Below, piece by piece: positions 1-44,258 of a stretch of 44,258 bases of DNA. Within the stretch, counting starts at the first letter, position 1; each line of letters begins with the position of its first letter. Made by a program: the position numbers and the translations under genes. The DNA is from an uncultured Ectothiorhodospiraceae bacterium (lineage in GTDB: Bacteria; Pseudomonadota; Gammaproteobacteria; S012-40). The stretch spans positions 1 to 44,258 of the forward strand of contig CALZHW010000012.1 of NCBI GenBank assembly GCA_945787125.1, written 5' to 3'. The notes beneath the pieces were generated by a model. It searched no databases. It was not told the origin of the DNA and saw only the letters and a list, made by a program, of their open reading frames with translations.

Positions 1-1551
1 CTCACCTTTATCTCTTTGGTGTTCTTCACCTTCGGCTGTGAGCAAGCGGGTCTTTATCAGGTGCTGAAGCACAGGCGCAACAAACTCGGACTCTTCCAGC
101 TCTTTTCGCGCCAAGCGTCGCTTGGTGTCTTCCGTACCTTCACCAGGCTGGGTCAAGCGTAAAAAAATATGTTTGCAGACCTCCTGTTCCGGTCTTGAAA
201 ATTGTCTGAATACCGTATTGGCGTATTGCTCCAACGCCCCTTCGATCTCACCGATGTCCCGGTAGGCCGCAATAGTCAGGCGGCGGCCATCACGGCGCTC
301 CCACAGTTCCATTAGCGTGTGCTCGAGCAAGGGCAACGCACCTGCCTCGTTCTTCAGATCCTGCAGCAACATTTCGGTGAGTCCATTTTCAAGCTCGCAT
401 CCCACCAGTTGTGCGGGACGTTCGATCGCTCGCCGGAGCTCGTCCTCCGTCATGCTCCCCACCAGCACCTGATGTTCGGATACGGCAGCAGCCAATGCAG
501 GATAGGTCGCACATTTGGCGTAGAAATCGGCCCGCATGGTCATGACGACAATAAGTCTTCCGCCGACCACACTGCTCGTGTACATGAGATTGTCGATGAG
601 TGTCCTGCGCTGCGACTCGTCTCGACACATTGTGAAGATCTCTTCAAACTGATCCACCAACAGAAGAATACGTCGATCTTTCGGCTGATTGCGAAGCGCA
701 CGGTGGACAAGCAGATGCAGTTGTCGCTTATCCTTGCGAAGGCCCGCGACCAGATCCTCCATGTCTGCGGGCATATCAGGAATCGCCAGATCGGTCGCCA
801 GGGTTGTTGCAAGACTTGTCATCGGTTCGGATCCCGGTCGAACCATGATGACCGGCCATTCCGCGCTGCCAGGAAATTCACCTTTCTTCAATGCCGGGAT
901 AAGTCCGGCTCTCACAAGTGATGATTTTCCACTACCAGAAGGGCCGATAACAGCGAGGAATCGATTGTCCAGATGGCTAGCCGCACGTGGGCGCAGTATT
1001 TCCAAAAGCCATCCCGTGAGTGCTTCGCGGCCAAAAAAGAATGAGGCGTGTTCTGGTTGGAAGACTTGCAATCCCCGGTAGGGCGAGACACCTTGATAGT
1101 CGTACGCTTCAGCTTCAGCGCCCGGTTCTTTACCGCGAATGCCGCATATAAGCTGATGCAGCGCTCTGTCATCGGCCAGGGTATGGTGGAACTCGACCCA
1201 TGTCGTCTGAACGAGAAACGCGGGCAAGTGACTGCGTCGATCACGTTGACCTCCGGGCAGCACTACCGGAATAACACGGAAGTCACGTTTATGAACCCGA
1301 CGGTCGATAGCGGCGCGCATTTCCTCGTTTTGCCAAGGTCCTATCCCGCTCGGCCCGATAATGACAGCGCACGTGAAGCACGCATCCAGCGCCTCTTCAA
1401 TCGCCTCCTGCCAGGGCTCGCCGGGAATCAGATTCCAGCTGTCCAGCCAAGGCTTGATGCCTTTCTGTTTGAGCTGCCGGCCGAGCTCGTCAACGGCGGA
1501 TTTGTCTGCGCCATTATAGGAAAGAAAAACGTCGAATCTCTTCTGGTCCAT
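1..1551 (-). CDS. TIR-domain nSTAND ATPase (N-terminal part; continues past the left edge)
   Basis: Reading the minus strand from the ATG at 1551 gives an open frame of 517 codons with no stop before the window edge. Residues ~4-120 look like a TIR domain: it opens with KRFDVFLSYNGAD, and Glu49 in PWQEAIEEAL sits where the catalytic glutamate of NAD-cleaving TIRs lies. The SPYRGLQVFQPE and FFFGRE motifs (~156-176) are typical of the nSTAND1 class of NTPases. Walker A is GPSGSGKSS (203-211) and Walker B LLLVDQFEE (296-304). Family members usually end in WD40 or other sensor repeats, which would lie outside the window. The frame has an in-frame stop shortly upstream, so this start is well bounded, though the only GGAG is rather far (~19 nt). 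Sampled lines are near 60% GC, well above the rest of the window. A role in antiphage defence or signalling is inferred from the family. Confidence 0.88.
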   Translation of the reverse strand, partial: MDQKRFDVFLSYNGADKSAVDELGRQLKQKGIKPWLDSWNLIPGEPWQEAIEEALDACFTCAVIIGPSGIGPWQNEEMRAAIDRRVHKRDFRVIPVVLPGGQRDRRSHLPAFLVQTTWVEFHHTLADDRALHQLICGIRGKEPGAEAEAYDYQGVSPYRGLQVFQPEHASFFFGREALTGWLLEILRPRAASHLDNRFLAVIGPSGSGKSSLVRAGLIPALKKGEFPGSAEWPVIMVRPGSEPMTSLATTLATDLAIPDMPADMEDLVAGLRKDKRQLHLLVHRALRNQPKDRRILLLVDQFEEIFTMCRDESQRRTLIDNLMYTSSVVGGRLIVVMTMRADFYAKCATYPALAAAVSEHQVLVGSMTEDELRRAIERPAQLVGCELENGLTEMLLQDLKNEAGALPLLEHTLMELWERRDGRRLTIAAYRDIGEIEGALEQYANTVFRQFSRPEQEVCKHIFLRLTQPGEGTEDTKRRLARKELEESEFVAPVLQHLIKTRLLTAEGEEHQRDKGE

Positions 1552-1585
1552 AACTGAATTGTTCCATTTTCTCCGGATTGGTTAA

Positions 1586-1751
1586 TACCTAAATCCTGCA
1601 AGTGCTCGCACCTACTCAGCACAAGCTCTTGATCCGTAGAGCAATATCGATATTTTCGGCAATCACAATAAGGATTGCGCTCAAATCTAGATTTGCTCTA
1701 CGAATCAATATCTTACACTGCGCAAGTACGATCACTTGCAGGATCTAGGTA
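1586..1751. repeat. 166-nt imperfect palindrome, MITE-like or long hairpin
   Basis: Arms 1586-1644 and 1693-1751 are 59 nt each and pair at about 47 of 59 positions by my count. The outer 26 nt match at 23 and the inner 16 nt at 15 (TTGATCCGTAGAGCAA against its complement). The 48-nt spacer contains a further small hairpin, GCAATC/GATTGC. It lies between the tpsA stop and the TIR-ATPase start, and its ends read TACCTA...TAGGTA. It could be a small non-autonomous element or a structured RNA or terminator. No T-run follows on either strand. Confidence 0.7.
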
Positions 1752-1780
1752 ATATGTTATTTTTCGCAATGCTTGAACAC

Positions 1781-4700
1781 TTAGCGAACCTCTAAAAATG
1801 ATTCTGACCAAACTGTTAACCATTGTCCCACGTCATCCCAGGCGCGTATCTGCAGCTTGTGCAGTCCGGCTGATATTTGCTCATTTTCATCCCTGCCATT
1901 CCAGATCCGCTGTTCGTCCATGCCGATCCAGTTATCCGCTTCGACGCCTTCGCTGATGAGATGGTTGTTAACGGACCGGTAGTTGTCACCTGTTGCGCCA
2001 GGCGATACATGGTAGAAGTCCACCATCACGGTATCGAAGTCAGAGTGAGATAAAAAACGGTAGGCACTGCTCTCGTGAGCATCAGCCCGCAGATAGGGTG
2101 GATTAATTTGGATTTCGTCAATGGCTGCCGAGCCTCCGATAGCTTTGGGTCCAGCTCCGATGCTGTACAATCGCAATGGCACAATGTCTGAACTATCTCT
2201 TTCGGTCGCGGTTATGTTGATAGACGCCAATTTTGGACGATCACCAATCCGTTGCGGTATGGTCACAATAGTGGTGTTGCGCTCGGTGCTGCCAGGAAGA
2301 CTAAATGTAACTGGCTCAGCATCTCCCGAGATGATTTCGATTTCAACCATACCGGGATGTGCTAGTTCGAAGTCTACAATCATGGGCCAGCCGGCCTTAA
2401 TTCCCGCTTCTATAGTGAAATGACTCATATTGAATTCCTGAGGAGTTCGCACAAAACCTCCTTCGGCTACCGGTATGAGCGCGGCAAACTCTTCAACCGT
2501 TTCTGTCAGCTCCAATTCCGGCACCGCCTGGTAGCTGGGTTCGACAATCACATATGGTGATGTAGGTGGTGGTTTCTGTTTTGGCTCCTTGCTAATAACA
2601 TAGCCGTTAATTGTAAAGTCCGGGTCCTCGATTGGCCCACTCACGACCGACGCCGCATTCAGCCCCGAAAATCCGCCTACTGTCCCGAATAATGTAGCTG
2701 ATGCCGCACTGGGATCTAAATAGAGACTATCAACTTCCAACTCGCTATCAAAACTGATCAGGTGTCCGGTATAGTGAAACTCAGTTGGACCAGCAATTAT
2801 AGAGGAGCCGATGAGTGAAATGTCTCTGGCACTTGTCACAGTAATGGAACTCGGTCGTATGCTTGTGCCAACATCGCTGTTTAAATAAATATCACCGGTA
2901 GCACCTGTAGCGAGAGTTAAGGCACCGGGACCGTTTAAGGCAGAAAAACCCAACGATTCACCAAATGCAAGATAGCCTCCATCCGTTGTGATACTGGTAT
3001 CGCTTGCCAGTGTTATGTTACCCCCAACAATAAAGATTCCCCCATTGGTGATATAATCACCATTAAAGATTACAGAAGAGCCTGCATAGCTTTGATACCC
3101 GGTAGTGATCACGTCCTGCACGCTGATGGCCGGCGCACTAGCACTTAAACTACCAGCCAATGTAATTGGGCCGTTTGCATTGATACCTTCTCCGGATAAC
3201 GATAGTGGATTGCCAAAACTGATCCCTGCGGGATCAATTGAGATTGTGCCTGTGTCTGGGTAGGTCTGGATGTCGACACTAGTGAATTCGTCAGCAAGGG
3301 CGTCCAGGTCAGTAAGCGTCAATTCCAGAACGTTGACATCGGTATTGTCCGAGCCGCCAAGAGTTATATCTTGTCCCTGTGTATAAGTTTGCAAAGATAG
3401 TTCACCCTGGCCCTGCACTGAAGCATTTCCTCCCAGCAAGTCGATCTCGTTACCTGTTAGTTCGACATGTCCTGTCCCTACCGACCCACTCGCATCGAGG
3501 CCAGCTACAGATATACGGCTTGGAGCTGTTAGGCTGATATTACCTCCAAAAGAAGCGCGAGAGTCCAAAAGGCCAGCAGTCGTATCGATGGATCCACTTC
3601 CTCCGTCAACAGTAAGGAAGATATCTCCGCCGCTTGTGCTACCTAAGGCCGCAGAAGTCAGTGTGCTCGTGGTAATATCACCACCTTGTGTGGTCAAGCT
3701 GATGTCGCCCCCGTCACCAATCTCAGAGCTAGAATCGAGCGTGCCCGCGGAAGTATCAATGGCAGCGCCGTTAAGGTTGATCGCACCACCCATGGTTGTG
3801 ACGCCGGAACTGGCTGCCATCGTAACCGTCCCCGCAGCGTTTATTTCCAGGTCACCAGTAAGACTCATAGACCCTAAGTCAATATCATTGATATCATTGA
3901 GTGTGGCATTGCGCGCGCTGGTGATATCAACCGCGCCGAAATCGTTAGGCGAAGAAGACGACATAACGATGTCGTTGCCACTGGCGTCGAAGGTTGTTAA
4001 GCCACTGGTTGCGATATGACCGTTGTTGATTGTGAATATACCCTGGTCGGCGTTGGCTGTGCCGGTGAGGTTAATGTCGGCTCCCCCAAGAGATTGAATC
4101 GCCGAGTTTGCCTGGATGCTAATGCCGAAACTCGGAAAACCTACAGCATTTGATTCTCCAGTTATTGCAATGCTGCCGGTATTCGTAGTGATTTTTGGTT
4201 CCATGACCGATCCAATATCACCTAACAGTATGCCCAAATTGCCATCAGCAGTCGCTATTGCCTCTCCCGTATGTTTGCCAACCAGTTGAATGATGCCATT
4301 GCCCGTTGCCTCAATCGTCGCAGTGCCCTCTAAATCGATGCCGTGATTGCGCCCAGGCCTGAAGCCGGTTAAATTGCCCTTTCCTGTACCTTCCCCATCG
4401 AGACGAACAGGGCCGTCTTGTGTCGTTATGCGAGAGTCATCAAGCAACACAATACCTGAGCTGTCATTCACCGCGCCGGCACCGCCCGTTCCCCATAGGG
4501 AGATCTTTCCTGTCGTCGATTCGATCACTGCGCCGTTAGCGAGTAATATCCCAAAGGCACCATCACCCAGATCGTCTGCGCCACGACCATTGATTGTGAT
4601 ATTACCGACACCCGAACTGAGCCTCGCATTGTCGAGTTCGACACCTGTAAAGTTGCTTGTCGTGCCCACCGCTGGACTGATCAATGGTTGCGTTCCGCCG

Positions 4701-6439
4701 CCCAGTACTATGTCGCCACCATTGGAAATTATCTCAGCGCCTGCGCTTATCACGATCGATCCGGCACCGCCTTCATCGCTGTCAGCGTTGATTATTACGT
4801 TCAATGGGTTACTAGTAGATGTGATGCCAGCGTTTAAACGGATATCGTTTTCTGCACGCAAGGTAAGAGTAGCTTCCGAACCATCAATTTTTTCAATCAC
4901 AGCGTCGGTATTTTGGGTGATGTTACCTAGATCTGTAGATCCTGATACGGTACTTAATTCAACATCCGTACTGTCATTTAAGGCATTTGAAATTAAATCT
5001 GCTCCTACCGTGTTTGATCCTATTTGGCCACCCGATGCAACGATGGTGATATCCGTCGGATCAATCAACCAGCTACCGCCTTTACCGTTGGGGGCTGAGG
5101 CATCTGGGGAGCTTGTTATTTTGACCGATTCTCTAGCTGAAGTTTCTACCAGGCCACCATCGCCGGCCATGGCACCACCTCTGGCTGTGAGCTTTCCCTG
5201 AATATTCGCCGCTTCGTTTGCCCAAACAATGATCTTGCCACCATCACCATTGTTCAATGCATCGGCATTGATAACAGTGCCATTCGCTACGTAAGTGTGG
5301 CTGGCATTCGGTTCCGGACCCATGCCCTGGTAATTACCGCCCACCAGTGCCTCGCCACCGTCGGCATCGCCGCTGACGTTGATTCGGGCTCCGTCGAATA
5401 GTCCGACTTTCTCACCAAGCACTTTGACTGTGCCGCCGGTTTGTCCGGCATCCGATCCGGAAGCGTCCAGTGTTCCCTTGACATCAACGAAGCCTGCTGG
5501 ACCCCCTGATAAGATGATGGTTCCGTTTCGTTCCTCAACGCTCCGCGCCTGTATAACGCCGTCCATATTGATCACGTTTGCAACCAAAGCCTCAGCGGTT
5601 CGAGCTGTCATCTCCACTATTCCTCCATCTACGAGAATCTGCCCGGAATTGGAAACCAGAGCATCAACCACCTTACTGTTTTCATCTGCTGGCTGTTGCG
5701 TCACATCGGAGCCGATGCCAAATGTAAGCAGCCCGTCGCCCTCGAAATCCACTGTAAACGTATTGGTACCCGCTAGGGACACTTTTCCAAGGCGCGCATG
5801 CATCTGTCCCTCATTGCTTACTGAGGGTGCCGCCAATACAACAAAGCCATTGTCCGCGCTATGAATCTGGCCCCGGTTAACCACCGCTGCGTTCGGATTA
5901 TCAGGGGCAATGTCAAACACGTAGCGTCCGTTCAAGAAATCTTGATTCTTGATGCCCGCAGTTGTTGCCACAAGACCAGCAACATCAGTTTGCGAATCCC
6001 TGCCAAAAAACAGACCATTGGGATTGACAAGAAAGATCTGTCCGTTGGCTGTGAGTCGGCCCAGAATGTGCGATGGGTCATGGCTCTGTACGCGATTAAG
6101 GGTAATGGCAGACGAAGAAGGTTGCTGAAAGTTCGTATGCTCACCAATGTCGATATCAAACCCTTGCCAGTCGATTATCGCCTTGTCCGACTGCTGCAGC
6201 ACATCGAGGCGCGATGGGGTCGTTTGTTGGATAGTGACTGAACCAGCAGCCACGTTACCGCCCTCGGGGTTAGCCCAGGCAGCCCCCAGCGTATTGCAAA
6301 ACAATATCAATAAAACGCAAAAAGACGCGACCGAGCGATGAGCGGGAATGGAATCCAGAAGGCGGATTATTCCAAACCGACGAGAAAATAAATTTATACC
6401 TGAGGTCAATCGCTCGATGGATAGTGTGTACTTGACCAC
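1781..6439 (-). CDS. TpsA-type filamentous haemagglutinin family exoprotein
   Basis: A 1552-residue secreted protein of a two-partner secretion system. It has a long N-terminal extension and hydrophobic signal ending near AWA-N57. The TPS (haemagglutination activity) domain follows at ~58-200 and carries the family NPNG motif at 139-142 (VNPNGLFFG). A long Gly/Ser/Asn/Thr-rich beta-helix region (~200-1230) follows, with a GGSWLIDPTDITI segment seen in this family. A proline-rich linker (PKQKPPPTSPY) leads to a ~300-residue C-terminal domain of different character ending in a Trp-rich strand (AWDDVGQWLTVWSESF). The start is GTG at 6439, preceded by a strong AAAGGAG site. It lies 20 nt downstream of tpsB in the same operon. 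The role (adhesion, contact or enzyme delivery) is not decided by the sequence; no CDI-type toxin end or PEP-CTERM tail was seen. Confidence 0.88.
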   Translation of the reverse strand: MVKYTLSIERLTSGINLFSRRFGIIRLLDSIPAHRSVASFCVLLILFCNTLGAAWANPEGGNVAAGSVTIQQTTPSRLDVLQQSDKAIIDWQGFDIDIGEHTNFQQPSSSAITLNRVQSHDPSHILGRLTANGQIFLVNPNGLFFGRDSQTDVAGLVATTAGIKNQDFLNGRYVFDIAPDNPNAAVVNRGQIHSADNGFVVLAAPSVSNEGQMHARLGKVSLAGTNTFTVDFEGDGLLTFGIGSDVTQQPADENSKVVDALVSNSGQILVDGGIVEMTARTAEALVANVINMDGVIQARSVEERNGTIILSGGPAGFVDVKGTLDASGSDAGQTGGTVKVLGEKVGLFDGARINVSGDADGGEALVGGNYQGMGPEPNASHTYVANGTVINADALNNGDGGKIIVWANEAANIQGKLTARGGAMAGDGGLVETSARESVKITSSPDASAPNGKGGSWLIDPTDITIVASGGQIGSNTVGADLISNALNDSTDVELSTVSGSTDLGNITQNTDAVIEKIDGSEATLTLRAENDIRLNAGITSTSNPLNVIINADSDEGGAGSIVISAGAEIISNGGDIVLGGGTQPLISPAVGTTSNFTGVELDNARLSSGVGNITINGRGADDLGDGAFGILLANGAVIESTTGKISLWGTGGAGAVNDSSGIVLLDDSRITTQDGPVRLDGEGTGKGNLTGFRPGRNHGIDLEGTATIEATGNGIIQLVGKHTGEAIATADGNLGILLGDIGSVMEPKITTNTGSIAITGESNAVGFPSFGISIQANSAIQSLGGADINLTGTANADQGIFTINNGHIATSGLTTFDASGNDIVMSSSSPNDFGAVDITSARNATLNDINDIDLGSMSLTGDLEINAAGTVTMAASSGVTTMGGAINLNGAAIDTSAGTLDSSSEIGDGGDISLTTQGGDITTSTLTSAALGSTSGGDIFLTVDGGSGSIDTTAGLLDSRASFGGNISLTAPSRISVAGLDASGSVGTGHVELTGNEIDLLGGNASVQGQGELSLQTYTQGQDITLGGSDNTDVNVLELTLTDLDALADEFTSVDIQTYPDTGTISIDPAGISFGNPLSLSGEGINANGPITLAGSLSASAPAISVQDVITTGYQSYAGSSVIFNGDYITNGGIFIVGGNITLASDTSITTDGGYLAFGESLGFSALNGPGALTLATGATGDIYLNSDVGTSIRPSSITVTSARDISLIGSSIIAGPTEFHYTGHLISFDSELEVDSLYLDPSAASATLFGTVGGFSGLNAASVVSGPIEDPDFTINGYVISKEPKQKPPPTSPYVIVEPSYQAVPELELTETVEEFAALIPVAEGGFVRTPQEFNMSHFTIEAGIKAGWPMIVDFELAHPGMVEIEIISGDAEPVTFSLPGSTERNTTIVTIPQRIGDRPKLASINITATERDSSDIVPLRLYSIGAGPKAIGGSAAIDEIQINPPYLRADAHESSAYRFLSHSDFDTVMVDFYHVSPGATGDNYRSVNNHLISEGVEADNWIGMDEQRIWNGRDENEQISAGLHKLQIRAWDDVGQWLTVWSESFLEVR

Positions 6440-6459
6440 GGGAGTCTCCTTTTTTTCCG

Positions 6460-8178
6460 TTAGAAGTGCGTTAAGAACTGAACAATGAATCGTGGATCTT
6501 TATTATTTTCGGTAGTGGGTGTTTTGGTCAGTGGTTTGGCCACTTCTAAATCCAGGAAAAAAATATTCTTAATTCGCATTCGCACTCCCATCCCCACTGA
6601 TGCCAGTGAGTCCCGACCTTGTCCGCTGTCTTTGTTCCATACGCTGCCGAGATCATAGAAACCGTACGCCTGGTAGCCATTCAGGAGGCCGGATTTCGAG
6701 CGCTTGCTATAGCGCGCTTCCGCCGTGAAACCAATTCCGTGGTCACCTTTGAGTTCAGCCGGATCGTAACCACGCCCGAACAACTCACCGCCCACAGAGA
6801 ACTCTTCGTCGGCTAATAAAGAATCAAAGGCGTATTGTGCATTTGTCGTAAAAAAGAATCCGAATTCATCTGTTAACGGTTGGTACCTTTTCCCGCGGGC
6901 CTGCAACACAGTGACATCGCTTTGACCTGCGCTACGCGACAGCTTATCGTCCCCGGTTTTGCTCGCGCCAAGTATATGTAGGCCTTGGCGAAGCCCAAGT
7001 CCAACCGTCGATTGTCCGCTAAACTGATCTTCGAATTCATAAGAGGTGTCTACGTAAACCACGCGGAGTCGGTCCCTACTGGTGATAGTGTTGGTGAATT
7101 CAACAGTTGAGCGAATGGCATCGAAGCCGCCTTTGATATACAGGTTCTTCGATCGCGAGCGCATAACTGGATAGGTGAAAAATACCCTGGCTGATCGGCT
7201 CTCAGTTTCCAGGTTTAAATCCTCAAGGGTATAACCCGGCTCAGAGGGGCCGGCAGCCGCAGAGACACCGAATTTCATGCCCTCATTGCTCACTAGTTGC
7301 TCGTAGGTGAGCTGGCCGAATTTCTGCTCGTTGTCTTCGGCAGCGAACAGGAAGAGCTCCACACGTTCGCCGAATGCCGTCGCGGCGTTTTCCTGTACCG
7401 AGATTGCGATCCGTTTGGGCCCGGTAAACTTAGAGCCACGATTGTTTGCAAACAGACTTCCCTCGAAGGGCTTTCGCGTTGCTTTAACGACCAGTTCTGA
7501 GGCCCCAAATTTATTCTTGTCAGGCCGTAAAATGCCTGCCGCTGTTACGCCGGGAATATCGGTAACGAGTAGTAGGTAGCGCTCGAGGTCCCGATTATTC
7601 ACGGGCTGTGCACGGGTGAGCTGATCCAGATAGACTTGTACACGTCGTAACACCGAACCAATGTCACCTTCAATGGTCACTTTGCTGATAAAACCTTCTA
7701 TGACACGCAGTTGAAACACGCCGTCCTTGGCAGTTTGTGCGGGCACTATAACGCGGGTTAGCAGATAACCAGCACTTCGATATTTTTTCTGAATCGATTC
7801 CGCAATCTGAAACAGGCGCTGAACTGAAATCTCGGTATCAAGCAGATCGCCATAAAGGCCTTTTAATGCCTCCTTGGAATAGACTGTTGCTCCTACGATC
7901 TCAAGTTTTCGCAGGATCATACGAACACGCTCAGCACCTGGTGGTGCAGCGCCTCGAAAGGGCTCGACAGAGATGTCAGGCAGCGAAGCGGGAGGAATGT
8001 GGAGCCTCACGGGAGGCTTTGTCAGAGGTTCCGCAGATGGCGGTGGCTGGATATCCGAAGTTGATGGCGTCTGTGCAAATATCGGGGGAAAGATAGCGGT
8101 CAGTGCCAACGCTAAAGGTACTAACAATTTGAGACCCACCGCAGCATGACCTTCCATCCTATCCCTGTGAAAATCCAT
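6460..8178 (-). CDS. TpsB/ShlB/FhaC-family outer-membrane transporter
   Basis: A 572-residue Omp85-superfamily pore that exports its TpsA partner across the outer membrane. An N-terminal signal peptide (ALALTAIFPPIFAQ) is followed by a Pro-rich stretch. POTRA repeats span ~80-230 (LRKLEIVGATVYS; GYLLTRVIVPAQ; LRVIEGFISKVTIEGD). The rest is a beta-barrel that contains the conserved loop-6 type motif GRGYDP (~465) and ends in phenylalanine (VQFLTHF), as usual for barrels recognised by Bam. The start is supported by GAGGAACTAGC-ATG. It is the first gene of the tpsB-tpsA operon, with 20 nt before tpsA, which identifies the cargo. Confidence 0.92.
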   Translation of the reverse strand: MDFHRDRMEGHAAVGLKLLVPLALALTAIFPPIFAQTPSTSDIQPPPSAEPLTKPPVRLHIPPASLPDISVEPFRGAAPPGAERVRMILRKLEIVGATVYSKEALKGLYGDLLDTEISVQRLFQIAESIQKKYRSAGYLLTRVIVPAQTAKDGVFQLRVIEGFISKVTIEGDIGSVLRRVQVYLDQLTRAQPVNNRDLERYLLLVTDIPGVTAAGILRPDKNKFGASELVVKATRKPFEGSLFANNRGSKFTGPKRIAISVQENAATAFGERVELFLFAAEDNEQKFGQLTYEQLVSNEGMKFGVSAAAGPSEPGYTLEDLNLETESRSARVFFTYPVMRSRSKNLYIKGGFDAIRSTVEFTNTITSRDRLRVVYVDTSYEFEDQFSGQSTVGLGLRQGLHILGASKTGDDKLSRSAGQSDVTVLQARGKRYQPLTDEFGFFFTTNAQYAFDSLLADEEFSVGGELFGRGYDPAELKGDHGIGFTAEARYSKRSKSGLLNGYQAYGFYDLGSVWNKDSGQGRDSLASVGMGVRMRIKNIFFLDLEVAKPLTKTPTTENNKDPRFIVQFLTHF

Positions 8179-8700
8179 GCTAGTTCCTCGATATGATCAA
8201 AGTATGCTCCGAATAAAGGTTCTGTGGCAAATTATTAATTAAACCAAGTTTGGTTATATGATTAAAGCGATTACGTTGCAATGTATTATTATTGTAAGAG
8301 GAAGATAAGCCGCTCGTTGCAATTGAATCCACATTCCATTATTGAAATGACATAGACGAAAAATGCTTCTCGTAAGATGCCCATAAAAAGCCGACACCTA
8401 CGCTCAATTTAATAGTAGACAATGTAATAAAAATATCAACATAGTAAACAGGTAAGGAATCAACGTTGACACGACGGCTTGCTTTAATTTTATAATGCAA
8501 AACGTTTATATTCTACATTGCCAAAACCTAATGAAAGTAGAGAAATGTGTCTAAATAGGTGTCCGATTTTTGTAGATGGAGTTTGATTCAATGGCCTGAG
8601 TGCCCGTTTAGGTTCTGTCGAGATTACACCTTGGTGCGAAACCTAAGTATGCAAGTATTCCAAATTATGTCGCCAATGAATAAAATAATTCTGTGGGAAG
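8179..8700. other. AT-rich intergenic region upstream of tpsB
   Basis: About 520 nt without a credible gene. It should hold the tpsBA promoter at its left end. It is markedly AT-rich compared with tpsBA and marks the change to the AT-rich composition of the rest of the window. Short open frames here overlap the following repeat and do not look coding. Confidence 0.5.
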
Positions 8701-8824
8701 TTGGCAGCAGGGATGCTGCCGTCAAGTCTATAGGGACATATTCACGGCGTCTCTCGGTAAGGTTTTGCCACTACGGGTGCTGGAAGGTGGTACTTTTGCA
8801 GCTTTGAATTCCGATTGTGAGTTA
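8701..8824 (+). repeat. Dispersed repeat family 1, copy A (left arm missing)
   Basis: Contains the family core, here GGCAGCAGGGATGCTGCC (a self-complementary hairpin), then a TATTCACGGCGTCTCTCGGTAAG segment, and the right end CCGATTGTGAGTTA. The matching left arm seen in copy B is absent. It ends 20 nt from the stop codon of the GGDEF/EAL gene. Confidence 0.8.
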
Positions 8825-8844
8825 TATGGACTAGGATTTCATAT

Positions 8845-11163
8845 TTATGCGTTAAGAGCGATAATTTTTTTGTCATTTACGTTGGTTAACATCGTAATGA
8901 TGTCACTACTGCATATAGGTTTGTTCAAATAAAAGCCCTGGTAACACTCACAACCCCAGTGCTCAAGTTGAGATAAAACATCCAGATTTTCTACACCTTC
9001 TGCAATAACAGTCATATTTAACGATCGGGCGAGAGCAATTACAGCTTGGGTGATAGCTTTATCTTCGGGATCATTTAATAAATTTAGAATAAAGCTTTGA
9101 TCTATTTTTATATAATCAATCGGAAAACTTTTTAAGTAAGTTAGAGAAGAATAGCCCGTACCAAAATCATCCAGGGCAATCTTGATACCTATGTCTTTTA
9201 AATTGCGCAGGGTATCTTTTACCATGCTAGACTCATCCAATAATGCGGACTCTGTTATTTCAGCCACCACCATGTCGCCATTGAGGTTCGCATTTTTTAA
9301 GGCACCTTTAAATGTATCCAGTAAATTGGCTTCGCGCAATTGCCGAGGTGAGAGGTTTACTGAAATATGACTACCTTGACTCATTAAACCCTTTGTCTGC
9401 CAGGCATGGTGATCTGAAAACGCTTGATATAAGAGCCAACGACTCACTGAATTGATTAAACCTGTTTCTTCTAAAAATGAAATGAAATTTTTCGGTGCCA
9501 GTAAACCTTTATCTGGATGCTGCCAGCGCAATAACGCTTCGGCACCGACAATTTCTCTACCTGCTACCGTAGACTGTAATTGATAATAGACTTCAAACTC
9601 ATTGCGTTCAAGCGCCCGATGCAGACTGTTGCCCAGATAGAGCCGGTTGCGTGATTCACGTTCCATTTCCGGAGAATAAAATTGAAAATTATTTCGTCCC
9701 GCCGCTTTTGCTCGATAGAGTGATATATCGGCCTGTTTAAACAAACTTCGCGGATCGGAATTATGATCTTTATCAGCTAAGGTAATGCCTATACTGGTGG
9801 TGATAAAAACTTCTTGCTGATGAATTTCAAATGGTAGCGCCAATGCTTCCAATATTTTCGCGGATATATCAGACGCAATACTGGCAATTTTAACGCCCTC
9901 CATAAGAATCGCAAATTCATCCCCGCCGATTCTAGCAACAGTATCAGCTTGACGCACACAGCTCTTGAGCCGCAATGCGACTTCTTGTAATAAGCTATCT
10001 CCGGCATCATGCCCTAGAGTATCATTAATAATTTTAAAACCATCCAGACCCAGGCAGAGTAAAACTAATGCACCGTGGCGGCCGATGCTTTCCATCGCGT
10101 GCTGTAAGCGATCTTGAAAAAGTGCTCTGTTCGCCATGCCAGTCAAGGGATCCATCTCAGCCAGTTGACGTAACTTCTCTTCTTCCTTGTGGCGATAAGT
10201 AATATCGCGAAGCGTTGCTAAAAAGCCATCAACTTTACCACTTCTCGAAAATAAAGGTCGAGTGTGCAGCTCCACCCACACTAATTCACCAAGTTCCGTT
10301 TGCATACGGCAGGAATGATTGAGCTCTTTCCCCGCCTTAATAGCAAGCCGTAAAGCCTCCAATGTACTGGTCATATCATCATTGTGAATTGCATTAATCC
10401 ACCCCAGGGCTAACAAGTCGGCATGTGCCACATCACAAATTTCGCACCATCTGTCGTTGACGTATACTGCCTCCCACTGTGCATTGGTTTGCAAAATGCC
10501 TATGGGTGCTAAATCAGAAATCGCTTTAAATTGCTGAGTCTTTTCTTCTTGCAATTGATTTTCGAGATTAGAGTTTTTATAACTCTTATTCGTACTTCTG
10601 GATTGCACGGGTTTTGACGAGAAAAACTCAGGATCACAGCGTATGATATTGACCAATGTCCTTAATAAAGGCAACAATCGTTTTGCTAGATTACGTTGAT
10701 ACGGCTGTTCAGTGTTGGCCAATCCAATGACGCTAACATTATTTTCATGGTCAATAAATGGCAATGCAATCATTTGATCTATAACTGGCCAATTTTCTGG
10801 AAAATAATCTGGTTTCTTATGCTCAGATAAGTTTTCAAAGAGCTGTGGTTTTTGATGTTTAAAAGCTGATGATAAATCTGAGGTCAGTAAATCAAAAGAA
10901 AAATCGTGCGAAGCATTCAAGAATGTGGAGAACGTTTTTTTTTGCCCTTCTGCTTGAAGTTGTCCAGCAATCATTAGTCCGGGCACCGAATCGGCTAGCC
11001 CGTTATCTCGTTTTTTCAGAATGAAACCAACACTTGATTTGCTTAGCATAAGTGCTTCAATCAACGTGTGCTCATAGAGCTCGGTGATTCCTTCGTGACT
11101 ATATAGTCCCCTCTTCAATTTATCAATTGAAGAGCGAAGTTGAATATCTCGGCGACGATCCAT
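8845..11163 (-). CDS. GAF-PAS-GGDEF-EAL bifunctional cyclic-di-GMP protein
   Basis: A 772-residue cytoplasmic signalling protein with no transmembrane segment. Residues ~1-180 resemble a GAF sensor domain. A PAS domain follows (~213-330; APIGILQTNAQWEAVYVNDR), ending in the PAC-like LATLRDITYRHKEEE. The GGDEF domain (~340-500) has an intact RIGGDEFAIL active site near residue 413, so diguanylate cyclase activity is plausible. The EAL domain (~515-765) keeps AEALLRWQHP and DDFGTGYSSL, so phosphodiesterase activity is also plausible. Which activity dominates cannot be read from sequence. It is monocistronic. A small CCCC-TTCA-GGGG hairpin (11201-11212) lies in the upstream region. c-di-GMP control of nearby exoprotein genes is possible but unproven. 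Confidence 0.93.
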   Translation of the reverse strand: MDRRRDIQLRSSIDKLKRGLYSHEGITELYEHTLIEALMLSKSSVGFILKKRDNGLADSVPGLMIAGQLQAEGQKKTFSTFLNASHDFSFDLLTSDLSSAFKHQKPQLFENLSEHKKPDYFPENWPVIDQMIALPFIDHENNVSVIGLANTEQPYQRNLAKRLLPLLRTLVNIIRCDPEFFSSKPVQSRSTNKSYKNSNLENQLQEEKTQQFKAISDLAPIGILQTNAQWEAVYVNDRWCEICDVAHADLLALGWINAIHNDDMTSTLEALRLAIKAGKELNHSCRMQTELGELVWVELHTRPLFSRSGKVDGFLATLRDITYRHKEEEKLRQLAEMDPLTGMANRALFQDRLQHAMESIGRHGALVLLCLGLDGFKIINDTLGHDAGDSLLQEVALRLKSCVRQADTVARIGGDEFAILMEGVKIASIASDISAKILEALALPFEIHQQEVFITTSIGITLADKDHNSDPRSLFKQADISLYRAKAAGRNNFQFYSPEMERESRNRLYLGNSLHRALERNEFEVYYQLQSTVAGREIVGAEALLRWQHPDKGLLAPKNFISFLEETGLINSVSRWLLYQAFSDHHAWQTKGLMSQGSHISVNLSPRQLREANLLDTFKGALKNANLNGDMVVAEITESALLDESSMVKDTLRNLKDIGIKIALDDFGTGYSSLTYLKSFPIDYIKIDQSFILNLLNDPEDKAITQAVIALARSLNMTVIAEGVENLDVLSQLEHWGCECYQGFYLNKPICSSDIITMLTNVNDKKIIALNA

Positions 11164-11941
11164 GCATGGTATCCAGATTATTTTTTTTTCAAAGTAATTA
11201 CCCCTTCAGGGGTTTCATATTTGTTCTACTGCTACTTGTACGGAATGTAATCCTAGATTCCGCAGTTGAAGATTTACAGGTCAATATAACATTGTGAATT
11301 TATTGAATATATCAACTGTACCGCAGTTCACCCTTTCAGTGAGTCACTGCAACCTGTATTGCACGCCCTTTCACATAGCAATTCAGCACAAAATAACGCA
11401 CACTACAGGCTGCTCAACTGCGGATTCTAGGATAATATTTTTGTCTGCGAATAGAGACAGCAAAAAATGCGCCCAAAAACTTAATCACCCTCTATGAAAT
11501 CTTCATTATTTTTTATACCAATCATACCTCAAAGGTGCATTATTAATATTCAAAAAAACTTACTGATAATTAATTTAAGTGGTTGAAATATATATTCTTA
11601 TTTAAGTCTAGAAACACAAAAAATATCAGGCAGATATACTCTATTAACATCTGGGCAGCTTATTGACTGTATAAATATCTACTAGCAGACTACGCGAGTA
11701 TGGAAGTCGTTACGGAGGGAATACAGTATGAGCATAGGAGCTATGGGTTCATAACAGTTAAATGGCGGAAAATGACGAGATATTGGCATCTAAGTGGCTT
11801 ATTTCTTAACTCACAATCGGAGTTCAAAGGCAGCATGGTACTGCCTTTGATTATTCACAATGGTAAAACCTTAGCGGATTTTCAGCGGCAATTGGGGGTT
11901 TCGCAGGTGCCTAGGACTCAATAAACCCGTAAAAAATTCAT
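11164..11941. other. Non-coding region upstream of the GGDEF/EAL gene
   Basis: About 780 AT-rich nt. The two short open frames here (ending near 11497 and 11924) have no recognisable motif, and the second runs through a repeat fragment, so neither is called. The hairpin at 11201-11212 is the only structure near the start of the minus-strand gene. Confidence 0.45.
11809..11850 (+). repeat. Family 1 terminal fragment with mini hairpin
   Basis: Carries the family 1 terminus CTCACAATCGGAGTTCA followed directly by CAAAGGCAG-CATGGTA-CTGCCTTTG, a 9-bp hairpin. It looks like a collapsed copy that lost most of its interior. Confidence 0.65.
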
Positions 11942-12046
11942 CCACCGTAGGGTGCGTTTTACGCACCAGCAGTATTATGATCGCCTAGAAAATTCTTTTT
12001 TCCAGAGTGGATTGCAAGTTTCGCTGGTGCGTAAAACGCACCCTAC
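11942..12046. repeat. Repeat family 2: 24-bp inverted repeat element
   Basis: Arms 11947-11970 and 12023-12046 are perfectly complementary over 24 nt by reading, with a 52-nt spacer. Each arm also contains its own hairpin, GGTGCGT-TTT-ACGCACC. A second copy lies at 37868-37999. The element ends 31 nt from the lpd stop codon and could terminate or stabilise the PDH transcript. Confidence 0.85.
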
Positions 12047-12077
12047 TTAGTTACAACGTAGTTACTACATAGTTACC

Positions 12078-13838
12078 CTATTTTTTCTTGGGCAGATAAA
12101 TATCAGTACAGGTTCCGTCAGCAACTTCTGCTGCAAAATTTATTGTTTCTGACAATGTCGGATGTGGATGAATGGTCATTCCAAGATCGTGGATATCTGC
12201 CCCCATTTCCAACGCAAGTACTGTCTCGGCAATCAACTCACCGGCATTGGTCCCAACAATACCAGCGCCAATGATGCGATGATTTTCATCAAACAATAAC
12301 TTGGTTAAACCTTCATCGCGATCAATGGATAAAGAGCGGCCACTGGCTGCCCAGGGAAATGCGCCTTTTTCATAGTTAATGCCTTTGGCTTTGCACTCAT
12401 CCTCGGTTTTGCCCATCCACGCTACTTCAGGATCGGTATATGCTACGGAGGGAATGGTGCGTGCATCAAAATAAGACTTCATGCCTGAAATAACTTCAGC
12501 GGCGACTTTACCTTCATGCGTCGCTTTGTGCGCTAACATAGGTTGACCGACCACATCACCGATGGCAAAAATGTGTTCAACGTTGGTTCGCATTTGTTTA
12601 TCGACGTTAATGAAACCGCGTTCATCTACCGCGACACCCGCTTTGTCTGCATCAATCAGCAAGCCATTGGGACTGCGACCGATTGCCACCAACACACCAT
12701 CGAAGGTATCTTCTGCTGGCGCTTTTTTACCGTCAAACGAGCACAGTAAACCATTGTCAGTGGGTTCGATTGCCGTTACTTTTGTATCTAGATACAAATT
12801 CTCATAACGCTTTTTAATGCGTCGCTCTAGCGGCCGCACGACATCACGATCAGCGCCGGGAATAATGCCAGAGGATAATTCAACGATAGTCACCTTCGAA
12901 CCCAGGGCATCATAAACCGTTGCCATTTCAAGCCCGATAATACCACCGCCAACAACTAACAAACGTTCTGGAACCTTTTCGATTTCCAGGGCATCGGTGG
13001 AATCCATGACGCGTGCATCATGCCACGGAACAAAGGGTAGTTTTGTTACTCGGGAGCCTGCGGCGATGATACAGTTTTCAAAACCTATGGTCTGTTTTGT
13101 GCCGTCGTCAGCGACAACTTCAATGGTATTAGTGGAAGTGAACTTGCCATATCCATGAACCAGCTGAACTTTACGTTGCTTGGCTAATTGTTTTAAACCG
13201 CCTGTTAGTTTACCGATGACTTTGTTTTTATGCCCGCGAAGTTTTTCTAAATCAATCTCTGGCTGATTATAAGTCACACCAATGTTACTAAACTCGACAG
13301 CTTCATTGATCACCTGTGCGGTGTGTAACAACGCTTTGGAAGGAATGCAGCCTACATTTAAACAAACGCCACCAATGGTTTCATAACGTTCGATAAGAAT
13401 GACTTTTTTGCCTAAATCGGCGGCGCGAAATGCCGCGGTATAACCGCCTGGGCCTGAACCCAGCACAACAAGTTCTGCGCTGAGATTCACATCGCCGTCA
13501 AAGCTAACCGCTTTAGGAGACGTTGCCGCTGCAGGCTCTTGTGCCTGCTCAGTGCTTGCTGATGATGATTTTTCTGGTGATTTTGCAGTGGCAGTATCAC
13601 TGACTTCTAACATTAATAAAGGGCTGCCTTGAGAGATTTTATCACCCAATGAAACCAGTATTTCTTTGACGATGCCGGCCTGTTCTGCTGGAATTTCCAT
13701 AGCAGCTTTATCAGACTCAACCGAAACCAGTGAATCTTCCAGCTGAATGGTGTCACCTACATTCACCAGGATTTCAATGACCTCGACTTCTGAAAAATCA
13801 CCGATATCCGGAACTTTAATTTCAATAACGTTGCTCAT
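12078..13838 (-). CDS. lpdA: Dihydrolipoyl dehydrogenase (PDH E3) with N-terminal lipoyl domain
   Basis: A 586-residue flavoprotein that reoxidises dihydrolipoamide in the pyruvate dehydrogenase complex using NAD+. Residues 1-80 are a biotinyl/lipoyl domain with the lipoyl-lysine at K44 (VESDKAAMEIP). An Ala/Pro/Ser linker (~82-115) leads to the E3 core. The core has an FAD site (LGSGPGGYTAAFRAA), the redox disulfide in GGVCLNVGCIPSK, an NAD-site GGGIIGLEMA and the C-terminal HPHPTLSE that carries the active-site His/Glu pair. The fused lipoyl domain distinguishes it from the ~475-residue E. coli Lpd and fits a PDH-dedicated E3. It is the last gene of aceE-aceF-lpd, 9 nt after aceF, with an AGGAGACGAAG-ATG start site. 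Confidence 0.95.
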   Translation of the reverse strand: MSNVIEIKVPDIGDFSEVEVIEILVNVGDTIQLEDSLVSVESDKAAMEIPAEQAGIVKEILVSLGDKISQGSPLLMLEVSDTATAKSPEKSSSASTEQAQEPAAATSPKAVSFDGDVNLSAELVVLGSGPGGYTAAFRAADLGKKVILIERYETIGGVCLNVGCIPSKALLHTAQVINEAVEFSNIGVTYNQPEIDLEKLRGHKNKVIGKLTGGLKQLAKQRKVQLVHGYGKFTSTNTIEVVADDGTKQTIGFENCIIAAGSRVTKLPFVPWHDARVMDSTDALEIEKVPERLLVVGGGIIGLEMATVYDALGSKVTIVELSSGIIPGADRDVVRPLERRIKKRYENLYLDTKVTAIEPTDNGLLCSFDGKKAPAEDTFDGVLVAIGRSPNGLLIDADKAGVAVDERGFINVDKQMRTNVEHIFAIGDVVGQPMLAHKATHEGKVAAEVISGMKSYFDARTIPSVAYTDPEVAWMGKTEDECKAKGINYEKGAFPWAASGRSLSIDRDEGLTKLLFDENHRIIGAGIVGTNAGELIAETVLALEMGADIHDLGMTIHPHPTLSETINFAAEVADGTCTDIYLPKKK

Positions 13839-13847
13839 CTTCGTCTC

Positions 13848-15140
13848 CTACAACAATAGACGGCGCGTATCGGACAATACACGACTCAAAAATGCAGTGA
13901 AACGTGCGCCATCGGCACCATCAATAACACGGTGATCATAAGACAATGACAAGGGCAGCATTAAGCGCGGTTCGAATTCTTTGCCATTCCAAATGGGTTG
14001 CATTTTCGAACGGGAGACTCCAAGAATAGCGACTTCCGGCGCATTAACGATCGGCGTAAACTTAGTGCCACCAATACCGCCAAGGCTTGAAATCGTTATG
14101 CAGCCACCTTGCATATCGGATGGTTTGAGTTTTTTATCACGGGCTTTAATGCTTATTTCACCCAGCTCTACGGCTAACTCAACTAGACTTTTGCGATCAA
14201 CGCCCTGCACCACTGGCACTACCAAGCCATCTGGCGTATCTACCGCGATGCCCACATTGTAATAATGTTTAAGTATCAAGTTCTCGCCAGTCGCATCCAG
14301 TGATGAATTGAAACGGGGGAAATTTTTTAAAGCAGAGACGATGGCTTTCATCATGAACACCAATGGTGTAACTCTGATACCTTTCTCTTTATATTCAGCT
14401 GCCATGCCCTTACGGAAATCTTCCATATCGGTGATGTCTGCTTCATCAAATTGTGTGACGTGTGGAATAGTCACCCAATTGCGATGTAAAAATTGGCCGG
14501 TCAGTTTATTGATTTTAGATAGAGCCTTGGTTTCAATCTCACCCCATTGGCTAAAATCAATTTCTGGCATGGGTGCCACACCCAGTCCACCGCCACCACC
14601 TTGTGCCAAGGCACGTTTTACAAAATTTTGTATATCATCTTTGGTAATGCGTCCTTTTCGACCCGAGCCATCCACTTTACCCAGATCAACTCCTAGCTCA
14701 CGCGCAAACTTGCGAGTACTTGGCGTAGCATAGGCTCTGGAAAAACTGACTTCATCAATATTTGCGGTTGGCGAAACCCGGTTGACTGGCGTTTTAGCGC
14801 TAGCGACCGGTTTAGCCGATTCAGCCGGTTTTGCAGGCGGTGCGACAGCGGGTGCGGTAGCTTCCGTGGGTTTTTCTTCTACGGGTTTTTCAGTCGCAGT
14901 CACTGCAGATGGTTCTAGCATGAGTAATAAACTGCCCTGACTCACCTTATCACCAATGTTGACTTTAATTTCTTTAACAATGCCCGATTCAGGGGAAGGT
15001 ATTTCCATTGCTGCCTTATCTGACTCAACCGAGATCAGCGAATCTTCCACATTAATGTGATCACCCTCTGATACGAGGACTTCTATCACTTCAACACTGT
15101 CGAAATCACCCATATCAGGAACTAATATTTCTTTTAGCAT
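13848..15140 (-). CDS. aceF: Dihydrolipoamide acetyltransferase (PDH E2)
   Basis: A 430-residue E2 core subunit that moves the acetyl group from lipoamide to CoA. It has one N-terminal lipoyl domain (K42 in VESDKAAMEIP) where E. coli AceF has three. A long Ala/Pro/Lys-rich linker (~80-130) is followed by the peripheral subunit-binding domain (YATPSTRKFARELGVDL, ~137-172). The catalytic domain has the active-site motif DHRVIDGADG near residue 400. The start is backed by GAGGGATAGATA-ATG. It lies 17 nt after aceE and 9 nt before lpd, so the three are almost certainly one transcript. The missing lipoyl domains are partly offset by the one on the E3 subunit. Confidence 0.96.
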   Translation of the reverse strand: MLKEILVPDMGDFDSVEVIEVLVSEGDHINVEDSLISVESDKAAMEIPSPESGIVKEIKVNIGDKVSQGSLLLMLEPSAVTATEKPVEEKPTEATAPAVAPPAKPAESAKPVASAKTPVNRVSPTANIDEVSFSRAYATPSTRKFARELGVDLGKVDGSGRKGRITKDDIQNFVKRALAQGGGGGLGVAPMPEIDFSQWGEIETKALSKINKLTGQFLHRNWVTIPHVTQFDEADITDMEDFRKGMAAEYKEKGIRVTPLVFMMKAIVSALKNFPRFNSSLDATGENLILKHYYNVGIAVDTPDGLVVPVVQGVDRKSLVELAVELGEISIKARDKKLKPSDMQGGCITISSLGGIGGTKFTPIVNAPEVAILGVSRSKMQPIWNGKEFEPRLMLPLSLSYDHRVIDGADGARFTAFLSRVLSDTRRLLL

Positions 15141-15157
15141 TATCTATCCCTCGTCAC

Positions 15158-17818
15158 TTAAGCGTAAAGTGGATTTGGTTTTTCTGAATCAATGCCATAT
15201 TTCTTGATGGCTTCAGCCACTTTGCCTGCGGGTAATTGACCTTCATCAGCTAGTGCTTTCAATGCAGCAATCGTCACATAGTAACGGTTAACTTCGAAAT
15301 GTTTACGCAATTGAGAACGTGTGTCACTGCGACCGAAACCGTCTGTTCCCAGCACTTCATAACGCGCAGGCACCCAGCGACGAATTTGCTCCGGGTATGA
15401 TCTAATATAATCAGTAGCAACAATCACCGGTCCACGACGGCCTTTCAGGCATTGTTCGACATACGTTGTTTTTTGATCTTCAGTTGGATGCAAACGATTC
15501 CAACGCTCTACGTTTTGCGCTTCGCGCGCTAATTCAGTAAAGCTGGTTGCACTCCAAATATCAGCATCTACACTCCAGTCTTGCTCAAGCAATTCTGCTG
15601 CGGCAATCACTTCGCGTAATATCGTACCTGAACCCATCAATTGCACTTTACGTTTTTTCTTGCCACCGGGTTTGAATAAATAAAGCCCTTTAACAATGCC
15701 TTCTTGCACCCCTTCAGGCATAGCAGGATGAGTGTAATTTTCATTCATCGCTGTCACGTAATAGAAAACATTTTCCTGGTCAACATACATGCGGCGCAAA
15801 CCGTCATGAATAATCACCGCCATTTCGTAACTGAATGTGGGGTCATAACTAACGCAATTTGGAATAGTGCCTGACAGGACCAAACTATGGCCATCCTGAT
15901 GTTGTAAACCTTCGCCAGCCAGTGTTGTTCGACCTGCTGTTCCACCAATCAGAAAACCACGCGCTTGCATGTCACCAGCAGCCCAAGCTAAATCGCCAAT
16001 GCGCTGAAAACCAAACATGGAATAATAAATGTAGAACGGTACGGTGTTTACTCCGTGTGAACTGTATGCGGTTGCCGCAGCAATCCAGGAAGACATGGAG
16101 CCCGCTTCGTTGATACCCTCTTCCAGAATTTGTCCGGTTTTGTCTTCTTTATAATACATGATTTCGTCTTTATCCTGCGGCGTATACAACTGCCCTACTG
16201 AGGAATAAATACCTAACTGACGAAACATGCCCTCCATGCCAAATGTTCGGGCTTCATCGGGCACAATCGGCACCACGTTTCTACCCATTTTTTTATCGCG
16301 ACATAAAATTGTTAATATTCGTACATAGGCCATGGTGGTTGACATTTCCCGCTCACCACTGCCTTTCAGCAAGGGTTCAAACACAGAAATGTCAGGAATC
16401 TCTAATGGCGCAGCCGTATTGCTACGAGAAGGTAAATAACCACCAAGCTCAGCACGCCTGGCGCGCATGTATTTCATTTCTTCGGAGTCTTCTTCAGGCT
16501 TGAAATATTTGCCTGCAGCAGCGTCTTCATCGCTCAAGGAAATATTGAAACGATTACGAAATTCAATCATTTCATTACCTTGCAATTTCTTTTGCGAATG
16601 CGTGCGCATTTGACCCTCACCCGCCGAGCCCATACCATAACCTTTAACGGTATGCGCGAGAATAACGGTTGGCTGACCGGTATGATTCACCGCCGCATGA
16701 TAAGCGGCAAATACTTTATGTGGGTCATGGCCACCACGGTTTAAGCGCCAGACATCCTCGTCACTCATCTTAGCTACCATCGCCTTTAATTCAGGATATT
16801 TACCAAAGAAATGTTCACGCACATAGGCGCCGTCTTTGGATTTGTAATTTTGAAAATCGCCATCAACCGCTTCCATCATGCGCTGCTGTAATAAACCGTC
16901 TTTATCTTTCGCAAGCAATGGGTCCCAATAACTACCCCAGATTACTTTTATCACGTTCCAGCCTGCGCCACGAAAAGTCGCTTCTAATTCCTGAATTATT
17001 TTTCCGTTACCGCGTACCGGGCCGTCTAAACGCTGCAAGTTGCAGTTAACCACCCAGACCAAATTATCCAGTTTTTCACGTGCGGCTAAACCGATCGCGC
17101 CGAGAGATTCTGGTTCATCTGTTTCACCGTCGCCGACAAAACACCAAACTTTACGATTTTTGGTATCTGCCAAACCACGGTCATGTAAATATTTCATATA
17201 ACGTGCTTGGTAAATCGACATGATTGGCCCAAGCCCCATAGAAACGGTTGGAAACTGCCAAAAGTCAGGCATCAACCAGGGATGCGGATAAGAAGACAAA
17301 CCTTTGCCATCCACTTCCTGACGAAAATTATCCAATTGCTCTTCGGTCAAGCGACCTTCTAAATAAGCACGGGCATAAGTACCCGGTGAAGCGTGGCCTT
17401 GGGAAAATATTAAATCGCCACCGTGCTCATGCGTAGCGGCACGCCAGAAATGACTGTAGCCGATATCATATAAAGTGGCAGCAGAAGCAAACGTTGCGAT
17501 ATGACCACCAAGCTCGGCACTTTTACGGTTCGCCTTGACTACCATCGCCATTGCATTCCAGCGCACATAGGTTCGAAAGCGCTCTTCGAGTACTTGATCA
17601 CCGGGGTTTGTTGCCTCTAAATGTGGCGGAATGGTATTAACGTAAGCCGTGTTGGCTGAGTATGGCAGGTTGGCACCTGAGCGCCGAGCTTTATCGATCA
17701 ACTGCTCAAGCAAAAAATGCGCTCGACCATCGCCCTCGGCTTCAATAACGGCTTCCAATGCATCAAGCCATTCTTGAGTTTCAATCGGGTCTACATCATT
17801 CATATCGTGTTTGGGCAT
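15158..17818 (-). CDS. aceE: Pyruvate dehydrogenase E1, homodimeric type
   Basis: An 886-residue thiamine-diphosphate enzyme, almost the length of E. coli AceE (887). It decarboxylates pyruvate and acetylates the lipoyl group of E2. The ThDP/Mg motif is visible as FVGDGETDEPES followed by NCNLQRLDGPVRGNG (~225-270). Other family landmarks are YGMGSAGEG, GINEAGSM and LQHQDGHS. It is the first gene of the aceE-aceF-lpd operon. No PdhR-type repressor gene lies upstream in this window, so control probably differs from E. coli. The start ATG follows GAGGTTGGAGCA. A 541-nt spacer separates it from divergent pyrC. Confidence 0.97.
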   Translation of the reverse strand: MPKHDMNDVDPIETQEWLDALEAVIEAEGDGRAHFLLEQLIDKARRSGANLPYSANTAYVNTIPPHLEATNPGDQVLEERFRTYVRWNAMAMVVKANRKSAELGGHIATFASAATLYDIGYSHFWRAATHEHGGDLIFSQGHASPGTYARAYLEGRLTEEQLDNFRQEVDGKGLSSYPHPWLMPDFWQFPTVSMGLGPIMSIYQARYMKYLHDRGLADTKNRKVWCFVGDGETDEPESLGAIGLAAREKLDNLVWVVNCNLQRLDGPVRGNGKIIQELEATFRGAGWNVIKVIWGSYWDPLLAKDKDGLLQQRMMEAVDGDFQNYKSKDGAYVREHFFGKYPELKAMVAKMSDEDVWRLNRGGHDPHKVFAAYHAAVNHTGQPTVILAHTVKGYGMGSAGEGQMRTHSQKKLQGNEMIEFRNRFNISLSDEDAAAGKYFKPEEDSEEMKYMRARRAELGGYLPSRSNTAAPLEIPDISVFEPLLKGSGEREMSTTMAYVRILTILCRDKKMGRNVVPIVPDEARTFGMEGMFRQLGIYSSVGQLYTPQDKDEIMYYKEDKTGQILEEGINEAGSMSSWIAAATAYSSHGVNTVPFYIYYSMFGFQRIGDLAWAAGDMQARGFLIGGTAGRTTLAGEGLQHQDGHSLVLSGTIPNCVSYDPTFSYEMAVIIHDGLRRMYVDQENVFYYVTAMNENYTHPAMPEGVQEGIVKGLYLFKPGGKKKRKVQLMGSGTILREVIAAAELLEQDWSVDADIWSATSFTELAREAQNVERWNRLHPTEDQKTTYVEQCLKGRRGPVIVATDYIRSYPEQIRRWVPARYEVLGTDGFGRSDTRSQLRKHFEVNRYYVTIAALKALADEGQLPAGKVAEAIKKYGIDSEKPNPLYA

Positions 17819-18359
17819 TGCTCCAACCTCTCTCTTATTCGATTTTTTGCTTTGAGCCTAATCCAGAAAGTTTCATGAGCACATAACGTCATGTGCAATC
17901 AAACCATTCAACTACATAATTTGTGACTTAAATCTATTTATCCTGACGTGCGACAGATTCCTGAATTTCAAGCTTTTACAGTATTGCTATCTTCCGGGGT
18001 TTACCCCAGCAGGTCAATACAAAAGTCGCCATTAATTTACCTTCTATTTTTAATTTACTGCAATAACAATATGTTACAAGCGAAGAATGATTTTCTCTAT
18101 TTTATGTAAAACCCGCATATTTTTGAATTTTGGGATGAGTCGATAGACTCATATTCCCATTAGTTACATTACGGAAGAACGAAACGTTTATTTTTCCGCC
18201 TAAATTCAACTATTTTGGCCATTTTAATGCTTATGAGATTATTATATGCAAATTATTCAATCACTTATAAATATACTTAATTCTATTGCGTTAATTTCTG
18301 CAGGTATTTGGACTGAGTTTTATGCTAGACTGACGCTTTAGCAAACAGATCAACGCTTT
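17819..18359. promoter_or_regulatory. Divergent intergenic region between aceE and pyrC
   Basis: 541 nt without a gene. It must contain the promoters of the PDH operon (-) and of pyrC (+). Two small structures are visible: GGGG-TTTA-CCCC at 17996-18007, and a longer hairpin at 18131-18159 built on ATGAGTC-GATA-GACTCAT with flanking TGGGA/TCCCA. A TATGCT at 18321-18326 could be the pyrC -10 element, but no good -35 is seen. The assignment to regulators is unknown. Confidence 0.4.
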
Positions 18360-19388
18360 ATGAAAACACTGACACTTACCGCGCCCGATGACTGGCATAT
18401 ACACCTGCGCGATGGCGAAGGACTAGGCACGACAATAAAACACGTCGCAAAACAATTTAAACGCGCGATAGTGATGCCCAATCTGATACCGCCAGTGACA
18501 ACCGTGGATCAAGCCTGCCGCTATCGGGAACGAATATTAGCAAACATCCCTGATAGCGCTTTTCAACCATTGATGACACTCTATCTAACGGATAGCACCA
18601 GCGCCGCAGAGATTCAAAAAGCGGCTGAGTCACCCCACATTTATGCCGTAAAATATTATCCCGCAGGCGCTACGACGAATTCTGATTCCGGTGTAACCTC
18701 GCTGAATAATGTAATGGATACCCTACATGCAATGGCTGACGTGGGATTACCGCTGTTAGTGCATGGTGAAGTCACAAACCCGAGCGTTGATGTTTTTGAC
18801 CGAGAAAAAGTCTTTATTGAAAATGTGTTGAAAAATGTCGTTAAAAGCATTCCTCAATTGAGAGTCGTGCTGGAACATGTCACGACTAAAGACGGCATCG
18901 ACTTCATTAATAGCCAGGATGAAAATGTTGCAGGCACACTCACTGCGCATCACCTATTATTAAATCGCAATGCGATTTTTCAAGGTGGCATTCGTCCGCA
19001 TCACTATTGTTTGCCCATTTTAAAACGCGAAACACATCGGCAAGCCCTACTGGCCGCTGCCGTTAGTGGCAGCAAAAAGTTTTTTCTCGGCACGGATAGC
19101 GCCCCCCATATGCTGAGCAAAAAAGAAACATCCTGCGGCTGTGCGGGAATTTATACTGCCCATGCAGCAATTGAACTTTACGCTGAAGCCTTTGAATGTG
19201 CGCGAAAACTCGATAAACTGGAGCAGTTCGCCTCGTTTAACGGCCCGGATTTTTATCGTCTTGCGAGAAATACCGACACCATTACCTTAGCCAAAGAAGA
19301 CTGGACAGTGCCGAATAGTTACCCTTTTTCGACAGAAAATGTGATACCCTTCAGAGCCAATGAACTGATACATTGGCGACTAATTTAA
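18360..19388 (+). CDS. pyrC: Dihydroorotase
   Basis: A 342-residue zinc amidohydrolase that interconverts carbamoyl aspartate and dihydroorotate in pyrimidine synthesis. The HxH metal motif is at 13-15 ([11 protein letters not shown]). The lysine that is carboxylated in this family is in [13 protein letters not shown]. Further metal and active-site segments are [19 protein letters not shown] and GTDSAPH. The length matches the short, PyrC-type dihydroorotases of enterobacteria (about 348 residues). No clear Shine-Dalgarno precedes the ATG, but the conserved N-terminus starts here. It lies 15 nt upstream of rnt and the two probably share a transcript. Confidence 0.96.
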
Positions 19389-19403
19389 CCAGCCGAGTTT
19401 TGC

Positions 19404-20066
19404 ATGCCAAATAATAATGCCCCTACCAAAATGGTCGATCGCTTTCGTGGTTATTTACCCGTCGTCGTTGATGTTGAAACTGGCGGATTTAATGCGTCAA
19501 CCGATGCCTTGCTGGAAGTTGCTGCTGTGCTCATTACTATGGATAAAGAGGGCCAGATCAAGCGCGGACGTACATTACACGCCAATATTGAACCCTTCGC
19601 TGGCGCCAACATTGAACAGGAAGCTATTCAGTTTAATGGTATTGATCCTCACCACCCTTTCCGTGAATCCAAATCCGAGCATGAAGCTCTGCAGGAAATG
19701 TTTCGTCCCATACGCCAGGCATTAAAAGAAAGTAGCTGCAAACGCGCTATCCTGGTTGGGCACAATGCTTTTTTTGATCTGGGTTTTCTCAACGCCGCCG
19801 TGGCTCGGTGTGGAATCAAACGCAATCCGTTTCATCCCTTCAGCACATTTGATACCGTCAGTTTAAGTGGTCTGGCGTATGGCCAAACTGTACTTGCGAG
19901 AGCCGCAAAAGCCGCGGGTATGGACTGGAATCAAAACGATGCGCATTCCGCCATTTATGACGCCGAACAAACCGCAGAATTATTTTGTAAGATCGTCAAT
20001 GCCTGGCATCAACATGTTCCCAATATGGTTCGCAAGATTGAACTCGAAGATCCTTCCCAAACCTGA
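19404..20066 (+). CDS. rnt: Ribonuclease T
   Basis: A 220-residue DEDDh 3'-5' exonuclease that trims tRNA CCA ends and matures the 3' ends of 5S, 23S and other stable RNAs. The active-site residues are visible: D23 and E25 in [10 protein letters not shown], an Asp in [16 protein letters not shown], and His/Asp in [16 protein letters not shown]. The length and the [17 protein letters not shown] segment are typical of RNase T. It is probably co-transcribed with pyrC. The spacer after it holds copy B of repeat family 1. Confidence 0.96.
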
Positions 20067-20175
20067 AATTCCTCATTTTTCTACAACCAGCTCGCATTTA
20101 CCGCGTTAATTCAAAGTGATGGTTTAACCCCACGTCTATCTGTGACAAAATCACGTAATTTACACTTTATAATCT

Positions 20176-20362
20176 ACAATCGGAGTTCAACGATTCTCCA
20201 TAACCAGCACTCGTAGTGGCAATGCCTTATCGAGAGTGTTGGCAGCATGGATGCTGCCTCCAAGCCTACAGGGAGGTATTTACGGCGTCTCTCGATAAGG
20301 CATTGCCGCTACGGGTGCTAGAAGGTGGCACTATGCAACAACTGAACTCCGATTGTGAGTTA
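20176..20362. repeat. Dispersed repeat family 1, copy B (most complete)
   Basis: The fullest copy. The ends are ACAATCGGAGTTCAA and TTGAACTCCGATTGT-type sequences in inverted orientation, with inner arms CGTAGTGGCAATGCCTTATC and its near complement. A central hairpin GGCAGCATGGATGCTGCC is perfectly self-complementary around GG. It occupies most of the 332-nt gap between rnt and the DUF211 gene; the downstream promoter must lie at its edge or inside it. Confidence 0.88.
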
Positions 20363-20398
20363 CAAAAATCAGCTGCCTCAAAAATTTAGGACAAATAA

Positions 20399-20683
20399 AT
20401 GATACTCACTAAAAGACTGGTATTGGATATATTGAAACCGCATCATCCTGACATTCTGGAATTTGCACGTACCATTGCTGCCCGAGGCGCAGGTTATCAA
20501 GTAAAAATAAAGGTGCTTGAGATAGATGAAAATACTGAAACTCTCGAAGTCATTATAGAAGGCAACAATATCGAATTTGAGCTGATCACGTCAAGCATCA
20601 AGGAAATGGGTGCCTCGCTGCACAGTATCGACGGGGTAGATGTCGTCAATATCAGCGACACAGAATCAGCAATACGCGATTAA
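20399..20683 (+). CDS. DUF211 family protein
   Basis: A 94-residue protein matching the DUF211 (COG1888) pattern: LVLDILKPHHPDILEFARTI, then IKVLEIDENTETLEVIIEG and a C-terminal SIKEMGASLHSIDGVDVV. The family is best known from archaea, has a ferredoxin-like fold, and is acidic. No enzymatic motif is seen. The ATG follows an AGGACAAATAA site. It is the first gene of a three-gene set: the VIT-like gene starts 5 nt after its stop and the Ca2+-ATPase follows. This context suggests a metal-sensing, -binding or regulatory role for the two transporters; that is inference. Confidence 0.85.
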   Translation: MILTKRLVLDILKPHHPDILEFARTIAARGAGYQVKIKVLEIDENTETLEVIIEGNNIEFELITSSIKEMGASLHSIDGVDVVNISDTESAIRD

Positions 20684-20688
20684 CGTTT

Positions 20689-21267
20689 ATGGGATTCTTA
20701 TCTCAATTCCGCCAACTCATTAACATCAGTCGCTCGCACACTATTGCGCGACGTTACCTGGTTGTCAATGGGTTTGATGGCGCACTAACCACTCTGGGTT
20801 TATTAATCGGCTTTTATTTTAATAACGTCACTGACTTAAAGGTCAGCATCACTGCCTGCCTGGGTGCAGCAATTGCTCTGGGCATGAGCGGCTTTAGTAG
20901 CGCCTATGTGAGTGAAGCCGCAGAACGTCGGCAAGAATATGAAAAATTACAAGATGCTATGGTGACGGATATGAGCGGCTCAACTCATGAAAAAGCGCGC
21001 CGTTGGGTTCCATTGATCATTGCCGCTGTAAATGGTCTATCCCCCATGCTTATATCATTAATAATCATTGTGCCGCTTTGGCTGACTCAAAATGGCTACC
21101 CCATACCACTCGGAGCAATTGAAACTGCCATTGGCCTAGCCTTCGGTATAATTTTTTTACTCGGCGTTTTTTTAAGTAATGTCAGCGGTCGTTTTTGGCT
21201 GATCTCCGGTTTGCAAACGTTGGCGATAGCTCTGTTAACATCATTTTTTATTTATCTAGTGGTGTAA
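20689..21267 (+). CDS. VIT1/CCC1-like membrane transporter (TIGR00267-type)
   Basis: A 192-residue inner-membrane protein with about five transmembrane segments. The N-terminal stretch ISRSHTIARRYLVVNGFDGALTTLGLLIG is the hallmark of this VIT1/CCC1-like family. It is followed by a Gly/Ala-rich helix (LGAAIALGMSGFSSAYVSEAAERR) and three further hydrophobic helices. Relatives transport divalent cations such as Fe2+ and Mn2+, but the substrate of this subgroup is not established. It lacks a strong Shine-Dalgarno and starts 5 nt after the DUF211 stop, so translational coupling is likely. Its stop is 3 nt from the ATPase start. Confidence 0.82.
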   Translation: MGFLSQFRQLINISRSHTIARRYLVVNGFDGALTTLGLLIGFYFNNVTDLKVSITACLGAAIALGMSGFSSAYVSEAAERRQEYEKLQDAMVTDMSGSTHEKARRWVPLIIAAVNGLSPMLISLIIIVPLWLTQNGYPIPLGAIETAIGLAFGIIFLLGVFLSNVSGRFWLISGLQTLAIALLTSFFIYLVV

Positions 21268-21270
21268 TCA

Positions 21271-23919
21271 ATGAACCGTGAATTTAACTCACTCTGGCAC
21301 ACGCTCAAGATAAATGATGTCGTAAAACGTCTGGCAAGTAATGTTGACATAGGCTTAAGCCACGAAGAAGCCCAGCAACGCTTAGTTCAAACAGGCTATA
21401 ACGAATTAAGCGAAGGTCGCAAACGTTCACCATGGAAGATATTTGCCCAGCAATTTACCGACTTCATGATTCTTGTTTTGATCGCCGCCGCCGTCATTTC
21501 AGGCTTGGTTGGTGCCCCGGTGGATGCCCTCGCGATTGTCATAATTGTAGTGTTAAATGCCATTATTGGTGCTGTACAACAATATCGAGCTGAAGATGCC
21601 ATCGCTGCGCTAAAAAATATGGCCACGCCGGAATGCCGCGTGCTGCGCGCTGGCGATGAACAAAGCATTTCTGCGCGTGAGTTAGTCACGGGTGACATCA
21701 TTTCTTTCGAAGCAGGCAACGTGATTCCGGCTGACATGCGAATTATCCAAGCCAATGGATTGGAAATTGACGAAGCCTCCCTAACCGGTGAATCACTTGC
21801 GGTAAGCAAAAACAGCGATGTACTTTTCAACGCTGAAACTGTGCTAGCCGAGCGCAACAACATGGCTTACAAAAATACTCAGGTGACACGAGGTCGAGCG
21901 ATTGGCATTGTGATTTCAACAGGCATGCAAACTGAGATGGGCCAAATTGCAACGTTACTCAGTGAACAAAAAACGCAAAAAACCCCACTGCAACAACGAT
22001 TAACCGTGTTTGGCAAACGTTTGGCACTGAGTATTCTGGCAATTTGTTTATTGATTTTTATCGCTGGCCTGTTACGCGATGAGCCCGCTTTATTGATGTT
22101 TCTTACCGCTGTCAGTTTGGCCGTTGCTGCTATCCCAGAAGCATTACCTGCCGTCATTACCGTATCGCTTGCCATTGGTGCCCGCAAGATGAGCCGCCTA
22201 AATGCTTTGGTCCGCAATCTACCCGCGGTAGAAACGCTTGGCTCTGTGACCTATATCTGTTCCGACAAAACCGGCACATTAACCCAAAACAAAATGCAAC
22301 TGGAAAAATTCATTATTGAACAGCAGATTTATTATGAAATCCCCGAATCATTGAAACAGCAAAAAATTGGCTTGCTGATAGGCCAGGCATTGGCGCTAAA
22401 CAATGACATAAACATCACCCATCATGCAGAAGTCATTGGCGAACCCACCGAGTTAGCACTCTACAACGCGGCAAGCCAAAATGGCTTTGATAAAACCGTG
22501 CTTGAGCAACAATACCCGCGTCTCGCTGAGCTGCCCTTCGATTCAGAACGCAAATGCATGACAACCTTACATCAAACCGATGATGGTGTTATTGCCTTCG
22601 TCAAAGGTGCTCCAGAAACCTTGCTACCTGCTTGTCAGCAACAACTTACCCATAATGGTGAGCAAGCCATAGCGCAAGACGAACACTTGCAGCAGGCAGA
22701 CCAAATGGCCGCGCAAGGTTACCGAGTAATAGCCCTGGCATATCGACACTTTCCTGCACTGCCTTCTGCAATTGAGTCCAGCAATATTGAATCTCAGCTG
22801 ATTTTTCTGGGCTTGGTCGCCTTACTCGATCCGCCACGAGAAGAAGCCAAAGCGGCAGTGCAAGAATGTCTTGCCGCAGGAATTACCCCAGTCATGATTA
22901 CGGGCGACCATCCTGGAACAGCATTGGCCATTACCCAACGGATAGGCTTAGCTAATCAAAATGCCACTATCAATGATGCTGTAATTACGGGTGAAGAACT
23001 AACACGAATGTCTTTGACCGAGTTAGAGCAGCAGGTCGAAAAAATCCACATCTACGCACGAGTTAATCCACAACAAAAAACCAAAATCGTCAAGGCACTG
23101 CAGAATAAAGGACAATTCGTCGCCATGACGGGTGACGGGGTGAATGATGCACCGGCGTTAAAAAGCTCAGACATTGGTATCGCTATGGGTCTTAAAGGCA
23201 CTGACGTCGCACGTGAAGCAGCAGATATGGTATTACTGGATGACAACTTTGCCACTATTGTTGCGGCGGTACGTGAAGGCCGACGTATTTTTGATAATAT
23301 TCGCAAATTTATCAAATACACCATGACGAGTAATACCGGAGAAATACTGACTTTATTTTTGGCACCTTTTCTTGGTCTGCCGATCCCCTTGTTACCGATT
23401 CACATCCTCTGGATTAATCTGGTTACCGATGGTTTACCGGGACTCGCCTTGTCACTTGAAAAAGCGGAGCACGGCATCATGCAGCGCCCTCCCCGCCCAC
23501 CTAATGAAAGTATATTCTCCGGGGGTATGTGGCAGCATATGTTGTGGGTAGGATTGTTGATAGCCAGTCTTTCGCTCTTCTCTCAGGCCTGGGCGTTACA
23601 AAACAGCTCGGACAATTGGCAAACCATCGTATTTACCGTGCTAACGTTCTCTCAATTGGTTAATGCTTTAGTCATTCGCTCAGAAACTGAATCTCTATTT
23701 CGACTTGGGCTGCTCAGTAATAAACCCTTGCTGGGCACCGTTTTACTCACGGTATTGCTCCAGTTAGCGATTATTTATGTTCCCTTTCTAAATGGTATTT
23801 TTAAAACAACGCCACTGCCCTGGCAGGAACTGCTGATGTGTTTTGCTTTGCCAGTGGTTATTTTAATCGCGGTGGAGCTTGAAAAGTGCTACAAACGTAA
23901 AAATCCATCTCAAACTTAA
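21271..23919 (+). CDS. P-type (P2A) Ca2+-transporting ATPase
   Basis: An 882-residue cation pump of the SERCA-like P2A class. The actuator TGES motif is near residue 172 (LTGESLAV). The phosphorylated Asp is in CSDKTGTLTQNKM (~330), and the hinge motif is MTGDGVNDAPALK (~619). Membrane residues that bind Ca2+ in SERCA are kept: Glu in IPEALPAV (M4), Asn/Glu in SNTGEILTLF (M5) and Asn/Thr/Asp in INLVTDGLPG (M6). Together these support Ca2+ rather than heavy-metal transport; Mn2+ is an alternative. There is no N-terminal heavy-metal-binding domain. It is the last gene of the DUF211/VIT/ATPase operon, with spacings of 5 and 3 nt. Confidence 0.93.
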   Translation: MNREFNSLWHTLKINDVVKRLASNVDIGLSHEEAQQRLVQTGYNELSEGRKRSPWKIFAQQFTDFMILVLIAAAVISGLVGAPVDALAIVIIVVLNAIIGAVQQYRAEDAIAALKNMATPECRVLRAGDEQSISARELVTGDIISFEAGNVIPADMRIIQANGLEIDEASLTGESLAVSKNSDVLFNAETVLAERNNMAYKNTQVTRGRAIGIVISTGMQTEMGQIATLLSEQKTQKTPLQQRLTVFGKRLALSILAICLLIFIAGLLRDEPALLMFLTAVSLAVAAIPEALPAVITVSLAIGARKMSRLNALVRNLPAVETLGSVTYICSDKTGTLTQNKMQLEKFIIEQQIYYEIPESLKQQKIGLLIGQALALNNDINITHHAEVIGEPTELALYNAASQNGFDKTVLEQQYPRLAELPFDSERKCMTTLHQTDDGVIAFVKGAPETLLPACQQQLTHNGEQAIAQDEHLQQADQMAAQGYRVIALAYRHFPALPSAIESSNIESQLIFLGLVALLDPPREEAKAAVQECLAAGITPVMITGDHPGTALAITQRIGLANQNATINDAVITGEELTRMSLTELEQQVEKIHIYARVNPQQKTKIVKALQNKGQFVAMTGDGVNDAPALKSSDIGIAMGLKGTDVAREAADMVLLDDNFATIVAAVREGRRIFDNIRKFIKYTMTSNTGEILTLFLAPFLGLPIPLLPIHILWINLVTDGLPGLALSLEKAEHGIMQRPPRPPNESIFSGGMWQHMLWVGLLIASLSLFSQAWALQNSSDNWQTIVFTVLTFSQLVNALVIRSETESLFRLGLLSNKPLLGTVLLTVLLQLAIIYVPFLNGIFKTTPLPWQELLMCFALPVVILIAVELEKCYKRKNPSQT

Positions 23920-24090
23920 ACACAAACTCAGTGAATCAGTTCCTATAATTCATATGTTTAATTACGAATGCTAGTCAAATAAATCTCGGGCAATATTCAT
24001 TCGCTTTTTATACCATTGTTCGTTAAAGTTAGGGGCTGAACGTTTGGCTCCTAGCCCTGTCAATCCATAGTCATAGCTTAAGGGAACACC

Positions 24091-24828
24091 ATGAACAAAT
24101 ATTACTCACTTTTGCTTGCGTCATCGTTGATCGCAGCACAGCCGACATTTGCTGATTTAACCGTGACAACTATTGACGAATCTGGCAATCAATCAGTAAT
24201 AGAACTCAGCAACGAGTGGGGGAAAATTATTGATCAAGCAGAGCCTAATCAATATATGATGATCAATCTGAAAAACAATGACTTTTATCTCATCGATAAA
24301 AACGAAAAAATGATTTTGAATATTGGTGAAATCGATAGCTTACCGTCAATGAGCCCTCATTCTGACCAAATGCAACAAGCCAAACCCAAGATTGATATTG
24401 TTAAAGTGGGTGCTGGCTCAAAAATCGCGGGTTACCAAACAACACATTATAAACTTACATTAAACGGTGAAATTTGCTCGGAACATTTTATTTCGAAAGA
24501 GGTGTTAAAACACCCAGAAATTAAAGCCTTCTCACTCAGTATGAAGCAGCAAGTAAATTCTAGCCCCGACATGTCCATGGCATTCAGCCAAAACCCGTGT
24601 GAGATGGCTGAAAATTATTTCGATAAACACGTATTTGATTATGGCGTACCTCTTTTATCAAAAAATATCAATGGCCAGGAAACATTCAAAATCACGGAAA
24701 TTAAAACTAACGTCACATTTCCCGCTGATGAATTTCAATTTCCAAAAAATTATGAGACGTTAACACAAGCCGAATTAATGCAGCGTGAAATGCGCCGATC
24801 AATGCCATCTAATAACAAGGTTCCTTGA
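24091..24828 (+). CDS. Secreted protein of unknown function, DUF4412-like
   Basis: A 245-residue protein with a clear signal peptide (LLLASSLIAAQPTFA-D). The mature part begins with a short beta-rich segment (MINLKNNDFYLIDKNEKMIL). Around the centre it has GAGSKIAGYQTTHYKLTLNGEICSEHFISKE, a layout resembling DUF4412-type periplasmic proteins in which a small protein reports a marker modified by an IAGY-x-T strand. Two further segments carry single Cys residues (C at EICSEH and QNPCEM), which could form a disulfide. It starts after AAGGGAACACC-ATG. No partner gene is tightly linked. The function is unknown. Confidence 0.75.
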   Translation: MNKYYSLLLASSLIAAQPTFADLTVTTIDESGNQSVIELSNEWGKIIDQAEPNQYMMINLKNNDFYLIDKNEKMILNIGEIDSLPSMSPHSDQMQQAKPKIDIVKVGAGSKIAGYQTTHYKLTLNGEICSEHFISKEVLKHPEIKAFSLSMKQQVNSSPDMSMAFSQNPCEMAENYFDKHVFDYGVPLLSKNINGQETFKITEIKTNVTFPADEFQFPKNYETLTQAELMQREMRRSMPSNNKVP

Positions 24829-24923
24829 ATAATAATCACCCTGGCAGCATGAATTTTGACGCACCTTAAACAGATACAGAACGATCAGCCTTTAATTTTT
24901 ACTCAATTAAAAATAACAGCGAC

Positions 24924-25790
24924 ATGACACCACAAGAATATTGCCAAAAAAAAGCCGCCCAAAGTGGCTCCAGCTTTTATTATAGTTTTCGTTTTTTACC
25001 AGAGACTCAGCGTGAAGCCATCATCGCATTATATGCATTTTGCCGTGAAGTCGATGATGTTGTTGATGAGATCAGTGATAAATCCATCGCCATTACAAAA
25101 TTACAATGGTGGCGAGAAGAAATACAACGACTCTTCCACGAGATCCCAAACCACCCCGTCACCAAGGCGCTGAAAATACATCTGCAGCAATTTAATCTCG
25201 CCGAAGAACACTTCTATGAGATAATTGATGGCATGGCGATGGATCTGCAATATGACGCCTATCCAACATTTAAAGAATTGCAATTGTATTGCTATCGCGT
25301 TGCCAGTGTCGTTGGTTTAATGTCAGTAGAGATTTTTGGTTATCAAGACCGGCAAACCTTAAAGTATGCGCATGACTTGGGTATGGCATTTCAACTCACC
25401 AATATACTACGTGATGTGCACGAAGATGCCGCTCGCGGCAGGATTTACATTCCCCAGGATGAGCTGCAACAATTTGAGATCAAACCCGGTGATTTGTTAC
25501 AACAAAAGACGACAGAAAACAGTATTCGATTATTCCAGTTTCAAAAACAACGCGCTGAAGAGTATTATAAAAAAGCTTTTGAGAATTTACCCGAAACGGA
25601 TCGATTTTCGCAACGTAGTGGTGTCATCATGGCCGCAATATACCGCGCAACGTTAGAAGAAATTGAAAACGATGGATTCAAAGTTTTAGAGCACCGTGTT
25701 AGATTAACACCGATTCGAAAATTATGGATCGCCTGGAAAACGGCGAGGCAAGAAAACAAACGTTTTCGGAAGTTGCAGGCAGAAAGTTAG
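24924..25790 (+). CDS. hpnD: Presqualene diphosphate synthase
   Basis: A 288-residue trans-isoprenyl synthase of the squalene/phytoene synthase family. The first Asp-rich motif is REVDDVVDE (~41-49), and the second is NILRDVHEDAARGRIYIP (~160-177). The N-terminus MTPQEYCQKKAAQSGSSFYY matches HpnD, which condenses two farnesyl diphosphates to presqualene diphosphate in the HpnCDE route to squalene, feeding hopanoids or sterols. HpnC and the FAD enzyme HpnE are not in this window. Phytoene synthase is the main alternative, but the N-terminal sequence favours HpnD. The stop codon directly abuts a family 1 repeat fragment. Confidence 0.88.
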   Translation: MTPQEYCQKKAAQSGSSFYYSFRFLPETQREAIIALYAFCREVDDVVDEISDKSIAITKLQWWREEIQRLFHEIPNHPVTKALKIHLQQFNLAEEHFYEIIDGMAMDLQYDAYPTFKELQLYCYRVASVVGLMSVEIFGYQDRQTLKYAHDLGMAFQLTNILRDVHEDAARGRIYIPQDELQQFEIKPGDLLQQKTTENSIRLFQFQKQRAEEYYKKAFENLPETDRFSQRSGVIMAAIYRATLEEIENDGFKVLEHRVRLTPIRKLWIAWKTARQENKRFRKLQAES

Positions 25791-25808
25791 AACTCCGATT
25801 GTGAGAAT
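25791..25808 (+). repeat. Family 1 right-end fragment
   Basis: AACTCCGATTGTGAG matches the right terminus of family 1 and begins at the base after the hpnD stop codon. No core is attached. Confidence 0.6.
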
Positions 25809-25848
25809 AACTTAATAACCTAAAATTTAAACATCAGAGAACCACGAA

Positions 25849-26487
25849 ATGAATGAAGTTGAAAAATACGATGAATTAAGAAAAATTACATTGGAACTCA
25901 ATAGTAATTTATTTAGAGTTCTTACCGCTGATGAGGTCAAAATAGCTGCTAGGTCAGTTGGATTTTTGAAAAAGAATAGGCCAATGGTCAGTAGTGACGA
26001 AGAGATGGGTAGATTTGCAGATTTCGCGATACATGATTTTATCAATTACAATCAAAAAAATACGGTTGAACGATATTTGGAGAATAATAGAGAAAGTATT
26101 TCCCTCGATGAAGAAAAAATTATCAATTCATTACTACTGACTGAACCATCGTTGTACAAAATAACCAAAGTCGAAGGAAAAACCTCATCGGTATGGTTAG
26201 TCGATGTTTTCAATGATGGTCTAGAAATAAGAATTATAGACAAAGGATTTAGCCGTTCACCTGTCATAGTTGGATTTTTGATTTACACCCGGATTATTTC
26301 TGTAGACAATATTTCTATGACATCTGGCGCACCGATGTTATTTGAAAGCAACCACCAAGAAACGCTACTAACGAAAAGTCGACAACTTATTAAAAATAAC
26401 CCAATAGGCAATGAGAAAACAAAGAAAACTGCTGCATTTTTTATGCTGTATAAAAAGCTTGGTTATCAGAATCTTGCATATACATAA
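25849..26487 (+). CDS. Hypothetical protein (212 residues)
   Basis: Not recognised. It is a soluble, mixed-charge protein without signal peptide or membrane segment. The N-terminal third is helical (EKYDELRKITLELNSN; TADEVKIAARSVGFLKK; MGRFADFAIHDFI). The middle has short beta-strand-like stretches (SSVWLVDVFNDGLEIRIIDKGF; VIVGFLIYTRIISV). The pattern of an N-terminal helical region followed by an all-beta part is compatible with a small nucleic-acid or partner-binding protein, but no family is claimed. Sampled lines are very AT-rich (about one third GC). It sits between hpnD and the convergent MtrB gene and is preceded by a repeat fragment, consistent with an accessory insertion. Confidence 0.65.
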   Translation: MNEVEKYDELRKITLELNSNLFRVLTADEVKIAARSVGFLKKNRPMVSSDEEMGRFADFAIHDFINYNQKNTVERYLENNRESISLDEEKIINSLLLTEPSLYKITKVEGKTSSVWLVDVFNDGLEIRIIDKGFSRSPVIVGFLIYTRIISVDNISMTSGAPMLFESNHQETLLTKSRQLIKNNPIGNEKTKKTAAFFMLYKKLGYQNLAYT

Positions 26488-26500
26488 AGAACACGTAAGG

Positions 26501-26512
26501 AACGTGCACGTT
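26501..26512. other. 12-bp perfect palindrome between convergent genes
   Basis: AACGTGCACGTT is perfectly self-complementary and lies in the 27-nt gap between the stop codons of the hypothetical gene (+) and the MtrB-like gene (-). It could help end both transcripts, but there is no T-run. Confidence 0.4.
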
Positions 26513-26514
26513 GC

Positions 26515-28608
26515 TTAAAAGCGATAGGCGACGGATGCTGCAACAAAGTGCGCTGTGTAGGAATAACTTTCGCTTCCCAAATTCACTAACGATGAGTTTA
26601 CATCATACGTTAATTCATCAACATGCCAATCTGATTCGTCATAAATCTCCATGTAATAAGAGGCTTTAACCGTTAACGATTCGCTATACCGATAACGTGA
26701 GAATAGCTCGATGCTGTGTCGGTCCGATTCCAACTTGGGCACATCGGTGGTTGAGCTTGCGCCAGAAGATTTATTTTCTCCGGTAGAAATTGCCCAGGTA
26801 TAATCAATCCCCAAATCCAGCTTGTCGATGACCTCGTCCCAGTTTGCACCAATTCCCAGCACGGTAAAATTATCAACTGATTCTATTTTCCAGTTGGATG
26901 GCTCGGCACCCAGTGTATCGGACTTGATTCTTTCCTGACTTAAGAAGGCGTGTATTGACACATTTTCGCTTAACATAGTTGAAACGTCTAAACCGTAAGT
27001 GAAATCCTTGGCTTCGGCCAAACCAATTTTTGATTCAGTATAATCGTCAGCGGCATAGTTTAGATAAAAATCCAAATAAATATCACGTAAACCGGAATAA
27101 CCAAGGTTGGCGCCGAGTTGATATCTTTTGCGATCAGCCAGGTTGTATTTACGCATCAATGGATTTTGCGGAGATTCGATTGTGCTTAGAACTCTGTAAT
27201 CAGAGCCTGTGCGTTGCTCGTGACTTAGTTTTAGATTCATGTTTAACGTTTTGGATATGTTGATATAATTTTTATACCAATAATTATGATTTTTAGTCTT
27301 GGCGACTTCAGAATAAGTCCGTGATTGTTGGCGATATTCATAACCCGCATTGATTTTATAACGATTGGAAATACGATAATCCAGTGATGTATTAGCACCG
27401 TATTTACGGTAACCATAAGGCAAATTAGTTCGCGATTGCGTATTGTTAGAGGTGTCCAGAATAACGTAGTCATAGCGGTCACTGGGTGTTTTATTATCTT
27501 TACGATCCAGATAAAGATTGGCGTGCAAAACCAGGTTTTTCTTGATATCTATCGTGCCTCTCACATTTCCTTGCAAGGTATTTACCTGCCCATCCAAAGA
27601 GCTGCGCGGTAACGCAGGATTGGTTAAAGCTGAGTTTACCGTGTAATCTATAAAATCCTGATCTTGTAACATGCGCCCGGCGGCTATCTGACCTTTGAGT
27701 TTTAACCATTTAACCGGCCGCAATGCGCCGATCGCGTATAACTGATGGAATTGATTGTCTGGCGCCAAGGCGATTCGACCTTTATCGGTATCAACGGCTG
27801 AAGATGACGTATGGGGATTCTCCCAAGTCAAAGCGTCATTGGCATTTTTAAAAAACGAGCCCTTGTAACCTGCTTCAATTTGCAAAAACGTCGATTGATA
27901 CCCAAGACCCAGTTTGAGCAATTGCGTTGTTTGATCAATAGGTACCGGTAACATAACCGAGCGGGCACCGGCAAAACTGGGATAAACCGCCGCGCCCTGG
28001 TTTTTTAATCCAGTTTTATTCTCGATATTATAATCTAGGATAGCTTGCCATTTTGTGGTAATCACTTTATTCATACCGAGCGCAAAGCGCATCCTATCTT
28101 GTTCAATGTCGGTTGTCGCATTGCCGGTAGCCAGGCCCAAATCGGTAGAGTCGATGTCCGAAAACGGCGTCCTTAAATCATTAAATTGATAGCGGGATAG
28201 TTGATCATAGTTGAGATCAATTTCATAGTTACCATATTCACCGGTCGTCAGAGAAACCTCTCTTGAGGCATCGCCTAGATGGCGGGTCCAGAGAGTTAAG
28301 AATCTACCTTCATCGGATATCGCACTATAAGAACCATCTATTAACGGTATGATTGGATTGCCTGCTCTGCCATTGTATTCGTTGGCTTTCGCTTTATCAC
28401 TGCTATTGAAAGCAAGTCCGGCTTCAAGGGTTTTTTCCGCTTCATCCGGTTCCGGGCAGAATTTACAGGAATACTTTGCCCTGTCCGGCAACGGCTGGGT
28501 AAAAATATCCGCTTGCGAGGCAAAGCTACTGTTTGTATGCATGTATGCAACAAACGGTAACATCAATCCTATCAATAATTTTGTGTGAGACAATTTAGTG
28601 TGAAACAT
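26515..28608 (-). CDS. MtrB/PioB-type outer-membrane porin of an electron conduit
   Basis: A 697-residue outer-membrane beta-barrel expected to sheathe the decaheme cytochrome encoded just upstream. A signal-like N-terminus ends near SSFAS. A CxxC pair (C48, C51; YSCKFCPEPDE) follows, as is usual in MtrB/PioB proteins. The remainder alternates Tyr/Asn/Asp-rich amphipathic strands and ends VAASVAYRF, with a C-terminal Phe typical of barrels. The length is in the MtrB range (about 700). It is the last gene of the operon, 9 nt after the decaheme gene, and convergent to the next gene. The gene is called MtrB-like on CxxC, barrel pattern and neighbourhood; direction of electron flow is not defined by sequence. 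Confidence 0.9.
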   Translation of the reverse strand: MFHTKLSHTKLLIGLMLPFVAYMHTNSSFASQADIFTQPLPDRAKYSCKFCPEPDEAEKTLEAGLAFNSSDKAKANEYNGRAGNPIIPLIDGSYSAISDEGRFLTLWTRHLGDASREVSLTTGEYGNYEIDLNYDQLSRYQFNDLRTPFSDIDSTDLGLATGNATTDIEQDRMRFALGMNKVITTKWQAILDYNIENKTGLKNQGAAVYPSFAGARSVMLPVPIDQTTQLLKLGLGYQSTFLQIEAGYKGSFFKNANDALTWENPHTSSSAVDTDKGRIALAPDNQFHQLYAIGALRPVKWLKLKGQIAAGRMLQDQDFIDYTVNSALTNPALPRSSLDGQVNTLQGNVRGTIDIKKNLVLHANLYLDRKDNKTPSDRYDYVILDTSNNTQSRTNLPYGYRKYGANTSLDYRISNRYKINAGYEYRQQSRTYSEVAKTKNHNYWYKNYINISKTLNMNLKLSHEQRTGSDYRVLSTIESPQNPLMRKYNLADRKRYQLGANLGYSGLRDIYLDFYLNYAADDYTESKIGLAEAKDFTYGLDVSTMLSENVSIHAFLSQERIKSDTLGAEPSNWKIESVDNFTVLGIGANWDEVIDKLDLGIDYTWAISTGENKSSGASSTTDVPKLESDRHSIELFSRYRYSESLTVKASYYMEIYDESDWHVDELTYDVNSSLVNLGSESYSYTAHFVAASVAYRF

Positions 28609-28617
28609 TGTGCTACC

Positions 28618-29589
28618 CTATCGCATCAGTTTAACACCCGACGGGTGATTGGAACCGTGAATTGTAGAATGACAATTTAAACACGATTTATTCACGGTAA
28701 ATTTATTATTATTTCCCACAGCACCACCATCACGTAAGACATTAGCATGTAGATTATCTTGCGAATGACATTGCTGGCAAATGTAAGGTGTGGTTTTTTT
28801 CAATAACGCTCCATGATTAGAGCCATGCGGCGTATGACACAAAGTACAATCCTCAGTGACTGGTGCATGTTCCCATAAAAATGGGCCGCGTTTTTCTGCA
28901 TGACATTCATAACATTTTTCATTTTTATTGGCGGCATCTATCAGTTTTTCACCCATGGCATCGTGTGTGTTGTGACAATTGCTACATTTCATTTCACCAA
29001 ACCGAACCGGATGACTGGAGCGGCGCTGAAATTCACTGCGTTTTTGTTGGTGACACTTAAAACACACGGTAGCTTGTTCATGTTTGATAAACAGCGGATC
29101 TTTTGCCATATGAATGCGATGACAATTGGCGCACGCTAAATCACCTTGCTGGTGAGCACTGCCTTGCCAGCCAATGCGTGCGTGGGTCTTATGACAGTCC
29201 AGGCAAATTTTATTTTGCACGTCTGCAGGTGCGTGAGATTTTTCACCGAAGTTCATAATTGGCGCTTTAATTTGCCCTTGGCGCGTTTTCTTTGAATGAT
29301 TACCACCGGGACCGTGGCAGGCTTCACACTGCAAGCCTGCCATTGGTGAGCGTTTGTCATTCAGCTGACCATGTTTGCTCTTGAATATCGGCATTATTGG
29401 ATACTCATTGTCTTCATCATGACACTTTAAGCAGCGATCAGCACCCAGTTCGGTGTAAGGAGCATCAATCTGTTTTGTCCAGTCAGTATCAACCTCTTCT
29501 TTATCTCCGGCATCTTCAGCGTAAACGGTTGCCAAAGGTATCGTCAGAAGAAACAATGTTATTGCTAATAATCTAATAAACATAGCCAT
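28618..29589 (-). CDS. Decaheme c-type cytochrome, MtrA/DmsE family
   Basis: A 323-residue periplasmic cytochrome that carries electrons into the MtrB-like pore. After a signal peptide (LLAITLFLLTIPLATVYA) there are ten CxxCH haem sites by count: CLKCH, CEACH, CLDCH, CANCH, CFKCH, CSNCH, CYECH, CTLCH, CQQCH and CLNCH. Ten haems, length and the MtrB-like neighbour match MtrA, DmsE and PioA. The start ATG shares one base with the stop of the flavoprotein gene (TAATG), so translation is coupled. Either M1 or M3 could be the true start. No surface decaheme MtrC/OmcA gene is adjacent. Confidence 0.95.
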   Translation of the reverse strand: MAMFIRLLAITLFLLTIPLATVYAEDAGDKEEVDTDWTKQIDAPYTELGADRCLKCHDEDNEYPIMPIFKSKHGQLNDKRSPMAGLQCEACHGPGGNHSKKTRQGQIKAPIMNFGEKSHAPADVQNKICLDCHKTHARIGWQGSAHQQGDLACANCHRIHMAKDPLFIKHEQATVCFKCHQQKRSEFQRRSSHPVRFGEMKCSNCHNTHDAMGEKLIDAANKNEKCYECHAEKRGPFLWEHAPVTEDCTLCHTPHGSNHGALLKKTTPYICQQCHSQDNLHANVLRDGGAVGNNNKFTVNKSCLNCHSTIHGSNHPSGVKLMR

Positions 29590-30836
29590 TACTCAAACAT
29601 TTCATGCGTGATATTGTTAAACCAACTTTGTGCATACAAGACTTCGCGTTGCGCTTGTTTTTCCGGATCATCAATTTGACTTTTTCCATGGGAAACCTGA
29701 GTGAGTTTCTTATCTGCGTTAATGCGAAACACTTTAGTTCTAAATATTGCGTAGTCGTTATTCAGGATGGCGTATTCTGAATCGATTAACGGGGGTAAAT
29801 CCTGCAAAACGGCTTTTCCTTGCACTTGATTCGCCATGGCTATGGCACAAAGTTTAGCTTGCGCATTGGCTGATTGGGCTGTTTTGCTTAAACCTAATTC
29901 GGGGGTAATGGCATCACCAATGACATAAATACCTTTCTGTTTTGAGCTTTCAAAGGTTCCTGCAGCCACCGGGCACCATCCCGATGAATCAGTTAAACCC
30001 GCTTTCAATGCTAAGTTGCCTGCACGATTAGCTGCCACCACGTTAAGTAAATTAGCTGTCGTATTGCCCGCACTTGTTGTGACGCTATTTCCTGCGATCG
30101 CACTTACGTTAGTTTGCCATTGGGCTTCAATCATACCGGGGTAATGTTGTTGCCAATAGTCTTCAAAGATTGCCAAATCTTCAGTTTTTGCATTACCATT
30201 CAGCAAGATAATTTTGGCTTTTTTATTATTTATTGAAAAATAAGCGGCCATTTGACTAACGCGTTCAAACGGCGCCCATGGTCCGCTAATTGATCCTGCT
30301 GGCGTGGCGACTATCACAACCCCGCCCGGTTTCAATCCGGCGACTTTAGGCGCCAATTGTTGCACTTGCTCGCCAGCAGTCCAGCTATGCAGAGTATTTT
30401 CATCAAACCCCTGTATCGCAGCATTGTCGAAACCAATGCCTTGAGCTAATACCAAGCGATCATAAGGCAAGGATTTTCCGCCTGCTAGGGCAATATTTTT
30501 ACTGACGGGATCAATTTCCGTTACGGTATCGTGAATGACTTTAATGCCGTTCTTTTGCAGGGTTTGATAGCCATATTGAGTTGCATTTATATCCAGTAAA
30601 CCATTGATTAAATGGTTACTTACAAAGGCGGGCTGATATGTTTTGTTCTTTTCAACAATGGTGATTTCAGCGGCTGGCAAAATCTTTTTAAGATATTTTG
30701 CGAATATGGTGCCTGCTGCGCCTCCACCAACTATGATGATTCGATTCTCAGCTGCCCACGCCAGGCGTGTGACACCCATCAACGGCAAAGCGCTACTGAT
30801 CCCCAGTAATTTTAATAAAGAACGTCGTGATAGCAT
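29589..30836 (-). CDS. FccB-like Tat-exported flavoprotein lacking the catalytic cysteines
   Basis: A 415-residue flavoprotein homologous to the FccB subunit of flavocytochrome c sulfide dehydrogenase. A Tat signal (SRRSLLK, R4-R5) precedes the FAD-binding IIIVGGGAAGT. Family-wide segments GWCPV, TFESS, YVIGDA and the C-terminal SWFNNITHEMFE are retained. By comparison with remembered FccB sequences, both cysteines of the redox disulfide are gone: the CPPGPYER site reads ISGPWAPFER, and the NTCYSIL site reads DSEYAIL. The only Cys residues are in GWCPV and AKLCAIA. Sulfide oxidation through the usual disulfide is therefore unlikely. It follows a diheme cytochrome gene, as fccB follows fccA, but with a 179-nt palindromic element between. 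Confidence 0.88.
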   Translation of the reverse strand: MLSRRSLLKLLGISSALPLMGVTRLAWAAENRIIIVGGGAAGTIFAKYLKKILPAAEITIVEKNKTYQPAFVSNHLINGLLDINATQYGYQTLQKNGIKVIHDTVTEIDPVSKNIALAGGKSLPYDRLVLAQGIGFDNAAIQGFDENTLHSWTAGEQVQQLAPKVAGLKPGGVVIVATPAGSISGPWAPFERVSQMAAYFSINNKKAKIILLNGNAKTEDLAIFEDYWQQHYPGMIEAQWQTNVSAIAGNSVTTSAGNTTANLLNVVAANRAGNLALKAGLTDSSGWCPVAAGTFESSKQKGIYVIGDAITPELGLSKTAQSANAQAKLCAIAMANQVQGKAVLQDLPPLIDSEYAILNNDYAIFRTKVFRINADKKLTQVSHGKSQIDDPEKQAQREVLYAQSWFNNITHEMFE

Positions 30837-30852
30837 AAGTGTTAACTCGCTT

Positions 30853-31031
30853 GGGAACGTGTATGAAAAAAATTGGACATATGACGCTCAAATTTAGTCT
30901 GTATTGGCACGTTCTGAAATCTCAAAAGTGCAGGAATAGTCGTTCTATTTCGAGCTTTTTTGATTTTAGAACGTACCAAAACGGGCTGAAGATGAGATGT
31001 AAGATTTCCAATTTTTTTCATACACGTTCCC
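30853..31031. repeat. 179-nt palindromic element with 25-bp perfect terminal inverted repeats
   Basis: Termini 30853-30877 and 31007-31031 are perfectly complementary over 25 nt (starting GGGAACGTGTATG). Complementarity continues inward with mismatches (TTGGCACGTTCTGAAATC against a near match) to a central GGAATAG/CTATTTC hairpin, so the whole unit can fold on itself. The right end reaches the stop codon of the diheme cytochrome gene. It looks like a MITE-type insertion, with no coding capacity seen. Confidence 0.85.
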
Positions 31032-31690
31032 TATTGTTGGCTTGAATAGTATTCAATAAGTTGGGTAATGCTTTCTTCACCCTTTTTATCCAGCATGCTT
31101 TTCAGCTTGGTGTTCATTTTTTTATGGATGCCGCGATCGCCGGATTGATAATCTTGCATGGTGAATGTTAAATAGTTTCGCCACTGGCCAACCAGCATAC
31201 CAACATCATCTGCGGTGCTCGCGCCTCCGTTTTCGTGGCATTTATCACAATACTTTTTGTGTAGCTTTTTTCCAGCCGCTGCTAATTTCTCATCAAACTG
31301 TTGGTTTAATTTTTCAAGCGGCAATTCGCTAAAATATTTAGCAATAGCCTTTATTTCATCCGGGCTCAATGCACTAGCGACATTGTTCATGGTTGAGGGG
31401 AAACGTTCATATATACCCACATCGGCTAAATCCGGATTGTTATCGATAACATCCAGGGCTTTTTCGAGATCATCGGTATATTTATACGCTAACATCACAC
31501 CAACGATATAATTATAAGAAAGTCCGGCAATCACCGGTGTTGCTGGCCCTTGACTGGCGCCTGCATTGCCATGGCATGATAAACAAGACCATGCGAGTCG
31601 TTCACCTAAATCTTTATTGTCTGCTACTACAGTGGATGCACACGTTAGCAGAAGTAAAATGATCATTACTTTGAAACAGGCTTTATTCAT
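31031..31690 (-). CDS. Diheme cytochrome c (c4/FccA-like)
   Basis: A periplasmic cytochrome of about 219 residues from the ATG at 31690. A signal peptide (MNKACFKVMIILLLLTCASTVVA) precedes two cytochrome-c domains, with CLSCHGNAG (domain 1) and CDKCHENGG (domain 2) as haem sites. The pattern ends with an axial-Met-type region in domain 1 (FPSTMNNVASALSPDEIKAIAKYFSELP). The arrangement matches c4-type cytochromes and the FccA subunit. The frame is open to a GTG 12 nt upstream, but the ATG gives the standard signal peptide and has GAGGAG ahead of it. It lies 26 nt from the tetraheme gene. Likely job: carry electrons between flavoprotein and the MtrA-type cytochrome or quinone side. Confidence 0.88.
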   Translation of the reverse strand: MNKACFKVMIILLLLTCASTVVADNKDLGERLAWSCLSCHGNAGASQGPATPVIAGLSYNYIVGVMLAYKYTDDLEKALDVIDNNPDLADVGIYERFPSTMNNVASALSPDEIKAIAKYFSELPLEKLNQQFDEKLAAAGKKLHKKYCDKCHENGGASTADDVGMLVGQWRNYLTFTMQDYQSGDRGIHKKMNTKLKSMLDKKGEESITQLIEYYSSQQ

Positions 31691-31716
31691 GTCGCAATTC
31701 ACTCCTCACTCTTCAC

Positions 31717-32271
31717 TCACATTGGTTCATCCTGATCTTCCGGTTCCTCGGGCTCTTCCGGTTCATCAGGCTCTTCATGGGCAATGCCGCGATGACAATC
31801 TATACAGGTTTTACCCTCAGCTTCTGCGGTTGCGTGTTTTTTGCGTGCCATTTTGTCCTGTTCTTCCAGGTTCATTGTACTAAAATCATGGCAACTGCGG
31901 CATTCGCGTGAGTCTGTGGCTGCCATTTTTCGCCATACTCGATTGGCCATGACCCAGCGCTGCTGATTATATTTTTCTTCGCTGTCGATTGTGCCTAACA
32001 TTTCATGATAAACATCTTTTGCTGCCATCAGTTTTGCCCATAACTTAGGCCCGTAATCTTTTGGAACGTGACAATCCGCGCAAACAGCTTGTACGCCTGA
32101 GGCATTTTTGAAATGCACTGTCTCTTTGTATTCTTCGTAAGGAACCTCCATGGAGTGGCACGATACGCAAAAATCTAATTCGTTGGTGGCGTGCAGAACT
32201 TTGTTAAAACCACCAAGCAGCAATGCACCCAGCAGTAATGTTGTAATAACGATAGAAATTACAATTTTCAT
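31717..32271 (-). CDS. NapC/NirT-family tetraheme cytochrome (CymA-like)
   Basis: A 184-residue inner-membrane quinol dehydrogenase candidate. A single N-terminal transmembrane anchor (VISIVITTLLLGALLLGGF) leads to four CxxCH sites: CVSCHSME, CADCHVPK, CRSCHDFS and CIDCHRGI. Family features SMEVPYEEYKETVH and GPKLWAKLMAAKDVYHEMLG are present. The C-terminus has a highly acidic Glu/Pro/Asp tail (EEPDEPEEPEEPEDQDEPM), which is unusual and could dock a basic partner. It passes electrons between the quinone pool and periplasmic cytochromes, as CymA does for Mtr systems. It starts 89 nt after the triheme lipoprotein stop, across a strong hairpin, and 26 nt before the diheme gene. Confidence 0.94.
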   Translation of the reverse strand: MKIVISIVITTLLLGALLLGGFNKVLHATNELDFCVSCHSMEVPYEEYKETVHFKNASGVQAVCADCHVPKDYGPKLWAKLMAAKDVYHEMLGTIDSEEKYNQQRWVMANRVWRKMAATDSRECRSCHDFSTMNLEEQDKMARKKHATAEAEGKTCIDCHRGIAHEEPDEPEEPEEPEDQDEPM

Positions 32272-32315
32272 GAAAGTTTATTATATGCTCGATATTGAAT
32301 GTGCTTTATACCAAT

Positions 32316-32344
32316 GAAATAGCCTGATCAGATCAGGCTATTTC
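32316..32344. terminator. 13-bp perfect hairpin between triheme lipoprotein and NapC-like genes
   Basis: GAAATAGCCTGAT, loop CAG, then the exact complement: a 13-bp stem. It is in the 89-nt intergenic space of an otherwise tight operon. No T-run follows on the minus strand (the next bases read ATTGG), so it may be a weak terminator, a processing site or a 3'-end stabiliser that sets the ratio of upstream to downstream products. Confidence 0.6.
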
Positions 32345-32360
32345 AGCATATAAAGTTGGA

Positions 32361-34424
32361 CTATTGAGTTGCTGTCAAGCTAGAGAAGAAGCCTGCAAGA
32401 TTATTGATCTCTTGTTGGGTGAGGTTTTTCTCACCATTAGTATTATCCATAATAGTGCTGATATCACTGAGATCTGCTGTCATCGCGAAATGTGAAAAGC
32501 GTAAGTTTGGTACTGGCTGGTTTTCACCGCACGTTTCATCATCGCCCACTGCTGCAGTACCACTCAGGCCATCTCCGAAACATCGAAAACTCAGGTCTTC
32601 TCCTGCGTCATCAATATCCGCTGCATCAGATACACTGAGTGCTGTTGCACTGGCTGAGTGGCAACCGTCACAATTGGCATAATAAAAAGCCTCGCCAGCT
32701 GCCACATCTGCAACACCGTTATTGCCTATTGCATTGGTTGCCAATAGATTGGTGTCACCCGCTTGATACGCACTCAAATAAGCCATAATACCTGCGACAT
32801 CATGCGCCGCTGGATAACCTATACGATCACGGGTCATAACTGAGCCGGTTTCACCCCAGCGTGCCACATGAAACACACTCGCAAAATGCACTTGATCTAA
32901 GGTTTCATCATCATTCGACAAGTAACTGACAAAGTTATTGCCCAACCCGAATGGATTAAAGCCTGAGTTATTCGGTGCACCATGACAACGAAAACAATAG
33001 TCTGCATAAAATTCTTCGCCTTGTGAAATCTTACTAGAACTAGTGTCATTCAAAATATATTGACCATTTGCGAATGTCATCACTTGATCAGGTTTGCCAT
33101 CGGCGTAATTCAAGAATGCCGTTATTGCTTCAACTTGTTTGAGTGAAGGTACCGTATCATTATTCACACCTTGGTACGGGTTAGTTGAATTGGTTGCATC
33201 TGCTGCGGCGGTGCGAGAAAAGTCTGGGTGTTTGTCGCTAAAATGAATGCTATCGGTATCTGTCGCATCAATAGCGGCAGTCCAACTAGCTGCCAAATCA
33301 GCAACGTTTGCACCTGTCAATGCTGTAGTCACATTGGCATACATTCTTCCGTTGCCAGCACCTTCTTGAGGGGCAAAATCTGTTCCAGCAACCGGGGTTG
33401 TTCGCGTCAATAAATTTGTGCCCGCGCTTGCTTCTGGGCGTTGAATAAAACTCGCAGAATCAGAACCGTTAGGATCAAACAAATTTAGTGTGCTTCGCTC
33501 ACGCATAGCAAAACTTCCTTCATCGCCCATCTGATCAAACCCATGACATTCTTTACAGCGTGCGAATCGAACAAATCCTCCGTGCTCATCACCAGTAGCG
33601 CTTTGTTGTCTTAAACGTGTTTGTGTACTGCCGTCTGTTAGTTCAAGTGTCAGGGTCGCTGGGTGGCGATCGTGATCAGCGCCATTATCTCGGTTGGTAA
33701 CTTTGCCATGCGCATGTGAGGAGTGATCTACCTCAGTTTTAGTGGGCACTGGCATTTCTCCAGACGCTTCAATCCAGTTATTATATAAAGATGCTCCCCA
33801 AGCGATTTGATACATATTGGCTATTTGTATGTTTGCCATACTGGTTAAGTCAATGTCCGAAGTTTCAAAGTTGAAATCATTGGCCAATTCTAACAATGCC
33901 TCTTGTAAATTCGGCACATCTGCACGTTCAGCAGCAGTCATTGCATTACTGATATCAGCAGCTTTCGAAAAGCCAGCTTCTTCAGCTATCTCCTGCAGTT
34001 TAGTATCAAAATCAGTAGCATCACCGTTCTCGACCATAGCAACTGCTAAGGTAGTAATCTCGTGCGCAGCAATAGCGGATTTGTTGTTTTTAACATAGGT
34101 CATTACAGTGTAAGTACCTGCTGAACCATCCACCGTCGCTTCCCCAGTGATTTTGACATAATTACCACCGGAACCAATAGCGTTCTCTGCCAGAGTGATT
34201 TTTTCTGTGCCTGCATCGTAGGTGTAAACAACAGGCGTATATGTACCAGAAGGTGAGTCTGACATTGTTACTGAAGTAATGCTGTCAAAGGCAGGATTAA
34301 TTGACGGCACAATAATGGCGGCACTGGAATCATCATCATCGCTTGAACTAGAGCAACCAACGATAAAACTGAGTAAAAGGAAAATGCCGAAGGTTTTTAA
34401 CGCAGATTTAGTGTGTGTTTTCAT
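32361..34424 (-). CDS. Triheme c-type cytochrome lipoprotein
   Basis: A large (about 687-residue) lipoprotein that opens the electron-transfer operon. The ATG at 34424 gives a lipobox signal LLLSFIVGC-SSS with the acylated Cys at about position 24, and a GGAG lies upstream. The frame is open to an ATG 75 nt further up, but that would bury the signal. The lipidated Cys is followed by a Ser/Asp linker (SSSSDDDDSS). The body is Asp/Thr/Ala-rich and has three haem motifs in the C-terminal half: CKECHGFD, CFRCHGAP and CDGCHSAS. Residues near HSSHAHGK and DHDRHPA could bind metal. Not matched to a named family. Position suggests an outer-membrane or surface component replacing MtrC; this is inference. 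Confidence 0.82.
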   Translation of the reverse strand: MKTHTKSALKTFGIFLLLSFIVGCSSSSDDDDSSAAIIVPSINPAFDSITSVTMSDSPSGTYTPVVYTYDAGTEKITLAENAIGSGGNYVKITGEATVDGSAGTYTVMTYVKNNKSAIAAHEITTLAVAMVENGDATDFDTKLQEIAEEAGFSKAADISNAMTAAERADVPNLQEALLELANDFNFETSDIDLTSMANIQIANMYQIAWGASLYNNWIEASGEMPVPTKTEVDHSSHAHGKVTNRDNGADHDRHPATLTLELTDGSTQTRLRQQSATGDEHGGFVRFARCKECHGFDQMGDEGSFAMRERSTLNLFDPNGSDSASFIQRPEASAGTNLLTRTTPVAGTDFAPQEGAGNGRMYANVTTALTGANVADLAASWTAAIDATDTDSIHFSDKHPDFSRTAAADATNSTNPYQGVNNDTVPSLKQVEAITAFLNYADGKPDQVMTFANGQYILNDTSSSKISQGEEFYADYCFRCHGAPNNSGFNPFGLGNNFVSYLSNDDETLDQVHFASVFHVARWGETGSVMTRDRIGYPAAHDVAGIMAYLSAYQAGDTNLLATNAIGNNGVADVAAGEAFYYANCDGCHSASATALSVSDAADIDDAGEDLSFRCFGDGLSGTAAVGDDETCGENQPVPNLRFSHFAMTADLSDISTIMDNTNGEKNLTQQEINNLAGFFSSLTATQ

Positions 34425-34644
34425 AGCAACAAATATCTCCATTTTGTCTTCTAATCGTTTCGCGAAAATTTTTACAATTTTCCTGAACCAGCTCAGCAAG
34501 TCGTGCTATCCCTGCGTGGATCGAGAGGATCCTAACTACACTGTGATAGGCCAGATAATCAGATTATTAGTATTGTTAATGTTCAATAATCGAATCTTAC
34601 GCTTCTTTAAAAATAAAACAACTGTAAATTTACTACGATTTGAT

Positions 34645-34968
34645 CTATAAAAATATCTCCAGCCAGTCATTGTTTTTGCGCCATTGATAGATCTTGATTG
34701 GCTCGCAATCATCAAAAAAATTATTTTGTATTTTCCCAGTCAATAGATCGAATACTGCACCGTGTGCTGAGCATCGAATAGTGCCATTGCTTACTTTGCC
34801 GGCCTGTAAAGATACGCCGAAATGTCCGCAGCGATCTTCGATAATGAATATGTTTTTTCCTTCTTTAATAATCAATAAATTCAATTCATTATAGACCATT
34901 GATAATGTAATATCTTTATTCAAATCACTCAGTGCCAGCAATGGTATGGGCGTCTTAAATTTCGTCAT
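34645..34968 (-). CDS. Small Rieske-type [2Fe-2S] protein
   Basis: A 107-residue cytoplasmic protein of the Rieske ferredoxin type. The two cluster motifs are C-G-H (EDRCGHFGVSL) and C-x-x-H (RCSAHGAVFDLLTG), which supply two Cys and two His ligands. No signal peptide or membrane segment is seen. It overlaps the 3' end of greB by 14 nt, with its ATG inside the last codons of greB, so the two are translated from one mRNA. Related small Rieske proteins serve as electron carriers or oxygenase partners; no oxygenase is nearby. A different use within the neighbouring electron-transfer locus is possible but unproven, since that operon is in the next transcription unit. Confidence 0.86.
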   Translation of the reverse strand: MTKFKTPIPLLALSDLNKDITLSMVYNELNLLIIKEGKNIFIIEDRCGHFGVSLQAGKVSNGTIRCSAHGAVFDLLTGKIQNNFFDDCEPIKIYQWRKNNDWLEIFL

Positions 34969-35458
34969 ACTTCACATCCACTATAGTATATTCTTTAGTG
35001 CCGGCAGGGGTCTGCACCTCCACATCAGAGTCTATAGATTTGCCAAGCAGGGCTTTGGCAATAGGAGAATCCATACTCAGATAGTCTTGTTTACTGTCAA
35101 ATTCATCTGGCCCCACAATACGAAAACGCTGCTGCTTGCCCTCTTCATTTTCAATCACCACCCAGGCACCAAAAAAAACTTTGTTGCGATCTCCAGGTAA
35201 ATGTTCGATGACTCGCAATACATCCAGGCGCTTTCTTAGGAAACGAACGCGCCAATCAATTTCCCGCAGCTGTTTTTTACCGTAAATATATTCTGCATTT
35301 TCCGAACGATCACCCTGCTTGGCGGCTTCAGAAACCGCTTGCGTAACTTCTGGGCGTTTTACCATCCAGAGAAATTGCAGTTCTTTACGCAGTGCGAGCG
35401 CACCCTCAGGGGTGATATAGGGTGATGATGCGGGTTGTGGTGGCCGATAGCGAGACAT
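34955..35458 (-). CDS. greB: Transcription elongation factor GreB
   Basis: A 167-residue RNA polymerase secondary-channel factor that stimulates transcript cleavage in backtracked complexes. The N-terminal coiled-coil has the conserved acidic tip segment KQGDRSENAEYIYGKKQLREID, containing the DxxxE catalytic acids. The C-terminal FKBP-like domain includes VGPDEFDSKQDYLSMDSPIAKALLGK. The length and a short Pro-rich N-terminus (SRYRPPQPASSPYIT) fit GreB more than GreA. It lies 9 nt after a small membrane-protein gene and overlaps the Rieske gene. Confidence 0.95.
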   Translation of the reverse strand: MSRYRPPQPASSPYITPEGALALRKELQFLWMVKRPEVTQAVSEAAKQGDRSENAEYIYGKKQLREIDWRVRFLRKRLDVLRVIEHLPGDRNKVFFGAWVVIENEEGKQQRFRIVGPDEFDSKQDYLSMDSPIAKALLGKSIDSDVEVQTPAGTKEYTIVDVKYDEI

Positions 35459-35467
35459 AAATACTCA

Positions 35468-35845
35468 TCAGTGATAGAGTTTTTTGTAAAACCGATAAGC
35501 GGTTAAACAATATACCAGACCAAATGTCGTGGCTAATAACATAAACCAGGTAGGTAGTTGAAAAGGAATTATATCGGTTGATTGTGCATACAAATAACTA
35601 CCATATAACCAAGCAAATGCAAAATAGGAAATATACAGCAGCGGCACAAGCAGCGACAGTCGCAACTGCTGAAATGCGAGTGCAAAAACCAGTGAGGCGG
35701 GGAACCAAAGTAATTCAAGAATGGAAAATGCCGTTGCTAAAGAGCCATGGTAGCCGTTTAAACCAGCGACGCCATCAAGAACTTGGCAAAAACCAAGTAC
35801 TATCGCGCCGGATAAGTAGTATTTTGGATTGAGTTTGTTTAACAA
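35468..35845 (-). CDS. Small membrane protein of unknown function
   Basis: A 125-residue protein with four predicted hydrophobic segments (YLSGAIVLGFCQVLDGVAGL; AFSILELLWFPASLVFALAF; LLVPLLYISYFAFAWLYG; WFMLLATTFGLVYCLTAYRF). No catalytic motif was recognised. It is 9 nt upstream of greB and probably shares its transcript. A terminator lies between it and the Spy-like gene. Confidence 0.72.
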   Translation of the reverse strand: MLNKLNPKYYLSGAIVLGFCQVLDGVAGLNGYHGSLATAFSILELLWFPASLVFALAFQQLRLSLLVPLLYISYFAFAWLYGSYLYAQSTDIIPFQLPTWFMLLATTFGLVYCLTAYRFYKKLYH

Positions 35846-35865
35846 TGCATAAATTTTCTAATGGC

Positions 35866-35906
35866 AAAAAAAAACGCTGCCTTTATTACCTAAAGACAGC
35901 GTTTTT
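35866..35906. terminator. Bidirectional intrinsic terminator
   Basis: A-run, CGCTG / CAGCG stem with an inner CTTTA/TAAAG extension, and a T-run on the + strand (A-run on the other side gives a T-run on the minus strand). It lies just past the stop of the Spy-like gene (-) and ahead of the small membrane-protein gene. Confidence 0.85.
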
Positions 35907-35919
35907 ACATTCTAGCAGA

Positions 35920-36471
35920 TTATTTGCCCCAGCCAGAACCCCATTTTGGTTTTTGACCCCAGCTATTCATCTTTGCTCTTTGCTCTTTGGTTAAAACACC
36001 TTCAACTTTATTGCCAGCTTCAATTTGCGCTTCAATGATTTGTCGGCGATGATCAAAAATACCGCTATAAACTTTACCTATTGCTTTAGCATCGCGAGTA
36101 CTTGCACTATATAAGTCGAATAAATCATCCGACATAGTTTCCATTGCATCCTCATGCTCCCAGGTAGTCGCACGTAAATCGCGTTGAATACTGCGTATTT
36201 CTTTCTTTTGAGCGGCAGTAAGATCCAGGTTCCAGACTTTGCGCAGGCGCGCAGTCATGTGACCTGATGACATGCCCATTGACTTGTCACCACTCCAATC
36301 TTTCTTCATCATCGGTTTAGCATCTGAAGACATGTCATGCTTCATGCCGTGATGATCACCACCCCAGCTGCCTTTGCCCATGTCTGGGCTCGCTATCGCT
36401 AGCGAAGCCATTCCAAGTGTACCAGCGATAAATAAAACACCGAGTGATCCATATTTAAAATTTCTGATCAT
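35920..36471 (-). CDS. Spy/CpxP-like periplasmic protein
   Basis: A 183-residue secreted protein with a signal peptide (LFIAGTLGMASLAIA-S). The first ~65 mature residues are His-, Met- and Asp-rich (GGDHHGMKHDMSSDAKPMMKK), a pattern seen in metal-responsive periplasmic proteins. A helical region follows with the LTxxQ-type segment DLTAAQKKEIRSIQRDL and a second copy-like VLTKEQRAKMNSWG, as in Spy/CpxP. Proteins of this family act as ATP-independent chaperones or stress modulators and are often controlled by Cpx/Bae-like systems. The start has a strong GGAGGACAATA site. It ends at an efficient terminator. A metal-stress role is inferred from His/Met content. Confidence 0.8.
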   Translation of the reverse strand: MIRNFKYGSLGVLFIAGTLGMASLAIASPDMGKGSWGGDHHGMKHDMSSDAKPMMKKDWSGDKSMGMSSGHMTARLRKVWNLDLTAAQKKEIRSIQRDLRATTWEHEDAMETMSDDLFDLYSASTRDAKAIGKVYSGIFDHRRQIIEAQIEAGNKVEGVLTKEQRAKMNSWGQKPKWGSGWGK

Positions 36472-36937
36472 TATTGTCCTCCAGACAGGTTACTGATCCA
36501 TACTACGTTGAGTAAATCGTTTTATTGCTTTAGGTTTAGCCGTCATGCCGCAATTGTTGTTAATGCAGATCAGCCGTGCTAACCCTGCAATTACTATTAA
36601 TAAATTAATAAGGCAAAACCATGTATGCCTATGCATAGGTTATTCCAGAAATTGATGCCGTCTTGCTTTTTACTCGAGATTATATCTATAAGGCGACAGC
36701 AAATAGACCAAGCAAAACAGGATAAGTTTCAACGTAATAAGGAGTTAGCCGTGAATTATACTTAAGTTTATTAAATATCTCATTCATAAGCGTTAGTTAC
36801 GACTTTATCATTAAATTTACAGACTTAGGAGTCCTGCCTGAGAGCGGGAATCGTTGATAAGCAAAATCATTTAAGCTATTTATTAAACGTCATTTTTTTG
36901 TCACTCACGTCAAGTTAATTCAGATGGCAGTAGCACC
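36472..36937. other. Intergenic region upstream of the Spy-like gene
   Basis: 466 AT-rich nt without a credible gene. It contains a 12-bp perfect palindrome, CCTATGCATAGG, at 36628-36639, about 157 nt upstream of the Spy-like start; this could be an operator. Nothing else was recognised. Confidence 0.4.
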
Positions 36938-37750
36938 TTAAGTCCTAATCGGTAGTATAACTTCTGTTATTAATTGCTCATCAGGGGTATTGGCTGGATC
37001 ATTTAAATAGATTTCTCGCATTGCCGCCCGCGGCTCATAACCGCGCTGCTGTGCCCAAGCGAAAAGAGAATGGTAGGCAATACCTAGCTCCAGGTATGAT
37101 CCATGATGCGTAAGCCATGCTGCAGAGCCACCGTCAATGCTGGTAATGTCCGCAAGATTGAGCTGAGGAAAAGGCTTACTCACCCCGACGCACGCATGCA
37201 TAATAATCTGTCCACTGCTATCCGGGTCTTCATAGATACACATAACAGGGTGTTCATATGTGCGACCCATAGTTTGTAACTCGTCGAACAGCGCATAGAT
37301 TAAATTCGCTGAATCTTCAATCATGCATTCCATCGTAGTTTTACATGACCGTTGGCAGACCGCATAATCCGGTTCATGCCGAATAGCGATATCGTAAGGA
37401 ATCAGCTCTCCCGCTTGGGCGATACGTTTTATTGATTGTAACGCTTGCTGCTGCCGCGCCAATTCAACTTCAATACGTTGTTGCTCACGATTTAGCAAGG
37501 TTTTAAGTTGCACCTTATCGCATTCCAGCATTGTACGAACCTGTGACAAGGAAATGTCCAGTGACCTCAGCATTGCGATCATGATGGCTTTTTGTGCCTG
37601 AGCGTGAGAGTAATAACGATAGCCCGTTTGTTGATCGACGAAGGCGGGATTGAGTAGCCCCTCTTTGTCATAATAACGTAGGGTCTTGATGCTTAAACGG
37701 CAACTCTTGGAGAATCGGCCTATTGGCATTAGATCTTTATTCTCTTTCAT
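36938..37750 (-). CDS. MerR-family regulator with GyrI-like effector domain
   Basis: A 270-residue transcription factor. The N-terminal winged helix has the MerR signature (IGRFSKSCRLSIKTLRYYDKEGLL, ~10-35; TGYRYYSHAQ), followed by a helical linker (~75-125). The C-terminal ~150 residues resemble the GyrI/BmrR small-molecule-binding fold (YDIAIRHEPDYAVCQRS; MCIYEDPDSSGQIIMHACVGV; GSAAWLTHHGSYLELGIAYHSLFAW; EIYLNDPANTPDEQLITEVILPI). Regulators of this type usually respond to hydrophobic drugs and activate efflux genes. No efflux gene adjoins it; the nearest gene downstream on the same strand is the Spy-like gene. Confidence 0.9.
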   Translation of the reverse strand: MKENKDLMPIGRFSKSCRLSIKTLRYYDKEGLLNPAFVDQQTGYRYYSHAQAQKAIMIAMLRSLDISLSQVRTMLECDKVQLKTLLNREQQRIEVELARQQQALQSIKRIAQAGELIPYDIAIRHEPDYAVCQRSCKTTMECMIEDSANLIYALFDELQTMGRTYEHPVMCIYEDPDSSGQIIMHACVGVSKPFPQLNLADITSIDGGSAAWLTHHGSYLELGIAYHSLFAWAQQRGYEPRAAMREIYLNDPANTPDEQLITEVILPIRT

Positions 37751-37817
37751 TCTAGTCTTGCCTGTGAATCGATTAGTTTTTACAAGTAACTATAATTGTA
37801 CCAACTAATATTAAAAC

Positions 37818-38176
37818 CTACATTCGGAGTTCAAAGCTGTAAAAGTACCACCTTCCAGCACCCGTAGCCACCGCAGGATGCGCTTTACGCACCACAAATC
37901 TCCGGATTGTCCAGGAAAATTATTATCTTGCTTGTCTAGCAGTTGGCTCTGATTTTTTGGGGTGTTGCGAGTTTCGCTGGTGCGTAAAACGCACCCTACA
38001 GGCAGGGCTTCAAATTCAGCGCTCGTAGTGGCAAAGGCCTTATTAGAGAGTGTTGGCAGCATGGATGCTGCCGCCAAGTCTACAGGGGCGTATTCACGAC
38101 GTCTCTTGGTAAGGGTCTGCCGCTACGAGTGCTGGAAGGTGCCGCTTTTGCAACGTTGAGCGCTGATTGTGAGTTA
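37818..38176. repeat. Dispersed repeat family 1, copy C with nested family 2 element
   Basis: Begins with the left terminus ACATTCGGAGTTCAAAG and continues to CCAGCACCCGTAGCC, is then interrupted by a family 2 element (37868-37999), and resumes at CAGCGCTCGTAGTGG. It runs through the GGCAGCATGGATGCTGCC core and ends at GATTGTGAGTTA. The repeated CAGC(A/G)C(C/T)CGTAG on both sides of the inserted element resembles a target duplication. It ends 14 nt from the VOC gene stop codon. Confidence 0.8.
37868..37999. repeat. Repeat family 2, second copy
   Basis: Right arm GCTGGTGCGTAAAACGCACC is identical to the copy near lpd, preceded by the same GAGTTTC. The left arm has decayed (GGATGCGCTTTACGCACCAC). 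The spacer is longer and different in sequence. Confidence 0.78.
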
Positions 38177-38189
38177 TAAAATTGTAAAA

Positions 38190-38597
38190 CTACGCTAATC
38201 CATGTTGCTTCAAAAACGCTTGCGATGGTTCAATCATTTGCACCACATCTACCAACAAACCATTTGGGTCCACACTCATAAAATGCCGCTGCCCCCACTC
38301 CTCATCCCTCAAATCGAGCTCAATTGCTAATCCTAAGGATTTTGCTTTATCATATATTGGGTCTACCTGCTCCAACTCGATAGTGACTAAAACACCTTGC
38401 GCTGTTTTTTGATAGTGACAAGGAACACTGGGGTGCTGAGTGTCAACAAAAGCAATTTGTAAATTTTCATCATCCGGTGAGCGAAGTTGAATATACCAAT
38501 CAATTTCGAAAGCTGGCTCAAGTCCGAACAGCGAGACATAGAAGTTTTTTGATGCCTGTAAGGTATCAGAACAGATTACAGGAAATAAACTTTTCAT
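38190..38597 (-). CDS. VOC-superfamily (glyoxalase/bleomycin-resistance-like) protein
   Basis: A 135-residue single-domain protein of the vicinal-oxygen-chelate fold. The beta-alpha-beta pattern is visible as FPVICSDTLQASKNFYVSLFGLEP and later VLVTIELEQVDPIYDKAKSLGL and FMSVDPNGLLVDVVQMIEP, typical of the VOC family in which paired modules shape a metal or ligand site. No specific substrate can be given. It is flanked by family 1 repeat copies on both sides. The start has an AAAGGAACGTCTT site. Confidence 0.85.
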   Translation of the reverse strand: MKSLFPVICSDTLQASKNFYVSLFGLEPAFEIDWYIQLRSPDDENLQIAFVDTQHPSVPCHYQKTAQGVLVTIELEQVDPIYDKAKSLGLAIELDLRDEEWGQRHFMSVDPNGLLVDVVQMIEPSQAFLKQHGLA

Positions 38598-38754
38598 AAG
38601 ACGTTCCTTTTGATGATCAAAGCCTTATTTTGTTATCTCCTGTAAGGGGAGAGTCAAGATTGGAAAGAATATTTCTCAGCAGACCGTGCAACAGGTATCC
38701 GCTAATGCCGGTGAAGAGAGTTGCTGATTAAGCGCGTAAAAATTTTCCCCATAA

Positions 38755-38913
38755 TCAGCTTCCGTAGTGATAATGCCTTAGCGAGAGTGTTGGCAGCATG
38801 GATGCTACCGCCAAGTCTGCATGGACGTATTCACCACATTTCTCGGTAAGGTTTTGCCACTACGGGTGCAGGAAGGTGGCATTTTTGCCGCTGTTGAACT
38901 TCGATTATGAGTA
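38755..38913. repeat. Dispersed repeat family 1, copy D (diverged)
   Basis: Has the core GGCAGCATGGATGCTACC with one change, CCGTAGTGATAATGCCTTAGCG on the left, and the end CTTCGATTATGAGTA. The outer left terminus is lost. It ends 5 nt from the stop codon of the beta-propeller lipoprotein gene. Confidence 0.75.
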
Positions 38914-38917
38914 TTAA

Positions 38918-40420
38918 TTATTGAGGAACTTTAAAACTCTCCACTTTACCATCGGCATCCAATACAGCATTCAAACGCGTCGATACTTGCGGTACTGCAA
39001 CATCAACATGGAACAGTTCAGTTTTGCCCGCTACACTCTCATCAGCAATATAGAATATGCGCGTACCATCAGCATTGTATGCGAATGGGTCGTGGTCATT
39101 GTCAAGCGGTGACGGGTTTAATCTTTGCGAGGTTCCTGGGCTCGCAATATCGACTTGGTATAAATGAGATACGTCATCTACATGTTGGTCGGCGACGTAA
39201 GCAACTGCAAGATCATCCGCGCGTATTTCGAAACCGGATACATCACCATCTGCCAGAAAATCGGTGCTTAACTTTTCGGTGATACCTGGTGAATTAATAG
39301 ATACCCGGTATAACTCATCTATATTGAAGATGTCTTGATCGGCGATATAAATGATGAAACTTGAGTCTGTACTATAACGAAAATTTGAGCGGACATTCCC
39401 ACCATCAACCAGTGTTGGATTGAGCTTCACTGATACCCCCGGTGATGCGAGCGAGACGGTATAGAGTTCTCTGGTGTTGGTGGTATCCTGAATAGCGCAA
39501 TAAGCGACATTAAGAGAATCGGGACTGAATCTAAAAGTACAGATATCTTGATCATTTGTATATGCAGGATTAAGTTTGCTTGAAACACCCGGATCACTAA
39601 CATTAACCAGATACAGCTCTGCGACTTCATCGTTGTCCTGATCGGCCACATAGCCTATCCAGTTGCCGTCCGGACTAAATTTCGTTCCAGTGCTAAGCGT
39701 AACAAAACTAGCAAATGGTGGGTTCACGGCCGAGGAAATCCCTGGAGCGCTTTTATTAACGAGAAAAAGTTCGAACAGACCGTCTGTGCGTTGATCTGCG
39801 GTATAAAGTATCTTTGTGCCATCCGGGCTGAAACGAAAGTCGTTTGGTGACACTCCTCCATTAGTTACTAGTGGACTGTTAATTTTTGTAACGATGCCAG
39901 GTGCATTAATATCAACGAGATACAACTCATTGACGTTATTTTGATCCTGATCAGCGAGGTACAAAACTTGACTGCCGTCTGGACTAATCGTGAATTGAGT
40001 AACATCTTTATTTTGCGTTAATACAGGGTTTAGTCGTGCAACTTTTCCTGGATTAGCGATGTCTACTGAAAACAGTTCGAATTGGCCATTGAAACGCTCG
40101 TCAGAAATGTAAATTACACAACGATTGTCCGGACTCAATGCATAACTGTTGATAGCCTGCCCAGGAGAGAGTGGCGTGTTTAGCCTGAAACTGCCCGCCG
40201 ATGGGTTATCGGCATCTGTAACAAAAAGGCTTGCTGATTGCACACCATCCATTGTTGCAAAATATACAATAGGGTTTGCTAGTGGCGTCCCGCTGCCGGT
40301 GCAGACCGCTTGTGGATTTTGAGCCTGGGCAGTTGTGACGTTTCCATTTTCATCACCTCCACCACATGCTATCAAACTAAGCACAACACTTGTCACTGCT
40401 GCTAACTTAATCCAGTTCAT
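38918..40420 (-). CDS. TolB-like beta-propeller lipoprotein
   Basis: About 500 residues from the ATG at 40420, chosen because AAGGAGAAGGCGCA precedes it and because it gives a proper lipoprotein signal (VVLSLIAC-GGG); the frame extends 18 codons further up. The mature protein is built of about nine repeats of roughly 46 residues, each with FSPDG..(I/V).Y.ADQ and a following ELYLV(D/N)..(A/S)PG...KLNP segment. These are WD40-like/TolB-type (PD40) blades. The repeats are closely similar, so duplication is fairly recent. No enzymatic residues are evident. It is likely anchored to a membrane and exposed to the periplasm or surface; the function is unknown. Confidence 0.82.
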   Translation of the reverse strand: MNWIKLAAVTSVVLSLIACGGGDENGNVTTAQAQNPQAVCTGSGTPLANPIVYFATMDGVQSASLFVTDADNPSAGSFRLNTPLSPGQAINSYALSPDNRCVIYISDERFNGQFELFSVDIANPGKVARLNPVLTQNKDVTQFTISPDGSQVLYLADQDQNNVNELYLVDINAPGIVTKINSPLVTNGGVSPNDFRFSPDGTKILYTADQRTDGLFELFLVNKSAPGISSAVNPPFASFVTLSTGTKFSPDGNWIGYVADQDNDEVAELYLVNVSDPGVSSKLNPAYTNDQDICTFRFSPDSLNVAYCAIQDTTNTRELYTVSLASPGVSVKLNPTLVDGGNVRSNFRYSTDSSFIIYIADQDIFNIDELYRVSINSPGITEKLSTDFLADGDVSGFEIRADDLAVAYVADQHVDDVSHLYQVDIASPGTSQRLNPSPLDNDHDPFAYNADGTRIFYIADESVAGKTELFHVDVAVPQVSTRLNAVLDADGKVESFKVPQ

Positions 40421-40596
40421 TGCGCCTTCTCCTTGTGCTAATTCGATGACTGCGTTGAAATCCCTTATCCTCATCCATTAGAATAAAATATGAAGCACAC
40501 TGCAACCCTAAATCCTTAATGCCACGGGTATATGGACATATTATTGTAAATATCGTTAATATACAACTTGAATGCTACCATGTACTGTGTTGGGAA

Positions 40597-40606
40597 GGGG
40601 GGGGGG
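40597..40606 (+). repeat. Run of ten G
   Basis: A homopolymer of ten G in the spacer between two minus-strand genes, about 180 nt upstream of the propeller lipoprotein start. Such tracts may vary in length; sequencing error is also possible. Confidence 0.6.
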
Positions 40607-40631
40607 AATCGGAAACAATCAAGCTACTATT

Positions 40632-40673
40632 AAAAAAAGACCTGACAGTCGCTGTTAAAACTATAACTGTCAG
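40632..40673 (-). terminator. Intrinsic terminator of the DUF5666/SD-repeat gene
   Basis: On the minus strand CCTGACAGT pairs with ACTGTCAGG (9-bp stem, 15-nt loop) followed by a run of seven T. It lies about 50 nt after the stop codon. Confidence 0.87.
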
Positions 40674-40723
40674 GCCAAGGGGGTAAAAACTAATACAACT
40701 TGCAACAACTATGTGAATTGAGA

Positions 40724-42613
40724 TCAGTCATCTCTGTCGTTTGAATCGTTTTCGCTATCGTTGCTGGAATCGCGGTCATCATTTCTTGAACTGCTGTTGT
40801 CATTGTCGCTATCGTTGCTCGAGTCGCGGTCATTACTGTTTGAACCGCTATCATCATTGTCGCTGTCGTTGCTCGAGTCACGATCATTACTGTTTGAACT
40901 GCTATCATCATTGTCGCTGTCGTTGCTCGAGTCGCGATCATTACTGCTTGAACCGCTATCATCATTGTCGCTGTCGTTGCTCGAGTCGCGATCATTACTG
41001 CTTGAACCGCTATCATCATTATCGCTGTCATTACTCGAGTCGCGGTCATCATTGCTTGTACCGCTATCATCATTATCGCTGTCGTTGCTCGAGTCGCGGT
41101 CATCATTGCTTGAACTGCTATCATCATTGTCGCTGTCGTTGCTCGAGTCGCGATCATTACTGCTTGAACCGCTATCATCATTATCGCTGTCATTACTCGA
41201 GTCGCGGTCATCATTGCTTGAACTGCTATCGTCATTGTCACTGTCGTTACTCGAGTCACTATCGTCATTGCTTGAACCGCTATCATCATTATCGCTATCG
41301 TTACTCGAGTCGCGGTCATCATTGCTTGAACTGCTGTCGTCATTGTCACTGTCGTTGCTCGAGTCACTATCGTCATTGCTTGAACTGCTGTCGTCATTGT
41401 CACTGTCGTTACTCGAGTCACTATCGTCATTGCTTGAACCGCTATCATCATTATCGCTGTCGTTGCTCGAGTCACTATCGTCATTGCTTGAACCGCTGTC
41501 GTCATTGTCACTGTCGTTACTCGAGTCACGATCATTACTGTTTGAACTACTATCATCATTGTCGCTGTTGTTAGAGTTGTCACCACTTCCAGATTGTGAG
41601 GTATTGTCATGTCGCTTTACTTCTAACTCGGTTGCAACAAACTTCCCGCTACTATCCATATATCCTTCGACTTCGACAATATCATCAACTCGTAGATTAG
41701 CGATGGATAAATTTTGTAAAAGCGATATGTTGTTCGCGAGCAACACAGTTGTACCATTTATTTCAAGTTCATTTTCATTGAGAACTTTGGTAATTAAACC
41801 TTGAATTTCAACACTTTCATCATTGTCGTCATATTTTATTTCCTTTTCACCATCACCTTTCAAATCAATCTCACTAGCTACCAATACGCCATTAATATCC
41901 AGACCCTGATAGCTTTTAACCTCAATATATTGACCATTTTTAATTTCATTCATGAAATCAGAATCAAGCGCTGCATTTTCGAAGTTAACTTGCAGATTAC
42001 CGATATTAAAATGAGTAGCAGTCAAGTTAGAAATATAACCTTTGAGTTCCATTTCTCTACCAGAGTCATATTGTGAATTTTTGACTTCTATCCAGGTCGC
42101 CAAAATATCGCCATCACCTGAAGCATAACCACTGACTTCAACGATATTTCCAATATCAATGTCAGCAATATTTACGTCCGACACATCGTAACTTTCAAGT
42201 CTTGTATTGCTATCAACTCGAACCGTTTGACCCATTACATTCAAAAACCCAGAGCCACTATCGGAGATATTATTTGAATTTACAATACCTTCTACATCAT
42301 CTTCATACTGAACAAGGGTTGCTACACCACTACCATCAGATTTTTCAATACCCGTAACTGAAACGAACATACCCGGTTTTAGTGCAGTAGCATCACTTTG
42401 TAAACCTTCAATAATGACTTCAGCATCATCAATAGTGTAGCGAGTGCCATTTACAACGACACTATCATCAATTTGAGAAATGACTCCTGTCTTGGTTTTG
42501 CTAGTCTCATCCAGCAACGTATCATCAACTTTTACATCAATGTTACACCCACTTAGGCCAAAACTAATAAGTACTGCTATGGCTAATCGTGATTTCCTGG
42601 TATAGATATCCAT
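40724..42613 (-). CDS. DUF5666-repeat lipoprotein with Ser/Asp-rich tandem-repeat tail
   Basis: A 629-residue lipoprotein. The signal has a lipobox (ISFGLSGC-NID). Residues ~40-345 hold about four DUF5666-like beta modules, recognised by repeated GVISQID..., VNGTRYTID, G.FVSVTG and (V)E(V)(S/E)GY...G.(I/V)(A)T.(I/L)EVK. The C-terminal ~280 residues are 15 copies of an 18-residue unit around DSSNDSDNDDSGSSNDD, strongly acidic and similar in character to Ser-Asp repeats of surface adhesins. Calcium binding or a stalk-like role is plausible. The start has AAAGGAGAGCAGTA-ATG. The other long frames through the repeat are shadows caused by the 54-nt unit. Confidence 0.86.
   Translation of the reverse strand: MDIYTRKSRLAIAVLISFGLSGCNIDVKVDDTLLDETSKTKTGVISQIDDSVVVNGTRYTIDDAEVIIEGLQSDATALKPGMFVSVTGIEKSDGSGVATLVQYEDDVEGIVNSNNISDSGSGFLNVMGQTVRVDSNTRLESYDVSDVNIADIDIGNIVEVSGYASGDGDILATWIEVKNSQYDSGREMELKGYISNLTATHFNIGNLQVNFENAALDSDFMNEIKNGQYIEVKSYQGLDINGVLVASEIDLKGDGEKEIKYDDNDESVEIQGLITKVLNENELEINGTTVLLANNISLLQNLSIANLRVDDIVEVEGYMDSSGKFVATELEVKRHDNTSQSGSGDNSNNSDNDDSSSNSNDRDSSNDSDNDDSGSSNDDSDSSNDSDNDDSGSSNDDSDSSNDSDNDDSSSSNDDSDSSNDSDNDDSSSSNDDRDSSNDSDNDDSGSSNDDSDSSNDSDNDDSSSSNDDRDSSNDSDNDDSGSSSNDRDSSNDSDNDDSSSSNDDRDSSNDSDNDDSGTSNDDRDSSNDSDNDDSGSSSNDRDSSNDSDNDDSGSSSNDRDSSNDSDNDDSSSNSNDRDSSNDSDNDDSGSNSNDRDSSNDSDNDNSSSRNDDRDSSNDSENDSNDRDD
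40735..41575. repeat. 54-nt tandem repeat (about 15 copies)
   Basis: A minisatellite inside the lipoprotein gene, seen on the + strand as recurring TCATCATTGTCGCTGTCGTT and CTCGAGTC blocks. The unit is a multiple of three, so copy number can change without frameshift. Confidence 0.9.
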
Positions 42614-42887
42614 TACTGCTCTCCTTTATCGATTGGCGGACTTTAACTTTGTGACATATTTGCTTCTCACAATAATTACCGTACTTGTTTAATCATCAAG
42701 AGAATATTCATCCGAGTATCATTAACTTAATATGATCCCCAAACTCCTTTGGTGATCGAATTTATTGATTATTGCAACTTAATTGAGTTACATGCTGTCA
42801 TTATGGTTAATGATTATTTCACGGGGTTTACTAAATCATTAACATTCTGTAATGTCGAAACAGGTAAATTAAGGTTATAATTAGCAT
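42614..42887. promoter_or_regulatory. Divergent promoter region of SD-repeat gene and response regulator
   Basis: 274 AT-rich nt between divergent starts. TATAAT at 42876-42881 lies only 6 nt before the response-regulator ATG; if used as a -10, the mRNA would be nearly leaderless. The only Shine-Dalgarno-like AAGG is 13 nt from the ATG. No good -35 is seen. Confidence 0.35.
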
Positions 42888-43565
42888 ATGCACATACTCG
42901 TGATTGAAGATGACAAAGACGCGGCCAGCTATATGATCAAGGGTCTCATGGAGAGTGGCCACTTGGTTGTTCATGCAGCAGATGGAAATGAAGGGCTGGG
43001 GCAAGCGCTAACCGGGGATTTTGATGTGATGATAGTCGATCGTATGTTACCTAAGCGTGATGGTCTCTCTATCGTCGCGGCTGTTCGCGCCGCAAAAATT
43101 GCAACACCGGTGCTGTTTCTCAGTGCATTGGCAGAAGTTGACGATCGGGTTGAAGGATTGCGCGCAGGGGGTGATGACTATCTCACCAAGCCTTACGCCT
43201 TCTCAGAATTACTGGCTCGCACAGAAGCTTTGAATCGCCGTCGTCAACCAGAGCAGGCGCAAAACAAATTGACGCTACTCGACTTGGAAATGGATTTATT
43301 GAAACATAAAGTGACGCGAGGTGGCAAAACAATTGCATTGCAACCACGTGAATTTCGTTTGCTGGAATATTTAATGCGACACACCGGTCAAGTTGTTTCC
43401 CGTACCATGTTGCTGGAGCAGGTATGGGAGTATAATTTTGATCCACAAACCAATGTTATCGATGTCCATATTAGCCGCTTACGCAGCAAAATTGACAAAG
43501 ATCAAAGCAAGCTACTGTTACACACCATCCGAGGGGCTGGATATTGCCTTAGAGAAAACGACTAA
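42888..43565 (+). CDS. OmpR/PhoB-family response regulator
   Basis: A 225-residue two-component regulator. The receiver domain has acidic residues E7/D8, the phospho-acceptor D51 (VMIVDRMLP), the switch Ser (LFLSAL) and Lys in DDYLTKPYAF. The C-terminal winged helix (~130-222) is of the OmpR type (LQPREFRLLEYLMRHTGQVVSR; NVIDVHISRLRSKID; IRGAGYCL). The start is fixed by the conserved beta-1 strand. The nearest kinase is encoded on the opposite strand with convergent orientation, so pairing is not proven. It is divergent from the SD-repeat lipoprotein, a possible target. Confidence 0.94.
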   Translation: MHILVIEDDKDAASYMIKGLMESGHLVVHAADGNEGLGQALTGDFDVMIVDRMLPKRDGLSIVAAVRAAKIATPVLFLSALAEVDDRVEGLRAGGDDYLTKPYAFSELLARTEALNRRRQPEQAQNKLTLLDLEMDLLKHKVTRGGKTIALQPREFRLLEYLMRHTGQVVSRTMLLEQVWEYNFDPQTNVIDVHISRLRSKIDKDQSKLLLHTIRGAGYCLREND

Positions 43566-43586
43566 TAATTCAACCGCTAATCAAGT

Positions 43587-44258
43587 CTAATTCTGTGATA
43601 CTCTAGCGTCTACCCAGTCTGCATTGCTTTCAGCCAAGGGTAAATTAAAATAAAATGTTGTCCCTTTATTTTTCACCGAATCAAAGTTAATTGTGCCACC
43701 ATGTTTGGTTATTATCGCTTTAGAAATCGCCAGCCCGAGGCCAGTCCCCCCATTTTTTCTCGATGAAGAAGAGTCGACTTGGGTAAACCGCTCAAATAAA
43801 CGGTCTTTAAACTCCGGTGGAATGCCTTCACCTTGGTCAATAATTGAAACCCGAACTTGCTGCTCACTTGTTTCTAAAACTAATGTAACTTCACTTTCAG
43901 GCGGGGAGAATTTCACTGCGTTTGACATTAAATTGCTAAGTACCTGCATAAGTCGATTAGGGTCTGCATTGACATGTACTTTTGGACTTTGCCGCAGGAC
44001 AAAATGGGAATTATATTCATGGGCGTAAGTACTATTATCTTTAATCGCTGTTTTTAAAAGTTCACTTAACTCGATGATTTGAAAGTCATAATCGAGCTTT
44101 CCAGAATCCATTTTTTGTAAATCGAGAATATCATTGATTAATATCATTAATCGATCAGTATTACGATAAGCAATATTCAAAATATCAATCGCTTTTTCGG
44201 GAATCGCACCCAATGCTTTTCCAATGACCAGTCCTAGCGAGCCACGAATAGATGTCAG
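43587..44258 (-). CDS. Histidine kinase (C-terminal part; continues past the right edge)
   Basis: The frame stays open to the window edge; the visible 223 codons begin with LTSIRGSLGLVIGKALGAIP, the segment right after the phospho-His H-box, so the His itself is just outside. A dimerisation helix follows (RLMILINDILDLQKM). The HATPase domain has the N-box NLMSNAVKFSP, G1 IDQGEGIP, F-box ERFTQVD and G2 GGTGLGLAISK, all intact. It ends TTFYFNLPLAES plus a short tail. The sensor region is not visible. It is convergent to the response regulator, 21 nt apart by their stop codons, and could be its partner. Confidence 0.92.
   Translation of the reverse strand: MTSIRGSLGLVIGKALGAIPEKAIDILNIAYRNTDRLMILINDILDLQKMDSGKLDYDFQIIELSELLKTAIKDNSTYAHEYNSHFVLRQSPKVHVNADPNRLMQVLSNLMSNAVKFSPPESEVTLVLETSEQQVRVSIIDQGEGIPPEFKDRLFERFTQVDSSSSRKNGGTGLGLAISKAIITKHGGTINFDSVKNKGTTFYFNLPLAESNADWVDARVSQN

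Follow-up and report, generated by a model that had tools for sequence, protein, structure and literature searches.

No part of extracellular electron transfer is less settled than the periplasmic links that join inner-membrane quinone proteins to outer-membrane conduits. In the MtrCAB systems of Shewanella, Vibrio, and Aeromonas, the MtrA/MtrB conduit and MtrC are accompanied by an inner-membrane NapC-family cytochrome (CymA) and a periplasmic diheme protein (PdsA); CymA-type NapC proteins usually oxidize quinol, and in Shewanella the flavocytochrome FccA, which is unrelated to FCSD, acts as a side input or storage site for CymA-MtrCAB. The MtoAB and PioAB systems of Sideroxydans and Rhodopseudomonas (with CymA or ImoA), which function in iron oxidation in autotrophic hosts, consist of MtrAB homologs without MtrC, with a NapC-family partner in Sideroxydans. 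These conduits use monoheme MtoD/PmcA or PioC and not a flavocytochrome, and we know of no surface lipoprotein in Mto or Pio clusters. In FccAB, FccB has three functional cysteines, of which Cys42 links FAD and Cys161 and Cys337 form a redox pair; in SQR, replacing either cysteine with serine abolishes activity (cited in PMC3504083). We found no description in the open-access literature of FccB beside MtrAB, nor of an FCSD lacking its cysteines.

Six open reading frames, all on the minus strand, occupy positions 26515 to 34424 of the window (the whole 44,258-nt stretch of DNA analyzed) in the order lipoprotein, NapC, FccA-like, FccB-like, MtrA, and MtrB (Table 1). A previous sequence-only reading had named these genes correctly except in details; the reading frames are present, and the family matches are far above chance. 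It counted at least 17 heme c sites for the last five genes and a further 3 for the lipoprotein, which needs correction, as the CxxCH motifs number 16 (10 in MtrA, plus 2 and 4) and 3, or 19 in all. From the MtrB end to the lipoprotein end, the intergenic gaps are 9, -1, 194, 14, and 89 nt; the 1-nt overlap noticed earlier is that of the MtrA and flavoprotein genes at position 29589, and the description of the spacers as small holds for a related operon (28 nt at the same gap) but not for the 194-nt gap between the diheme and flavoprotein genes, which is a long inverted repeat. The genome has about 20 complete or almost complete copies of this MITE, with TTA/TAA flanking the copies elsewhere; the RNA hairpin of the element has a folding energy of -69.9 kcal/mol (z -11.1), and the insertion may leave the two operon halves uncoupled. 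No Rfam families or tRNAs were found in the window, and promoter and terminator scans gave scores near or under shuffle level.

Table 1. Features of the six-gene cluster, with positions in the window
Feature	Position	Strand	Remarks
Triheme c-type lipoprotein (Lip)	32361..34424	-	687 aa; homolog in L022 and in G104 (L116)
NapC/CymA-like membrane-anchored tetraheme quinone-linked cytochrome	31717..32271	-	184 aa, 4 CxxCH, Cytochrom_NNT E=2e-66
FccA-type diheme cytochrome	31031..31702	-	223 aa, 2 CxxCH, insertion typical of NapC-linked FccA
MITE-like element, ~179 bp	30853..31031	none	terminal inverted repeats GGAACGTGTATGAAA..., long RNA hairpin
FCSD-fold flavoprotein	29589..30836	-	415 aa, RR motif at N terminus, FCSD_central E=5.6e-20
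MtrA/DmsE-family decaheme cytochrome	28618..29589	-	323 aa, 10 CxxCH, TIGR03508 E=2.3e-88
MtrB/PioB outer-membrane barrel	26515..28608	-	697 aa, PF11854 (MtrB_PioB) E=2.8e-137

The same six-gene order is found in a MAG of another genus in the same family (L022/L025), with 33 to 64% protein identity and different flanking genes, and the cluster is present in 2 of the 13 genomes of the order. No further operon of this type was recovered from these 13 genomes or from the class and phylum samples, where the next best match scored 379 bits, compared to 806 to 818 bits for the two operons; about 1,200 genome searches, partly overlapping, yielded only these two, both in uncultured MAGs. Among the matches listed, plasmids carried only homologs of ~36% identity or less. 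Elsewhere in the class, locus L139 has an independent MtrA-MtrB-FccA-FccB neighborhood with a canonical FccB whose sulfide site is intact. The earlier reading had asked whether the flavoprotein gene stays next to MtrAB in related genomes, and the retained order shows that it does in this relative. The order kept between differing flanks, together with L139, upholds the earlier proposal that the cluster is a unit by which a flavin protein is connected to this conduit.

The flavoprotein has Pyr_redox_2, FCSD central, and FCSD flavin-binding domains in the same order as FccB, adjoins a diheme partner as in FccAB, and yields an AF2 model with a TM score of 0.86 to the FccAB structures 3vrd and 1fcd. 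It retains the FAD-motif residues (G37, G39, G42, E62, G307, and D308), the Glu of the YER motif, and W405, the equivalent of Trp391, a tryptophan beside the flavin-heme route. All three functional cysteines of FccB, however, are missing: Cys42 is replaced by Ala here and by Gly in L022, and in both operons Cys161 has become Gly and Cys337 has become Glu, while the active-site motifs RCPPG and NTC are rewritten to SGPxA and DxE. Cys42 is also missing in 15 otherwise normal homologs, and the redox pair is kept in 93 of the 94 other homologs surveyed, the sole exception being locus L051. The two cysteine-less flavoproteins form one clade (support 99), whose deeper placement is unsafe because of its long stem. 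The sequence-only reading had implied sulfide chemistry of the FccAB type; with none of the three cysteines present, sulfide oxidation by known FccB chemistry is unlikely, and because the cysteines needed by its sulfide-oxidizing relatives are lost, the flavoprotein, which is predicted to bind FAD without a covalent link, probably serves another purpose in moving electrons across the cell envelope.

The NapC protein has the NNT domain, four CxxCH motifs, and N-terminal anchor of the NapC/CymA family and would exchange electrons with the quinone pool. Its phylogeny places it with a NapC encoded at a NapC-FccAB locus (support 95/94), the closest NapC being that of L072. In a two-row profile comparison, the best solved match of the diheme protein was the FCSD heme subunit (E=1e-45, versus 1e-11 for cytochrome c4), and an insertion survey found that its insertion is shared only with NapC-linked FccA; the tree of this protein gave no resolved grouping. 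Its identification as PdsA was rejected given a score of 112 bits against NF049874 (cut-off, 330) and this insertion. The NapC-FccA-FccB modules of Pseudomonadota (L056, L061, L071, L072, L077, and L023) have the same gene order and, except for L072, the same FccA insertion, but their FccB keeps the redox cysteines and no MtrAB or lipoprotein adjoins them. Judging by these sequence relationships, NapC and the diheme subunit descend from this widespread module and not from the PdsA and CymA of MtrCAB.

The best solved relatives of MtrA and MtrB are both in the S. baltica MtrCAB structure (6r2q_A, E=4e-93, and 6r2q_B, E=1e-67, respectively). The single MtrA in the genome adjoins the MtrB/PioB barrel, as required of an MtrCAB conduit, and MtrB has an N-terminal CxxC (Cys48 and Cys51). 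Compared to MtrCAB with CymA and PdsA, the cluster lacks MtrC and adds the FCSD-type flavoprotein and a lipoprotein with class-I type heme domains; no MtrC/OmcA decaheme surface cytochrome was found in the genome (best match, 19.4 bits; cut-off, 209), nor was a second FCSD homolog. Outer-membrane sorting of the lipoprotein is expected because Ser follows the lipobox Cys24, although it could face the periplasm instead. It has CxxCH motifs at 290, 477, and 585, with invariant His399, Met530, and Met648 as candidate sixth ligands; sequence searches recovered generic class-I cytochromes only, and its AF2 model has a pLDDT of 30. Single-family searches, from which host metabolism was judged, identified form I RuBisCO, RbcS, and the carboxysome scaffold CsoS2, indicating that the host is an autotroph; “Ca. 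Siderophilus” (PMC10993476) was considered as a possible kin autotroph.

We propose that the products of the cluster probably make up a single electron path across the envelope, in which a repurposed flavocytochrome serves as the periplasmic hub. The inner-membrane NapC would exchange electrons with the quinone pool on one side and, on the other, with the FccA-type diheme subunit, presumably paired with the flavoprotein; this pair would exchange electrons with MtrA within the MtrB barrel, which would in turn connect to the triheme lipoprotein, standing in for MtrC. The periplasmic section would have been taken from the common NapC-FccA-FccB module, and the flavoprotein, with neither a redox disulfide nor covalent FAD but with its FAD-binding residues and the tryptophan by the flavin-heme route, would probably still swap electrons with the diheme subunit, serving either as a flavin electron hub or as a site at which a small molecule delivers or accepts two electrons. 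We infer complex formation, localization, FAD occupancy, direction, and substrate; on the basis of autotrophy and analogy, uptake from an extracellular donor toward quinone appears somewhat likelier than release.

A credible though less probable alternative is outward respiration, in which NapC would oxidize quinol and pass electrons through the diheme protein, in a PdsA-like role, to MtrAB, the lipoprotein, and a mineral or other external acceptor, with the flavoprotein as a side input or storage site. Quinol oxidation is the usual activity of NapC/CymA proteins, and the NCBIfam PdsA profile does score the diheme protein; moreover, the outward paths of Vibrio and Aeromonas have a CymA/PdsA/MtrAB architecture (PMC8805035). 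The PdsA score is far under the cut-off and similar for other diheme proteins, however, and the grouping of NapC and the diheme protein with NapC-FccAB modules, the lack of an MtrC-type surface cytochrome, the predicted His/Met hemes of the lipoprotein, which suggest a high potential, and the CO2 fixation genes of the host all count against outward respiration. Export of electrons from sulfide or polysulfide, whereby the flavoprotein would oxidize a sulfur compound without a disulfide and pass electrons via the diheme protein to MtrAB, seems quite unlikely; the FCSD fold and FccA partner are conserved, and L139, which couples canonical FccAB to MtrAB, demonstrates that an FCSD can adjoin this conduit with its sulfide site intact, but both operons have lost the redox pair and the FAD-linking cysteine and have rewritten the nearby motifs. 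Despite the loss of all functional cysteines and the insertion within the operon, it is improbable that the flavoprotein is catalytically inactive and kept only as a passenger, or as a scaffold for the diheme subunit, or that the cluster is a decaying, MITE-disrupted relic. The MITE lies between genes and interrupts none, and the flavoprotein frame is intact in both genomes. The codon comparison covered every gene except MtrB, and in these five genes position 3 is less conserved than positions 1 and 2 (for example, 52/64/34% at positions 1/2/3 of the flavoprotein). The FAD motif is also kept, and the new residues Gly185 and Glu354 are conserved in both operons.

The path that we favor may have a counterpart in L051 of the gammaproteobacterium HyVt-540, where a Cyc2-like cytochrome-porin, a monoheme FccA, an FccB-like flavoprotein without the redox cysteines, and NapC are encoded in a row. 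There the fused cytochrome-porin replaces MtrAB, and the flavoprotein keeps the FAD-linking cysteine and belongs to another FccB branch; the motif AVPSFAAKY...CSYCHNAWPQL matches the published Cyc2 motif (PMC8406198) except for a change of Arg to Ala. We suggest only tentatively, and regard as rather unlikely, that two or more separate recruitments of a thiol-free FCSD branch, to MtrAB here and to the Cyc2-like protein in L051, placed it as a flavin hub linking a NapC quinone protein with outer-membrane conduits; extracellular electron uptake would then have a path of a new kind.

Automatic annotation of the flavoprotein gene as fccB or “sulfide dehydrogenase” would assign to the host a capacity for sulfide oxidation for which the sequence gives no support. 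Within this compact and conserved group of genes, a known sulfide enzyme is without its catalytic cysteines yet still wired to hemes, which allows a clear test of the role of the flavin once the sulfur chemistry is gone.

Gene calls and family matches far above chance in profile searches bear out the six-gene minus-strand cluster claimed in the sequence-only reading: a trihaem lipoprotein, a NapC/CymA-like protein, an FccA-type dihaem protein, a flavoprotein with solved relatives in FCSD, and MtrA and MtrB, whose solved relatives are in the S. baltica MtrCAB complex. The cluster is multihaem as proposed, but its haem c motifs number 19 (10 + 2 + 4 + 3) instead of 20, and the spacers are small (9, -1, 14, and 89 nt) except for a third gap, between the dihaem and flavoprotein genes, of 194 nt (28 nt in the relative described next). 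A convergent gene sits downstream of MtrB; the window spans the entire contig, and the host genome comprises 4.15 Mb in 321 contigs.

A check of gene-order conservation found the flavoprotein adjoining MtrAB in the identical six-gene order on CALZJE010000038.1 (L022/L025), from a MAG labelled uncultured Ectothiorhodospiraceae in another genus of the same family, with tblastn identities of 34% (lipoprotein), 64% (NapC), 46% (dihaem), 40% (flavoprotein), 59% (MtrA), and 33% (MtrB). The flanking genes differ between the two, and in the five genes compared (MtrB left out) codon position 3 is less conserved than positions 1 and 2. Only these 2 of 13 genomes of the order carry the cluster, and broad sampling of the class and phylum yielded no third. 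We conclude that the six genes form a genuine unit with a rare and patchy distribution.

In A. vinosum FccB, Cys42 is the covalent attachment point of FAD and the catalytic disulfide joins Cys161 to Cys337; the same source describes the cysteines corresponding to the catalytic pair as essential in SQR (PMC3504083). These three positions are Ala, Gly, and Glu in the window flavoprotein and Gly, Gly, and Glu in that of L022. Our alignment had 97 rows, three being the window protein and two copies of its relative; of the other 94, a few of which are near-duplicates, 78 retain the full set of three cysteines, 15 lack only the FAD-linking one, and one (L051, a Gammaproteobacteria HyVt-540 locus) lacks only the redox pair. 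The two Cys-less proteins form one clade on a long stem and share changes near the site (Arg184 to Ser, Gly188 to Ala, Asn352 to Asp) and a one-residue insertion at 311. The window protein retains the FAD-motif residues and W405, equivalent to Trp391, reportedly proposed as a flavin-haem conduit in the 1994 FCSD structure, and its AF2 model (pLDDT 80) matches FCSD at TM 0.86. We therefore conclude that its ancestry and fold are those of an FCSD, but that it does not act as a sulfide dehydrogenase through the known mechanism. The sequence-only interpretation is partly supported: the proposed link between a flavoprotein and MtrAB holds as a conserved gene unit, but FccAB-type sulfide chemistry is unlikely.

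NapC adjoins FccAB in many surveyed loci, and the window NapC groups with those of L022 and the NapC-FccAB locus L072 (95/94), apart from the MtrAB-adjoining NapC of L140, L141, L150, L153, and L155. An insertion of ~22 residues in the dihaem protein, common to the window and L022, otherwise occurs only in NapC-linked FccA (L023, L056, L057, L061, L071, and L077), and the best solved-structure match of this protein is the FCSD haem subunit. These observations indicate that it was a NapC-FccA-FccB module, rather than a CymA-PdsA set, that became joined to MtrAB and the lipoprotein. L139, elsewhere in the class, is an independent union of FCSD with MtrAB.

Coordinates of features in and beyond the cluster
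Feature	Location	Details
Small Rieske [2Fe-2S] protein gene	window 34645-34968	same strand as lipoprotein gene, 220 nt upstream of it
MITE, ~179 bp	window 30853-31031	in the 194-nt dihaem-flavoprotein gap; near-perfect terminal inverted repeats
MtrA-MtrB-FccA-FccB in a row	L139:6432-11668	FccB cysteines all intact
Cyc2-like row	L051:6024-9914	Cyc2-like cytochrome-porin (387 aa), monohaem FccA, FccB-like without redox Cys, NapC
Possible second outer-membrane conduit	L117:492-7318 (host's own genome, contig C40)	multihaem cytochromes, NHL-repeat lipoprotein, 653-aa protein

The lipoprotein carries a lipobox whose +2 residue is Ser, together with three class-I type CxxCH domains, and His399, Met530, and Met648 are invariant across three homologues; a distant homologue lies at a contig end in a genome (G104) with MtrAB on a different contig. 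Because a profile search found no MtrC in the host genome, the most likely candidate for the outer terminal cytochrome is this lipoprotein. The 653-aa protein at L117 has no Pfam match and looks barrel-like. The Rieske gene overlaps a GreA/GreB-like gene and is not conserved beside the relative's operon.

The MITE folds as RNA at -69.9 kcal/mol (z -11.1), and its family has ~20 full or nearly full-length copies in the host genome (~177-190 bp, mostly 84-94% identical) as well as many fragments, with TTA/TAA flanks at most copies examined. It may shift the ratio of upstream to downstream transcript halves, so co-expression of the six genes should not be assumed.

Both lineages without the redox pair (window/L022 and L051) adjoin outer-membrane conduit genes, an association (post hoc Fisher p 0.002-0.006, against ~30 long-flank loci) that is suggestive only because the flank criterion was chosen after looking at the loci. 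The haem motif of the L051 cytochrome-porin is the published Cyc2 motif except for Arg to Ala (PMC8406198). Genes for form I RuBisCO, RbcS, and a CsoS2-like carboxysome scaffold are present in the host genome, which has no second FCSD homologue of strength. Given these autotrophy genes, the L051 neighbourhood, and NapC-family proteins that may run either way (ImoA discussion, PMC13390432), electron uptake is slightly favoured over release.

We read the cluster as a new form of MtrAB-type extracellular electron system in which a thiol-free FCSD flavocytochrome has been repurposed. NapC-FccA-FccB modules are themselves widespread (L056, L057, L061, L071, L072, L077, L023, and L046), suggesting that in many sulfur bacteria the electrons from FCSD may reach quinone by way of a NapC protein.
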